NCBI GenBank assembly: GCA_025677825.1 | Contig: JAIXMO010000005.1 | Coordinates: forward strand, 62,001-126,000 | Reading direction: 5' to 3' | From: Helicostylum pulchrum | Taxonomy: Eukaryota; Mucoromycota; Mucoromycetes; Mucorales; Mucoraceae | DNA: 64,000 nt | Shown: positions 1 through 64,000 of the stretch, one piece after another | Layout of the letters: the number at the start of each line of letters is the position of its first letter | Position numbering within the stretch: the stretch's first letter is position 1 | Position numbers and translations under genes: made by a program | Notes under the pieces: generated by a model | Database searches by the model: none | Told to the model about the DNA's origin: nothing | The model's input: only the letters and a program-made list of their open reading frames with translations

Positions 1-2430
1 CTTTCTTTTTTGATGTACATCCTCCATTAGCAAAACTTATGTTTGCAGCGGTAGGTTATTTATCTGGATTTGATGGAGCTTTCAAGTTTTCAACTATTGG
101 TGAAAGTTACTCTGAGAATCATGTACCTTATATTTGTTTACGTGCTTTACCGGCTTCTTTAAATGTTTTAAGTGCTACGCTTATTTATCATATTATGAAA
201 GAGTCCGGCAGTTCTGTTCTTACTTGCTTTTTAACTGCTACTTTATATGTATTGGGTAAGTACGGGATAGTTGTTGTTTTTTTAGTACTTGTATAATTGA
301 TGGGGTTTTTTTTTTCTGGTTGCAGATAATGCGTTTATTAGTCAACATAGATTGATTCTTTTAGATGGTGCATTGATTTTTTTTATGCTTACTACAATTT
401 ATGCATATATTCGATTCCGTAAATTTAGACACATGTAAAGTATTACTTTTTCAAAATCAAAAGATGGTTTCATTTTGACCGTTTTTTTTTTGTGTGTAGG
501 CCATTTACTAATTCATGGTGGTCATGGATGAGTATTACAGGAGTTTGTATGGCTCTTACGCTTAGGTAACTCTCCAAACACTAGTGATTTATTTTTTTGT
601 ATACTTAATATTATTTAGTGTCAAGATGATTGGATTATTTGTAGTAGCATCTATTGGTATAGCAGCTATTATGGACCTTTGGGAACTACTAGATACCAAA
701 TATCAATTGACAAAAGTAAGTTTTTTTTTTAAAAAAAAAGAAAAGAGAGGGTTGAAAGTATTAAATCTTTAATATAGAAAACTCTTGCTCAACATTTTTT
801 GGCTCGTGTTGTTAGTCTTATTATTATACCTTCCGTCGTTTACATGTTTTGGTTCTACATTCATTTTAAGATCTTGAATGTTTCCGGACCTGGAGACTCT
901 TATATGAGTGCAAAGTTTCAAAGTACTTTATTGAACAATCCTCTTGGATTGCATTCACTAGGTAACATATTTACACTTCTAGTTAATCATCAATGTATTT
1001 TTCTTAACACAGTTATATAGATATTATGTACAATCAATCTGTAAGGTTTCAACATAGAAAGTCTTCTGCTTTTTTACACTCTTATCATTTCAATTACCCT
1101 GCCACATATGAAGACGGGCGGTTTAGTTCGCAGGGAGCGCAAGTAGTTGGTACCACTCAACCCGATATCAACAGTTACTGGCGTATCTTGGCTGGGGGTC
1201 ATTTACCTGATGATAGCCGTAAACAGTTTATTAAACACAATGATATTATTCGATTAGAACATATTGGTACAGGAAAGTTATTAATGACGCATAATGTAGC
1301 GGCGCCATGGACAGCGACAAATCAGGAAATTACAACTACAAATGATCCTGCTAAACTTGATGATACTTTGTTCCGAGTGGTGCTGAATGATATGTCTTCG
1401 GGGGATCTTTGGAGTACGCTTAGTAAGTCAATTAATTTGGTTCACGTCAAGACCAATTCTGGGTTGTTTTGTACAAATTTAAACCTTCCTGACTGGGGAA
1501 ACTTTCACTTGGAAGTGAGTGGAAATAAACAAGCGTTGGATAAAAGTAATCAATGGGTTGCGACGGATATTCTTGGTATTAATGGTAAAGAGTTTACAAT
1601 TACAATGACTTCTCCTTTTATTGAAAAAATATATATATATACTTTATAGCCACGGATGTCAATCTTAAAAAAAGAAAGGAAAAGAAAACCATGAACTTTT
1701 TTGCAAAGTTTTTTGAATATCAAAAAGCAATGATTGAACAAAACAATAATTTAATTGAAGCGCATCCCTATCAATCGTATCCTCTCTCTTGGCCGCTTAT
1801 GAAACGCGGAGTGAATTATTGGACAGATCTTATAAACAAGAATCAAATCTATATGACTGGCAATGTAGCAGGATGGTGGAGTGGTTTAGCTTGTATATTT
1901 ATTTTTTGTACGATTATTATACTTGATATTGGTTTACGTAAAAGAGGTACTCGATTATTCAGAGAAAGTAAGTTACTTTTTTTAAAAAAAAAAGCGAGTA
2001 TTTTAAAAATATAAAGTAAAAAAAAAAAAAAGCGTCTAGAGCAAGATTAAACAGAACAGGTGGATTCTTTTTACTCCTTTGGTGTATGCACTACTTTCCA
2101 TTCTTTTTAATGGGACGTTCTTTATTCTTACATCACTATCTACCTGCAATGGCATGTAATTATCTATTAACTGGAAGTGTATACGAATATTTTTTTATAG
2201 ACGGTGTTAATTCACCCATTTCATATCAACCCAATCACAAAAAGTTTTTGACGGATAAAACTCGAATTACTTTAAAGAGTTATATTGGTGCAGCGGTTAT
2301 TATCGGTATGCAGTTTACAGTCTATGTATTTTTGGCTCCAATGACGTACGGTACACCTGCCATGTCTCCGGAAGAAGCTACAAGACATAAGGTTTTAAAA
2401 ACTTGGGATCTGCAATTTGGTAAAGGATAA
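1..2430 (+). CDS. PMT4: Protein O-mannosyltransferase, PMT4/POMT1 type (5' end missing)
   Basis: Endoplasmic-reticulum enzyme that transfers mannose from dolichyl-phosphate-mannose to Ser/Thr of secretory and membrane proteins. The window starts inside the gene; about 100 N-terminal residues are absent compared with the usual 750-780. Eight exons join in frame: <1-255, 326-434, 500-565, 619-715, 778-961, 1021-1584, 1650-1967, 2033-2430, giving about 662 residues. Visible marks are DVHPPLAK at the very start, the MIR-domain block YEDGRFSSQG (this form with YEDGR is typical of Pmt4/POMT1 rather than Pmt1/2), GTGKLLMTHNVA, and the C-terminal HYFPFFLMGR..FLHHYLPA membrane motif. The acceptor at 2032 is inferred from frame. 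It converges with the ENA ATPase; the stops are 260 bp apart. Assignment to the PMT4 subfamily rests on motif likeness. Confidence 0.93.
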
Positions 2431-2690
2431 ATATTTTTTTTATCTTTTTTACGGTTTTTTTTTAACAGTTTTTATAATTTAGCTAAAAATGAATAAAAAA
2501 AAGATATCAAGCTTCTTTTTCATAGATTTTTTATTTATTATTTTTTTTTTATTTTATTAAGGGAGTTAAGATATACAAGTAAAAAGTAATTCAGGAATAA
2601 ATTTACAAATGACGATTAAAAAGTAATAAAAATACAAAGGGAGGGGGTTTTTTTTTAAAAAAATAAGCTTCTACAGCTTTTTTTTTTCTT

Positions 2691-5600
2691 TTAGTCTGTT
2701 TTAGCTTTTCTAGCTGTTCTTCTGATAAACATTCTCTTGACCCACTTGTAAGCTTCAACGACGGCAATATAAACAATTACGGAAGCAACAGTCATACCCC
2801 ATTCCCAACTGATACCCTTATGTTTAAAGACCTGTGTATCCAAACCAGGAACATAAAGAGCAATAATCAACAAGACGAAACCGAAGGCAGTAGAGTAATA
2901 GAGATACTTATTTTGAGGACCTCTTAAAGCTTTAATAGACCATGTAGAGTTAATAAGATCACGACAAGTGAAACCATGTAAGAGTACGAGAATAGTAAGA
3001 GTAGCGAACAAGGCACCACGAGCACGGAAAACTTCTTCACAAGAAGTGTTGTAACCATGATTACAGTCGTTACCGAAATTACCAGTACCCCAACCATACA
3101 TGACAACAACAAAGTTACATAAACAAATGAGACCAATAACGATACCGTAGAACATAATATCCATCAAGTTGGACTTTCTAAAGAGGCCTTCCTTTTCGGT
3201 ACGAGGAGGTTCAAGCATTTGATTATCGTGGATAGGTTCAAGACCTAAACTCATAGCAGGAGGAGAACTTGTCAAGATATTGTTGAATAAAATTTGAATA
3301 GGAGTCATAGGGAAAACGGAAGTGCCAGTAGAATCTCTGAAGGCAAGACCCAAAAGCAAAGGAGTTAATTCGGCAACATTACCAGATACCATGTGAACAA
3401 CGAAACGAGAAATGTTACTAAATACACGACGACCTTCTTCAACAGCCTTTACAATAGTAGCAAAGTTGTCGTCAACAAGGACAATATCAGCAGCTTGTTT
3501 AGCTACATCAGAACCATTTTCACCCATAGCAATACCGATATCAGCTTCCTTGAGAGAGGGACTATCGTTGACACCATCACCAGTCATACCAGCAATTCTC
3601 TTACGACGATGAAGTGCTTCAATCATCTTGACCTTGGTATCGGGACTACAACGAGCAATAACAAGAGGAAGGTCGGGTAATGCGTCAATTTCTTCCACAG
3701 TCAACTTATCGAAACTTTGAGCAGACATGACTAAATTTTCTTTACCGTCACCGAGATGAGGAGCAGCAGTTTCCTTAATACGTTGATATAACTCTGGGTC
3801 ATCTTCAAGACCATAAGTAGCAGGAACAATACTGACTTCACGAGCAATAGCAGTAGCGGTAGCAATGTGATCACCAGTTAACATATGAACAGTAATGCCA
3901 GCTAAATGACATTCTTCAACAGCCAACTTTGATTCTTTACGAGGAGGATCATAAATACCAACAAGACCAACAAAGATCATTTCACGTTCAACGGTTTCAC
4001 GAATAAAGGTATCATGAGCAATTTCGCCAGAGTGTTTAATACGACGCATAGCTAAAGAAAGTACACGAAGACCGCCACGAGCTAAAGTTTCAACCTTGGG
4101 AAGAACCATGTCTTCAAGTTCTTGAGGAGACATGGGCTTGACATCACCTTCATCGGACATTAACATACCAACACAACTTTCAAGGACACGTTCAGTAGCA
4201 CCCTTTAAGAAGGCAACGTGAGAACCATCGGGAGCACGACAAAGTACACTCATACGCTTAACAGAGGAATCAAAAGGATATTCGGCAACTAATTTCCAGC
4301 TGTCTGGACCGTCCTTTTTAACCAAAGTAGGCTTTCCATTGTTTAACTTGTGAGCAAATACTTGAAGAGCGATTTCGGTAGGGTCACCAATACCGGACCA
4401 ACCACCACCTTCTTCTTTCTCCTTACGAAGTTCAGCCATGTTACAGAGAGCAGCAGTATTGACCATGGTTTGGAAACCAGGATCCATATTTTCTTTTGTG
4501 ACGATAGTACCGTCAGTTTCAGATTTTACCTCGCCTTCAATGTCAAAGCCGAGACCACCAACAGTATAGAAACCAGTGCTAGGTCTCCAGAGACGGGTCA
4601 AAACCATCTTGGATTGAGTTAAAGTACCAGTCTTATCAGAGCAAACGTTGGTAACGGAACCGAGTAATTCAAGAGCGACTAAACGACGCACAAGGGCTTT
4701 ACTCTTGGCCATACTGCTCACACCAAATGCTTGAGTTAAAGTGACAACAGCAATAAGACCTTCGGGAATAACAGAGATAGAAGTAGAAATAGCGTAAAGT
4801 ACAACTTCATTAGTAATGACAAATTTAGCGGAACCGAACACGATAATAACAGAGATAATAGCGATGGCTAAAAGGACAAGGGCCATACGATCTAAAGACT
4901 TTTGAAGAGGGGTCTTGGAGCTATCACCGCTGTCTAAAAGACGCTTAGCGATCTTACCAATTTCAGTTTGCATACCGACGGCGGTAACAACAGCTTTACC
5001 ACGACCTTTGGTTAAGACGGTACTAGAGTAAGTCATGTTGACACGGTCACCGAGTGGGACGTCTTCACCAGGAATGACATCGGCGATTTTATCGACAGGT
5101 AAACTTTCACCAGTTAAAAGAGCTTCGTCGATATTCATATTGAAGGATTCGATGACTCTACAATCAGCACCCACAACATCACCACTCTTTAAGATGACAA
5201 CGTCGCCAGGAACTAGTTCACGAGTAGCAATTGTCTTTTGGTGTCCATTACGGATCACTTGACTAGTGGGAGAAGCCATTTGACGAAGAGAGTCCATTGT
5301 CTTTTCAGCCTTGTATTCTTGCATAAAGCCAACGACGGCGTTAAGGAGCATAATGGCACAGATAACACCACCTTCGATATAATCATTGAAAGCAAAAGAG
5401 ACGGCCTAAAAAAAAATAGAGGTTGGAAGGTTAGCGAAAAAAATAAAAGCAGCGAATATATATTTATATATTTACCATTGCAATTAAAAGAATTAAAACC
5501 ATAATATTCATGAATTGCTTTGCCATTAATTTAACAGGATTGACACCACCTTCACCTTCCATTTCATTGAAACTATACTCCGCTCTTCTTTCGTCTATCA

Positions 5601-5958
5601 CATTATCAGATAAACCATCTTCTAGATCAGTCTTTAATAATTGAGCAATGGTGTCTAAATCCATAGTATGGTACGGAGGGCCTTCAGGTCTATCTTGATT
5701 ATCTACACTTTGTCTTCTTCTTTTGACAAGATGCATTTTATGCATCAAGACACTTCTGACGGATTTAGTATCGAAATCCATTGAGCTTGCACCGGTAGAG
5801 GATCTTGTTAAGGGCTTTTGAGAGAACTTTTCATTATGTTGAACTTGGTACTCTTTCATTTCCTTGTTTTGTGATTCATCAAATTGAATTCGAGGAGTGC
5901 CATCTCTGTCACTCGTGTTTGCATCATTGTTATCAGGTATTTGATGATTATTATCCAT
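2691..5958 (-). CDS. ENA1: P-type Na+/K+ efflux ATPase, type IID (ENA family)
   Basis: Plasma-membrane cation pump that exports Na+ (and K+) at the cost of ATP, used by fungi for salt and alkaline tolerance. Two exons, 5958-5476 and 5405-2691, join in phase 0 to give 1065 residues (family about 1040-1090). Motifs include TGES near residue 259, PEGL near 375, the phosphorylation site DKTGTLTQ near 418, and TGDGVNDSPSLK in the hinge. The N-terminal 90 residues are hydrophilic and carry a basic stretch (HLVKRRRQS) followed by the conserved HTMDLDTIAQLLKTD cation-ATPase N-domain. NDYIEGGVICAIMLLNAVVG at the exon join is typical of type IID rather than Ca2+ (PMR1) pumps. About ten membrane segments are apparent. 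The substrate (Na+ versus K+) cannot be read from sequence. It is divergent from SF1. Confidence 0.93.
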
Positions 5959-6496
5959 ATATAAAAAATTAAATATACAGAGTAGAAAGAAAGAAAACTT
6001 TTGAAGTGAAATGATGCAATAATTTCCCTTGCCTTTTTATATTTTTTTTTTTTTCTTTTTTAGTGACAGAAACATAAGAAAGAAATTTCTATTTTATGTG
6101 AAACTAATCATGTGAACTACCCTGAAATAATCTCTTTTGGTTGGTTAGAAAAAGTTCCTCAGCAACGTTTTTTTTTTCTATCTGTTTCCCAACCTTCTTT
6201 TTTTTTTTTTTTTTTTGACAATCATCATCGGAAAAAAGGCAATGACAAAAAAAAACTCCTTTATAAATCCAATAAATACCACCTGGTTCGTCTTTTACCA
6301 TATTTAGTAACTGTGATTGTAAAAATGCTGCTCTTTTTTTTTTCATCCAGAAAATAGTTTTGAAAAACATAAAGCAATGACGTGACTTTCTTTTTGATTT
6401 TTTTAGTTTTTTTTTTTTTCTGTAGTTCTTTTTTTTATTTTTCTTTTTTAACGTTGTATTTATCGCGTTTTTTCATTCTTTTTTTTTTTTTCGCGC
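5959..6496. other. Shared divergent promoter region of ENA ATPase and SF1
   Basis: A 538-bp gap between two divergent start codons, dominated by long T- and A-runs (for example T18 near 6197-6216). The short ORFs here are homopolymer artefacts. No clear TATA box or operator was recognised. Confidence 0.5.
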
Positions 6497-8771
6497 ATGT
6501 ATAAACCAACAGGTACCAACAGTAATTACAAGATATCAATGTTACGTGTTTATTTACTTTTCTTCTTTTTTCTGTAAAAAAAAATAGGTACCAATGTGAC
6601 TCCTTTAGGAGCGAAGAGACGGTTCAATGATGGATCAAGTGAAAGACGTGGTCATGAGGAAGACAGGGACAGAGGAAGAGATAGGGAAAGAGACAGAGGT
6701 TATTCTGACAGAAGAGGTCAAGATGACAGAGATAGAGGTTACTCTAATGACAGAAGAGGTCATGAAGAAGATAGAGGTTATTCTTGTAAGTACTAAAAAA
6801 AAACTTTTTTTTTTCAAATCTAACACACTCTACTTTTTTTAAAAAAATTAAGCTCATCACTCTTCGCAACAATACTCATATCCCCCTACAATTCAAGCTA
6901 AGATTGAACCTCATTCTTCTTCACCAAATGACCAAGATGATGGAGCTGAACGCAAGAGAAAACGTAAGAGTCGCTGGGGTGATGAACAAAAAGTGATCAT
7001 GCCTGGGTTACCAACTTCTGTTTCCAAGTTATCAAAAGAGCAATCAGAAAAATACCTTTGTAAGTAATTCAATCTAGTTTTATATAAAAAAAAATAATTG
7101 GTTTTTTGCTAATTATGCTTTTTATGTTAATTAGTACAAATCAGATTAGAAGAACTCAGCAGAAAGTTACGTATTGGAGATTTTACTCCTACTGAACGTA
7201 CTCGATCTCCTTCACCTGAACCTGTGTATAATGCAGATGGTAAACGTATTAATACAAGAGAGGCTAGAATCAAGAAGAAATTAGAAGATGAACGCCATCG
7301 ATTGATGGAGCTTGCCATCAAAACCATTCCCAACTTTAGACCTCCTACTGATTACAAACGCCCTACAAAGACACAAGAAAAGGTGTATATTCCTGACAAG
7401 GAGTTCCCCGAAATCAACTTTATTGGTCAATTGATTGGTCCTCGTGGAAACACTTTGAAGAATATGGAGTCTGAGTCCGGTGCAAAGATTAGTATTCGTG
7501 GTCGTGGATCTGTAAAAGAAGGTAAATCGAGAACTGATGCTGCTTCTAATTCGGGACAAGAGGAAGATTTACATTGTTTGGTTACTGCTGATACTGAGGA
7601 TAAAGTAAGAAAGGCTGTTAAATTGATTGAAAAGGTTATTGAGACTGTAAGTATTTTTAAAAAGAGAGAGATAAAAAAGAGGGGAGAAATTTTGTTTTTA
7701 ATTGTGTATTATATATATTATAGTCTGCTTCCGTTCCTGAAGGTCAAAATGAGTTAAAGAGAAACCAACTTCGTGAATTAGCTGCTTTGAACGGTACTTT
7801 ACGTGATGACGAAAACCAAACTTGTTTAAATTGTGGTGCATCTGGTCATCGTAGATACGAGTGTCCTGAAAGACAAAATATCACTACCAGTCTTACGTGT
7901 CATATTTGTGGCGGTGGTGGACATATTGCTCGCGATTGTACGCAACGTAATAACCCCGAGTTAGTGAACCAAGCCCGTGAACGTGACTCTCAACTTGACA
8001 GTGAGTACATGAATTTGATGGCTGAATTGGGTGAAAGTGTACCTGAAGGTGGTAAACCCTCTGCTGTAAGTATATATAATTAAATGTATTTTAATGCGTG
8101 CAACTAAAAAGAAATTTGTATGTATAGTATGGCGCACCACCCGGGGCTGCACCTTGGCAACAACGTCCAGCAGCACCACCTACAGTGACTGGAGCTGCAC
8201 CACCATGGCAACAACCTAGAGCACCTGGAAATGCCCCACCTCCATGGTCTACACCTAGTACTTATGGAACTCCTGGTTTGAAGGAAGGAGTCACAGGAGT
8301 TGCAGCAGCAGCAGCAGCACCTTGGTCGGCAGCACCTACTGGGTATCCCGGTTACGGATCACCTGTTGCACCACCCCCACCTGGCGCTGCCAGTGCAGGA
8401 TATTATAATGCGTACGGACCCACAACCACACCTTATGGTGGTTACTATGATACTACGCAAGCACCACCACCACCTGGTGGACAAGCATCACCATGGCAAC
8501 AAGCACCACCACCACCACCTTCTTCTGAAGCCGAAGCATGGGTAATTTTAGATGATGTTTTTTTATTTTATTTTATTATTGTTATTAACTTTTATATGTA
8601 TTATAATAGGGTATGGCACCTCCTCCCCCACCTCCTTCAGAAGACCCTGTTCCTCCTCCACCACCATCTGATATAACCCCTCCCCCTCCCCCACCACCAT
8701 CTAGTCATCAAGAAGATGCGTATATTAAGCAAGAAGATACGTATATTAAGCAAGAGAACCAACTCGAATAA
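6497..8771 (+). CDS. BBP: Branchpoint-bridging protein / splicing factor 1
   Basis: Nuclear splicing factor that binds the intron branch-point sequence and contacts U2AF during early spliceosome assembly. Seven exons join in frame: 6497-6512, 6588-6785, 6853-7059, 7135-7646, 7724-8065, 8128-8541, 8610-8771 (616 residues). The first exon is only 16 nt and splits the codon for Gly6. In order: an Arg/Asp/Glu/Gly-rich N-terminus, the U2AF-ligand motif [10 protein letters not shown], a helix-hairpin segment, the KH/QUA2 domain ([16 protein letters not shown]), two CX2CX4HX4C zinc knuckles ([28 protein letters not shown]), and a long Pro/Ala-rich tail. The tail ends with a short direct repeat around YIKQED. 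Every family domain is present, so identity is secure; the last two intron positions are less certain because the tail is low complexity. Confidence 0.94.
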
Positions 8772-11700
8772 TAATCTTTATTTTTTTATTTTTTATTAAA
8801 AAAAAACATGTTCTTTATTAATCACAAATTACCCCAATAAAAAAAAAAAATAGAAAAAGTACAGTGTCTGACCTTTTTTTTTTGACAGCTTTTGTTTGTC
8901 CTGGTTACAGTTGCAATGATGTGGGAAATAAACTCGGAACGGGCGTTTTTTTTTTCTTAACATGTAACTAATGAAACATGACTTACATAATTACTACTTG
9001 CGTATAAATTATGTAATATATTAAAACAGGTATAAAATGGATTCCGCTAATAAATAAAACAAAGAGCCCAATTACGATGAAAGGAATGCCTGTCTGTGAG
9101 TGTCCAACCGGTGCTTCTTGATCGATTATACGTCCGTAAACCCAGCGTATCGGTTTGCACCGACGCCTCGTTTTTTTTAAAAAAGAAAAAAGCAGATACA
9201 TTTGCGAATAAGAACGGGTAATGTAAGATAAAAAGGAGTTCTATTTTATCACAAATTATCCTGGTTTTTTTTTTTGTGCACGTTGTATTTTATACGCTAA
9301 TTAAAAACTTGTTTCCACATAATGTACTATGATGAATTCATGCAACTACTAGAAGGCCCTTTTCGACAAAATTAAGGTGAATATACGTCATTACTTTTTT
9401 TCGGATCGACCGAGTAAACAAAAGGTGTTCTAAGAGATTGACGAATGTTTAAGGTTTATCTCGTATTAGAGAGAAAAAAAAAACACCTTTTTTGATATGA
9501 CGTACAAAAAGAGCTCAGCATAAAGTGCTTTTTAATTCAAGTTTATAAATACTCGTGATGTGGTTGGATCGGCACAAATCCAAAAGAGGGAATATGTGAT
9601 TATAACCGAGAATTTTTTTTTTTACAATTTGTATTATTTTCTTGCCAAAAACGGGAATTAATAGGAAAGCACACTTTTTTGACGTTTTTTCTTTTTTTTT
9701 TTTTTTTTTGTATATAATGTATAGTTTTTTATACGAAAAAAAAAAAGCATTAAGTAGTCTACAGTAAAAAAAAAAAAGTTTTTTATACTTATTTTTGGGC
9801 TTTACTCTAAATGTGAAAATTTGTATTCAGCTTCTATTTGTTCTTTTTTTTAATAGGTATAACAAACGAATTCTCAGGATTCTTCTACGCTTATCTTTTT
9901 AGAAAGGCTGTAAAACGTGCTAAGGCCATATAGTCTGGACTAAACTCGGGTGATCCAGTCATTTTTTTTAACAAAGATGATGTAGTTTTTTTTTAAAAAA
10001 AGCTAACTTACATAGGTTTTTTTTATGTTGTTTATGAGATAATTGCTTCTTTTTATAAAACAGAAAAAGTCTATTTCATTTGCAATTGTTTCTTCAGGAA
10101 CCATTTTGATAGATCCCATTTTTAATGTGCACTAGTGAACGGAGAATAAAACCCGAATATTTTTTGATTTATATTATGAATATGAAACAGTAAAATGCAA
10201 AAATAAAAACCTATTTTTTGTTGTGTGCTTCTCTTTTACCGTAATTGGGTTAACTATAACATACATTAAACCCGCTTAGCTCATTATTTCGTTCTAAAAG
10301 TAGGGTTAGTTTTATACTCTCGCGTCATCCCAGCCAGCTGGATAAAAAAAAAAAAAAAAAAAAAAGTTAGGGTGGAAGAAATCAATCAAACTAGTAAACG
10401 AGATTGTATCACGCTCGTTACTCGTGTCAATAAACTAAACAACAGAGAGAGAGAAAAACTACAAAGTTCTTGTTTTTCCGTTATGCGACAGATCGAATTT
10501 TTTTTTATTATACGTATATGTCACGTTGGTAGTTTTCATGGATTTGATTGATGGAATTTTTTTTATTTTTTATTTTTTTTACAAAAAAAGTATCGATTGG
10601 GCAAAGTATTACACACAGCTTGACAGAGAGAGTTTGGATAAAAATGCAGGAAAACAGGGACGGGTAAAAAAAAAGTGAGATTTTTAAAATCAGAAGCTTT
10701 TTTTTTAAAAAAGTGCATAATATGATAATGTACGTAAGAAACATCAATGAAACTTAAATATTACTTTGGCAAAGTTGTTTTCTCTGTGTGCCGCATGAAA
10801 ACGTCCAAGAAGTACTGAACGATCAAGGAAACACACGCACAAAAAGGTTTTGTACTCTTTTCTAGAATTATATTCGGATCTTTTTTTATTTTATTTTTTA
10901 AGTAAATTGAAAGAACCTTTTTTTTTTTTTTGACGGTAATTATGAGACCGTGTAGTTGTTTAAAGAATTCACTAAAAACCATTCCAAGCGTAATCACTCC
11001 CCCCCCCCTTTTTTTTTTTTTTTTTTTTTTGCTGTTCGAGTTTATAAGGTCAATTGTATAATTTGTGGTAGCTGCAAAGATGTTTGTAGCGTATACTCCG
11101 ATTTTCTAATGTGACACACACATGCTATATCAAAGCCACGCTTTTAGGGGATAGCACGGAATAACAAAATGCTAATTTAATCAAAGGTATTGATTTATTA
11201 CCAAGGGTAAAGGTATGTACTACATTTTCAGTATTTTTTTGGGAGCTTTCATTAGCATTGGTATCTGGTCTATGCGAACCTAAAAAAGAACAGAAAAAAA
11301 GAAGGTTTAATTTCTTTTTTTTTTCGTATATGAATTGTTATTACCTTTTTTTTGCATAAGTAATAAAGGTTGTCAAGTTCCTTACAGAATATTTTGTAGT
11401 CAAACATTGAATCAAGAAATAAACAATCGGAAAAAGTGGGTCGTAAGGTACTTGGATAGTTTACACACACGCACACACACAAACTTAGATTTCAAATGCA
11501 TTCATGACTCTGCCGGAGGCGTTTTTTTTATGCAGCTTATGTTAAGTAAACAATAAATCTTTTCTCCGCAATAAACAGTTTTTTTTTTTTTTTTTGTTCT
11601 TTGCGGTGCAGAATTTTAAATTGCACGACTCTATTGTATTGGGGTAAAAGTGGTGGCATGTATCGGACAAAAGTAGATGACGAATTACATTTATATTTAT

Positions 11701-12800
11701 ACAGCCGTAAAAAAAGTATGTATTCCGGGTTTACTGAACTTGTTAGCAGGGCCGAAAACTTGCTAGTTAAAAAAAAAAAAGGACTTTTTTTTTTTTGGCC
11801 CTGTTTTTTTTTCTTTTTTATATAATGCGTAATACATATATAAAAATGATAAAAGATATGATATTACCCGGTAAAAGGATTTATAATCTAAAAAGGAAAA
11901 TTACAAATACATATAGAGTGCATAGTGAGTATTTTTTGGTGGAAGAGTAAGTAAAATATTATATATTAATTCATTGGCTAATTAAATATATATAAAAATG
12001 ACAATGAAGGAGGTTGTTGTTGTTGTTTAACTTGATTAATTATAGTACATGCAAAAAAATAACAGTAATTCCCCTATATACACGTGTGTATTTATACATA
12101 TATGTATATAAAAAGATTGGTTTTAGATTTTATTTTAGTGTAGCTTTATATTAAATATGAATGATGTATTGTATTTAGTAAATATATGTGTGTGTGTGTG
12201 TGTGTGTGTGTTTGTAGCGCCTTTGAATCAAACGAGGGGAAAAAATATGTACGTTAAATGTCATCAAGGGCTTTTTTTTTTTTTTTTGGTAAAGTCCAGA
12301 CTCTTTTTAATGAAATGCATACCTCTTTTTCATTTTTCTCTTTTTCTCTCTCCCTTACCCCTTCTCTTTTTATAGAAAAAATAAAAAAGTATGGCATAAA
12401 GATAAAAAAAGACGCGCAACAAGTACCAGGTATGAAGAAACGAACAAAAAAAGAAAATTATGCGGAGGAGTACGTGCGTTGAGAACGTGATTTAGCCGTT
12501 TTGTAGTGGTTGTATTCTAAAGGGCTAAACAAGTAGTAATATCTATTTATTGTCAATAACAAAAAAAAAAAATACGAGTATAAAAATCTATTTCTGCATA
12601 TTCTTAATACTCCCTCTCTCTCTCTTTTCTTTCTTTCTTTCTTTTTTTTTGCTTAGTCCCTTTTTTGTTCTGTTTAGCATTCTCCTTTGTTTATCTCCTT
12701 ATATATAATACATACACTTTATTTTAAGTTCATTTTAAATCACAAAGGTACCCTTTTTTTTTATCATTTTTTCTGTACGTATATATATTTGCGTTTTTTT
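8772..12800. other. 4-kb gene-free region
   Basis: No convincing coding sequence on either strand; ORFs under 80 codons run through homopolymers. It holds many T/A tracts, an (AC)n-like stretch at 11461-11480, a (TG)n microsatellite, and a CACGTG E-box inside the palindrome at 12080-12087. No tRNA or 5S gene was recognised by eye. It may be the long upstream region of the gene at 12801, or hold unseen non-coding RNA. Confidence 0.5.
12187..12210. repeat. (TG)12 microsatellite
   Basis: Twelve uninterrupted TG dinucleotides are seen directly in an otherwise AT-rich gene-free region. Confidence 0.95.
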
Positions 12801-13790
12801 ATGACCAACGCCTTTTCAGCACTTTCATTAAAGCGGAACCGTTCAACACCTTCCAAAAAAGAGTCGAAATTGAATGCCATGTTGAACAAACTGACCAGTT
12901 CGTTTCATACGAATAAAAAGAGACGACATACAGATCGAAGGTCTTCTCTCAGTATATTTATTGATTATTTTCGTACTGAAGAAACTGCACAAGATCATTC
13001 ATTTGCCAATGATGCCTTGTTTGAACATAATAGATACCAACAACAAAAGAAACAACAACCTAAATGTATTTTATCTCCACCCACCACCACTTCCATTAAT
13101 AATAATAATAATAATAATAATAGCAAACCAACCAATAACAGTATTTTAGTTAATACAGCAACAACAAAGACAAAGAAGCCTATTAACCACAGACATACAA
13201 ATAGTACACCAGTTATACCAACAGCAGCAAGAAGAAACAACCACAACAAATCGCATGTACGTCACTACTCGCATGTATCTTGTATTTCGTCTTCCAACAT
13301 TACAGTGAATTCCGAAGACCTTACAGCTAAAGAATTTGCAGATATCGCAGGTATTCGAATTTTATCTGAGCAAGATGAACAAGTTACGCACAGGTGTGAT
13401 GAAAAGGTTTGTACGTTTTGTGGAGGAGACAATGATAGATTGCCCTCACTTATAGTGACATCGCGTATCAGTAATTCGTCCATGATACGCAGTAGTGATT
13501 ACAGTAGTATTTACTGTGCTTCTGATGGCCAAGACCTAGCAGATGATGGACCGCAAATATGGGATAATCAGTTCTGGCAAAGACCCGGAGTAGGTGGAGA
13601 TCAACAAGATATGATGCCCGCTATCTTGCATGAATTGAAAAACAATCAAGATACGTATTTAAAGAAGGGGAGGTTTGAAATACATTTATCGTCCTCTTCA
13701 ATGGCCTCTTTACCTTTGCCTGCCCCTGTTTATGAGTGGAAGCGAAAATCACGGCAAACTAGTACTCTGGAGCAACATGTCACTGCTTAA
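12801..13790 (+). CDS. Hypothetical low-complexity protein with CxxC..CxxC-like motif
   Basis: Single-exon ORF of 329 residues; I do not recognise the family. The ATG at 12801 was chosen because it opens a basic, Ser-rich N-terminus (LSLKRNRSTPSKKESK) after a pyrimidine-rich leader; an upstream in-frame ATG at 12687 lies in homopolymer-rich DNA. The protein has a basic patch (NKKRRHTDRRSS, nuclear-signal-like), a poly-Asn run, a Thr-rich middle, and then a more complex segment with DLTAKEFADIAGIRIL and HRCDEKVCTFCGGD. The C-terminal third has IWDNQFWQRPG and KKGRFEIHL, with no transmembrane segment or signal peptide. The 4-kb gene-free DNA upstream and the charged low-complexity composition would fit a regulatory protein, but that is inference. 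Confidence 0.65.
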   Translation: MTNAFSALSLKRNRSTPSKKESKLNAMLNKLTSSFHTNKKRRHTDRRSSLSIFIDYFRTEETAQDHSFANDALFEHNRYQQQKKQQPKCILSPPTTTSINNNNNNNNSKPTNNSILVNTATTKTKKPINHRHTNSTPVIPTAARRNNHNKSHVRHYSHVSCISSSNITVNSEDLTAKEFADIAGIRILSEQDEQVTHRCDEKVCTFCGGDNDRLPSLIVTSRISNSSMIRSSDYSSIYCASDGQDLADDGPQIWDNQFWQRPGVGGDQQDMMPAILHELKNNQDTYLKKGRFEIHLSSSSMASLPLPAPVYEWKRKSRQTSTLEQHVTA

Positions 13791-13842
13791 ATTTTTTTTT
13801 TTTAAAAAAAAAATCGCCCGAAAAAAGCATATATAAACAGGT

Positions 13843-13910
13843 TGACTCACTTTTTTTTACGCATACATTTTTTTTTTCACCAATAAAAGTAACTGGATTT
13901 TACTGAGTCA
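13843..13910. promoter_or_regulatory. Two Gcn4/CPC1-type sites (TGASTCA)
   Basis: TGACTCA at 13843-13849 and its reverse complement TGAGTCA at 13904-13910 lie 133-200 bp upstream of the threonine deaminase ATG. TGASTCA is the established consensus of fungal Gcn4/CPC1 bZIP activators of amino-acid synthesis genes. Both are perfect matches, seen directly; use in vivo is inferred. Confidence 0.7.
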
Positions 13911-14042
13911 TTAGGAGTTAATGAGTTGTTCACTTAAAAAAGCATATTAAATTATTTAAAAGCCCGTTTTTGGTTGTATAAAACAACAAAAACATTATCC
14001 TTTTTTTTCTTTACTTTACCCCTTTTTTTATATATATTTATA

Positions 14043-15734
14043 ATGGAAAGCTCAACACATTCTCCTTCTAATCAACCAATGGTGGATGAAACTATCGATC
14101 AACCCGATTACTTACGCATGATCTTAACTGCCCGTGTGTATGATATTATTAAAGAAACACCGTTACAAGAGGCAACTAACCTTAATGCAAAACTTGGGTC
14201 TAAAATCTACTTGAAACGAGAGGACCTCCAGCCTGTCTTTTCCTTCAAGATCCGAGGCGCTTATAACCGTATGGCGCATTTAACTGAAGAAGAAAAGAAG
14301 AGAGGCGTCATTGCTTGTTCTGCAGGTAACAAAAAATAATAATAATAATTTTATATTACATGAAAACTAAAATATAAATGTAAAGGTAATCATGCTCAGG
14401 GAGTCGCTTATTCCGCACAAAAGCTAGGTATTAAAGCCAAAATTGTGATGCCGGTGCCTACACCCGCCATCAAGTGGAGAAACGTTCAAAGACTCGGTGC
14501 CGAAGTAGTACTGTACGGCGATGATTTCGACGAGGCGAAAAAGGAGTGTGCTCGCTTAACACTGAAAGAAGGCCTGAAGGACATTCCTCCCTTTGACGAC
14601 CCTTACGTGATTGCCGGTCAAGGCACCATTGGCTTAGAGATTCTGAGACAGCACGATCTTAACCAGATCTCAACGATCTTTATCCCTATTGGTGGAGGCG
14701 GACTGGTAGCTGGTATTGGTAGTTACGTCAAGCGTATCGCGCCCCATATCAAGATCATTGGAGTGGAAGCGCATGACGCTAATGCGATGCACGAAAGTCT
14801 TAAAGCGCAAGAACGTGTTCTGTTGGGGGAAGTAGGTTTGTTTGCTGACGGTGCTGCGGTGCGTATGGTGGGCAAAGAGAACTACAGGCTGGCCAAGAGC
14901 TTGATTGATGATGTAGTGTTGGTGACCAACGACGAGGTGTGTGCAGCGATCAAGGATATCTTTGAAGACACGCGGTCGGTATGTGAGCCCACAGGCGCAC
15001 TCTCGCTGGCAGCGATTAAAAAATACTTGCAGGTGCATCCAGAGACCAAACAAGATGTTCATGTTGCCATTGTGTCGGGTGCAAATGTTAACTTTGATAG
15101 GCTTCGGTTTATTGCGGAAAGAGCAGAGTTGGGTGAAAAGACAGAGGCGTTTTTTACAGTGATCATACCGGAAAAGCCAGGCAGCTTTATGAAGATGATG
15201 GATGTGGTGCATCCGCGAAACGTGACAGAGTTCTCGTACAGGTACAATCACAAGAACAATGCGCATATCTATATCTCGGTCAAGGTCAAGGATCCCGAGG
15301 TGGAGATCAAGCAGGTTTTGGAGGGTTGGAAGAAGGATGGCATGGAGGGGTCCGATGTAAGCGATAATGAGTTGGCAAAGGCCCATGCTAGATACATGGT
15401 CGGGGGTGGGTCAAGACCGGAAAATGAACGGGTGTTTAGGTTCATCTTTCCTGAACGGCCTGGTGCATTGACAAAGTTCTTGGTGGGTTTGGATTCTACG
15501 TGGAACGTGTCCTTGTTTCATTATCGGAACCATGGTGACGGTAAGTTTTGGTGCGCTGATAAAAAAAAAGGAAAAAAGTAACTCATTGTTTTTTTTTTAG
15601 ATACTGGAAAGGTCTTTTTGGGCGTGCAGGTGCCACCGGAGGATACGGTGCAGTTCAATAGTTATTTGGAGAAACTCGGATACCAGTATATTGAAGAAAC
15701 TGAAAATGATGTATACAAATCGTTCTTGTGCTAA
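14043..15734 (+). CDS. ILV1: Threonine deaminase (threonine ammonia-lyase, biosynthetic)
   Basis: PLP enzyme converting threonine to 2-oxobutanoate, the committed step of isoleucine synthesis. Three exons, 14043-14325, 14386-15540 and 15601-15734, join in frame to give 523 residues. The PLP-binding lysine sits in [10 protein letters not shown], the phosphate-binding glycine loop is IGGGGLVAG, and the substrate loop SAGNHAQG spans the first intron. The C-terminal 190 residues form the two ACT-like regulatory domains ([15 protein letters not shown] and [14 protein letters not shown]) expected of isoleucine-inhibited forms. The N-terminus is acidic/neutral ([11 protein letters not shown]), without an obvious mitochondrial transit peptide, although yeast Ilv1 is mitochondrial. 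Exon 2 is visibly richer in G+C and uses more G/C-ending codons than its neighbours. It likely responds to amino-acid starvation through the two TGASTCA sites upstream. Confidence 0.95.
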
Positions 15735-15991
15735 ACCGAAATAATAAAATAAACTGTAGATATCATTTTTTCATAATTTAGAAAATAAAATAAATTTTTG
15801 TCCTTTTTAATAACACATTGAACTCAGTGTGGAAAGCACTGGAAGGGTTTGCTGTAAAAGAAGCTATTGTGGCTTAGCCAATAAGATGTGACCGAAAAGT
15901 TTTTTTTTTTTTTTTGAGAGAGAGGGTAAAAGAAAGGGGGCTATAGAAATAATTTTTTTCTTCTTTTCAACTTTTTTGATTACCATAAAAA

Positions 15992-16789
15992 ATGTCTTTC
16001 ACTCTCGAAGCTCCTTTAGCCTATAAGATCCTTAACAGCTACTTTGAAAACGTCTCTTACGTTAAGGGGTAATTTTTTTTTTTTTGCACGCACACACCGT
16101 TTTTTTTTTATTTATGCATGGACCTTAACGTTTTTTTTTTGTTGTTGTTGTAGTGCTGATGCTTCCGAAGCTGATAAGGCCGTCTTTGCTGCTTTGAACG
16201 AAGGTCCCTCTGCTGAGGCCTATCCTCATTTAGCCAGATGGTACGCTCATATTGCCGCTGTCCAAAACTTGATTGCCAAGTAAGTATTATATAACGCGTT
16301 TCTAAAAAAAAGAAGAAGGGGTTGTGAAAGAGAGAAACTGATAAGCTTTTTATTTTACTTTTAAAAAGGGATGCTGCTGCTGCCCCTGCTGCTACTGAAG
16401 AAGATGATGATCTTGATCTCTTCGGTTCCGATGATGAGGAAGTTGATGAAGAGGCTGAAAAGCTCAAGGCTCAACGTGTTGCTGAATATAACGCCAAGAA
16501 GGCCAACAAGCCCAAGACCATTGCCAAGACCACTGTCACTCTTGATGTCAAGCCTTGGGATGATGAGACTGATATGCTCGAGTTGACCAAGAACGTCAAG
16601 TCTATCCAAATGGACGGTCTCCTCTGGGGTGGTAGCCAACTTGTTGCTATCGGTTACGGTATCAAGAAGCTCCAAATCAACTGTGTCGTTGAAGATGATA
16701 AGGTCTCCATGGATGATTTGTCCGATAAGATCACCGAGTTTGAGGATTTCGTTCAATCTGTTGATGTTGCTGCTATGCAAAAGATCTAA
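15992..16789 (+). CDS. EFB1: Translation elongation factor 1-beta (eEF1B alpha subunit)
   Basis: Guanine-nucleotide exchange factor that recycles eEF1A from GDP to GTP form in the cytosol. Three exons, 15992-16068, 16154-16279 and 16369-16789, give 207 residues, the normal length (205-225). The N-terminal part is GST-C-like ([12 protein letters not shown]), followed by an Ala-rich linker, the acidic DLFGSDDEE casein-kinase site, and the conserved C-terminal exchange domain ([34 protein letters not shown], ending AMQKI). A CCAAT motif lies about 110 bp upstream at 15880. Identity is secure. Confidence 0.96.
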
Positions 16790-18000
16790 GTTGTTTTTGT
16801 ATTAAAATATTTTGCTACCATAAAGTTTTTTTTAAAAAGAGAATAAAAAGCTTTTTTTTTTAAAAAAAAGAAAAAACAATAATAATTGAAGTATTGCTTG
16901 TAGACAAAGTTTTCATGCCTTGTAATTTTTGGTTGACAAGTTAATAGCTCCTTATTTGGAATATATTTTTGAAGCCGTGTCTGTATCGGGTTTAGGCAGA
17001 ACGTCTGTAAAAAAATAATCTGATAAGCTTGCTACTGCTAAAAGTCGAGATTGTTATTCCTGGTTACCATAGAAACCGACCAAAGCTTTTTTTTTTTTTT
17101 GACAGTTGTGGGTGGATACGTAAGAAAAAAAGAGGGACGGCAAGAGTAACCGTATCAAGAAAAACAGTTACATTTCGTCTGTTGGTTTCAAAAGCATCGC
17201 AATGTGATTAAAAAAGAAAGTGAAACTTTTATTGCAGTCAAACATAAAGTGAGAAGCAAAAAACTATATTGAACATTGCGACGGTCTTAATCAAAACCCC
17301 CTTTTTTGAAAAAAAAAAGTGTCTATTTTGTTAAACCTGTAAAATATGTATTATATACTGTAGCATATGATACCTTGTATTTATTAAAGGATTTCAAAGA
17401 TCATATGTATTGTCATTTTCAAAAAAAAAAAAAAAAAGTAATTATATTTTGAACACAAGTAGTTTAATATGTTTTGACATGCTACATTCCTTTGGATACA
17501 CCGGTAAAAAAAAGTATGTACAAGTAGTATAGGTTATTTTAGTTGATACACCCTTTTTATTTGTTTGTGTTAATCCGAAATGTACATTTTTATGCTCACT
17601 GCATTGTTTCTCTGTTTTTATTAATTCTACTCCTGCTAAAGTAGGTTTTTTTTTTTTTTCCTGGCATGTTTTAATAATAAAAAGACGAAAAAGGGCTTTT
17701 TAGATATAAAAAGATTAACTAGCGTTGTTTTCTGTAAAATAGTAAAACTAGATTAAAACGAGAAGATCAATGGTGTTTCTTAATAGGGACTCAAAAAATT
17801 CTTCACAAGATAATTATTGATACGCCTTAAATTTTCACATGCAATAAACTATCTCCTCTTTTTTTTTTTTTTTTTTTTTCTTTTTTGTATAAAAAAATAT
17901 GTGTGTGTATACATTTATTTTTCTCCCTTGTTTATACTAGTTTTTTTTTTTTCTCATTTCTTTAATCTTTGCAAAAAACCCTTTTTTTAAAGAAGAAGCA
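16790..18000. other. Gene-free region
   Basis: About 1.2 kb between eEF1B and a J-protein, made of AT-rich DNA with several long T and A runs (A16 near 17421, T22 near 17857). I see no coding signal longer than 60 codons that is not homopolymer-driven. Confidence 0.5.
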
Positions 18001-19165
18001 ATGCCTTTTATTAACACACCACAACAAAAAGAAGAAAAGTTTCGATTTGTTGACGAAATATTATCAGCACCCGACTACTATCGTGTTCTCGGTATAAAAA
18101 AAGATTCAGCACCAGAAGAAGTTCGTAGAGCTTATATAAAAGTAAGAAATTCTTGTTTTTAGGAGGGTTTTTTTTATTAATTTTTATTTATTGCAGAGAA
18201 GTAGAGTATGTCACCCAGATAAGTTTGTACCATCTTATCCTCGGGCCACAGAAAGTTTTCAATGTAAGCGTTCTTTTTTTTTTAATATAAAGGAAGCGTT
18301 ATCTTTTTTTTTACTCACTTTACTTCTAGTATTATCTATAGCGTATGAAACTCTAAGTAATCCAACATCAAAACTAATGTATGATGTATCAAAACATAAA
18401 GGAACAGCCTCTACTTCAGCTTCATTTGTAAATTCAGATGATGATAACCCAAATGATACCTTACAGCGTGTACTACATCAAGCAAGTACACACTTACTTT
18501 TTTATATGTACTCTTTTTCTTACTCTTTTTTCTTTGCTAGTTATTTAACGAAATGCTTGATGGAGAGTTTCAAACTATGCGGGCATTTATACGTAAGTTT
18601 TTTTTTGCAGTGTGTTCATTATCACATAGTTTTTATCATCTGACTTTGGGATTATCTTTTTTTTTGTGCAACAGATGCCTTGAACGAAACAAATCCTGGT
18701 ATGCATATAACAGAAGACGCTATACTTCAAATCGAATTAGGTTTTCGAAAAATGCGAGAATTGTTTCAATGTAAATGATAATATATAACAAATATACACA
18801 CACATACACTACATACTAACACATACAAAAAAAAAAAAAAAAAACTAGCTACGCATCAATATTATAAAGTTGTACAGTTTGAGTTAATGAAATTATACGA
18901 GTTACAGCATGAGTTAAGAACACTTTCATACTTTAGCATATGGAGACGTATGCAATTATCAATTACAATTTGTAAAGTTTTACTGCAGTTACCTATTATT
19001 ATTAACGCAGAATCAAAGCAAAGACAACTATTAGAAGATGTTAAGAACAGTAATCATAAACAGGTAGAAGAACACCAAGGCATATTAAACCAAAATATCG
19101 AAAGTGCTTTAAAGCTGGCTGTCGGCTTACTAGAGACAGGTGAAAAATATACCACAGCATGGTAA
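18001..19165 (+). CDS. Divergent DnaJ-domain protein (J-protein)
   Basis: Co-chaperone of unknown client. Six exons: 18001-18141, 18197-18263, 18330-18481, 18541-18592, 18675-18770, 18849-19165 (274 residues). The J-domain occupies about residues 25-95: DYYRVLGIKKDSAPEEVRRAYIK, then CHPDKF carrying the HPD motif needed to stimulate Hsp70, then IAYETLSNPTSKLMYD. No Gly/Phe region or zinc-finger follows, so it is a class III (DNAJC-like) protein. The C-terminal half is helical and Leu/Lys/Glu-rich, possibly coiled coil (QRQLLEDVKNSNHKQVEEHQ). The third intron (18482-18540) begins GCAAGT rather than GT; only this GC-AG choice keeps the frame into LFNEMLDGEF. Exact family not recognised. Confidence 0.85.
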
Positions 19166-19382
19166 ATAATAATTTATAAATAAAGTAAATTGCCTTATTT
19201 AAATCAACCTGCCAAGCCCATCCTTTGTATTTCATTGGCTCAGCCCCCCTCGTTTTTTTTATATATTTTTTTAAAATAGATCCCCTTTTTTTTTTTTGTT
19301 TTTTTTTACCTTTTTTTTTCCTTTTTTCCCCTTTTTAAACTATCTTTTTTTCTTTCTTTCTTTTTACTGCTTTTTTTTTGTA

Positions 19383-20342
19383 ATGAGTGTCAATAGACTT
19401 GCTGAACTTCAAAAAGACCAACGTAGACCAGATGGTCAAGGTAATCCGGGTAACAACAATGGAGGTTATGAAATGAGACCACTTTTAGCAACTACCGGTG
19501 ATATTTCTTCAGTTCAAGGATACCTTGAGCAAGTCTCACTTGTCCGTGAAAGTATCAAACAAATCAACCAAAATGTCACTCGTATTCAATCGTACCAGTC
19601 CAGCATGTTACAAACCGCGGATGCTAGCGAGTTATCCCGAAGCAGAGAGTCTGTAGACAGTTTAACCGCAGACACGCAAACGATCATGACACACGTAAAG
19701 CACAAGTTGAAAGAAATCGAGCCCACATCTCGTCACAATGATTTAGCCATGCGCAAGAATGCGTTCAGTCAAGTCACCAAGAATTTCATGGAGTCTATTG
19801 AAAACCACAGACGAGTAGCGCTCGAGTTTCAAAAGGCCGAAGGACAGCAATTGGAAAGACAAATCAAGATTGCAAACCCTAATGCTACGCCTCAAGAAAT
19901 TCAACAGGCTATTTCTAGTGCAGAAAACGGTGGTGGTGGTGGGAGCGCTGTCTTTGCTCAGCAGTTGATGCAGTCGGTGAAGGGCGATTATAGACGTCAA
20001 GGCGCTCAAAATACCCTCGATGCTGTTCAGGAACGTCATCAAGATATTGCGAAATTGGCAAAAAGTGTTCAAGAGTTGTCGGTTTTGTTTGAAGAGATGC
20101 AAGATATGTTGGCCGCTCAAGCTCATGTCTTGGAAACTATCGAGCAAAGTGCTGAAGATACCTCGTATCAGTTAGAGACCGGTGTTGCGTACGTTGAAAA
20201 GGCGAAAGTTTCGGCTATTGCTACCCGTCGTAAGAAGTGGATTTGCTTTGGTATCGTTATCATCATTTTGATTATCATTGCTATTGTTTTAGCTATTTAT
20301 ATTCCAAAAAGTCAAAACAACAACAATGAGGCTGCCGCTTAA
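19383..20342 (+). CDS. Syntaxin, Qa-SNARE (Sso1/Psy1-like)
   Basis: Target-membrane SNARE for fusion of secretory vesicles. Intronless, 319 residues from the ATG at 19383, which follows a pyrimidine-rich leader; an upstream in-frame ATG at 19296 encodes only a poly-Phe tract. In order: a flexible N-terminus, the Habc three-helix region (about 50-200), the SNARE helix ELSVLFEEMQDMLAAQ..LETIEQ with the zero-layer Gln in AAQ, a basic RRKKW stop-transfer edge, a single C-terminal membrane anchor (IVIIILIIIAIVLAIYI) and a short luminal tail. A Gly/Ser insert (ENGGGGGSAV) in the linker is unusual. Plasma-membrane location is inferred from likeness to Sso1. Confidence 0.92.
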   Translation: MSVNRLAELQKDQRRPDGQGNPGNNNGGYEMRPLLATTGDISSVQGYLEQVSLVRESIKQINQNVTRIQSYQSSMLQTADASELSRSRESVDSLTADTQTIMTHVKHKLKEIEPTSRHNDLAMRKNAFSQVTKNFMESIENHRRVALEFQKAEGQQLERQIKIANPNATPQEIQQAISSAENGGGGGSAVFAQQLMQSVKGDYRRQGAQNTLDAVQERHQDIAKLAKSVQELSVLFEEMQDMLAAQAHVLETIEQSAEDTSYQLETGVAYVEKAKVSAIATRRKKWICFGIVIIILIIIAIVLAIYIPKSQNNNNEAAA

Positions 20343-20963
20343 AAAAAAATATATATATATTTATTATTTTCTTTTCTTTCTTTTAAGTATTTTATACAAT
20401 TTATACCTTTGTAGTATTTTCTCTTTTTTCCCCTTCTCCCTTTCTCTCCCCCCTAATAAAAAAATTATATAATAGCAATCCATCAATTTTGGCAAGTGAC
20501 TAATTAATGAGTATTTTTCGCAGCTTTAATAAGTTTTGTATTATAATAAGAAAAAAAAAGTTTATTATTTAAAAAAAGCATAGGGGAGAGAAAGTTTTTT
20601 TTTTGTGTGTTTTTTTTTTTTGTGTGCGTGTGTGTGTGTAGATAAAATTTATCATAAAAAGTAAAGCTATATGCATACTTTTTCTTTGTTTGAAAAAGAA
20701 AGAGACTACATAGTTTTTCTTTTTCCGTTTTTCTTTCTTTTTTTTAAAAAAAAGAGGGGGAAAAGCAGAAAAGAAAAAAATTGGGTCTAAAAAAGGGGGG
20801 AGAAGAAGAGGGGGAGGGAAAAAAAGGTCTTTTTGGGTATACAAGTAAAACAAGTAATTAAAAAAGGGAAAAAAATGTCTATAGAGGGTATTAAAAGGTT
20901 ATAAGTGTGTCGTGCGTATATAAATTATAAAAAAGAGAAAGAGAGAAAAGTAGTAAAAATCTA
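20343..20963. other. Convergent 3' intergenic region
   Basis: About 620 bp between the stops of syntaxin and the bHLH gene. It consists of purine/pyrimidine tracts and a (TG)n-like stretch near 20620-20640. No gene seen. Confidence 0.5.
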
Positions 20964-22152
20964 TTAAATGTTTCCAATAGAATACATATTCTCAAGTGCT
21001 TGCTTTTGTAATACACCTTGTTGGAAACTATAAAAATTTTTAGTACAACTTTCAAAACGGTTACACTTTTATTTATTACTTACGTTCGGAGCTGCTCGTT
21101 TTCCTGTACAAGACGTTCAAGCTCAGCCAATATTGTCATTTGAGTAGACTTTAAATGTTGGATGTGTTGAACAGCTGGGCAAAAAAAGTTAGCAACAAAA
21201 AAAGAGGTTTCAAAAAAAAAAGGTCTCAAACTTACTTCTGTGCAACAAGGTGACCTTGCTCATTTTCTTGTTCAAACAAGCAGGTAATTCAGTACGCAAA
21301 TCCTCGAAACCGTCCTTGATTTGGGCGCGACGCTTTTGTTCAGATTGGATATGAATTTGGCGTCTTAATTCAGTGACATTGGAAGCACTATCTTGCTGTC
21401 TAAAATAAAAAAAGTACTTTTTATAAGTATATATAAATAGTAGTAATAGTAGTAACAACTTACTCAACTTTTTGCTTGCGAGAAGGACGTTGGTCGTCTT
21501 CTTCATCATCCTCAGAAGAGGATGAAGACGAGGAAGAGAACTTGGCCTTGTCATCATCTTCTAATCTATTTCTCTTCTTATTATTAATGCGATGAGTAGT
21601 AGGTTGCTCAAAAGATTCCTTAGAATATTGAAGAAACTCGGGATAAAAGGATTCAGGCAATGCTGAAGCCTTTGCGATAGTTTCATTCAAATAAGCAGTA
21701 GCAGCAGCAGAAGTGTTACTGGACATACTGCTGGTGGAATGGATAGTTGAGCTAGAAGAAGATTGAACTAGTTGAGGAGGCATTTGATGATGTTGAGGGT
21801 AAAGAGGTGCGGATAATCCAGACATTAATGAGTCGGGACTACCGGGTTGATGGTGACCATGCATAGAATATGAAGGACTAGTAATAAAAGGCTCACCGTA
21901 AATAACGCCACTACTAGATAAGGGTGAAGCAGAGGGAGAAGATACAATGGTAGATGCATAAAAAGGTGACACTAAAAAAAAACCAGAATAAATTAGTTTG
22001 ATGTACATATTAAAACAAGCTCGTATAAATACTTTACCAGGATACATTAAACCGTTTTGTTGCTCAAGTTCCATTTTGGGCATGTATTGCTGTTGTTGTT
22101 GGGTAACAGGGCAATCATGAAGATATTCGGAAGACCAATGGATTTTGTTCAT
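20964..22152 (-). CDS. bHLH-leucine-zipper transcription factor (MLX-like)
   Basis: Five exons on the minus strand: 22152-22038, 21971-21464, 21399-21236, 21174-21084, 21027-20964 (313 residues). The first 170 residues are Gln/Ser/Pro-rich, then an acidic Ser run (SSSSSSSSEDDEEDD) and a basic nuclear signal (RPSRKQKVE). The basic region RRQIHIQSEQKRRAQIK keeps the His-Glu-Arg triad that reads CANNTG E-boxes, with Arg for CACGTG. Helix-loop-helix: DGFEDLRTELP, a loop with NKKMSKVTLLHR, then TVQHIQHLKSTQ continuing into a short zipper (LAELERLVQENEQLR). The layout resembles MLX/INO4-type dimerising bHLHZ factors; target genes are unknown. Exons 4-5 are short and were found only through phase continuity. 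Confidence 0.88.
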
Positions 22153-24480
22153 TTTGATTTTGTTAAAGAAGGAAGGTGTGTAGTAAGGACTGGTAAGGGG
22201 GTGGATTCAAAAGAATGAGAGTGAGTGGGTCTTTTTTTTTTTTAAAAGTTAAAAAAAAAAAGAAGTAGTATTTTTTTGAGTTGTGGAATAAAGAGAAACA
22301 AAGAAGAAGAAAATAAAAAACCCCCTTCTATCTTTTTTAAGGAAAGGGTCGAGGGGTTTGAAAGTGCTACTTTAGTTGCTTCGCGCGTCAAAATACGATC
22401 TATATTGACCTGAACCAATGGTCTATGAGGCACTCTTTTTTAAAAAAGAGCTTTTTTTTTTTTCTCATGCACCGATATTGTATTTGTCCTACGCTAAATA
22501 CACTTGTTTGTACGAGGAGGGATCTTTCATTTTTTAAAGCTTGGAGTTTGAAATCACTGCAATATCCGACCGGAATCAATTCCATTATTTTAATCAAAGA
22601 AAGCTTATACGAAAGTAAGAAAGAAACAAAAAAAGAGAGAGAGAGAGACATTTGTATGCGTATACAAACTACTTGAAAAAAAAAGAGGGTCTTTTTTTTT
22701 CCCACACCTCACCATCGTCTCTCTTCTCTACCCTCTCTCTCCTACTTCCCCGGACGATGAATGTTCATCTCTATCAACGTTGTGCACCGAAAAAAAAAAA
22801 TGGACCTTGAAATCCTTTATTCGAGACACCGAAAATTATAGAGTCCGTTCCCATTTTTTTTTTTTTTTTTTGCGCGTCCCAATTATCAATTTTTGCTTTT
22901 CTTTACTACACTGATAAAACTTTTTTTATATAATTCAATCCTTTTCTTACGGAGATTTATACCAGCTAAAAGAGATAGTTGATTGTTACATGGACTGTAT
23001 TACTTTACTAATCCATCAAGAACTTTATATATATTAAAAAAAAACTAGGTCCAAAAAAAAAAGGTAACGTCAAGTCCCATATCTTTGTATTACCTATAGA
23101 AACCAAAATTTTGATCTATATCCATTTTGCCCCCCCCCCCTTCTATAGTCGGTGTAAAAGTTATGACCCTCATTAAATTTCTTTAAACTCTAATTGACGG
23201 AAAGGGCTTTTTAGTTCACACTGCTATTTTTTTCTCTTGGTTTCTTACACAGACTTATGCAAAAGAGAGACATCAGAACACAGTAACTGTGTCATATGAC
23301 GAAAAAATAAAAAAAGTCCCAGTACCCCCCTCCCCTTCTCCCTAATACACAACTTGTAGATTTTTTTTTTGTAAGATATAAACAAAATAAAATAAAAACA
23401 AGGTTTTAACTCTTGCCAATAATAATGATAACATCACTATTTTAACGATAAAAAACCGGCTTTATAATTAAATGTCTTACTGTACAGCTTAGTGTGTTAC
23501 ATTACCTGTTGTGCAAAGAAAATGACGTGCACCATTCCTATCATTTAACAAATCGGATAACACCTTTCTGTTCAAGTTTTTTTAAACTATAATTTAAATG
23601 AAAATTTCTTTTTTTTTAATGCAAACTAAATCAAAATATTTATACAACAAAAAAAAGTAAACATTGAGAAAAAAAAAAAGGTTTTTTGTTTATTTTGGAT
23701 CGCTCATTGATTCTGTAAAAAGAAAAAAAAAATTACCTAGCGTATTGGTCTAAGCTTTCGAGTATGCTGTCTAAAACGGAGATCATTGGTAGAAACAATT
23801 CTCTTATGCTGTAGCGCGCGCTCTTTTTCAGTATGCGAAAAATTGGACTACCCTGTTTTTTAAAAAAAAAATCAGTGTAGCCCATTGAACGTTATTCTTG
23901 AACCGTATCATACTGACCTTCTAACCTCCCCCAATGCTTTCAGCACTTTTATATTTAAAAAAAAGCGCGTATTTCGGAAATGTCGTTTCCCATCTTTTCG
24001 GATTCAGAAAGCGGTTACCCAAAGTATACCTTTAAAAAAAAAAAGAAGTTTTTTGGTCACATAAAAAAAATGTTTCTGCGTAATTTTTTTTACCAGTGCA
24101 TTATCTTTTTTTTAAAAAAAACTGTGGTAGATGAGGGGCACTTTCTAGTACATCATTATGCTATGTAACGTCTTTCTCTCTTTCTTTTTTTTTTACCGTG
24201 CAAGGAGAGGGGGAACACAAGAATAAAAAATTTCTCTCTTGCGTCGGAACTAAAGCAATAACCCCGCTCTTTAAAATTTTATATAAAATTGCGAATATAT
24301 ATCTTTTTTGCTTTGGTATAGATCTACCAATCATCTAGTTTTTAAAAAAATATGATTCAAAAAAGTATAAATCCAATGTAGTTTTTTTTTTAAAAAAAAA
24401 ATTATTACGCAAAGGGTAATACGTAAAAAAAAAGGGTGTGTTTTTAAAAAGTATATATTAAATGTAATGATACAAAAAGA
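22153..24480. other. Gene-free region, probable bHLH upstream region
   Basis: 2.3 kb of AT-rich DNA with pyrimidine blocks (CTCTCT near 22715-22745) and T/A tracts. No coding or RNA gene recognised. It probably includes the 5' UTR and promoter of the bHLH gene. Confidence 0.45.
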
Positions 24481-26012
24481 CTAGTAATGGTTATTTGACT
24501 GGTATTGCTGTTGGTATTGTTGTGGTTGTTGCTGATATCGCTGTTGGTATTGTTGCCCGTGATATCCTTGTTGCGATTGTTGGTATTGTTGATGATGGAT
24601 GTTATGTGATAAATTGCTGTTACTGTGGTTATTATTTTGGTACGGCGACGACGACCAAGGTTGAGGTTGAGCGTTCTTCGTGAGTCCTACTTGATCACTG
24701 CCGACAGACGATAAACTGTTTCTCCTACCACCACCAAATTGGGATTCCATACCAAAACTCATGTTGGAAGAAGAAGGGTGCTGATAAAATCCAGGTCGTT
24801 GTACTGTACTTTGGCTGGTGAAACTAGGTTGAGGTTGATGATGATACCGGGGACCCTTTGTAGTAGCAGGTGCGTTTAATGTGTTCATGTCAACGTTGGG
24901 TAGTGTAGGTTGAGGTAACGCACGCATTTCGATATCTTCCTTTTTGGATTTTTTCGTGTGGTTGTTACTTTCATTTGCCTTGATTCTTTTACGAGCTTGT
25001 TTTTTCAGTAACTCTTCGATTCTATATACAAAAGACGTTTTTTTTAGTTTGTATACTTAGTAGAGGTTTTTTTTTTATTCTAAACCTTTTGTCAACTTTA
25101 TGGCAGCAGTACTCTTTGAGATTACCTCGAATGTGGCAAAGTAGCGGGATGTAAATAATAGCAGCGATACAGATTAAGATGAAGGAAATGGCAAAGACAA
25201 ACGTAGAGAAAATCATGGTGCCTGTCATGACTTGCTGCATTAAAGTTTTACCCAATCCGGTATTTACAATTGTCAGTCCATCGTTGATTTTAATCCATTT
25301 CGGTAAAATTGTTATCAACGTTACAACGTTAATGACTTGTCTTGGAGCTTCGGCTAAAAGAACTCTCTTCCAACCTACAAAAAAAAAAAAAAAGGTTATT
25401 AATAGCTTAGACTTTTATAAAAAAGGTACAATATATACAAATTTGTATATTATAATTACTTTTAAGCGTGAAAAATACAAAAAATGCAATGGAGTCAGTC
25501 GATTTTCTAGAATCATTAATCTTTCTAAAAAGGCAGAAATAGTTGTAATCTTTGGTCGAGTACCAGCCATTGGCAATAGCCGAGAAAAATGCCAACGAAA
25601 TGTCTCGGGAGGCAATAATACTTCTGGATTTAATGATATCCCAAAACAATAAGACGAAAGAAATCATGATAGCGCCCAAGAAAATCCATTTGGCTACTTC
25701 GGGTGGGATGGATGCGTCTGCATTAATACTGGCATTACCAATGACTAAAAGAGAAATGGCTGTATACAAATCAGCTGTCATTGTCAAGATGCTTTTCAAA
25801 ATCATCATAAACATGAAGGAATAACTAAATCTGGCTGGGCATGAGTTGTCTCGAAATTCTTCAATATCAATAAAGTCAAATTTGTGATCTTTTACTACTT
25901 CTCGTTTCCATTTTGGTCCTTTGCTACTTCCAAAACACTATAAATTTTGTTAATTTTTTAGTTGAGTAAAAAAAAAAAGGAAGAAAAAAAAAAGCAATGT
26001 TAAACTTGCCAT
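24481..26012 (-). CDS. KCH1: KCH1/PRM6-family membrane protein (low-affinity K+ uptake)
   Basis: Fungal-specific plasma-membrane protein family linked in yeast to low-affinity K+ influx and pheromone/Ca2+ responses. Exons: 26012-26010, 25937-25460, 25374-25086, 25021-24481 (436 residues). The coding frame of the second exon (CFGSSKGPKWKREVV) has no usable ATG; the only solution I found is an ATG-only exon at 26012-26010 followed by a GC-AG intron starting GCAAGT. Domains: a short cytosolic N-terminus with KFDFIDIEEFRDNSCPARF, at least four membrane segments (FMMILKSILTMTADLYTAIS, WIFLGAIMISFVLLFWDI, FFVFFTLK region, and FSTFVFAISFILICIAAIIY), then a basic KKQARKRIK stretch and a Gln/Tyr/Asn-rich low-complexity tail. 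The family name is by motif memory; the transporter role is inferred. Confidence 0.78.
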
Positions 26013-26355
26013 TACGAAAAAAAAAAAAAAGTAAAAAAAAAAGGAACGGAATGGGGGAGGAGTTTTAGAAGAACAAAAAAAAAAAAGAAGAATAAAGTTT
26101 CTTTTTTTGAACTCTCAATTTGTTTGGTTCAAGAAAGAAAAAAGAATTAGATGCTGAATACACTCGCCCACTGACAAATCTCCTTTTGTAATCACTTCAA
26201 CAGCAAAAAGGAGGCAATCAGGCACGTTCAATCATCGGGGTTTTTAAATAAATAAAAAAGTATTATTAGAAGCAATTACAATTCAAATAAGGTAAACGGA
26301 TATATGTCTTTTTTTATTATTTTTCTAAATGGCCTGCAGAAAAAAAAGGAAAAAT
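26013..26355. other. Short intergenic region
   Basis: About 340 bp between the KCH start and the CAP stop, rich in A/G runs. Nothing recognised beyond the pyrimidine-rich leader (minus strand) before the KCH ATG. Confidence 0.4.
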
Positions 26356-26859
26356 TTATGGCTTGAGAACATTTTGAATGAAATATGTGTTTCCAGATGA
26401 CACCATGTTTCCAGGAGAAGCATAAGAACAAGTATACAATTTAACACCTTTGCCGAGGTTGTTACAGGTTTTGACACCACAACCAATCTTGGTAGTGGAC
26501 TTCCAGACAGTAGCAGTGAAGTGACCGGTGTTCATACCGAAACCAGGGTTGTTGTAATCGTACTCGCTGACCTCGCTGTACCAACCATTGATGACACTAG
26601 TCCAAGTAGGGTAGCCAAGAGCCAAGTTCTCACCATAGGGACCTGCACTATGCTTGAAAACACACTTGTTGCTCCACTTTTGGGCGTAGGTAGCCATCTT
26701 CTTGTCCCATTTGACAGGAGGTGCGTGATGTTTGGCACGAAGTTTGTTTGTTACCTTGACAATGGTTCTTGCGCTGGCGGCAGAGGTTGCACTGACTTGT
26801 TGAGTAAGAAGTGCTAAAGCTACGAAAATAGCAGATAAAAGGATGATAAAACGAGACAT
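26356..26859 (-). CDS. Secreted CAP-superfamily (PR-1/SCP-like) protein
   Basis: Single-exon, 167 residues. The first ~24 residues (MSRFIILLSAIFVALALLTQ) form a signal peptide cut near VSATSA. The mature part is a minimal CAP domain: NKLRAKHHAPPVKWDKKMA at the start, HSAGPYGENLA with the conserved His and Glu, GHFTATVWKST (CAP1 signature with the second His), and LYTCSYASPGN (CAP2 signature). Cysteines (KC, GCGVKTC, TC) suggest disulphides. Fungal CAP proteins (Pry type) bind sterols and other small lipids and are exported; such a role here is inferred from family. It is the only signal-peptide protein in its neighbourhood and stands alone. Confidence 0.95.
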   Translation of the reverse strand: MSRFIILLSAIFVALALLTQQVSATSAASARTIVKVTNKLRAKHHAPPVKWDKKMATYAQKWSNKCVFKHSAGPYGENLALGYPTWTSVINGWYSEVSEYDYNNPGFGMNTGHFTATVWKSTTKIGCGVKTCNNLGKGVKLYTCSYASPGNMVSSGNTYFIQNVLKP

Positions 26860-29428
26860 TTTGTTGTTGTTGCAAAAAATGAATAAATTGTTTAAATTAA
26901 CTCTTTTCTTTTTATACTGTTTGGTTTTGTCGCTGGATGTTGTACAAATTTATTTTTCAATTTCTTATAACTATATGAATTGGAAATCTCACGAGTGGAA
27001 TATCCTTTCAAAGTTACATTCTGAGCTTTTTTGTAGGTGAGTGCTACAAGGTCGATCGAAAAAATTGGAACTTGGCCTATGGAATTATACCTTGCATATT
27101 TGAATTTCGCTACCGAAATTTTTATTTATTTCTCAGTTATTTACTATTAAAAAAAAAATACATAGTTTGAATAGATGCAAAGTATATCTTTTAATATCAT
27201 CGAGTACATAAAGAAATAGGAGCTATTGAACCTGATGCTACACAAAAAAAAGTAGGGTGAAATTTACGTATATATGGTATGATTTGCATAATTTAAAAAA
27301 ATAAATTGACACGCTAATTCACTAAAATCGCTATTACAATATGTTGAAATGCAATTAATTTCGCTGTCTGAGTGGATTCGCTGTTTGAGTGGGATAAGTA
27401 ATTTGTATTGCAATCTACGCAGGCGCACGTTTTATTTATTTTGTATTATATCTGTAACCTAAACACATGTATACAATAGTAATCGCGTTTCCCGGTATCG
27501 CTCTTTTTTCAACTCCATCATTAGCTACAGTTTAAACAAATTTCGGAATTGATTTTACACTGACATATTTTTACAGGGGAAACTTTAACAGAGTATACGT
27601 TTTGCAATTGCTCTTTTGAAAAATAAAATGAGTCATGTCTATATATGTCTTGGTAGCCAATTCGTTAAAAAGCGTTCTAGTATAAAATTTCATTTGTGTG
27701 ATTCAAGTGTATTTTTCCTTTTGCCCTTTGTTGTACTGATTTAGTAGAACTTGAGTAAATTGAACAGGGCAATTTTCTTTTCTTTTTTTCTTTAACGTTG
27801 TGTATATCTTGTTCTGACTATACGCTTTGCAATTGCCAGAAAAAAAATATAGGGAGTCAAGTACCAAAACTTCTAAACGGTAAGTATATCGTCAAATGAA
27901 ACCTTTTTCGTATGACAAAACAATAAGATATATAAATTAATGGGATGCATTGTACAACAGATTGAACGGAAACCGTCCCCCTTATTTTTTTTTTAAAAAA
28001 AAAAAAATGTTTACCAAATGCCATTTCCGCGGAAAAACAAAAACATGTACAGTTTTATATTAGATAATTACTTTTAACAATAATACATAAAAGGACCTTT
28101 TTTTTTTTTTTTTTTCATTGTTATCTTCAAAGCAAACAAAAAAAAAAAGGTACAACTTATTGGGAATCCAACAAGAAAGTCTTCGTCTTACATGTAATAA
28201 ATAAAAAGAAATAAATTGATTTGTTTTTCCTTTCTGCTTTTGTATTAGTGTCATATTCTGAAAAAAAAAAAAAAAAAAAAAAAAGTACCAGGTAAGTAGG
28301 AGCGTTACTTCGTTAGCAGTAAGATGTGATCGTCTCATTTCGAATCTATTGTTTAGAGTTCTGATTACTGTTTAGTTACATAAATGGTATACGTTATCAA
28401 GCCCAAGAGTTTACGAAGCCATTCATTTTGAAACTGGAAGAGATAAATATATTTGTTCATCTGATAACTCTCGTTTGCAAAGAGAGTATCATATGATCTA
28501 TTTCTTACAAAAAGAGGTGTTTCTAACTAGACGAAATGTGTATACACTGAAACATATAGTACAATTAGTAAATATACAGTCTTTTCGCATTTTGCTAAAC
28601 GGACGTCCAGTCTCTTTTTAATATTAATAAAGTGAAACAGAAGCAGTAAAAGGATAATAACAGAGCGTGGCAACAGTCCCAAACGAGAGAGTCACTTATT
28701 TTATCAAGTGGGTATATATTCTAGTGTATCATGATATACTCAAAGTACTCGATGCAGCTCCAAGACATTTGACTGATTGTCAAAAGAGAGTTTATTGTTT
28801 TACTTAAATTACGTACGAATAACTATTGGCTCATTTTTTTTAAAAAAAAAAAGGTTTATATAATATCTATTTTACTACAGAGTTCATTGTGTAGTCGACT
28901 TGTATACCTTGTTTTGCCTCAGAATAGGTAAGCCGAGCAAAACATTTGCTCGTTTAATCAGCGCTAAAAACTGGACATAATTTATCATTATTAAAACCTG
29001 GTATAAAGAGATTAGCCCAATTGCTAAAAAAAACTGATAAAGAGGCAGATAATGAGACCAATTGCTTTTTTATAGTTCTCTCTTTTTTTGATATGGAGTG
29101 GAACTTGTTTGACAGTCTACAGCAGCGTGACCATCAGGACAGTCACGGACAGATGACGTAGGTTTTAGTTTTGGCGCGTCTGATCAAAAAATGCGGTTTG
29201 AAAAAAAAATTTCGCTCGCCAATTTAGAAAAAACAACAGTTTTTATTTTTCTCTTTCTTTTTTTTTTTTTTTATACATATTTCATATTTCTTTCTTGTAG
29301 TCCTAGTTTCTGGGTAAATTTAGAGTTTTGGCTTTTGTTTCAAAGTACGAAAAAGTAATTAACGTTAATTTATAGATTTATAAAATACCACAACTTTTTT
29401 TTATTCGAGAAAAAAATATATACATACT
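26860..29428. other. Gene-free region upstream of importin beta
   Basis: 2.6 kb without a credible ORF. It is less homopolymer-rich than other gaps. It includes an 8-bp hairpin with an ACA loop (CGAGCAAA/TTTGCTCG, about 28933-28951) and two related TTTGCAATTGC segments near 27600 and 27827. No tRNA or snRNA recognised. Confidence 0.45.
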
Positions 29429-32400
29429 ATGGACGCTACAACTCTTCTTGCCAACACATTATCTAATGGTAAAAAAAAAAATTTATTCAAACTGAATTAA
29501 TAGATTGAATGTCCTTTTTTTATTCTAATATACTTTTTTAGATCGTGCTTTACGTGAGGATGCCACTCAAAAATTAGAATTATTTGCACAAGAAAACTAC
29601 GTAAGAATTACAAAAAAAAAAAAAAAAAAGTTTTTTTTTATTAATCTTTTTTCACCCTTTTTCTTATAAAAAATGTAGTCAAGTTATGTTATTTCTTTGT
29701 GTCAAATTCTTGCCAACGAACAAAGTGATGATTCCATCAGAATGTCTGCCGGTCTCGCTTTAAAGAATAGTTTGACAGCAAAGGTAATTTAACTTTTTTT
29801 TTTTTCCAAAAAAAAGTAGAAAGGTATTGATTGTGTGATTACAGGAATTTGTTCGTAAAGAAGAACTTGCTCAGAGATGGGTTGCAACCCCCGAAGAACT
29901 TCGTGCTCAAATTAAGCAAGGTGTAAAGTATATAGATAAAATTGATAAAAAAAAAAAAAAGTTTCGTGTTTCTTAATTGTTTTTATTACTTTTAGGTTCT
30001 TCAAGGATTAGGTTCACCCAAGAAGCCTGTTGGAAATATTTCTGGTCAGGTAAAGATAACAAAACAGAATATATAACGAAAAAGGGGGGTGCGGAAAAAA
30101 AAAAGGGATACATTTTTTTTTTGATTGAGTCTAACATGTATTAGGTTGTCGCTGCTATTGCAGAAATCGAATTACCTATGGGCGGCTGGCCCGATTTGAT
30201 CCGTATCATGCTTGAAAATATTTCAACTGATAATGCTACATTGAAGCAATCTACTTTGCAAGCTATTGGTTATGTTTGTGAAGCTACTGTAAGTATTATT
30301 TATTTTTTCATCTGCTTTGTTTTCTAAATTATTAAAAACCATCTTTCTGTACAAAAGGATCCTTCTGTTCTCGCTAGTCAATCCAATGATATTTTAACTG
30401 CAGTTGTACAAGGTGCTCGTAAGGAAGAACCCAAGTAAGTTTACATGCTCTATTTTTTGTTTTATTGGTGTATTTTAATTAATCTTTTTTTATTTTTTTT
30501 TACTATAATTAGTCAAGAAGTCCGCCTTGCCGCTATCAATGCTTTAATCAATTCTCTCGATTTTATCAAGGAAAACTTTGAACGTGAGGTAAGTAAATCA
30601 ATCAATCGATTTATAGAGCGCAAGTGTGTTGATTTTTTATATATAAAATAAATAGGGTGAGAGAAACTTCATTATGCAAGTTGTTTGTGAAGCCACTCAA
30701 AGTACTTCCTCTGATGTCCAAGTTGCTGCTTTCCAATGTCTTGTTCGTATTATGCAAACTTACTACGACAAGATGCGTCTTTATATGGAAAAGGCTTTAT
30801 TCGGTGTAAGTAACATTTTAAAAAATGTCCAGTAGAATATAAAAATTGACACATTGTTTCTTTTTTTTTTATAGTTAACTGTTGCCGGTATGAACAATGA
30901 GGATGACCGTGTTGCTTTGCAAGCCATTGAATTCTGGTCTACTGTTTGTGACGAAGAAATCGATTTAAAGGAAGAGTTACTTGAGGTAAGTTAATAATAA
31001 TATATGTATATACATATATATTTATTCTTTGGGAGCGTAGTGTTTATTAAGTATACATGTATCATTAGGCTCAAGAAATGGGTGAACAACCTGAACGTCA
31101 AACCTATCATTTCGCTGAATTAGCTCTTGGTGATATTCTTCCTGTTCTCTTATGGATTCTTACCAAGCAAGAAGAAGACTATGATGAGGATGAGTGGACT
31201 GTCTCTATGGCCTCCGCCACCTGTCTTTCTTTGCTCGCTCAATGTGTAGGTAACATGGTTATCACTCCCGTTGTTCCTTTCATTGAATCAAACATTCAAA
31301 ATGAAAACTGGAGAAACCGTGAAGCTGCTGTTATGGCATTCGGTTCCATCATGGATGGTCCTGAACCTAATGTTTTGACTCCTTTGGTTGATCAAGCTTT
31401 ACCTACTTTAATCGGAATGATGAAGGATCCTGTTGTACATGTTAAGGATACTGTTGCTTGGACTCTTGGTCGTATCTGTGAATTGCTTATCCAATGTATT
31501 AAGCCTGAAGTTCATATGAATGAGTTAGTCTCTGCTCTTGTTTATGGTCTTCAAGATAGTCCTCGTATTGTCGGTAACTGTTGTTGGTCATTGATGAACT
31601 TGGCTGAACAACTGGGTCCTACTCCTGGTGACGAGGCTCCTACTTCTACTCTTTCTGTCTTCTTTGAGGGAATCATCACTGCTCTTTTACAATTCACTGA
31701 AAGATCTAACAATGAATCCAATTGCAGAACTTCCGCATACGAAGCTATTTCTACACTCGCCATGTACTCCGCCAACGATTGTATTAACACTGTGCAAAGA
31801 ATTGTTTTGACTATCTTGGACCGTTTAGAGGTCACTATGGCCATGGAAAACCAAATTCTTGATGCTGATGATAGAGCTAGTCATTCCGAATTACAATCTA
31901 GTTTATTAGGTGTCTTGACTAACTGTATTCGTCGTCTTTCCAGAGATATCAGCCAAGTTGCTGATCGTATTATGACAGTTGTTCTTCAACTTTTGAATAA
32001 CCAATCTAAGCAAGCCACAACTACCGAAGATGCCTTCTTAGCTATTGGTGCCATGACCAGTGCCCTTGAAGCTGATTTCAACAGATACGCTGAATTATTT
32101 GTCCCTATTCTTTGCAATGCTTTACAAAACCCCTCCGAATACCAATTGTGTTTCATTGCCGTAGGTCTTATTGGTGATATCTGTCGTGCTCTCGGTAAAG
32201 ATGCCGCACCTTACTGTAACAACTTGATGCAATTGTTGGTCACTAACCTTCAATCTCCTGTTCTTCATCGTACTGTGAAGCCTGCAATTCTCTCTTGTTT
32301 CGGTGATATCGCTTTAGCTATTGGAGAGTCATTTGGTGCATACTTGGATGTTGTCATGATGGTTTTACAACAAGCTGGTACCATGCGTGCTGAAAGAGAT

Positions 32401-32829
32401 AATTATGAAATGATTGACTATGTAAACACTTTATATGAAGGTTGTACTGAAGCATATGTTGGTATCGTCCAAGGATTAAATGGTACTCCTCAAGCTCAAA
32501 TGTTATTACCCTTCTTACCTCATGTCTTTGACTTCATTCGTTCCGTTGCTGTTGATCAAAATAGAACTGATACTCTTACAAGATCTATCATTGGTTTATT
32601 AGGGTAAAGTCTTTTTATATGTATTTTAAAAAAAAGCAACAATTAATTTTTTTTTTGTTTATTTTGTAGTGACCTTGCCGAAACTTTTGAAACACAATTA
32701 AAGAATTTCTTCGTACAAGACTGGGTTAACCAATTGTTACGTGATGCTAGAACAAGTCGTCATTACGGACCCAGCACTAAGGACACATCACGCTGGGCAA
32801 AGGAGATGATTAAACGTGCTTGTCAATAA
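29429..32829 (+). CDS. KAP95: Importin subunit beta-1 (karyopherin 95)
   Basis: Nuclear import receptor that carries importin-alpha/cargo through the pore and releases it on Ran-GTP binding. Twelve exons: 29429-29468, 29542-29600, 29679-29783, 29845-29922, 29996-30049, 30145-30288, 30358-30434, 30513-30588, 30656-30805, 30875-30985, 31069-32603, 32670-32829, giving 862 residues against 861 in yeast. HEAT repeats run throughout; landmarks are [11 protein letters not shown] in the Ran-binding N-terminus, [19 protein letters not shown], the acidic loop [17 protein letters not shown] that contacts Ran/IBB, and [18 protein letters not shown]. The gene starts with ten small exons and then has one 1.5-kb exon. 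The donor of exon 4 was set at 29923 (GTAAAG) because the nearer GT breaks the frame. Confidence 0.97.
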
Positions 32830-33331
32830 TTTTACTACCTTTTTTAATTACCTCTGCCTGTTTATTATTTCTTCTTTTTTTTTCTTTTTGTATTCATAAC
32901 AACACTTTTTCTCCCCTTTTTAAAAAAATAACCTTCCTATCTCTCTCTTTCTCCCCCAACTTTTTTTTTTTTTTTTACAATTTAACCAAATTCCCCTTTT
33001 TGCCCCACTTTCCCCAATTTCCCCCACACTCCCCTTCCCATTGAATTTTTTAAAAAAAACAAATATAAAAAAAAAAGATTAAATATCCCCACACATCCCC
33101 CCCATACACACACAAATTATAAAAGAGATTCTTTTTTGACAAACTTTCCCCCCCTTTATATAAACGAAATCAATTTTTTAAAATGCGATAAAAATTTGAC
33201 AGTTCGCATAATTTTTTTCTTTACAAGTGTTTCGAGCTAAGCGTACTACGGAAAAAAGTGGTTTTATCATCACTTTAGATGATTTCATTTTTTTTTTTTT
33301 GAAAAAAAAAGAATAGAAAAGGAGATACTCT
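32830..33331. other. 3' region with C- and T-rich tracts
   Basis: 500 bp between importin and a small Cys-rich gene. The plus strand is strongly pyrimidine-rich (runs of CCCC and TTTT, 32,830-33,160). No gene seen. Confidence 0.45.
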
Positions 33332-33541
33332 TTAAAGGGTTGGAAGAAAATAAGGGACAGTACAACCTACAGAACATATATTGTGGGCAGCGTCACAATT
33401 ACTGATATCTAAAGGGAAAGCAGTATAACAGCCAAAAGCGACAGACTCACAACAATACCGACATATCAAGAATACAAACGGACTACAATGAGAGACGTTT
33501 ACAAGTGTCGTCAATATAACCAAAAAAAAAAAAACCTTCAT
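33332..33541 (-). CDS. Small secreted cysteine-rich protein (short paralogue)
   Basis: 69 residues. A signal peptide (MKVFFFLVILTTLVNVSHC) is followed by a 50-residue mature part with eight cysteines including the last signal-region Cys. Pattern and the motifs LIC..CC, GCYTAF and C..AHNICSVGC match the 82-residue neighbour at 33726-33974 on the same strand, so the two look like tandem paralogues. This copy lacks the Gly/Ala/Thr-rich central loop of the neighbour. Function unknown; the family is discussed under the neighbour. Confidence 0.6.
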   Translation of the reverse strand: MKVFFFLVILTTLVNVSHCSPFVFLICRYCCESVAFGCYTAFPLDISNCDAAHNICSVGCTVPYFLPTL

Positions 33542-33725
33542 TTTATGAAAAATAAAGATAAGGTCCCATAAAAAATAACTACACTTATATATATCTTCTG
33601 TAACAACATTTTTATTTACTTCTTATTTAAAATGCTAAAAAAGTTGTTACAACTAGAATGGTCTTCCTTTTAATATAAGCAATATTCATTTGGGCTTTTT
33701 TTTTTAGTATTGAGATAGAGATCAT

Positions 33726-33974
33726 TTAGGGAGTTGGAGCGCAGCCAGCAGCAATACAACCGAGCATACAGGCACCAAGAGCACTATTACAGCCTGCAAT
33801 AACCGAAGGGATACCAAGACCAGCAGTTACAGTACCAAATGTAGCACCACCAGCGGTATAACAGGCAACAGCTAAAGCGTTACAACCCGATTGGCATAGT
33901 CCGTACGTAAGTAGACCACAGTAAGAAACACCAATGAGACTTAAAAATATAGCGGAGAGTAATACTACTTTCAT
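33726..33974 (-). CDS. Small secreted cysteine-rich protein (Zys3-like)
   Basis: 82 residues: signal peptide (MKVVLLSAIFLSLIGVSYC), then a compact hydrophobic mature part with eight cysteines: YC, LC, GC, AC before a Gly/Ala/Thr-rich stretch (TAGGATFGTVTAGLGIP), then GC, AC, GC, GC and the end APTP. From memory this pattern (GxLTYGLCQxGCNALAVACY..) matches small proteins found in many fungi and in Chlamydomonas zygotes, sometimes labelled zygote-specific protein 3-like; no biochemical role is established to my knowledge. It is followed 185 bp downstream by the shorter paralogue. ATG choice follows the signal peptide. Confidence 0.75.
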   Translation of the reverse strand: MKVVLLSAIFLSLIGVSYCGLLTYGLCQSGCNALAVACYTAGGATFGTVTAGLGIPSVIAGCNSALGACMLGCIAAGCAPTP

Positions 33975-34559
33975 TTGGTTCGAATAAAAAAAAAAATGGA
34001 AGGAGGGTGTTTTTTAAAAAAAAAAAATTGGTTTATTTATACTGTTTGTTTATCCCTTGAAAACTGATAAACTGTGTGAGGTATTCATTTGGTAAATAAA
34101 AAAGGAAAAGGCGTAAAGCTAAAGTTAAATTTATACAAATATTTGAGGTTTTATATCATGAAAAAAAGGCTGAAACATTTAAAGCTGTGCCCAAGCGCGT
34201 CTAAATATGCATAGGGGATACACATCTCTAAATTTGAAGATTCTCCTTCAATGTTATACTTATTTTATTGGTTACAGCAATAGATTCAAGGTATACTCCT
34301 AGGTGGCTAATACATAAAGCAAGTTTTCGGACATATTTACTATAATGGTAAAACGACTTTTTTTATTGGTTAGTGGGAAAAAATATTTATAAATTCTATG
34401 CTTTAGCTCTGATAATACATGTCTTCTTCGAGTACGCCAAAACTACGCATTGAATTATATACGCTTCGTGTAAGACGAGTTTGGAATAAGGCGGAGTGAG
34501 TCGGTGGTATAGTAGATTTATGGAGGTGAGCGGAACAGATCCTATTTTAATAGATTAAG
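33975..34559. other. Intergenic DNA before transposon relic
   Basis: About 585 bp, including a T/A tract at 34012-34027. No gene, and no clear inverted-repeat end of the following element was found. Confidence 0.4.
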
Positions 34560-35392
34560 TCTTTCCCTTTCGAAGAGGTCAATCAAATTGGGCAGGTCAT
34601 TTGGATGTGAGAATTATTAGATCAACAACCTTTATTTGGTTATATAAAAAAACAAGTATTTCTTACACGACAATGTATTATTTAAAAAATAAAATCAGGG
34701 GCTCTTCAGCACCGCGGTTTTATTGTCATGTCTAGAAAAAAAATAATCCGCTATTGCAAAGAAATGGGCTTCGGTTCTTATTTTGCGGCTCACAAGCCAG
34801 CGTTAACTGAACAACACAGAAAGACAAGACTTCGTTGGGACAAAGAACGCATAAACTGGACCACAGAGGACTGGAGTAAGGTTGTATGGTCTGACGAGTC
34901 GAAATTTACCGTAGAAGGTACGAGGGTACTTCGCAAGATAAATGAAAGATAAAAGAGCATATTGTCTCCACTACCAAGTGGGGTAAAGGTAGCGTAATGA
35001 TTTGGAGTTGCTTTTGGGCTGGTGGTTTTGTGCCTTTGGTGTTTATAGATAGCGCTGTAAATCAAGACTCCCTACGTCAATAACCTGTCTTCTCAGTTTC
35101 ATCCTTACTTTGTAGAGTTAAGCGAGAAGAAAGATAGAATTTTATAATCCGAGAGGATGGGGCTAGCTGACACACAGGAGGATATACAACGTGATAGAAA
35201 AACATCCATTTGATCAGACGCTTTAACTACTGGCATATCTGAAATTATCTCGACAGACTTCCTGATAGTAAAAAAACCAGGGTCAAAACTGTCGATAATC
35301 TGAAGATAGCTTTAGAGAAAGCATGGGGAGAAATTAGTGTGCATGATCGGTGCCAGGCCGTAATAGATGCTAAAGATGGCCCCAGATATTAG
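34560..35392 (+). mobile_element. Decayed Tc1/mariner transposase
   Basis: Relic of a DNA-transposon integrase. Recognisable pieces in order, in different frames: a degenerate DNA-binding part from about 34580, then ALTEQHRKTRLRWDKERINW and VVWSDESKF (first DDE aspartate) at 34800-34910. Next come WGKGSVMIWSCFWAGG and PLVFIDSAVNQDS (34976-35070), a fragment of the second catalytic block near 35155, and the C-terminal end DRCQAVIDAKDGPRY with a stop at 35392. At least three frameshifts and internal stops separate them, so it cannot be active. Terminal inverted repeats were not found by eye. The order and spacing match Tc1 elements common in Mucorales. Confidence 0.85.
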
Positions 35393-35700
35393 TTTTTTTT
35401 TACATTTTAATAAACTATATCTTTTAGACTATAATACTATGAGCTCTGGAGTTATTTTTACTTGATTTGGGTATGTCGCATCACATTAAAAATACATGAT
35501 GGTTTTCATCAATTGTATGAAAATCCATGGCAGTGTAGTGTGTACAGTCAAAAAACTAACTTGTGAGACAGGCCGCACTTCTCTTATTTTTTGAATGGAG
35601 TCACGAAAATTTGACTGCTAAATCCAATAAACGGGACTTTTGATAGAAAAAATATTTTTCTTGGTTCTTTTTTTTTTAACTTTGAAAAAGAAAATATAGA
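35393..35700. other. Region between transposon relic and RRB1
   Basis: 308 bp holding the probable 3' end of the Tc1 relic and the RRB1 promoter; no defined site recognised. Confidence 0.35.
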
Positions 35701-37468
35701 ATGTCTAAACGTCAAGCTGATCAGTCTGAATTAAGAGACCAAAATAAGGCAGCTACCTTCGGTAACGGAGCTACTAGACATGCTACCGAGGAAAAGAATG
35801 TCATGGGTGAATTTGAAGATGCCTGGGAGGATGATATTGAAGAAGAAGAGGAAGTGATTGAAGGTGACAATTCCGACATGGAAACTAATGAAGGAGAGGA
35901 TGGTAATTTAAGCTAAAAAGGGAAGCGAGCAAAAGACGTGAGTACTTATGTGTATTTTTAATATAGGTATGGACGTAGACGAAAAGGAAGAAGAGGGGGA
36001 TAATGATAAAGACTTGAAATTATATTTACCTGGTCAACCTTTAGCTGAAGGAGAAGTTTTGGAAGCTGATCAATCTGTTTACGTTATGCTTCATAACCTC
36101 GATGTTCGTCTTCCTTTCTTGAGTTTTGATATTTTAGAAGATAAGTTGGGTGAAGAAAGAAAGAATGTAAGTGTTTTATTTTTGACAGCTATTTGAAAAA
36201 AAGGGGTGTGTGTGGATCAAAAAGTTTTTTAACTTTTTTTCCCGTAAAAAATTAGTATCCTGCTACTGCTTATGTTGCTGCCGGTACTTCTCTTCCCGGA
36301 GATCGTAGTAACGAAGTTTTGGTTATGAAAATGTCTTCTTTGCACAAGACTCAACAAGATGGTAAGTAGTATAAAAACACACAAAAAAAAAAAGAAAGAT
36401 ATATGTGTATATAAACTAACGCACCTCCTTTTAAAAAAAAAGACTCTGATGATGAAGATGACCCAGATGCTTTAGATGAAGATCCTATTCTTGAATATAG
36501 ATCTATTCCTCACAATGGCTGCGTTAACCGTTTAAGAGTTATGCCTCAACAAAGCGAAAGAAGTATTGCTGCCACTTGGTCAGAAACCGGTAAGGTTCAT
36601 ATCTGGGATTTGACAAGTGCTATGCAAAGTTTAGAAGTTCCCGGCGCACCTGCCAATTCTACACAAAAGCCTTTACATACCATTAATAATCACGGACGTG
36701 AGGAAGGTTATGCTATGGATTGGTCTAGCCTTGAGGCTGGTCGGTAAGTAAAGCACTCTTTTAAGCAAATTGACTACAATGTACTAATTTATTTTTTCTA
36801 AAAAAAAATGAAGCCTTTTAACTGGTGATAACAACGGTCGTATCTACCACTCTCTTTTAACTTCTACTGGTATGACTACTGATAATGTTGCATTTAGAGA
36901 GCATAAATCATCCGTAGAAGATCTTCAATGGTCGCCTACTGAACCTAACGTATTTGCATCTTGTTCAGCCGATCAAACAGTAAAGATTTGGGATACACGT
37001 AATAAGAAGCGTTCTGCAGTTGGTATTCATGCATCCAACTCTGATATCAATGTTATCACTTGGAATAAAAAGGCATCTTATTTGTTGGCAAGTGGTCATG
37101 ATGATGGTATCTTCAGTGTTTGGGATCTCCGTACATTTAAGGGAGGAGCCGCTCAACCTACACCTGTTGCTACATTTAAATGGCATAATGGACCTATCAC
37201 ATCTATTGAATGGCATCCTACTGAGGAATCTGTATTGGCTGTTGCTGGTGCTGATAATCAATTAACCCTTTGGGATTTATCTGTTGAACCTGATACTGAA
37301 CAAGAAGGCCGTTTAACAAATGAAGGTGTTGAAGTACCTCCTCAATTATTATTTGTTCATCAAGGTCAAGAAGATATTAAGGAATTACACTTCCATAGAC
37401 AAATACCTGGTTGTGTTATTAGTACAGCAAGTACTGGTTTAAACATCTTCAAAACTATCAGCATTTAG
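35701..37468 (+). CDS. RRB1: Ribosome assembly WD-repeat protein RRB1/GRWD1
   Basis: Nuclear chaperone of ribosomal protein L3 needed for 60S subunit assembly. Five exons: 35701-35902, 35967-36166, 36256-36361, 36443-36743, 36814-37468 (487 residues; yeast Rrb1 511). The N-terminus is Glu/Asp-rich (DDIEEEEEV, DEKEEEGDNDKD), followed by LYLPGQPLAEGEVLEAD, a hallmark of the GRWD/CAF1-like N-domain. A second acidic insert (DSDDEDDPDALDED) follows, then WD repeats: IWDLTSAMQ, HKSSVEDLQWSPTEPNVFAS, VKIWDTRN, SGHDDGIFSVWDLR, and IEWHPTEESVLAVAGADNQLTLWDL. Full-length with no missing parts. Confidence 0.95.
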
Positions 37469-37926
37469 ATTTTATAATCCCCACTCTTCCATCTTTCCCC
37501 TTTGTTATTATGTATCTTTATTTTTTTCTTATTTTTTTTTAAATATAAATATAATACATTTATAAAAACTATATATCATTTTCACTTTTTTTTTGTTGGT
37601 TTAAAAAAAGGTTTTTTTACAGGTACCGATTTAGCAGGAGCTTTAATTCATTGTGTAAACGCTTCCAAACATTTTACGATGAATTGATCGTTACACTTAA
37701 TATAAGAGACCTTTCATAATATAATGAATTCCAATACTTACCGAGGAAAGAAAGGATAACCTAGTTTTGAATAGAATTATGTTTGAAAAAAGAAAAACCC
37801 TTTCCTTCATACATAGTAAAAAAATTAAATTTTTTTAATGTTTCTCAAATGTCTGTGTGATTTAAAGCTAAGCAAACAAAAAAGCAGAAAAAAGAAAAAT
37901 AACCCTTTTTTGTGTTGATAAAAACA
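37469..37926. other. Intergenic region RRB1 to GT15
   Basis: 458 bp. A short in-frame stretch around 37605-37685 is followed by a stop and has no partner exon; I treat it as non-coding. Confidence 0.4.
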
Positions 37927-39114
37927 ATGTCATATCTACTACTGAACAGATTAAAAATAAGGGTAATACCGACTGTTCTCTGTTTAGTGCTTATTTGTTA
38001 CTTAATACTTGCGTTTTGTACCTCACTCTTTGTCACGGTACCAGTTTACATTCCTTTACTTTCTTCTGTTCCCATTTACGTCAATCAATGGCGATATACA
38101 CCTTTACCATTAACTCAACCTAACCCAAATCTCAATGCAGCTTATATAGCACTGGTTGATGGCGATCGAAAATCACTAGATAACTTGAGAATGACAGTAA
38201 GAAGTATTGAAGACAGCTTTAATAAAAATTATCACTACCCTTATATCATTTTCTCGGCTGATGATTTATCGGTCGAGTATAAAGAATTGGTTTCTTCGCT
38301 TGTACAAGGAAATGTATTGTTTGAAAAGGTCTCCTCGCCAGAGTATGGATATGCAAAATCAACTAGTTTCTTTCGAGCTTTTCTTGCTACCAAACAGCTA
38401 AAGAATATAGAGGATAACACGGAAAAGTTTAGGTTTAAATCGAGATTTTTGGCCGGAACCATTTACAAGTAAAGTTGTTGTTTTTTTTTACTTGTTTTTA
38501 TTAAAGCTAACATCCCCTTAATTTTTTTTTTTCGTAGTCATCAGAGTTTAGAAAATATAGATTACTTTTGGAGATTTGAACCAGCAACAGAATACACCAG
38601 TCCTATTGAATTTGATCCATTTCAGTATATGCAGGATCATGATAAACAAATATCGTTTTCGATGGCATCATATGAACAACCAGAGACCATACCTACTTTA
38701 TTCAAAAAAGTAATGCAATTTAAGGACCAACACCCTCAACTGATTACTCAAAGTAATAGTATTATGCCCAGTATGGTAGACAATGGCGATTATAACCGTT
38801 GTTTTATTTGGAACAATTTTCAAATTGCAAAGACAAGTTTTTTTAAAAGCGAAGCATATCAAACTTATTTCAAGTTTATTGATAAACAAAACGGTATATT
38901 CTATGAACGTTGGTCTGATGCAGTTATACAATCGTTAGCAGCAGGTTTATTCTTGACGAAAGAACAAGTTCATGTTTGGGAAGATATTGGATATCGTTTT
39001 AATTGGTATTATAAACACTGCCCTAAGGATGATTTGATTTGGACAAAAAGTTATTGTAAGCCTTCTGAAAACTTTGAAAATAGCGAACATAGTTGTATAG
39101 CTTATTTTAAATAA
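37927..39114 (+). CDS. Alpha-1,2-mannosyltransferase, GT15 (KTR/KRE2/MNT family)
   Basis: Type II Golgi enzyme that adds alpha-1,2-mannose to N- and O-linked glycans using GDP-mannose. Two exons, 37927-38468 and 38538-39114, give 372 residues. An N-terminal signal anchor (VIPTVLCLVLICYLILAFCT) is followed by AAYIALVDGDRKSLDNLRMTVRSIED (family: A-fv.lvRN.el..l..si...E). The GT15 signature region is present as FRFKSRFLAGTIYK / DYFWRFEPATEY (family: YxYYWRVEP), then FDPFQYMQDHDK..SFSMASYE, and the nucleophile region NNFQIAK. The WRFEP form and the insert before HQSLENIDYF are mild departures from yeast Ktr proteins. Its stop is 23 bp from that of the convergent GT71 gene. Confidence 0.9.
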
Positions 39115-39137
39115 TAAAAACTCCTTTTTTTATTTAT

Positions 39138-40905
39138 TTAAAAATGATGATTTTTGTTTTCTTTATGCTTCCAAGTACCTTGTTCTACTAATTGTTGATC
39201 TTTTTCTCGTTGGATATCAATTTGAATTGATGCTAAAGCTACAGATCTTAATCTATTTGGTATTTCATATATTTTATCGGTATTTTTAATACAGTGTGTT
39301 TCGAACTGCCAATCTTCTCCTTCAGAATAATGTGTAAAGTTGAGGTATTCGTATGGTTGCTTGTTTTTGTTACGGTATAAGCCACCATTTAACCATAATG
39401 GTAAACCAGAGCTATCTAAATGAAGTTGAACACCACATACGTATGTAGTCTCTCCATCATCTCCTCCACGACCCATATTACCAATCACTGCACCATAAGA
39501 TTTTAAAAATGCATAAGGTGTTTGCATTATTTCATGACCAACCCAAAATGTCTATAATATAAACTGTGTTAAAAAAAAAGGGGGCGAATCTTTAAAAAAG
39601 TATATTTTTAGTTTTTACCTCCTTATCTCCATGGATATGCTTATATACAACTTCATCACGTTCAGTGACACCATTTAATTTACAAGTAGATAATAAACCC
39701 AATAAAGATTTTTTCTTATTCATGACAACTACACCCGATTCTTGTTCATGAGAAGAAGTACCTTTAAACCAACGTGTTTTAGGAACCAACTGACTCATTG
39801 TAGATAAAAACGAACGTAACCAGTCAGGTCCCTTTTCCCAACCCGCAAACAAGGTACGGTCATAAAAGAACAAACTTCCAGTCTTTTGATAAGCTGGGTC
39901 TTTTAATAAAAGTGCTGGGTCTTGCAAAAAGAAAGCATCGGCATCCATCATGATGATCTCTGTAAATGTACTTGCCAACATGGCAAAAGGTTTCATGGCC
40001 CAGCCACCAAACCTGGTATAGTAGGTACTTACATAATCTTCTAATTTCATTAAACTGATGTTGGAAAATTCGCTGCTTAGATAATATCGCTTAGCTTCGG
40101 ATAAATCGTTTTCTCGGATGAAAAAGATCTCGATGGGTAGGTCACAGTGCAAAACTTCTCGAATGGCTCGAATGGATGAAGCAGCAAATTTAAATTGACC
40201 GTTACCTACGCACATAACAATACCTTGGCCAGAGGTTTGGTTATTGATATGAAATGCGTTTTTCCAATAGGGGTAAATCCAGGGGTAAAGTGTGGTTTCC
40301 AGTCTCTTGTACAAGTCCCAGGTTTCTTTGTGTTCTACTGATGGATCCATACTGGAGTTTTGTGCAATTAATCGGTCAAAGTGCATAAATAGTGATTTAA
40401 ATAATCTTTCTGAAGCTACCATTTTTGAAAAATCGGGTTTTTCATGAGCTTCTGGGATTACTGCTAATTGGGAAAAAACTGTTTCTCCTGCAACTGATTT
40501 AAAAAATGTCAAATCTTTTTCTGTAAATGTAATAATTAGGTTAAAGATTGATACAACGATAGGTTTTCTCTTCTTCTTAATTACCAGTCCATTGCAATGG
40601 TGCATGTGTTACTGCTATATCATATTTAGAAGTCAGGTAACTAATATCTTGTTGTTTGATAACTACAGAGAAAATAAATAAATATTTATTTGAATAAACA
40701 TGTACGTGTTTACAAAATTCTGGATTTTTTTTTTTCTACCTGGTTCATCAATACTTAAATTTTCAGGAACAATCTCACTTTCCAACTTGATATCAACTTG
40801 GTTACGAAACGAAGCATTATCGAATCGTGTTGAAAACAATAGCACTAAAAAGACAATTAACAGTGTAAGGATATACCACCTCACTGTCTTTGGCCTTGTA
40901 AACAT
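39138..40905 (-). CDS. Alpha-1,3-mannosyltransferase, GT71 (MNN1 family)
   Basis: Type II Golgi enzyme capping mannans with alpha-1,3-mannose. Four exons: 40905-40740, 40662-40585, 40520-39619, 39551-39138 (519 residues). There is an N-terminal anchor (WYILTLLIVFLVLLF) after a short basic cytosolic tail, then a stem. The catalytic core has GIVMCVGNGQFKFAASSIR and LPIEIFFIRENDLS, plus FGGWAMKPFAMLASTFTEIIMMDADAFFLQDP with the DAD (DXD) metal/GDP-mannose site, then ESGVVVMNKKK. The third intron lies just before TFWVGHEIMQTPY. The C-terminal LYRNKNKQPYEYLNFTHY is less typical. The convergent pairing with a GT15 gene suggests a small glycan-processing neighbourhood. Confidence 0.9.
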
Positions 40906-42299
40906 TTTTTTATATATGTTAAAAAGAAAAAAAAAGGAAAAAAGGAAAAGAAGAAAAAAAAGTTTTAATCTGATTATAAAAATAATGTGAAACCAGCCTC
41001 TTTTTGACATGATATTTTTAATTCACCAATAAAAAAACAACATTTTTTATCTTGGTTGTACTACAGTTAAATAAGGTTGCAACTTATTTACGCTTGATAA
41101 ATTTATACTTCATATGGCGATTACCCAGTTTTCTTTCATTAGGTACTGGATATCACACAGACCATCCTGCGTAGTTGAAAAAAAAAAAACCAGTCTAAAA
41201 ATGAACTGGGTGAATGAGTTCGAGATATTGAATTAGCAAAAGACGATTATCCCAGAAAGAAGGAGGTGCCGATGTTCGCTTTTGTCGATAGAGTACCAGG
41301 TTTTTTTTTGTCATTGTTCATAAATACCTCGGAAAAGGTGACCTGGTTATTTAGCGTTTTGAATCTTTGAACGATGCAACTCGTCTGGTTTGTCATAATT
41401 CGATAGAATTTTTGGTCTTCAACCAGAACCACATTACTCTATGCATAAAAAAAGAGAGAATAAGCGTTATGGACGAGGATTCATTAACCTGTTTACCAGA
41501 AGATAACGAGATAATACCAATCGACCGCTTCCTATCCTAAAACAAAAAAAAAAAAAGGTTTATAAAGTGGTCGAAATAAGTTGGAAATATTGTTTAAGGT
41601 TAGTTGTAGGTTAGACTGACAGATCCGCCTCTACTCACAAAGTTATAGTAGCGGCTTTATTTAAGGGTGGCCGAAATGCGGAAGAAAATCCACCCTTATT
41701 ATCGTACAGTGAATAATTATTTCTAAAGAAAAAAGCTCACTGAAATAGAGTTTAAATAATCGTTCACATGAGAAATCACTGCAGTTATAATAAATAATGG
41801 TTTTTTTTTATTAAGAAACAGTAAATATATTCTGGTCCCCAAGTTGTTTAGTACAAAATAGTTGTTTTATATATGATATAAAAAAAATTAAAAACGTACC
41901 TTTTTAATTTTCATTTATGAAGGTCAACCCTTTTGTGTTTTTGTGGCTATTTTGCAATTGCTCCCAATCTACTTTTCCTTTCTTTGCGGAAAAAACAAGG
42001 ATGGTACGGTACTCTGTTAGGCGCTTCTAGTTAATTTTAAATGATACTTCTTATGCAAGAATTGAACGAGTAATGACCGGCTTGCTTCTTTATCCAACTT
42101 TGAGCATCTTTGAACCAAATATGATTTCATTATAGTTCAAAGAGACTGATAAAATAGTGATCTGAATGTTCTTTATCGTAAACATTTATGGCTTCAATAG
42201 TACTTAAAGTTTTTTGGCTGGATATGTATAAAGCAAGAAAAAAAAAAAAGATAAGGTATTAATGTATTACAGGAAAACGAAGAGAATAAGATACCCGTT

Positions 42300-42331
<32 letters not shown>

Positions 42332-42519
42332 TGCAGTGTTTTATTAGAGGATCTTGACGCATATAAGAGTAAAATTTATGTACGTGTCAATAGTGTTGGA
42401 TGAATATGTTTGCAATAAATATCAAGAAGTCTTGTGTTACTAACCTTATTTTTACGTTTATAAAAAAACAATCTCTCACGTTACGTTTTTTTCTTCTTTT
42501 TCTTTTATCTATTTTTAAT
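40906..42519. other. Gene-free region with partial TIR element
   Basis: 1.6 kb between the GT71 start and the alcohol dehydrogenase start. It contains a fragment of the TIR element (41651-41690), an A28 run at 42304-42331 and otherwise unremarkable AT-rich DNA. The 61-codon minus-strand ORF at 41247 shows no family likeness. Confidence 0.45.
41651..41690. repeat. Fragment of dispersed TIR (MITE-like) element, copy D
   Basis: The segment starting GCGGCTTTATTTAAGGG at 41651 matches the end and the TTTAAGGG core of the fuller copies at 49678 and 56416. Only about 40 bp are recognisable. Confidence 0.45.
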
Positions 42520-43996
42520 ATGACGGTTGTTACAGAAGAAAAGTTTATCGGATACGGTGGTTTACAACCTTATGTTCTTAAAGACGAAACAACTCATTTG
42601 CAACCCATGGAGTTTGTACCAAGACCATTAGAAGACGATGAAGTTGAGATTGAAGTATCTGCTTGTGGAATGTACGTTCTCCCTCTCTCTCTTTTATATA
42701 TAACCTCTACTAGTGTCTAAATTATTTTTTATATAGTTGCGGTTCTGATATTCATCAATTGACCAACGTAAGTTTACCACATGGTGTCGTAACGTACGCA
42801 CACTTACCGGTTTTTTTTAATATAGGGTTGGAACAGAGCCACGTTTCCAATTATCCCTGGGCACGAATTTATCGGTAAGATCACAGCAGTTGGGTGTTTA
42901 GTTAAAACGCACTCAATGGGGCAACGTGTTGGTGTAAGCCCAGTATCCAGATCTTGCGGCGATTGTGAGCTCTGTCATAATTTGCGTGGTCAATATTGTG
43001 CTTCCAAAGTAACCACTTACAATGGCAACTTCAAAGGTCACAAAACTTTTGGTGTAAAGTATATTCATATCGCATAATTTAGAATGTTTTTAAATTGATT
43101 TTTTTTTGTTAGGGTTATGCTAATAAGGTTAGAGTGCAAGCTACTTGGGCTATTCCTATCCCAGATAGCATTAGAGATATTGATGCGCCTTTGTAAGCGA
43201 AAAATAATAATAATTATGTGTGAGGTGTTTGACTTACTAAAATCGATTCGTCATCTTTTTTTTTTTTAGATTGTGTGCAGGAATTACAACGTAAATGTTT
43301 ACCCTTTCTTTTTTTATAGTTATTATTCAATACTCATATCTTTCATTTTGTATTAGATATCTTCCATTTAAACATCAAAACATCGGTAAAGATACATCTG
43401 TAGCAGTACTAGGTATTGGCGGATTAGGCCATCTTGCCGTAAGTTGGATTTATTTGTTTTGCTTTTAAAAAAAAACTGTGCTAAAAAAAAATTATATTTA
43501 GATTCAATGGGCTAAAGCTAAACAATGTAAAAAGGTAATTGCAATCTCTACTTCTGACCGTAAGAAAGGAGATGCTATTAAATTAGGAGCTACGGATTTC
43601 CTTGTATTAAATCAAGACGGAACCTATGATCCAAAGTACGCTAAAAGTGTTGATGTATTATTGGTTTGTGGGTCCGGTAAAAACACCAACTGGACAAAGT
43701 TGGTTGAGTTGGTCAAGATTGCAGGAAAATTGATCTTGATTGATCTTCCTGAACAGCCACTTGTGATTGAATCTGCAGCAGTTGTTTACGGTAACGTAAC
43801 TATTGTTGGTACCTATGTTGGATGTCCTGATGATTTAAAGGAGATGTTGCAATTTGCTGATGAAACTGGAGTTAGACCTTGGGTTACTACAGTTGATAAT
43901 TCACTAGAAGGCGTTAATCAAGGAGTAAAAGATTTGATTAATGGTAAAAGCCATTATAGAATTGTTATTGATGGTATTGGTCGTCAAAAAGAATAG
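42520..43996 (+). CDS. Zinc alcohol dehydrogenase, cinnamyl/ADH6-like
   Basis: Cytosolic NADP(H)-dependent medium-chain alcohol dehydrogenase of the cinnamyl alcohol dehydrogenase group (reduces aldehydes). Seven exons: 42520-42671, 42737-42767, 42826-43053, 43113-43192, 43270-43290, 43357-43438, 43502-43996 (362 residues). The catalytic zinc Cys is in SACGICGSDIHQ (spans intron 1) with GHE downstream. The structural zinc site is CGDCELCHNLRGQYC with four cysteines. The Rossmann loop is VAVLGIGGLGHLAIQWAK, followed by ISTSDRKK, whose Ser-Thr-Ser pattern fits NADP preference. Exon 5 is only 21 nt. It converges with the BCAT gene; the stops are 71 bp apart. Substrate not predictable. Confidence 0.93.
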
Positions 43997-44067
43997 ATAT
44001 TTTATTTTAAAAAGAATAAACATTGTTTTTTTTTTGGGTTGTTGTTGCCCTCTCTCTATATATAAAT

Positions 44068-45334
44068 TTACAATCCTTCAGCAGGCCACATCCAGCCAAA
44101 GGTATCCTTAATATCACCAGTTTGAATACCACGATATTCATTATAAAGCTTTTCAAAACCAGGACCAATTTCGGTTTGATCTCCCTTACCAATCAAGATT
44201 TGCTTTTCACCTTGAACGATCTTACGAACAGGAGTGATGATGGCAGCTGTACCACAAGCAGCAACCTCATCAAATTTACCTTGTTCGATTTCCTCTAAAG
44301 AAACAGCTCTTTCTTCAACCTTCCAACCCAACTTTTCTGCAACATCTTCAAGTGAAAGACGAGTGACGGATCTCAAAATAGTGTGAGAATTAGGTGTAAC
44401 AAAAGTACGCTTTCCATCAGCATCTAAATAAAGTTTTTAGTACGCTTTTTTTCTTCTCACTGGGGATAAATTATTTTACCGGCGGGAGTAAGTGCAACAA
44501 AGTTAGATGTAGAGAATTCATCAATGAAAGTATGGGTCTTTGCATCAAGATGAAGTGTAAGAGGATATCCCATCTTCTTGGCCTTCATAATAGGACCGAA
44601 AGTAGGAGCATAGTTACCACCCAACTTGGCAGCACCAGTACCGAAAGGAGCACCTATATGCAAAAAAATTAATACTCAGTTCAGGATACGATTTACATCA
44701 TTTTTTTTTTTTACTTCTGTCACAATCTTCAAGAATAAGAGAATCAACAGGCTTAACACCACCGGTATAGAATGAGCCAACAGGCATAGCAAATACTACA
44801 AAAGTAAATTCAGGGGCAGCACCCATACCAATAAAAGGTCCACTGCCGAACAAAAGAGGACGGATGTAGAGAGAACCACCAGTTTCCTTGGGAGGTACAT
44901 ACTCAAGGTTGGCTTCGACAGTACGACGAACGCCTTCAACAAAAAGTTCTTCGGGAATTGCGGGCATGAATCCTTTATCAGCACTGAGAACCATACGGGC
45001 TGCGTTGACGTAAGGACGGAAAATACGGACACGACCTTCACCGTCACGGAATGCCTTCATACCTTCAAAACACTAGGACACACACACAAACGCGTTTTAG
45101 ATATACCAATTGATAATGGGGAGGGGGGATAATTTTTTATTTTACCTGTTGACCATAGTTAAGACCGGTAGCACACATATGAACCTTTAACAATGGATCT
45201 GTTTCAAAAGTACCTGCACTCCAACCAGATTCTTCAGTCCAGACGTACTTCATGAAACCATTAATATCTCTGTATTGAAAACCCATGGAAGAGAAATCAA
45301 AAGTGGAAGAAGGAGGTGTGACAGGTTTAACCAT
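44068..45334 (-). CDS. BAT2: Branched-chain amino acid aminotransferase
   Basis: PLP enzyme (fold IV) that interconverts Leu/Ile/Val and their keto acids, the last step of their synthesis. Four exons: 45334-45146, 45072-44715, 44653-44480, 44423-44068 (358 residues). Motifs: GLNYGQQCFEGMKAFR with the intron inside, IRPLLFGSGPFIGMGAAPE, the PLP-lysine block TGAAKLGGNYAP, DEFSTSNFVAL (family D-E-x-G-T-x-N), and EVAACGTAAIITPV. No strong mitochondrial presequence is seen before FDFSSMGFQYRD, so I name it after the cytosolic isoform, tentatively. It is first of three tandem minus-strand genes. A TGACTC core lies 112 bp upstream. It works in the same pathway as the threonine deaminase at 14 kb. 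Confidence 0.95.
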
Positions 45335-45445
45335 TATATATGTTGTATACTTTTTATTACGAAAAAGAAAGAAAAGAAAGCAAAAGGGGTTTTTTTTTGG
45401 TATTTTTATTATAAGTTTTTTTTTGACAGCCAATAGGATATGTGA

Positions 45446-45451
45446 TGACTC
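45446..45451 (+). promoter_or_regulatory. Gcn4-type half site upstream of BCAT
   Basis: TGACTC followed by T (one mismatch to TGACTCA) at 112 bp from the BCAT start, next to a CCAAT at 45430-45434. The core is seen directly; control by a Gcn4-like factor is inferred from the shared pathway with ILV1. Confidence 0.4.
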
Positions 45452-45479
45452 TTTTTTTATCACTCAAAAAAAAAAAAAA

Positions 45480-46981
45480 TTAATGTGCAGCTAGTTCTGG
45501 GTCAGCAATAACGCTTTGATATAAAGTTCCAATGATTCTAAGAGCATGTAATCTCTTGGAGATTTCTTCTTTACTACATTTGTCATCGTTCAAGACCTCG
45601 TCACATACATCACGTAATACGCCTTCAATTTCTAACTTGGAACCTCTCCAAATAGCTTGCAAACCCTATGTTTTTTTTTAAAAAAAAACGTTTTAAGCAT
45701 TCAAGTCTAGCCAACATTTAACTGTTATTTAAACAAACCTTAATTGCTGCAGCCTCTTCTAATCTGGCTTTTTCTTCTTCCGTAATACCGTTTTCCTCTG
45801 CCTTTTGAAGTTCTCCAAATGTAGATTGAAGGTCATATGCTGTACGAAGTGTACCCACAGTTTGACTAAAGATATAACTCTTTTCCTTCATTGAATGAAA
45901 CATACCACCTAATCCAAAAGCGAATTTCTTACTGCTGTATTGGTTGGCCTTCATATTATAAATATATCCAATGGTATGTAATAACTCTACACCATGATTT
46001 TCTAATTTTAAATCCTCAGCTTCCTTTTTCACGGTTTCTATAAATTGTTGTTCGGTATTAGGTGTGTACAAGTTTAGTTTTTCGATTAATTTTTCGCACA
46101 AGATGTCTACTCGTTTGATACGGATCAGGTTTCTAGCTTGTTCGGCTTCGACTTTTTGAACTTCTTTAGCGGCATTTTCTTCTGCTGTTAAGGATTTTGG
46201 GTCACCTTCTTCTTCTTCGGCTGTCTCTAGTGCTTCACGCATATCTTTACCGATAGAAATCTCACCAATAATGTCGACAAATCTGTCACCGCCAAATGAT
46301 TGTTTAAAGAAATCCTCGGGATCAACTTTTATTTTTTATTTTTACATATGTCAATATTACGAATAATTCCCAAAAAAAGTATATAAAAACTTACCAAATC
46401 CTCCATCAGGTCTAACTCCATTTTCTTCACCTACCTCGTTATATCTCTTTCTTAACTTTGGATCAGAAAGTACTTGATAAGCTTCTGAAAGTTTTTTAAA
46501 CTATTTGAAAAAAAAAACAGTTTTAGAGGTTATTTCTTTTTATGCAATTTTATGTGTTTACCTTGTCTTCCGCAGTAGGATCGTTTCTGTTTTTATCAGG
46601 GTGATATTTAATCGCCATTTTACGGTATGCTTTTTTAATGTCGTCTTGGGTTGCGGTATGTGATATACCAAGTAATTCGTAATATTCTGAAGAAACAGGT
46701 TTTTCATCTATATAACCTATTAGAAACGAAATATATCACAGTATGCTGGTTTTTTTTTTACCTGATCCTTTGGTTCTGGTCGTCTTTGGTTTGCTTGGCT
46801 TAGAACGAGCTGTAGGCTCCGTAACTGAATATGTATCTACTTTACAACAAGCCCAGCACTTTACAGATACTTTTTGACCCATTGAATGACCTTCGGGAAA
46901 AAACTCTATTGGTGTTATACATTGCTTACACGATGATTTAATATATGGTTCTGGTTTTCTTGATTCATATACTTGTGTCAT
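45480..46981 (-). CDS. J-protein, CAJ1/DJP1 type, with N-terminal Cys4 motif
   Basis: Class II-like co-chaperone with DNAJ-X domain. Five exons: 46981-46762, 46716-46562, 46500-46395, 46325-45739, 45665-45480 (417 residues). The first 75 residues contain CKQC and CWACC 31 residues apart (a likely zinc ribbon) and a basic Ser/Lys/Thr linker. The J-domain follows: [64 protein letters not shown], with HPD intact. Then come [19 protein letters not shown] (the Caj1 F-x-x-x-FGGx-F-x-x-IGE motif) and the long helical DNAJ-X region ending [20 protein letters not shown]. In yeast Caj1 is membrane-associated and Djp1 aids peroxisomal import; the role here is not determinable. Yeast Caj1 lacks the Cys4 head. 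Confidence 0.93.
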
Positions 46982-47113
46982 TTTTTTTTATATATATTTG
47001 AGAAAGTAAGTAAAAGCAAAAAAAGAAAAAAAAAAAAAAAAGACCCGGGGTTGAAAATTTTTTATCATTATGATTTTTAGTCACAGGATTTGAAAATCTT
47101 TGTGCGTCATTTA

Positions 47114-49043
47114 TTAAAGTAGCATACCGGCAACAGCAGCTGACAACCAAGTACTCAGTGAACCACATATTAAAGCAGAAATGGCTAATTGAGATATATC
47201 GTCTAACCTAGTTGGAGCTAAAGCACCCATGATACCTACTTGCATACCTACACTACCGAAATTTGCAAATCCGCAAAGTGCGTATGTTGAAACCAGTTCA
47301 GATCTCAGCGTTAGTTGTCCTTTGTACTCGTTTGTCAGTTGTTGGAACGCAATGAATTCATTGGACCATATCTTGGTTGCCATCAGTCTACCCACTAACA
47401 ACAAGTCCTTATTATCTGCACCAATTAACCAAGCAATCTATAACATTTTGTTAGGTAAAAAAGAAAAACTATACCAATGCTTGAAAACAAACAAAAAAAC
47501 TTACAGGTACGAAAATATATCCAGTAATTAACTGTAATGTTAACTCATTGATATTGACAAAATTGCCAAGCCAAGTTAAGAATTGATTGGCAGCGTATAA
47601 CATGGCCAAGATAGAAATAATATTGGCTAATATTAAAAGCGAAATCTTGATGCCAATATCTGCTCCCTTTCCTGCAGCTTGAAGTAAATTGGTCGTGGAT
47701 TCGTCTACATGCACTTGAATTCTTTCTTTGGTCTCTGATATCTCGGTCTCTGGGTATCTTAACTTGGATATGGCTACAGAACATGGAATCGACATGATAC
47801 ATGAGGTAAGCAATGCTTGACCTGAAACGCCCATAGCTATATATCCATATAAAACTGAACCCGATATAGTCGCAAATCCAGATGTCATAATTTGATGGAT
47901 TTCTGACTTTGTTAATCGGCGTAGTAATGGTAGGATTAATAAAGGGTTTTCGCAACAACCTAAAAATGGCTTTTTTTTTATAACTTTGTGTTAATGGTAT
48001 TTATAAATTCCACTCTCTCTTTTTTTTTTAAAAACAGTAACTTACTGAAGCAATAGCTACAACGGATTCAGCACCTGATATACCCAATAAGTGTATAAAA
48101 ATCACACTAACTTTACTTAATACCCATTGAATGGTGCCTAAATAATAAAGCATCTGCACGACAGAAGCAAAAAAGATCAAGGCTGGAAAAACGTTTAAAG
48201 CAAATGTACCAGCATTTGCAGCAGTTGTTCCAAACACAAATTCTGAGCCGTAATAAGCATTGTGTAAAAAAGTTTCGACAAATGCTGATATCCATTGAAA
48301 TAAATCGTGTCCAACAGATGTTCTAAATATAAATAGTGCTAATAAGAATTGTAAAAGGATGGCAGTACTAATTGTATTCCATTGTACGTGTTGACGATGC
48401 TATAATACAGATATATTAAAAAACAAGTCTCCTTTTTTTTTTTGGGATAAAGTCACGGTCGTGTAATACTTACGACAGACGTTGCAAAAGTAATTATTAT
48501 AAATGTAAACATTCCAAAAAGCGATACAAGTCGCTTTATACGAGGTGAGTCTTGGCTTTCTGGAAACGAAAAGACGACTGATGCAATAATAAGAGTGACC
48601 AAGATGCCGTAAATGACCGATCGTTTTTTGGGGGTAAGGAATTTTTCTAGTTTGGAAGATACAAAGTTTAATGTGATGACAATAGGGCCTGTAACAAGTG
48701 TAGTTGAAACATGACAAGATATGATGTACAGAGTAATATATAAGTAAATGATACCAAGTACCAATAGTTCTTGACTATAACCTTTCGGAATTTGCAACGC
48801 ATATGATGCGCATAAAAACCCCGTAAGTCCGAGCCATATTAAAAAACTATATTTAAAAATAGTTTAAAAAAAGGATTTTAAGGCCAAAAAAGTAGTAATA
48901 CTGTACTGAATATAAATTCGATAACGATTATAAAAGGTTCTTGGTTTGTGAACTGTTGCACCTTCTTCGTTGCTATGAGATTCTGTGCTACCAACGGAAC
49001 CTTCCTTTTGGTTAATTGTAATTGTTATGGAATCCTGTTCCAT
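47114..49043 (-). CDS. Concentrative nucleoside transporter (CNT/SLC28 family)
   Basis: Cation-coupled importer of nucleosides. Five exons: 49043-48907, 48846-48474, 48399-48046, 47969-47505, 47437-47114 (550 residues; fungal CNTs about 600). Many membrane segments; landmarks are HRQHVQWNTISTAILLQFLL, GAESVVAIASPFLG, and SNEFIAFQQLTNEY with the conserved NEF. The last landmark is LCGFANFGSVGMQVG, whose Asn and Ser bind ribose in the bacterial CNT structure. The acceptor before PFLG was placed at 47970; the next AG shifts the frame. The nucleobase motif, normally GQ(T/G)E(A/N)P, reads GCCENP here. The N-terminus is hydrophilic (TITINQKEGSVGSTESHSNE). Last of three tandem minus-strand genes. 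Confidence 0.92.
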
Positions 49044-49677
49044 TTATAGTGAGAAAAAAAAAAAGATTTGAAAAAAGAGAAAGAAGTTCAGACAGATAGA
49101 AAATAAGGCAGATGTTTTTTATATGCGCATTAAGTACACGTTACTATTTAACATGCATTCCCTTATTTTCCTTAAAGTGCGATAACTATATAATATTTTA
49201 TTTTACTTTACGCCTGTTTTTTTTAAAAAAAAGTTCAAAACCATGACGCGCTTTTCTCACTTCAAGGATCATAAATCCAACGCTTAAAAAATACGTTCCT
49301 TTGAAATTTTGAGTAATTTAAAGAAAATTACTTAAGCGATCGACATATCTGTTTATTTGTGTTACTTTGTGTTTCGTATACCTTACAGAAGAAGGGGGAT
49401 CTGCCAAATGTTTCTCTTGAACGCTTCCTCGTTTGTGTTTATCCAAGTCTCACGGCGATTGAAACCCTCTGTCCGGATAAGATGTACTTTTGTACATTGA
49501 TGGCTGGTGTGGTTGCTACTCTTTCTATTTATTCAAGATGCGCGTTAATTGAAATCCTAATGTATACAAAGTCGGTCAACTACTCCATCATTTTTAAATA
49601 ACCTGGCTGTATCCTAGCGATAACTAAGTTTATATAATAATATAATGTGCTGCTACCATATTATCTCGATACAATAG

Positions 49678-49835
49678 CGGCTCTATTTAGCGGTGACCTG
49701 GTTTAAGGGCATGATCGATTTAAGGGCGGATTTTTCCAGAACATCTTCGGTCCCCCCCCCCTTTTTTTTAACACCTCTATCACCACTATTCGATTTAAGG
49801 GTGGTGTCCAGTTTTTCAAAACTATCAAATATATA
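49678..49835. repeat. Dispersed TIR (MITE-like) element, copy A
   Basis: Begins with CGGCTCTATTTAG at 49678-49690, a perfect inverse of the 3' end of copy B. Inside, in the same order as copy B, are GATCGATTTAAGGG, a CCAGAA..CTTC..GTCCC block, CACCACTATTCGATTTAAGGG (split) and GGTGGTGTCCA. The 3' end is degraded to ACTATCAAATATATA. About 155 bp. Confidence 0.7.
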
Positions 49836-50099
49836 AAATAAATTTAAAAGTAAATGGTTAAAAAAAAGAGGTATTACTTTTCGCTTCGCACTTTGACGGT
49901 TCACAAGCAAAAATTCGATTAGTTTGTGAAACACAACTCGTTTTATCTGATGTCCAGAGAAAAATAATGTCAATACGCCCCTTCTTTTTTTAACACAAAG
50001 CACTTATAATGTCTGATTTTAACAACAAAATTAAACTTGTTCGCCAGTACAATATCTTGAAGAGACAGATAGAGTTAGCAGTTCCAATTCAATGATATG

Positions 50100-50119
50100 T
50101 TCAACGATCGATCGTTGAA
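50100..50119. repeat. 20-bp perfect palindrome with flanking direct repeats
   Basis: TTCAACGATCGATCGTTGAA is its own reverse complement. CAATTCAATGATATG just before it and CAATTCAACGATATG at about 50166-50180 are near-identical direct repeats that share the TTCAACGAT half. Confidence 0.85.
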
Positions 50120-51234
50120 TTGAAAAATCGATAGATATTCTTACCGTCGATTTGACATCTTGTCGCAATTCAACGATATGTAAAAAAAAAAAAAGACTGT
50201 CTCATCGACGATTTTTTCCTTTACTAACGTATAAATACGAGTGTGTGAGAAAAATAGAAGTAGTTTAATTATGATAAAATATGTACCTATTTTATCTTAA
50301 CTTGTTAATTATTCCACCTTTTTTTTATCAACTTTTTCTTTCTTTCTTTCTGTAATGAATTCACATACAAAAATAGTATATTTTATAGTATGTGTGCATC
50401 TATTCAAACGGAGCTTTTTCTTACGGTATGGTGCACTTTTTCAATCGACTGTATAATTTGACCGTGTATCAAGAATTCCCCAAAAATTGCTGCATCTTTA
50501 AAAGGATGACTCGTTGAATAGCTCGGCATTGTCAATCGTAGAAACTGATAACTCTAGAGACATAGGAATTATTTAACCCTGTAGGTGCTTATAGCGCTCT
50601 TGTTATCATATGAAAACTAACGTTTTATTAGGCTGTATCTTTTAGAAATCAAAGAAGAAATGCCATCCGAAGCAACTTACAAAAAACTAAAAGATACAAG
50701 AAAATATAGACAGACGAAAATTACAAGGAAACCAAAATTGCTGCTTGCAAAGAAAAGATCTTATATTTTAAAAGTAAAATTGTTCATTCTGCTCTGGTAT
50801 GTAAGATTTATTACTATTACAAGATTTTGTGCTAACGTTAGACTTCCGAAAGCTTCTGCTTAGAATTGACCACATCTAGCAGTTCAGTAAATGAAATAGA
50901 TACTATTGATACAGATATTTATAAAAATGCGCCAACCACTACTGATTCTTCTTCTGATGATGATATGGATAATAGTTTGCGAGCCGGACTGCAGCAAGAA
51001 TGTAAGGGTAATTGTCATCACCTTTCCTCCCAATTTGCTAACTCTTTGTGAAGTTCTTAAAGCAAATAATGTAACATTAAAGCTGTAAGTTTTTAAATAT
51101 TGCTAGCTATACAGATAATTATCAACTAATTAATCTAGAATAGTGATGAAAGTTGTCTCCAATATGCCAGGAAGCGCAAGAATGATGTCAATATTTGGGC
51201 TTACACCTAGTCTGGGCTCATGCAGTGGCAATCA

Positions 51235-51330
51235 TGCTTTTTTAAACGTCGATTTAAGGGAACACTCGATTTAAGGGAGAACTTTTTTTTTCTGTCACCA
51301 CTATTCGATTTTAAGGGCTCTTGGAATAGT
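51235..51330. repeat. Dispersed TIR (MITE-like) element, copy C (truncated)
   Basis: Contains two CGATTTAAGGG units and TCACCACTATTCGATTTTAAGGG in the same order as copies A and B, but lacks recognisable terminal repeats. Confidence 0.6.
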
Positions 51331-51349
51331 CTTTGAAAAAGGTTTGTCG

Positions 51350-51720
51350 ACTTATGATGTATGCATTTTAGTACTCTCGATAATAGAAGTTCGTTGTCCA
51401 TACAAAAAAGGGACTCTCTGATAATTAGCAATTTGGTAATAGCCATCCAGATATCTCTCTATAAAGGCACGTCTTTCTCTGGCATCATCAGAGGGAAGCC
51501 ATACTCTAGCAAAGAAAAGCTCTTCTTGTCAATCTAAAAAGTCTTATATATTTCGGTATAAGCATGAATAAACATGTACTTGGCGGATGAATACATATGT
51601 CTCGTTATTTTGTTTACTGTATCCACCACATTTTACTCTTTGGAACTCAACCCAATTCCTTAAATAATCGAAGACGCCAACAACCAAGCTTCCCCGAAGA
51701 TCAACACGCTATGACATTAT
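51350..51720 (-). pseudogene. Coding relic of unknown gene
   Basis: Reading the minus strand gives a complex, non-repetitive peptide in two frames. One piece begins VDLRGSLVVGVFDYLRNWV and runs to a stop near 51556; a second (LFFARVWLPSDDARERRAFI..YLDGYYQIANYQ) follows after a frameshift and ends at 51353. There is no start codon. Amino-acid composition looks like real protein rather than AT-rich noise, so I take it as a decayed gene, perhaps transposon-derived. Family not recognised. Confidence 0.4.
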
Positions 51721-52281
51721 ACATTTTGATACTGACCTGTGTAGGATCTCCTATTTAAGGTGCTCTTCAGCAATAAATTCCTATTATCTCAGCAATCAGT
51801 AGCCTAAAGGCTCTACAGGTAAGCTTTCTCTTAATTCGGTTGTCACTCAAGAACCCCCCCCCCTTTTTTTTTACCAAAGTATGTCAATAAACGATATTTT
51901 GATTGTTCCATCTTCTTCTTGAATTGCACGACACTGTTTGCTTTTTATTTTTAAAAAAAGCGACATCATCTGAGAGTTCCTTGTTGTAAGGTAGAACAAG
52001 CATTGTCGTTTTTTTCTTGTTTTGAGACACGGGTGTTCCATTCAAGTCTAGAATCAATAATTAAACTTTTTAGTGTTTGTTTTAAACTTTTCTTGTTTCC
52101 TTTCGAACAAGCTTTTGTTGAAGTATTTTTCAGTCATTTTCGTAATAGAGAAAAAAAAAAAGTTTTTTTCTTATCCGCTTTTTCTTAACCCTTTTTCCCT
52201 TCTGTAAGTGGGTGCGTCATTATCAACTGTAGTGCAAAAAGAATATAAATATCTAGATCCCTTTCCTTTCCCCCTCTTTTT

Positions 52282-52313
<32 letters not shown>

Positions 52314-52346
52314 TCCCTTTTCTCTTTTTTTTTTTATATAAAAAAA

Positions 52347-53967
52347 ATGTCGACAACGATTCAATATAGCTTTAACTTGGATACGAAACAAGAAATGCCA
52401 AATGTTGTCATACTAGATAAAACTTATGATATGAATAGTACAAGTACTACAACTACTAATAGTCCAGTAATCTCTTCCCATCACTTGCAATTAAGCAGTT
52501 GTGGTTGCAATGAACTTATTACTTCTAATTACAGTTGCAGTGATTGCCAAGACCCGTTTATCGCTATCGAACAGTTACACCAAGAAACTGACACTAAAAA
52601 GCAATTGCTTAGTCAGTTACAAAAGCAACAAAATCAAATTGATCATCAACACATGAAGCAACAAGATGAAATATGCACTTTAAAAGACAGTTTAATTCAA
52701 AAGCAAGAGACGATTGAGACTATGAAATTAGGTATCGAATCATTACACCATGACTTGAAGATATTAAAGATAAAATGTAAAGAGGAAACAGGACAAGTGT
52801 ACAAGATTCAAGAATCCAAAGAAAATATTGAAAAGGAATTATTGGAGTTAACAATAAAATTATCAGAGGAAGCAGATATAATGATTCAAATTGAAAAAAA
52901 GGAACAAGTGGTGTTATCGAATAAGAATCAATTGTTTGAAAAGGATATACAAGGTGCAGAAATTAAATTAAAAGAAGCATCAAGTCAATTGAAATTAATT
53001 CGTAACAAGATTGAAGACAACAATACAAGTTATTCAACTCTAGATGAACAACCACAACAAAAATCTGTTTCCAACTTGATTGATACTTATACTCGTGCAC
53101 AAGTAGAAACTATCTTAATGCACGGTTTAGATTTAGGTATCTTTATGGATACATTAGAAGATGATGCTGCTTTAATGGACTTTAATGATTTTATTCAAAC
53201 TCTTTACAAGACTCCTCTAAGAAAACTAAATTCTTTAAAATACATGCGTTATTGTATTCGTGATGATATCGATCCATGTTTAAGATTTGGTCCTAACCCA
53301 AGAATAACATCTAAAAAAATAATTGATGCCATTATGGTTAAAAGTTGTTTCATAGAAGAATGTCCTATTGGTTTTGTTCACGATCAAGCTGCCCGTCAAT
53401 TAAAAGAAGAAGCCTCTGCTAGTCTTTGGGAAAGATTTACTACTTCGACCGTTTTCTTGGGTTGTCAAGCCTGCGGTAGAAATATGGATAAAGATTCAAG
53501 AAACAATTTATTAAAATATAGATTTAGAATATCTTATTTTGATGAATGGGCCTGTATTGATCGTTACTGTCGTGATAGATTACTCGCCGTTATCGAGTTC
53601 TATCTCTTTATTCGTCATCTTCGTGCTGGTGCATATAAACATCGTTCACTTCATGAATTATATCAACAATTTATTCGACTCAAGTTACAAATGTTTTTAA
53701 CAAGGTATACAATATCTACATGTACATACATTACCTTTATTTATATTAATTCTTTAATCTTAAATTAGAATGGGTGCTTTACCAAACATGTTACAGACAT
53801 GTGGTATCAACATGGAAAAAATTGCTACGGCCTTTCACGGCGAAGATGTTAACAATAGTGTTATCTTGCTCTCTGATTCAACTTTTGAAAGGTTATCTAG
53901 TTCGACTGAATCTACCATCACTATTTCAACCGTTGAGTCCTCAAGGACATCTGCATCATCTTCCTAA
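52347..53967 (+). CDS. SEC2: Rab guanine-nucleotide exchange factor, SEC2/Rabin8-like
   Basis: Activator of a Sec4/Rab8-type GTPase on secretory vesicles. Two exons, 52347-53704 and 53769-53967, give 518 residues. The N-terminal ~75 residues have Cys pairs (CGCNELITSNYSCSDC). Residues about 75-230 form a long coiled coil (TKKQLLSQLQKQQNQIDHQ through LKEASSQLKLIRNKIED), the place of the Sec2 GEF domain. The C-terminal domain is the Rabin-type conserved region: FIQTLYKTPLRKLNSLKYM, FLGCQACGRNMDK, and CRDRLLAVIEFYLFIRHLRAG..HELYQQFIRLKLQMFLTRMG, comparable with the animal CRARITxVCNFFTYIRYIQQG block. A Ser/Thr tail closes the protein. It fits functionally with the syntaxin at 19 kb. ATG 52347 follows a long pyrimidine tract. 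Confidence 0.82.
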
Positions 53968-55062
53968 CTGAAACTCCTATTAATATTAATTACACATGTA
54001 TAACAAAACAAAAACCCTAACGCATAAAAAAAAATCCCTTGTTCATGCCCTTAATTTACTACTACAATACTACTACTACTACTACTAAACTACAATACAC
54101 TACACTACTACACTACTACTACTACTTTTTTTTTTAAAAAAAATACCAATTACTTCTTAATAAATTCAATTTCCTCAGCCTAAAAATGTTGCTACTATTT
54201 ATTTACAAAAAGATACAAAAGTCCCTGCATTTTATTTATTTTTGTTTTTCAAGGTCTCATCTGTCGGCGCATCTTTCCCTAATATGTTAATTTACCATTG
54301 ATACGTCACAGAAAAAAAAAAGAAACAAAAAATGATACCTCAACAATCTTGCTTCCTTTTACCTTATTATTCAAATACTCACCAAATATCCAAACTGGAC
54401 CAAAAAAAAACAAGGTAAATAATATTGGAATAGTAGTACAGAGTTGAAGTGGAAATAACCTGCAACAATGCTGATAAAATATCACATTGTTGGACCACTA
54501 AGCATAAAGTGCATGATGGGGGCACCGGTACTAATCGCTACGTGCAACGAGTCAGTACAAACAGTGCAAGTGACATGTCCTACTATACAACGACATCATG
54601 TAATCTCGGGAGGGAGTACTACACGTTATACGGCCTTAATCATAGAGTAAAAGTAAGTTTTTAACAAAAATCTTAAAAGATATCCTTTTTTCCAGGTGAT
54701 TTTAAGTAGTTTTTTTTTTAGTCATTTAAAAACACTTCAAATTACCTATTTCTTTTCGTGGTGTTACTTACCTTTTATATTGTAGCTATTGATAGAGCTT
54801 CGAAGCTAATCAATTATTTCAATAGTAATTAATAAGTGTAAAGAAAAATACGACTACTACCATGTATGCTTATTTATAGACATTTTATTATACTTGTGTG
54901 CATTTATTATTATTTTAAAGGAATATTGACAGATTTTATCCTTAATGCTTAATTCTTACAACCTAAAAAGAGAAATAACAATAGTTTGCATTTTTTTTTT
55001 TTTTTTTTTTTTTACCCCAATTATACCCTCGGAAGATGCATTAAATAAATAACAATTTTCTG
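53968..55062. other. Intergenic region
   Basis: About 1.1 kb. It has an (ACT)n-rich stretch near 54058-54125 and a T24 run near 54991. A 60-codon plus-strand ORF at 54468-54650, without known motifs, is of balanced composition but has no supporting signals. Confidence 0.4.
54058..54125. repeat. Imperfect (ACT)n microsatellite
   Basis: Runs of ACT/TAC triplets broken by ACA and AAT, seen directly downstream of the SEC2-like gene. Confidence 0.85.
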
Positions 55063-56206
55063 TTAATTACGTTGTAGACCATACGACATAGTGCTTATAT
55101 CATAAGCATTAGAGACAGTAGGCTTATCTAACCATTGAACAAGGTATTGCGTTTTTAAGACATCACCGTTACAGGTAGAATCATCTACCTTCAATAATTC
55201 ATAATGTCCGATGTCACTGACTCGAATAGAAGCATTATGATCAATAAAACGTTCTGTCCTCTTACTATTGTCTCCCAACTCGACATTACGATAAGTAACA
55301 AACCAAGACCTTTCACCAGTAAGACGAATAGATAAACTAGTAGTCGTATCTTTAGTAATTTCAACCTTGCGAACATTTTCACCATTGGTATCGAAGGAAA
55401 CAGTAGGACGGTCACTACGCACATAAATAGTGAAATCGGGAGAGTCTAAATCCTTGACGCAGTCATTAGCATCTTCAATCTTTACAAGAGAAACAACATG
55501 ATGACCAGCACGACTAAAGGGAACTAACATGATTTTATACCTACTTCCCTCCACCTTATCCGAATAGATCTGACCCGCATGGGTCCAAGATAATTCAAAG
55601 GGACCAGTACCACATAAATCAACATCCACTGAAATATCTTCACCAGGACAAGTACGAAGAACACGACGAAGACTAAAATCAAACTTGGCATCAGGTGGAG
55701 GATGGACACTTTGTTTAATAGGTGCAGTTTGAGTAGTCTGGTATTTATGATGTAAATCACCGAAAGAATGGAAATCGTAAGAATATTCACCGCTGGAACT
55801 AGGCAAGTAATAAAATATATAACGAGAACGATCAACGTATTCTCTTTTTATTTCAACCACAGTCGTGGAGCTGTTATTTTGCTTTGTAATAATGTAATCG
55901 AGGACATAAGGTGGTGCACCTTCAAATATAGCTATAAACTTTGTACCGATTTCACTATAGCCAGCACATTTAGAGGCAATAGGCATAGCGCTTAATTTAA
56001 AAATAGGTAATTCAGGCTGACAACTAGAAGAGGACATGTCATAACCAACACAATATAACAAGCGTCAATCAAACACCATTTGGGTATAATTCCATTGTAC
56101 TGTTCCGGATTAGTAGCATAGTATACAGCTAAAATATCCTCCACTTCCAAGACTGTAAAACAACAAGGATGCCAATAGCCAAGTGGAATTGACGGTTAAA
56201 TCCCAT
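55063..56206 (-). pseudogene. POM152: Truncated POM152 nucleoporin fragment
   Basis: An intronless 332-codon frame (56061-55063) encodes Ig-like luminal repeats of the pore-membrane nucleoporin Pom152. Examples are RVLRTCPGEDISVDVDLCGT, GPFELSWTHAGQ, HHVVSLVKIEDANDCVKDL, LRLTGERSWFVTYRNVELG, GHYELLKVDDSTCNGDVL, and YLVQWLDKPTV. It stops after GLQRN, where full-length family members continue with further repeats. Upstream, 56206-56062 encodes a broken N-terminal membrane part (FNRQFHLAIGILVVLQSWK, then in another frame VEDILAVYYATNPEQYNG). The middle membrane segments and first repeats (several hundred residues) are missing. Full Pom152 is about 1,200-1,300 residues, so this is a deleted and truncated copy. 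A functional locus is presumably elsewhere. Confidence 0.75.
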
Positions 56207-56415
56207 AACTGAATAAGGTATGAGTGGTATCATGTCAATTTGTCGGGCGGAATATTCATATGAAGTAATTGTGATAAAAAAAAAAAAAAAGCGTGCTCGT
56301 TAAAAAAAATATGTGATATAGACCTTTTTTTTAAAAAAAATACGTGATGTAGACCTGTTTTTTTATTTACGTGTGGTCTTAATAAGTCGTTGTTGAACTG
56401 GATGAAACTACAGTT

Positions 56416-56568
56416 GCGGTTATATTTAGGGGTGAGTTGATTTAAGGGTAGGATCGATTTAAGGACGTATTTCTCCAGAATTTCTTCCGTCCCTCGCTTT
56501 AACACCACTATTACCACTATTCTGTTTAAGGGTGGTATCCAATTCCACAAAACTACTAAATAGAGCCG
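56416..56568. repeat. Dispersed TIR (MITE-like) element, copy B (fullest)
   Basis: About 153 bp bounded by GCGGTTATATTTAG and CTAAATAGAGCCG, imperfect inverted repeats of each other. The inside shares the order GGATCGATTTAAGG, CCAGAATTTCTTCCGTCCC, ACCACTATTCTGTTTAAGGG and GGTGGTATCCA with copy A. No coding capacity. Confidence 0.7.
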
Positions 56569-57421
56569 AAAAATATGGAAATAAGTAACAAAAAATATTA
56601 TGTTCAGTGATGAGATAATTATATTTTCAGCACAAGTATTTTTTTTTGGTGCCTACTCCAATTGATAGGTAATATAATTTATTTCGAATTTCTTTTTTAT
56701 TGTTGCACTCTATATTGGACAGTTATATTATCGTTTGGAGTTCATTTGTTCATTGTCTTGCTCTCACAAAACTCATACAAGTGGTACTGCACTGTGCCCA
56801 AATAACATTGTTCGACTGTATGGCTCTTTTGCTATTAGCTCAATGAACCATTATTCATTATCTTTATTTTTGACCCAAAAAAAGGTATAAAAAGACCTAC
56901 TTTATTCTTCTTTCCGTTTTCATTTTTTCATTTTTTAAAAATCTTATACACAACATTGATCTTACACTATAATTCTCTGTATATACATTTAACTGCACTC
57001 GAAATCTAGTAGACGCATGTATATTCTTTCACTGGATAAAAAAAAATGGTTCAAATTAAAGACGATCCCCTAACCTCACAAATAAGCACTGGCATAAACG
57101 GTACTAATTATTGTCAAGACTATCTATATCGATCTTCAGTTTACTAATTCCAGGATATGTGGGTCTACATTCATGTATCATAATACGGACTAAAAAAAAG
57201 AAGAAAAAAGAGAGTAGAAAGCATAAGAAAGAAGAAACTAATTTTTCTGGCACTAGTTTTATTAACTAACTATAAGAAAAAAAAGAGCATAAAGCAATAT
57301 AATTTTAGATTAGTTGAATAATCTTTATATTTTTAGTTTGGGAAATAGATTAGTCGAATAATTTTTTCCAAACTGTTTTAATCTTTGGAACAACCGTTCC
57401 TGTCTTCCTCTAAATATTTTT
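56569..57421. other. Gene-free region
   Basis: 850 bp of AT-rich DNA with a TATA-like GGTATAAAAAG at 56885-56895; no gene attached to it was recognised. Confidence 0.4.
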
Positions 57422-58427
57422 TTAAAAAAGGTTTATTAGTTTACCGCGCGGTCCATTCTTTTCAAAATGAAAGCTTACCTTTAAACATCGTAGTCTTTTC
57501 TTTTTAACCCCTTCAACAGGGGAAAAGGCCACTTCTTGAATGCCTGTAAGAACAGCAGACTCTTTCACTCTACCGATAATACTAAACTTTACATATAAAG
57601 TCCTGTTGAAAACTAAGCCAATGAGACTTTGTGGTGGTGTAATCAACAAAGAAGCTGTCTCTTCACGAATAACGTTCTTGATGCTAGCTGGTGATGTTAT
57701 CATCCATGCTACTTCTTTCGTAGAATTTTCATTATAACTTGAGTTTATTTTCTTTTCTGGTACTAGAGATATTTCAGCTTCTTCTTTTCGTTGTCCGGCT
57801 TCATCGTCTTTACGGAAGTCATCTTCTTTTTCTTCTGTATCATTCTTGCTTTCACTTAACTCCGTATTTTCTCGGTCTGCCGCAATAACCGATGCACCGG
57901 AGCAATCAAACATATGTAGTGGAATAAAAGATAGGATGTTCCACGTCAATTTGAAACTGTTGACATCTTGTGTAATATTAACGCCTTTAACAACGACTTC
58001 AACTTTTTTACAGCCATAACGGTTAAAGTACCAGTTTCAAAACTGGAAGCTTCTACAGCATTACATTCTTCCTTATCAGCAGCGGCATTAACAGCTTGAT
58101 CGGTACGATCGTAAACTACACGAATGTTACCTTATTCTTGATATATCTCAGTTATGGAGTATATTCGTAGTTATATAAAGGCACAGCAGTATCGGGTTGA
58201 TAGGATGGGCCTTCTTCTTGATGTTTACAAGTATCTGGAATATCAACAGCAACGTTCATTTGACTTATTTGCTTTAAGTATTGGTAAAATACAGTCTTTC
58301 TGAACTTCTTTGCGTTGTGGTCAAGACAACGGGAGGCCTTCATTTCTTGTTTATATTCAGTTCTGATTTTGCGCGGCTCGACGCGTTGTGCACTGCATCT
58401 TTCAGCTCGGTTTTGACAATCAGTCAT
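57422..58427 (-). pseudogene. Decaying gene of unknown function, left copy
   Basis: A 91-codon start (58427-58152: MTDCQNRAERCSAQRVEPRK..CLDHNAKKFRKTVFYQYLKQI) runs to a stop. After a frameshift and one further stop the sequence continues as protein-like text (NIRVVYDRTDQAVNAAADKE; VEVVVKGVNITQDVNSFKLTW). A clean 175-codon frame (57949-57422) with an acidic linker and LVFNRTLYVKFSIIGRVKES follows. Either a broken gene or one with unusual splicing. The alternating beta-strand-like segments suggest a beta-sandwich, but I do not recognise the family. The 5' part is inside the inverted duplication, the 3' part outside it. Confidence 0.5.
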
Positions 58428-58779
58428 TATGTAACTCGAAAAAAGATTAGAGAGTGTGTGTGCGTTTGAGAAAAAAAAAAATTAACAGAGAAGGGGAGAC
58501 TGTGCAAGAAAAAAAAAAAATCCGTTACAGTATGAAAAAAACGACTCATCATTTTAAAAACACAAACGTCTATATGGTTCTTCTTTCTGTTTTTTTTTAT
58601 AAAGAGAGATTCATTATAATCAACACTCGTACACAAATGGATCGTCAATAGGTGTCAAGTCTCCCTACCCTGTCAACAAACCATTCTGCCAAAACGCGAT
58701 GTCCATTTTTTTATTTTACTTTTAGCGCCTGCGCCACCCTACACTTACCTATTCACATGAATATCAAAAGTTCTCACCA

Positions 58780-59028
58780 TTAAAAGTAATGACAGGCTGT
58801 AGATATAAAAAAAAAAAAAAATGGAACCCGATAGGTGGGTAAGGTGTTACAAACCCGTAACAGTCTGATTAAAATCAAATTTGATTGATCGATTAGAGTA
58901 AACAAATACGGAGCGACTTGACCTCCCTTTTTTTTTGTGTACTTATAAAACAGCTTTTCAGGCGTATGACTTCCGTTATCTTTGGGGCACGAGAGATAAT
59001 AGGACTTTCCCCCACTTTCTATTTCCAT
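58780..59028 (-). CDS. Small ORF in left arm (uncertain)
   Basis: 82 codons beginning MEIESGGKSYYLSCPKDNG; the first 45 residues look protein-like, the end runs into a homopolymer (FFFFF). It has no family likeness and could be a first exon. An identical copy is at 61982-62230. Confidence 0.25.
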   Translation of the reverse strand: MEIESGGKSYYLSCPKDNGSHTPEKLFYKYTKKKGGQVAPYLFTLIDQSNLILIRLLRVCNTLPTYRVPFFFFFISTACHYF

Positions 59029-59113
59029 TTATATTCACTGTTAAAATGACTTTTATATAGTGTATAATATATATAAAAAAAAAAGACAATATATGTTTAA
59101 ACAAATAATTTTA

Positions 59114-59775
59114 TTACAGATGTTGTATTGCGGCGATGAGCCCGAAGGCCAAATTGAGAACAAACCGCAAGTAGTTGGGGTTAAGCCCTTCTACTTGCAG
59201 CTTTTGGTACAAAGCTTTCGCTGTTGAAGCGAAAGCCTTTGCTCTGGATATGAGCGTAAAAAGGAGTGGGAGGGGATCAAACGGACGGAAAAGAGAGGCA
59301 GCAGGAGGAGGAACCATAAGGCCTTTTGGTTCGTCAGCCAAAAGACAAACACTCGGAGCAAATGCTTCTTGGAACAAACCCTTGGGAGTCAAGGGTTTAC
59401 AGACAACGGAGGGAAAAAGAGAGACAGGAGGAGAAACGACCATTAAGCCTTTTGGCTCGTCAGCCAAAAGACAAATAACCGGAGCGAGTATTTCTTGTAA
59501 CAAACCCTTGGGGGTCAAGGGTTTACAAACCTTTTGAGGAAAGGTTTCTTCCCAAACAGGGGCGGAGGCGAAATTTGGTACAAAAGTAAAAAATACTTTT
59601 AAACTGGAGGAAAACCAGGAAGCTACAAAATAATAAAATGTTCATGGTTACCATTTATTTCTAGAAGAAAAAAAAATTACTTACAACGAACGTAATAAAG
59701 AGCCGTTGAACTGTTGCTCAACAGCGGGAAAAAGGAAGCGCAGAGGAAGACGTAGACAAGGTTTATAAGCAACAT
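59114..59775 (-). CDS. Predicted secreted repeat protein, left copy
   Basis: Mirror copy of the gene at 61235-61896, with exons 59775-59685 and 59622-59114 (199 residues), identical as far as I can compare. See the right copy for domains. Its exon 2 is built of hairpin-forming DNA (59140-59547). Confidence 0.5.
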
Positions 59776-60342
59776 TGAGTATAGATATAATTTATGAATA
59801 ATAAAGAAAAAGAAAAGAAAAACAGATAAAGAAACAGCTCTTAAATACCAAAAAAAAAAAAAAAAAAAAAAGAGGGATGACCTCATCACATACTGTTTTT
59901 TTTTTGGTAAAGCACAAGAATACCTTTATCTTGCATCAGCGCTTACTAAGTATGGTGACATATTGAATTGCTTTCATCTACTTTAACGGACACTGTTAAG
60001 ATATACGCGTTTGCATAATGCAGGAATTTATTTGTGACACGCGAAGTAATCAAACTTCACTCCCACTTTCTGTTTCTATATACTTACATAAGATGTTTTA
60101 CATTTTTTTTTTCAATAGATTATGATAGTTGTTATACTAAGTTTAAAAGAATGAAATAAATTTATTGTAGATAAAGTTGCTGGGTATAACGATTTGTTTT
60201 TCTTGAATAGGAAAACCGAAAACAAGTTTTGGTATAAAAAAAAGGCGCTACATATGAAGCGAGAAAAGTGCTTCATGGCGTTTTTTTACTACTCTGGATT
60301 ACTAATCCTTTGAATATCTACGATTTCATCAAGTTTGTCAAA

Positions 60343-60420
60343 AAAAAATCACGAAAAAAAAAATCACGAAAAAAAAAAGTAAAAAAAAAAAAAAAATCAC
60401 AAAATAAAATCACGAAAAAA
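60343..60420. repeat. Minisatellite (A-run + TCACG units)
   Basis: Four or five imperfect units of A-run plus TCACG / TCACA occur in the spacer, seen directly. Confidence 0.7.
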
Positions 60421-60638
60421 GAACTGCAAATACTTTCGCTTGCTCTTTTTTTTAATCTTACTCTAGTATTGCCTTATCTTGTACCAGAGTATGGATTACA
60501 CTGATGCTACGCAGAGTCAGACAAAGGATTAAGAGTGAATATAAGTGAATAAAGAAAAGGAAATTTCCTTAATTTGTACTAGTTATTTTCCTTTTCTTTT
60601 TCTTTTTTTTTTTGCACGTTTTGTTTACTTTGTTAAAA

Positions 60639-60917
60639 ATGATTTTACAGCTTTTTTTTTTTGTTACTCTCTCCATCGTTATATACCTAATTATACCACT
60701 TGATACATACTTATCATCCACATTAACACAATATATGAGAATACTAGGTAAGCGAAAGTATTTTTTTACGAGTAAAAATAAAATAGGTCTAATTTGTACT
60801 ACAATCTCATTTTGCATGATTTGTTTATTTTGCCGCTTTTTTTTTTTAATTCTCTTTGCCTCCCTAAATTATTCAAGTCCAACAGATATTAGCGTTTCAT
60901 ATTCGAAAAATAAATAA
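60639..60917 (+). CDS. Possible small membrane protein or first exon (uncertain)
   Basis: The ATG follows a pyrimidine-rich leader typical of genes in this window. MILQLFFFVTLSIVIYLIIP forms a signal-anchor, then DTYLSSTLTQYMRILG up to a good donor (GTAAGC at 60749). If spliced there, the rest of the open frame would be intron; no convincing next exon was found. No family recognised. Confidence 0.25.
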   Translation: MILQLFFFVTLSIVIYLIIPLDTYLSSTLTQYMRILGKRKYFFTSKNKIGLICTTISFCMICLFCRFFFLILFASLNYSSPTDISVSYSKNK

Positions 60918-61234
60918 TAATGATGTAGTTAAAGCATAGTTTCCAAAACTTCTTTTTCTATTTACAATGCTGTGGTCAGTCAGTTTTTTTTGTAAAAAAA
61001 GATTTTTTTTTCCGTTAAAGTAAACATATAGATGGAAGCAATTCAATATGTCACCATACTTAGTAAGCGCTGATGCAAGATAAAGGTATTCTTGTGCTTT
61101 ACCAAAAAAAAAACCAGTATGTGATGAGGTCATCCCTCTTTTTTTTTTTTTTTTTTTTTTGGTATTTAAGAGCTGTTTCTTTATCTGTTTTTCTTTTCTT
61201 TTTCTTTATTATTCATAAATTATATCTATACTCA

Positions 61235-61896
61235 ATGTTGCTTATAAACCTTGTCTACGTCTTCCTCTGCGCTTCCTTTTTCCCGCTGTTGAGCAACAGT
61301 TCAACGGCTCTTTATTACGTTCGTTGTAAGTAATTTTTTTTTCTTCTAGAAATAAATGGTAACCATGAACATTTTATTATTTTGTAGCTTCCTGGTTTTC
61401 CTCCAGTTTAAAAGTATTTTTTACTTTTGTACCAAATTTCGCCTCCGCCCCTGTTTGGGAAGAAACCTTTCCTCAAAAGGTTTGTAAACCCTTGACCCCC
61501 AAGGGTTTGTTACAAGAAATACTCGCTCCGGTTATTTGTCTTTTGGCTGACGAGCCAAAAGGCTTAATGGTCGTTTCTCCTCCTGTCTCTCTTTTTCCCT
61601 CCGTTGTCTGTAAACCCTTGACTCCCAAGGGTTTGTTCCAAGAAGCATTTGCTCCGAGTGTTTGTCTTTTGGCTGACGAACCAAAAGGCCTTATGGTTCC
61701 TCCTCCTGCTGCCTCTCTTTTCCGTCCGTTTGATCCCCTCCCACTCCTTTTTACGCTCATATCCAGAGCAAAGGCTTTCGCTTCAACAGCGAAAGCTTTG
61801 TACCAAAAGCTGCAAGTAGAAGGGCTTAACCCCAACTACTTGCGGTTTGTTCTCAATTTGGCCTTCGGGCTCATCGCCGCAATACAACATCTGTAA
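61235..61896 (+). CDS. Predicted secreted repeat protein, right copy
   Basis: Two exons, 61235-61325 and 61388-61896, with clean GTAAGT and TTTTGTAG splice signals, give 199 residues. It starts with a signal peptide (MLLINLVYVFLCASFFPLLS). The body holds two direct repeats of about 40 residues (VCKPLTPKGLLQEILAP..CLLADEPKGLMVV and VCKPLTPKGLFQEAFAP..CLLADEPKGLMVP) separated by Pro/Ser-rich linkers. An Ala/Lys helix (SRAKAFASTAKALYQKLQ) and a hydrophobic end (FVLNLAFGLIAAIQHL) follow. I recognise no family. The DNA of exon 2 is far more G+C-rich than its surroundings and is almost entirely palindromic modules, so the ORF may be a by-product of structured DNA/RNA rather than a protein gene. Confidence 0.5.
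61463..61870. other. Array of eight hairpins inside the repeat-protein exon
   Basis: Stems read directly: 61463-61470/61476-61483 (8 bp), 61486-61494/61500-61508 (9 bp), 61540-61548/61553-61561 (9 bp, GACG loop), and 61612-61620/61626-61634 (9 bp). Then 61666-61674/61679-61687 (one mismatch), 61769-61782/61788-61800 (13 bp with one bulge), 61812-61819/61836-61843 (8 bp, with an inner GGG/CCC), and 61861-61863/61868-61870 with a C(TTCG)G tetraloop. The mirror copy is at 59140-59547. This density cannot be explained by codon use. Confidence 0.85.
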
Positions 61897-61981
61897 TAAA
61901 ATTATTTGTTTAAACATATATTGTCTTTTTTTTTTATATATATTATACACTATATAAAAGTCATTTTAACAGTGAATATAA

Positions 61982-62230
61982 ATGGAAATAGAAAGTGGGG
62001 GAAAGTCCTATTATCTCTCGTGCCCCAAAGATAACGGAAGTCATACGCCTGAAAAGCTGTTTTATAAGTACACAAAAAAAAAGGGAGGTCAAGTCGCTCC
62101 GTATTTGTTTACTCTAATCGATCAATCAAATTTGATTTTAATCAGACTGTTACGGGTTTGTAACACCTTACCCACCTATCGGGTTCCATTTTTTTTTTTT
62201 TTTATATCTACAGCCTGTCATTACTTTTAA
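61982..62230 (+). CDS. Small ORF in right arm (uncertain)
   Basis: Identical mirror of the ORF at 58780-59028. Same reservations. Confidence 0.25.
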   Translation: MEIESGGKSYYLSCPKDNGSHTPEKLFYKYTKKKGGQVAPYLFTLIDQSNLILIRLLRVCNTLPTYRVPFFFFFISTACHYF

Positions 62231-62582
62231 TGGTGAGAACTTTTGATATTCATGTGAATAGGTAAGTGTAGGGTGGCGCAGGCGCTAAAAGTAAAATAAA
62301 AAAATGGACATCGCGTTTTGGCAGAATGGTTTGTTGACAGGGTAGGGAGACTTGACACCTATTGACGATCCATTTGTGTACGAGTGTTGATTATAATGAA
62401 TCTCTCTTTATAAAAAAAAACAGAAAGAAGAACCATATAGACGTTTGTGTTTTTAAAATGATGAGTCGTTTTTTTCATACTGTAACGGATTTTTTTTTTT
62501 TCTTGCACAGTCTCCCCTTCTCTGTTAATTTTTTTTTTTCTCAAACGCACACACACTCTCTAATCTTTTTTCGAGTTACATA

Positions 62583-63052
62583 ATGACTGATTGTCAAAAC
62601 CGAGCTGAAAGATGCAGTGCACAACGCGTCGAGCCGCGCAAAATCAGAACTGAATATAAACAAGAAATGAAGGCCTCCCGTTGTCTTGACCACAACGCAA
62701 AGAAGTTCAGAAAGACTGTATTTTACCAATACTTAAAGCAAATAAGTCAAATGAACGTTGCTGTTGATATTCCAGATACTTGTAAACATCAAGAAGAAGG
62801 CCCATCCTATCAACCCGATACTGCTGTGCCTTTATATAACTACGAATATACTCCATAACTGAGATATATCAAGAATAAGGTAACATTCGTGTAGTTTACG
62901 ATTGTACCGATCAGGTTGTTGAAAATACTCACGTTACTGATATCACTGAAGATTCTTTCTCTATTCAAACCGATATTTATGTAGCTTTAGAAAATACTGA
63001 AAAAGCCACTGAAGGTATTATTGTTGATGAATGTCAAAAGTAGAATATTTTT
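62583..63052 (+). pseudogene. Decaying gene of unknown function, right copy
   Basis: Same 91-codon start and the same stop (62856-62858) as the left copy. Beyond the stop the frame with NIRVVYDCTDQVVENTHVTD and SFSIQTDIYVALENTEKA stays open to a stop at 63050-63052. After the arm boundary its sequence no longer matches the left copy, though both remain protein-like. The following 63053-63129 (YFSIQSDVTRPLTTG) may be a further shifted piece. Confidence 0.45.
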
Positions 63053-63833
63053 CTATTCAATCGGATGTTACTAGACCTCTTACTACTGGTATAAAGACTG
63101 TCACCGCTCTTACTACAGATGTTAGTTAAGCAATGGAAGATAATTAAAGGGATACAGATAAAACCAAACAAGTGAACACTACGATATTTCAAGTCTATGG
63201 TAGTTATTTATTAGAAAGAAAAAGAAAAGGGAGGTATTTATATTTCATCACAAGTTTGTGTTGCTTGAGACAACGTTTAAAACCAGAGACCTTTGTCCTT
63301 TTATTAATCGACAAAGTAGTACATGGTACAGTACCTTCCGTATCGGCTAGGTAAATGACCTGAGTGTGTAATATCACTCTTATAAATTGAGTAGTTATAT
63401 GCATCAGATATGAAGGATATTTTTGACACTTCTTTACAGCAAAGTGAAATATGTTAGAGCTAACAAAGCTTGTAAATAAGTTCTCGTACCGCATACAAAC
63501 GATCAGCAATAACAATGACAAGCTCTTATGGACTTCATATAATAATCAAGATCGATCGCAGTAAAATGCGGTGACGTTGATTCCCTATCTTTGTTTCCTA
63601 AAAACTTTAATCATAATGAATTGGTAAATACTTTTGTATTCTTTGTTTCTAACTAATCATTGTCTCCTAAATGAAAATAGAGTACCAATTATATCTATCA
63701 TAACAGGTGGAATAATTCTGTCATTATACGCCGTTAATATATATAGTAGCTGACTATTTCTCAAACGTAAAAATATTCTAAATAACGTAACCAAATATTT
63801 CATTAACCTTTCCTAATACCAAGAAAAGTAAGT
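62920..63833. other. Right flank of the inverted duplication
   Basis: Contains the tail of the decaying gene and then about 700 bp with no recognisable gene; the 60-105 codon ORFs near 63172-63521 overlap each other on opposite strands and lack motifs. Confidence 0.4.
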
Positions 63834-64000
63834 ATGTCTCCTACCAACCCCCAAAGAAAAAAAATCGGAATTATGCCCCGCTCATTAAAAGAATGTAACA
63901 TGTGGCGACTATCGAGCGGAAGATACGTGGAAGAGGTCATGATGCAAATTTTCGTAAAGGGCAGTGAAGAACAGTAAGTTTATCTAAATCTCAATTGAAT
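63834..64000 (+). CDS. 5' exon of hypothetical Mucorales-type protein (cut by window end)
   Basis: The ATG at 63834 opens 46 codons and a partial codon up to a GTAAGT donor at 63974. The peptide includes IMPRSLKECNMWRLSSGRYVEEVM. From memory, the WRLSSGRYVE-type motif recurs near the N-terminus of a large, uncharacterised, often multicopy family in Mucorales; this is recollection, not a search. The gene continues beyond the window. Confidence 0.45.

What the first reader, a model, noticed from the sequence alone, without database searches (positions are those of the whole stretch)
61463..61870. Coding exon made of eight consecutive hairpins (mirror copy 59140-59547)
Within 410 bp, stems of 8, 9, 9, 9, 8+1, 13, 8 and 3 bp (the last closed by a TTCG tetraloop) follow one another, two of them in repeated pairs. 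The surrounding DNA is AT-rich and has nothing similar. The open frame is retained, so the element is either a protein gene assembled from palindromic modules or a structured RNA/mobile hairpin family that happens to be open. Fungal organelle genomes are known to carry mobile hairpin elements; a nuclear array embedded in a signal-peptide ORF would be new to me.
Basis: partly seen in the sequence, partly recalled or inferred. Interest (0 to 1): 0.75.

Follow-up and report, generated by a model that had tools for sequence, protein, structure and literature searches.

The report
Fungal gene built of RNA hairpins
A small mould gene of unknown function, found in many copies, carries a row of short hairpins inside its protein-coding part; several of these keep their pairing while the copies diverge, and some have flipped their loops, so the sequence seems to be shaped as RNA and as protein at once.

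Summary
The window lies on C114 of the Helicostylum pulchrum (Mucorales) assembly. The hairpins fill exon 2 of a two-exon, 199-aa gene; the mirror copy is the other arm of a ~1.9-kb inverted duplication. The genome holds at least 14 family copies; protein searches found relatives only in H. pulchrum and Thamnidium elegans. It is a protein gene: dN/dS is 0.29-0.52 in 20 of 21 comparisons of intact copies. The hairpins are not a by-product of the protein: 7 of 7 intact copies tested fold better than every synonymous-codon shuffle, one of them a paralogue 35% identical in protein; 14 control coding stretches do not. Stems H1, H5 and the spacer stem keep pairing through two-sided changes; H2 does not in the most distant copy. 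Three exact loop inversions mark template switching. The three stem modules searched for occur only inside family copies, so mobile hairpins are not supported. Best reading: a structured protein-coding mRNA whose stems are made, perfected and flipped by template switching and probably kept by selection on the sense RNA. What hairpins or protein do is unknown; no expression data or T. elegans DNA could be reached.

The parts
61235..61325 (+). exon 1, hydrophobic N-terminus MLLINLVYVFLCASFFPLLSNSSTALYYVR
   Evidence: deposited models P0001 and P0002 of paralogues splice at the same place
61326..61387 (+). intron, GTAAGT...TTGTAG, 62 bp
   Evidence: donor and acceptor present at the same place in the other intact copies
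61388..61896 (+). exon 2, the hairpin exon, to the stop codon
61286..61299 (+). exon-1 hairpin CTGTT(GAGC)AACAG
   Evidence: C-G to G-C end pair in L022 (P 0.074, not significant)
61463..61483 (+). hairpin H0, 8 bp
61485..61509 (+). hairpin H1 (unit a), 9 bp plus a T-G end pair
   Evidence: 9 of 9 pairs kept in L045 with 6 bases changed
61517..61537 (+). spacer hairpin (unit a)
   Evidence: lost in L020, L022, L023, L024
61538..61563 (+). hairpin H2 (unit a), 11 bp
   Evidence: core inverted in L020 and in the second H2 of L023/L024
61612..61634 (+). hairpin H1 (unit b)
61643..61663 (+). spacer hairpin (unit b)
61664..61689 (+). hairpin H2 (unit b), one broken pair
61771..61799 (+). hairpin H5, 12 bp, loop TCAAC (inverted in L021)
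61807..61848 (+). hairpin H6, 13 bp plus inner 3 bp
61861..61870 (+). GCC-TTCG-GGC hairpin
59114..59775 (-). second copy of the gene (exon 1 59685-59775, intron 59623-59684, exon 2 59114-59622), placed by the mirror relation x to 121010-x
58090..59980 (.). left arm of the inverted duplication
   Evidence: 99.7% identical to the right arm
61029..62920 (.). right arm of the inverted duplication

Best explanation
A member of a multicopy protein gene family, so far seen only in Helicostylum and Thamnidium, whose exon 2 is read twice: as a short protein with hydrophobic ends and as an array of 8-10 self-contained mRNA hairpins. Shown: purifying selection on the protein, structure beyond what protein and codon use require, paired changes in several stems, exact loop inversions. 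Inferred: during replication the nascent strand folds on a hairpin and copies the opposite arm (intrastrand template switching), which perfects stems, makes two-sided changes in one event and flips loops without shifting the frame; selection on the sense RNA (translation speed, stability or processing of the transcript) then keeps the array. The relative weight of mutation and selection is open.
For: Synonymous-codon shuffles: z -5.83 to -7.61, 0 of 200 in each of 7 of 7 intact copies (the second, mirror-image window copy was not run separately); 14 control coding stretches from five other genes of the window lie between -1.04 and +1.78. Sense fold beats antisense in z in 6 of 6 copies. G-U cells 71 against A-C cells 13 in stems. 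Covariation on A3 (16 rows): 92.0% of cells paired against 24.7-56.2% when slid; 12 cells with two-sided changes against 3.9 shuffled, 0 of 500; A4: 90.4% against 34.9-50.8%; 4 cells against 1.2, 7 of 500. H1 window against L045: 9 of 9 pairs kept with 6 bases changed, P 0.0014; H5 window against L025: 12 of 12 with 7 changed, P 0.00044; spacer stem L017 against L026: 9 of 9 with 5 changed, P 0.0034. Exact inversions: L020 H2 core against L022, L021 H5 core against the window, and H2b against H2a in L023/L024 (letters). dN/dS 0.29-0.52 in 20 of 21 pairs, 0.22-0.43 in non-stem codons of 6 pairs. Template switching as maker and keeper of hairpins, with loop inversion as its mark: PMC8794818 (passages read).
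Against: No expression, RNA or protein data. Two of five covariation measures do not exceed shuffles on A3 or A4 (further pair types 360 and 394 of 500), and pairs changed on both sides are only 20 and 29 of 500. Of 11 stem comparisons that I chose, six have P above 0.05, among them H2 window against L045, which keeps 6 of 11 (P 0.88). The spacer stem is lost in 4 copies. The G-U excess counted by distinct events is 20 to 11, P 0.07. Fewer synonymous changes in stems is not significant (P 0.36 and 0.12). Frameshifted or truncated copies are nearly as well paired as intact ones (unpaired 6.5% against 5.3%), as expected if mutation or recency, not selection, keeps the stems. Antisense folds are also better than most shuffles. 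The L023-L024 pair has dN/dS 1.20 on 5 changes.
Confidence: 0.6

Rival explanations
1. Mutation alone: an ordinary young protein gene in which template switching keeps making and perfecting palindromes; the hairpins have no function as RNA.
For: Three exact loop inversions in 14 copies; broken copies stay paired; deletions end in H2 in L018 unit b and L026; inverted duplications around two copies.
Against: Sense stronger than antisense in 6 of 6 copies and G-U cells over A-C cells are not expected if only DNA symmetry matters; 14 control coding stretches in the same window show nothing of the kind.
Confidence: 0.27
2. DNA-level function: the hairpins extrude as cruciforms or fold on single strands and are used for recombination or amplification of the family.
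For: Copies mostly on one contig (10 of 14), tandem 126-bp units, inverted duplications at the window and C101, breakpoints in H2.
Against: Sense-strand bias; the array is in the coding exon only; most copies have no flanking inverted repeat.
Confidence: 0.08
3. Mobile hairpin elements (as in organelle genomes) that settled in a nuclear gene.
For: Appearance only: GC-rich hairpins in AT-rich DNA.
Against: All 19, 17 and 11 hits to three stem modules are in copies of this gene; stems differ from each other in sequence.
Confidence: 0.03

Closest known systems
Hairpins made and kept by template-switch mutation (PMC8794818, passages read)
   Same: Two-sided changes, stems perfected, exact loop inversions of unchanged length
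   Different: Described there for RNA genes; the term protein-coding does not occur in that text. Here it is a coding exon, and three inversions are seen in one gene family
Ordered structure in coding RNA (known to me mainly from RNA viruses; recalled)
   Same: Row of hairpins through a coding region, above synonymous shuffles
   Different: Nuclear fungal gene; no viral relative in two IMG/VR scans
Repetitive hairpin elements and double-hairpin elements of fungal mitochondria (PMC2800124, passages read)
   Same: Short hairpins, also known inside genes
   Different: Those are dispersed and thought mobile; here modules stay in one gene family
Rickettsia palindromic elements (listing; details recalled)
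   Same: Palindromes within open frames
   Different: Those insert one element into many unrelated genes; here many different palindromes sit in one family

Membership tests
Structured protein-coding mRNA | fold better than synonymous-codon shuffles | tested here: met
   0 of 200-500 shuffles in each of 7 copies
Structured protein-coding mRNA | pairing kept through two-sided changes | tested here: met
   H1, H5, spacer stem; not H2 in L045; some measures not above shuffles
Structured protein-coding mRNA | structure forms in the transcript | not testable with these tools
   no RNA data
Protein-coding gene | dN/dS below 1 between intact copies | tested here: met
   20 of 21 pairs
Template-switch hairpins | exact loop inversion of unchanged length | tested here: met
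   three cases
Mobile hairpin / palindromic elements | same module at unrelated places in the genome | tested here: not met
   three modules
TIR transposon / MITE | terminal inverted repeats around the copies | tested here: not met
   only the C101 copy has 384-bp flanking inverted repeats; 11 other 10-kb loci show none around the gene
Known protein family | match in Pfam or PDB | tested here: not met
   exon-2 part of 134 aa: 0 Pfam families; P0001: 0 PDB chains at E<=1
Known RNA family | Rfam match | tested here: not met
   0 at gathering score in the window and 7 loci

The most novel reading that the evidence does not exclude
The hairpin array is the selected unit and the protein rides on it: replication template switching flips hairpin loops in frame (ST to VE in H5; EE to LR or LQ in H2), a hairpin-driven way to diversify a small, possibly secreted protein without shifting its frame while the RNA fold stays intact.
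Probability: 0.22. Interest if true: 0.82.

Novelty: new variant of a known kind. Interest (0 to 1): 0.58.

Why it matters
It is a natural case, in a nuclear gene and in at least 14 copies of one genome, where compensating changes, loop inversions and protein constraint can be seen on the same bases. That makes it a test bed for the open question whether hairpins in coding DNA persist through selection on RNA or through template-switch mutation, and whether such flips feed protein diversity. I found no paper on this family: searches for Helicostylum pulchrum genome, Thamnidium elegans genome, EDC94DRAFT and related words listed none (listings only).

Tried and rejected
One search ran the codon shuffles in a wrong frame and is discarded; one search replaces it. 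One search used a structure string off by one column; one search replaces it. A test of whether the proteins are unusually able to encode stems was uninformative: even the window protein did not stand out (8 of 40 permutations as high). AlphaFold2 of P0007 with 12 sequences: mean pLDDT 44, no fold search made. Viral origin: 180 pattern matches, none confirmed, and no exact H2 core in IMG/VR. Pfam on neighbouring frames showed only Pom152 domains above cut-off. Reverse open frame (120 aa): not followed; it is what palindromes would give and was not tested as a gene.

Full report
What it is. The window is C114:62001-126000 of a 32.2-Mb genome in 168 contigs. A protein search names it: the best hits are Helicostylum pulchrum hypothetical proteins on a contig of 984,125 bases, the length of C114. 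Exon 1 (61235-61325), a 62-bp GT-AG intron and exon 2 (61388-61896) give 199 aa; deposited models of two paralogues, P0001 and P0002, splice at the same place. The mirror copy at 59140-59547 is the second arm of an inverted duplication, 99.7% identical over 1,892 aligned bases.

Copies. DNA and protein searches of the genome list 14 places, a lower bound: ten on C114 (35, 121, 123, 148, 187, 209, 230, 250, 415 and 589 kb) and one each on C79, C83, C87 and C101. With the one-intron model 8 of 14 are open from end to end (the window pair, L017, L020, L022, L023, L024, L045), 4 are shifted in frame (L018, L019, L021, L025, the last one in its 3' part only) and 2 are cut short (L026, L027). Copies carry one or two 126-bp H1-spacer-H2 units; L023 and L024 carry an extra H2.

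Relatives. Three searches of the protein collection found 5, 12 and 13 proteins, in all 8 of H. pulchrum and 5 of Thamnidium elegans, both Mucoraceae; in the last search only the 7,987 candidates sharing most words were scored. No Pfam family on the exon-2 part, no PDB chain, no Rfam family.

It is a protein gene. Among 7 intact copies dN/dS is 0.29-0.52 in 20 of 21 pairs; the exception, L023-L024, rests on 5 changes. In non-stem codons of 6 chosen pairs it is 0.22-0.43; in stem codons 0.30-0.84, with lower dS in stems in 5 of 6 pairs. A direct test of synonymous constraint in stems is not significant.

It is also structured beyond the protein. Exon 2 of 7 of 7 intact copies beats all 200 synonymous shuffles, z -5.83 to -7.61, including L045, 35% identical to the window protein. 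Fourteen 480-nt coding stretches of five other genes of the window give z -1.04 to +1.78. The sense strand is the stronger one in 6 of 6 copies tested (L024 not included).

How the stems evolve. On 16 aligned H1-spacer-H2 units (L027, without H1, left out) 92.0% of stem cells pair, against 24.7-56.2% with partners slid, and 12 cells carry two-sided changes against 3.9 expected. On 11 H5-H6 rows the figures are 90.4%, 34.9-50.8%, 4 and 1.2. Not all measures exceed the shuffles. The clearest single cases: H1 reads AAACCCTTG/CAAGGGTTT in the window and AAATCCCTC/GAGGGATTT in L045, three pairs changed on both sides and none broken (P 0.0014), at the cost of amino acids (KPLTPKGL to KSLSPRDL); H5 in L025 has 7 bases changed and 12 of 12 pairs (P 0.00044). 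H2 in L045 is a counter-case: 6 of 11 pairs (P 0.88). These 11 comparisons were picked by me and not corrected for number.

Loop inversions. The 12-nt H2 core of L020 is the exact reverse complement of that of L022; the second H2 core of L023/L024 that of the first; the 23-nt H5 core of L021 that of the window. Each changes the protein (EE to LR, EE to LQ, ST to VE) without a shift. PMC8794818, of which I read passages, names loop inversion the strongest mark of template switching and calls it extremely rare together with a compensating change; it counts 69 loop-only inversions in its RNA data.

Mutation or selection. For selection: sense bias and G-U over A-C cells, 71 to 13. Against: by distinct events this is 20 to 11, P 0.07; broken copies are nearly as well paired as intact ones, 6.5% against 5.3% unpaired. 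I therefore hold both processes to be at work and give selection on the sense RNA only a moderate lead.

Across genera. T. elegans DNA could not be reached. From its proteins, 8 of 11 stem places could still be encoded with at least 10 unbroken pairs, 3 of 11 (H1 in P0008 and P0009, H5 in P0009) could not; a wider test was uninformative.

Not mobile hairpins. Three stem modules searched with up to 3 mismatches gave 19, 17 and 11 hits, each inside a family copy, and none for the reversed control patterns.

Noticed in passing
L045 735-1118 and 2345-2728 (C101): The C101 copy of the gene is flanked by 384-bp inverted repeats, 99% identical, a TIR-like layout with no target-site duplication obvious by eye.
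   Followed up: partly
G000:C110:181714-182569: Carries both sides of the C101 surroundings but lacks about 590 bases that hold nearly all of the hairpin gene; the two matches overlap by 7 bases at the junction.
   Followed up: no
window 55063-56061 (-); L021 8147-9696; L018: Pom152-like nucleoporin sequence lies in the duplicated surroundings of several copies.
   Followed up: partly
window 58090-62920: Inverted duplication with ~1.9-kb arms and ~1.05-kb spacer, arms 99.7% identical; recent duplication, gene conversion or assembly error not told apart.
   Followed up: partly
L018 unit b, L026, L027: Deletions in L018 unit b and L026 end within the 3' arm of H2, and L027 loses family similarity just after H2.
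   Followed up: partly
window 62583-62858; L022 5934-6488: A neighbouring open frame (91 aa; 184 aa in L022) travels with the copies; no Pfam family above cut-off for the L022 version.
   Followed up: no
window 21401-21800: Another strongly folding stretch (z -4.17), in a serine-rich open frame on the other strand.
   Followed up: no
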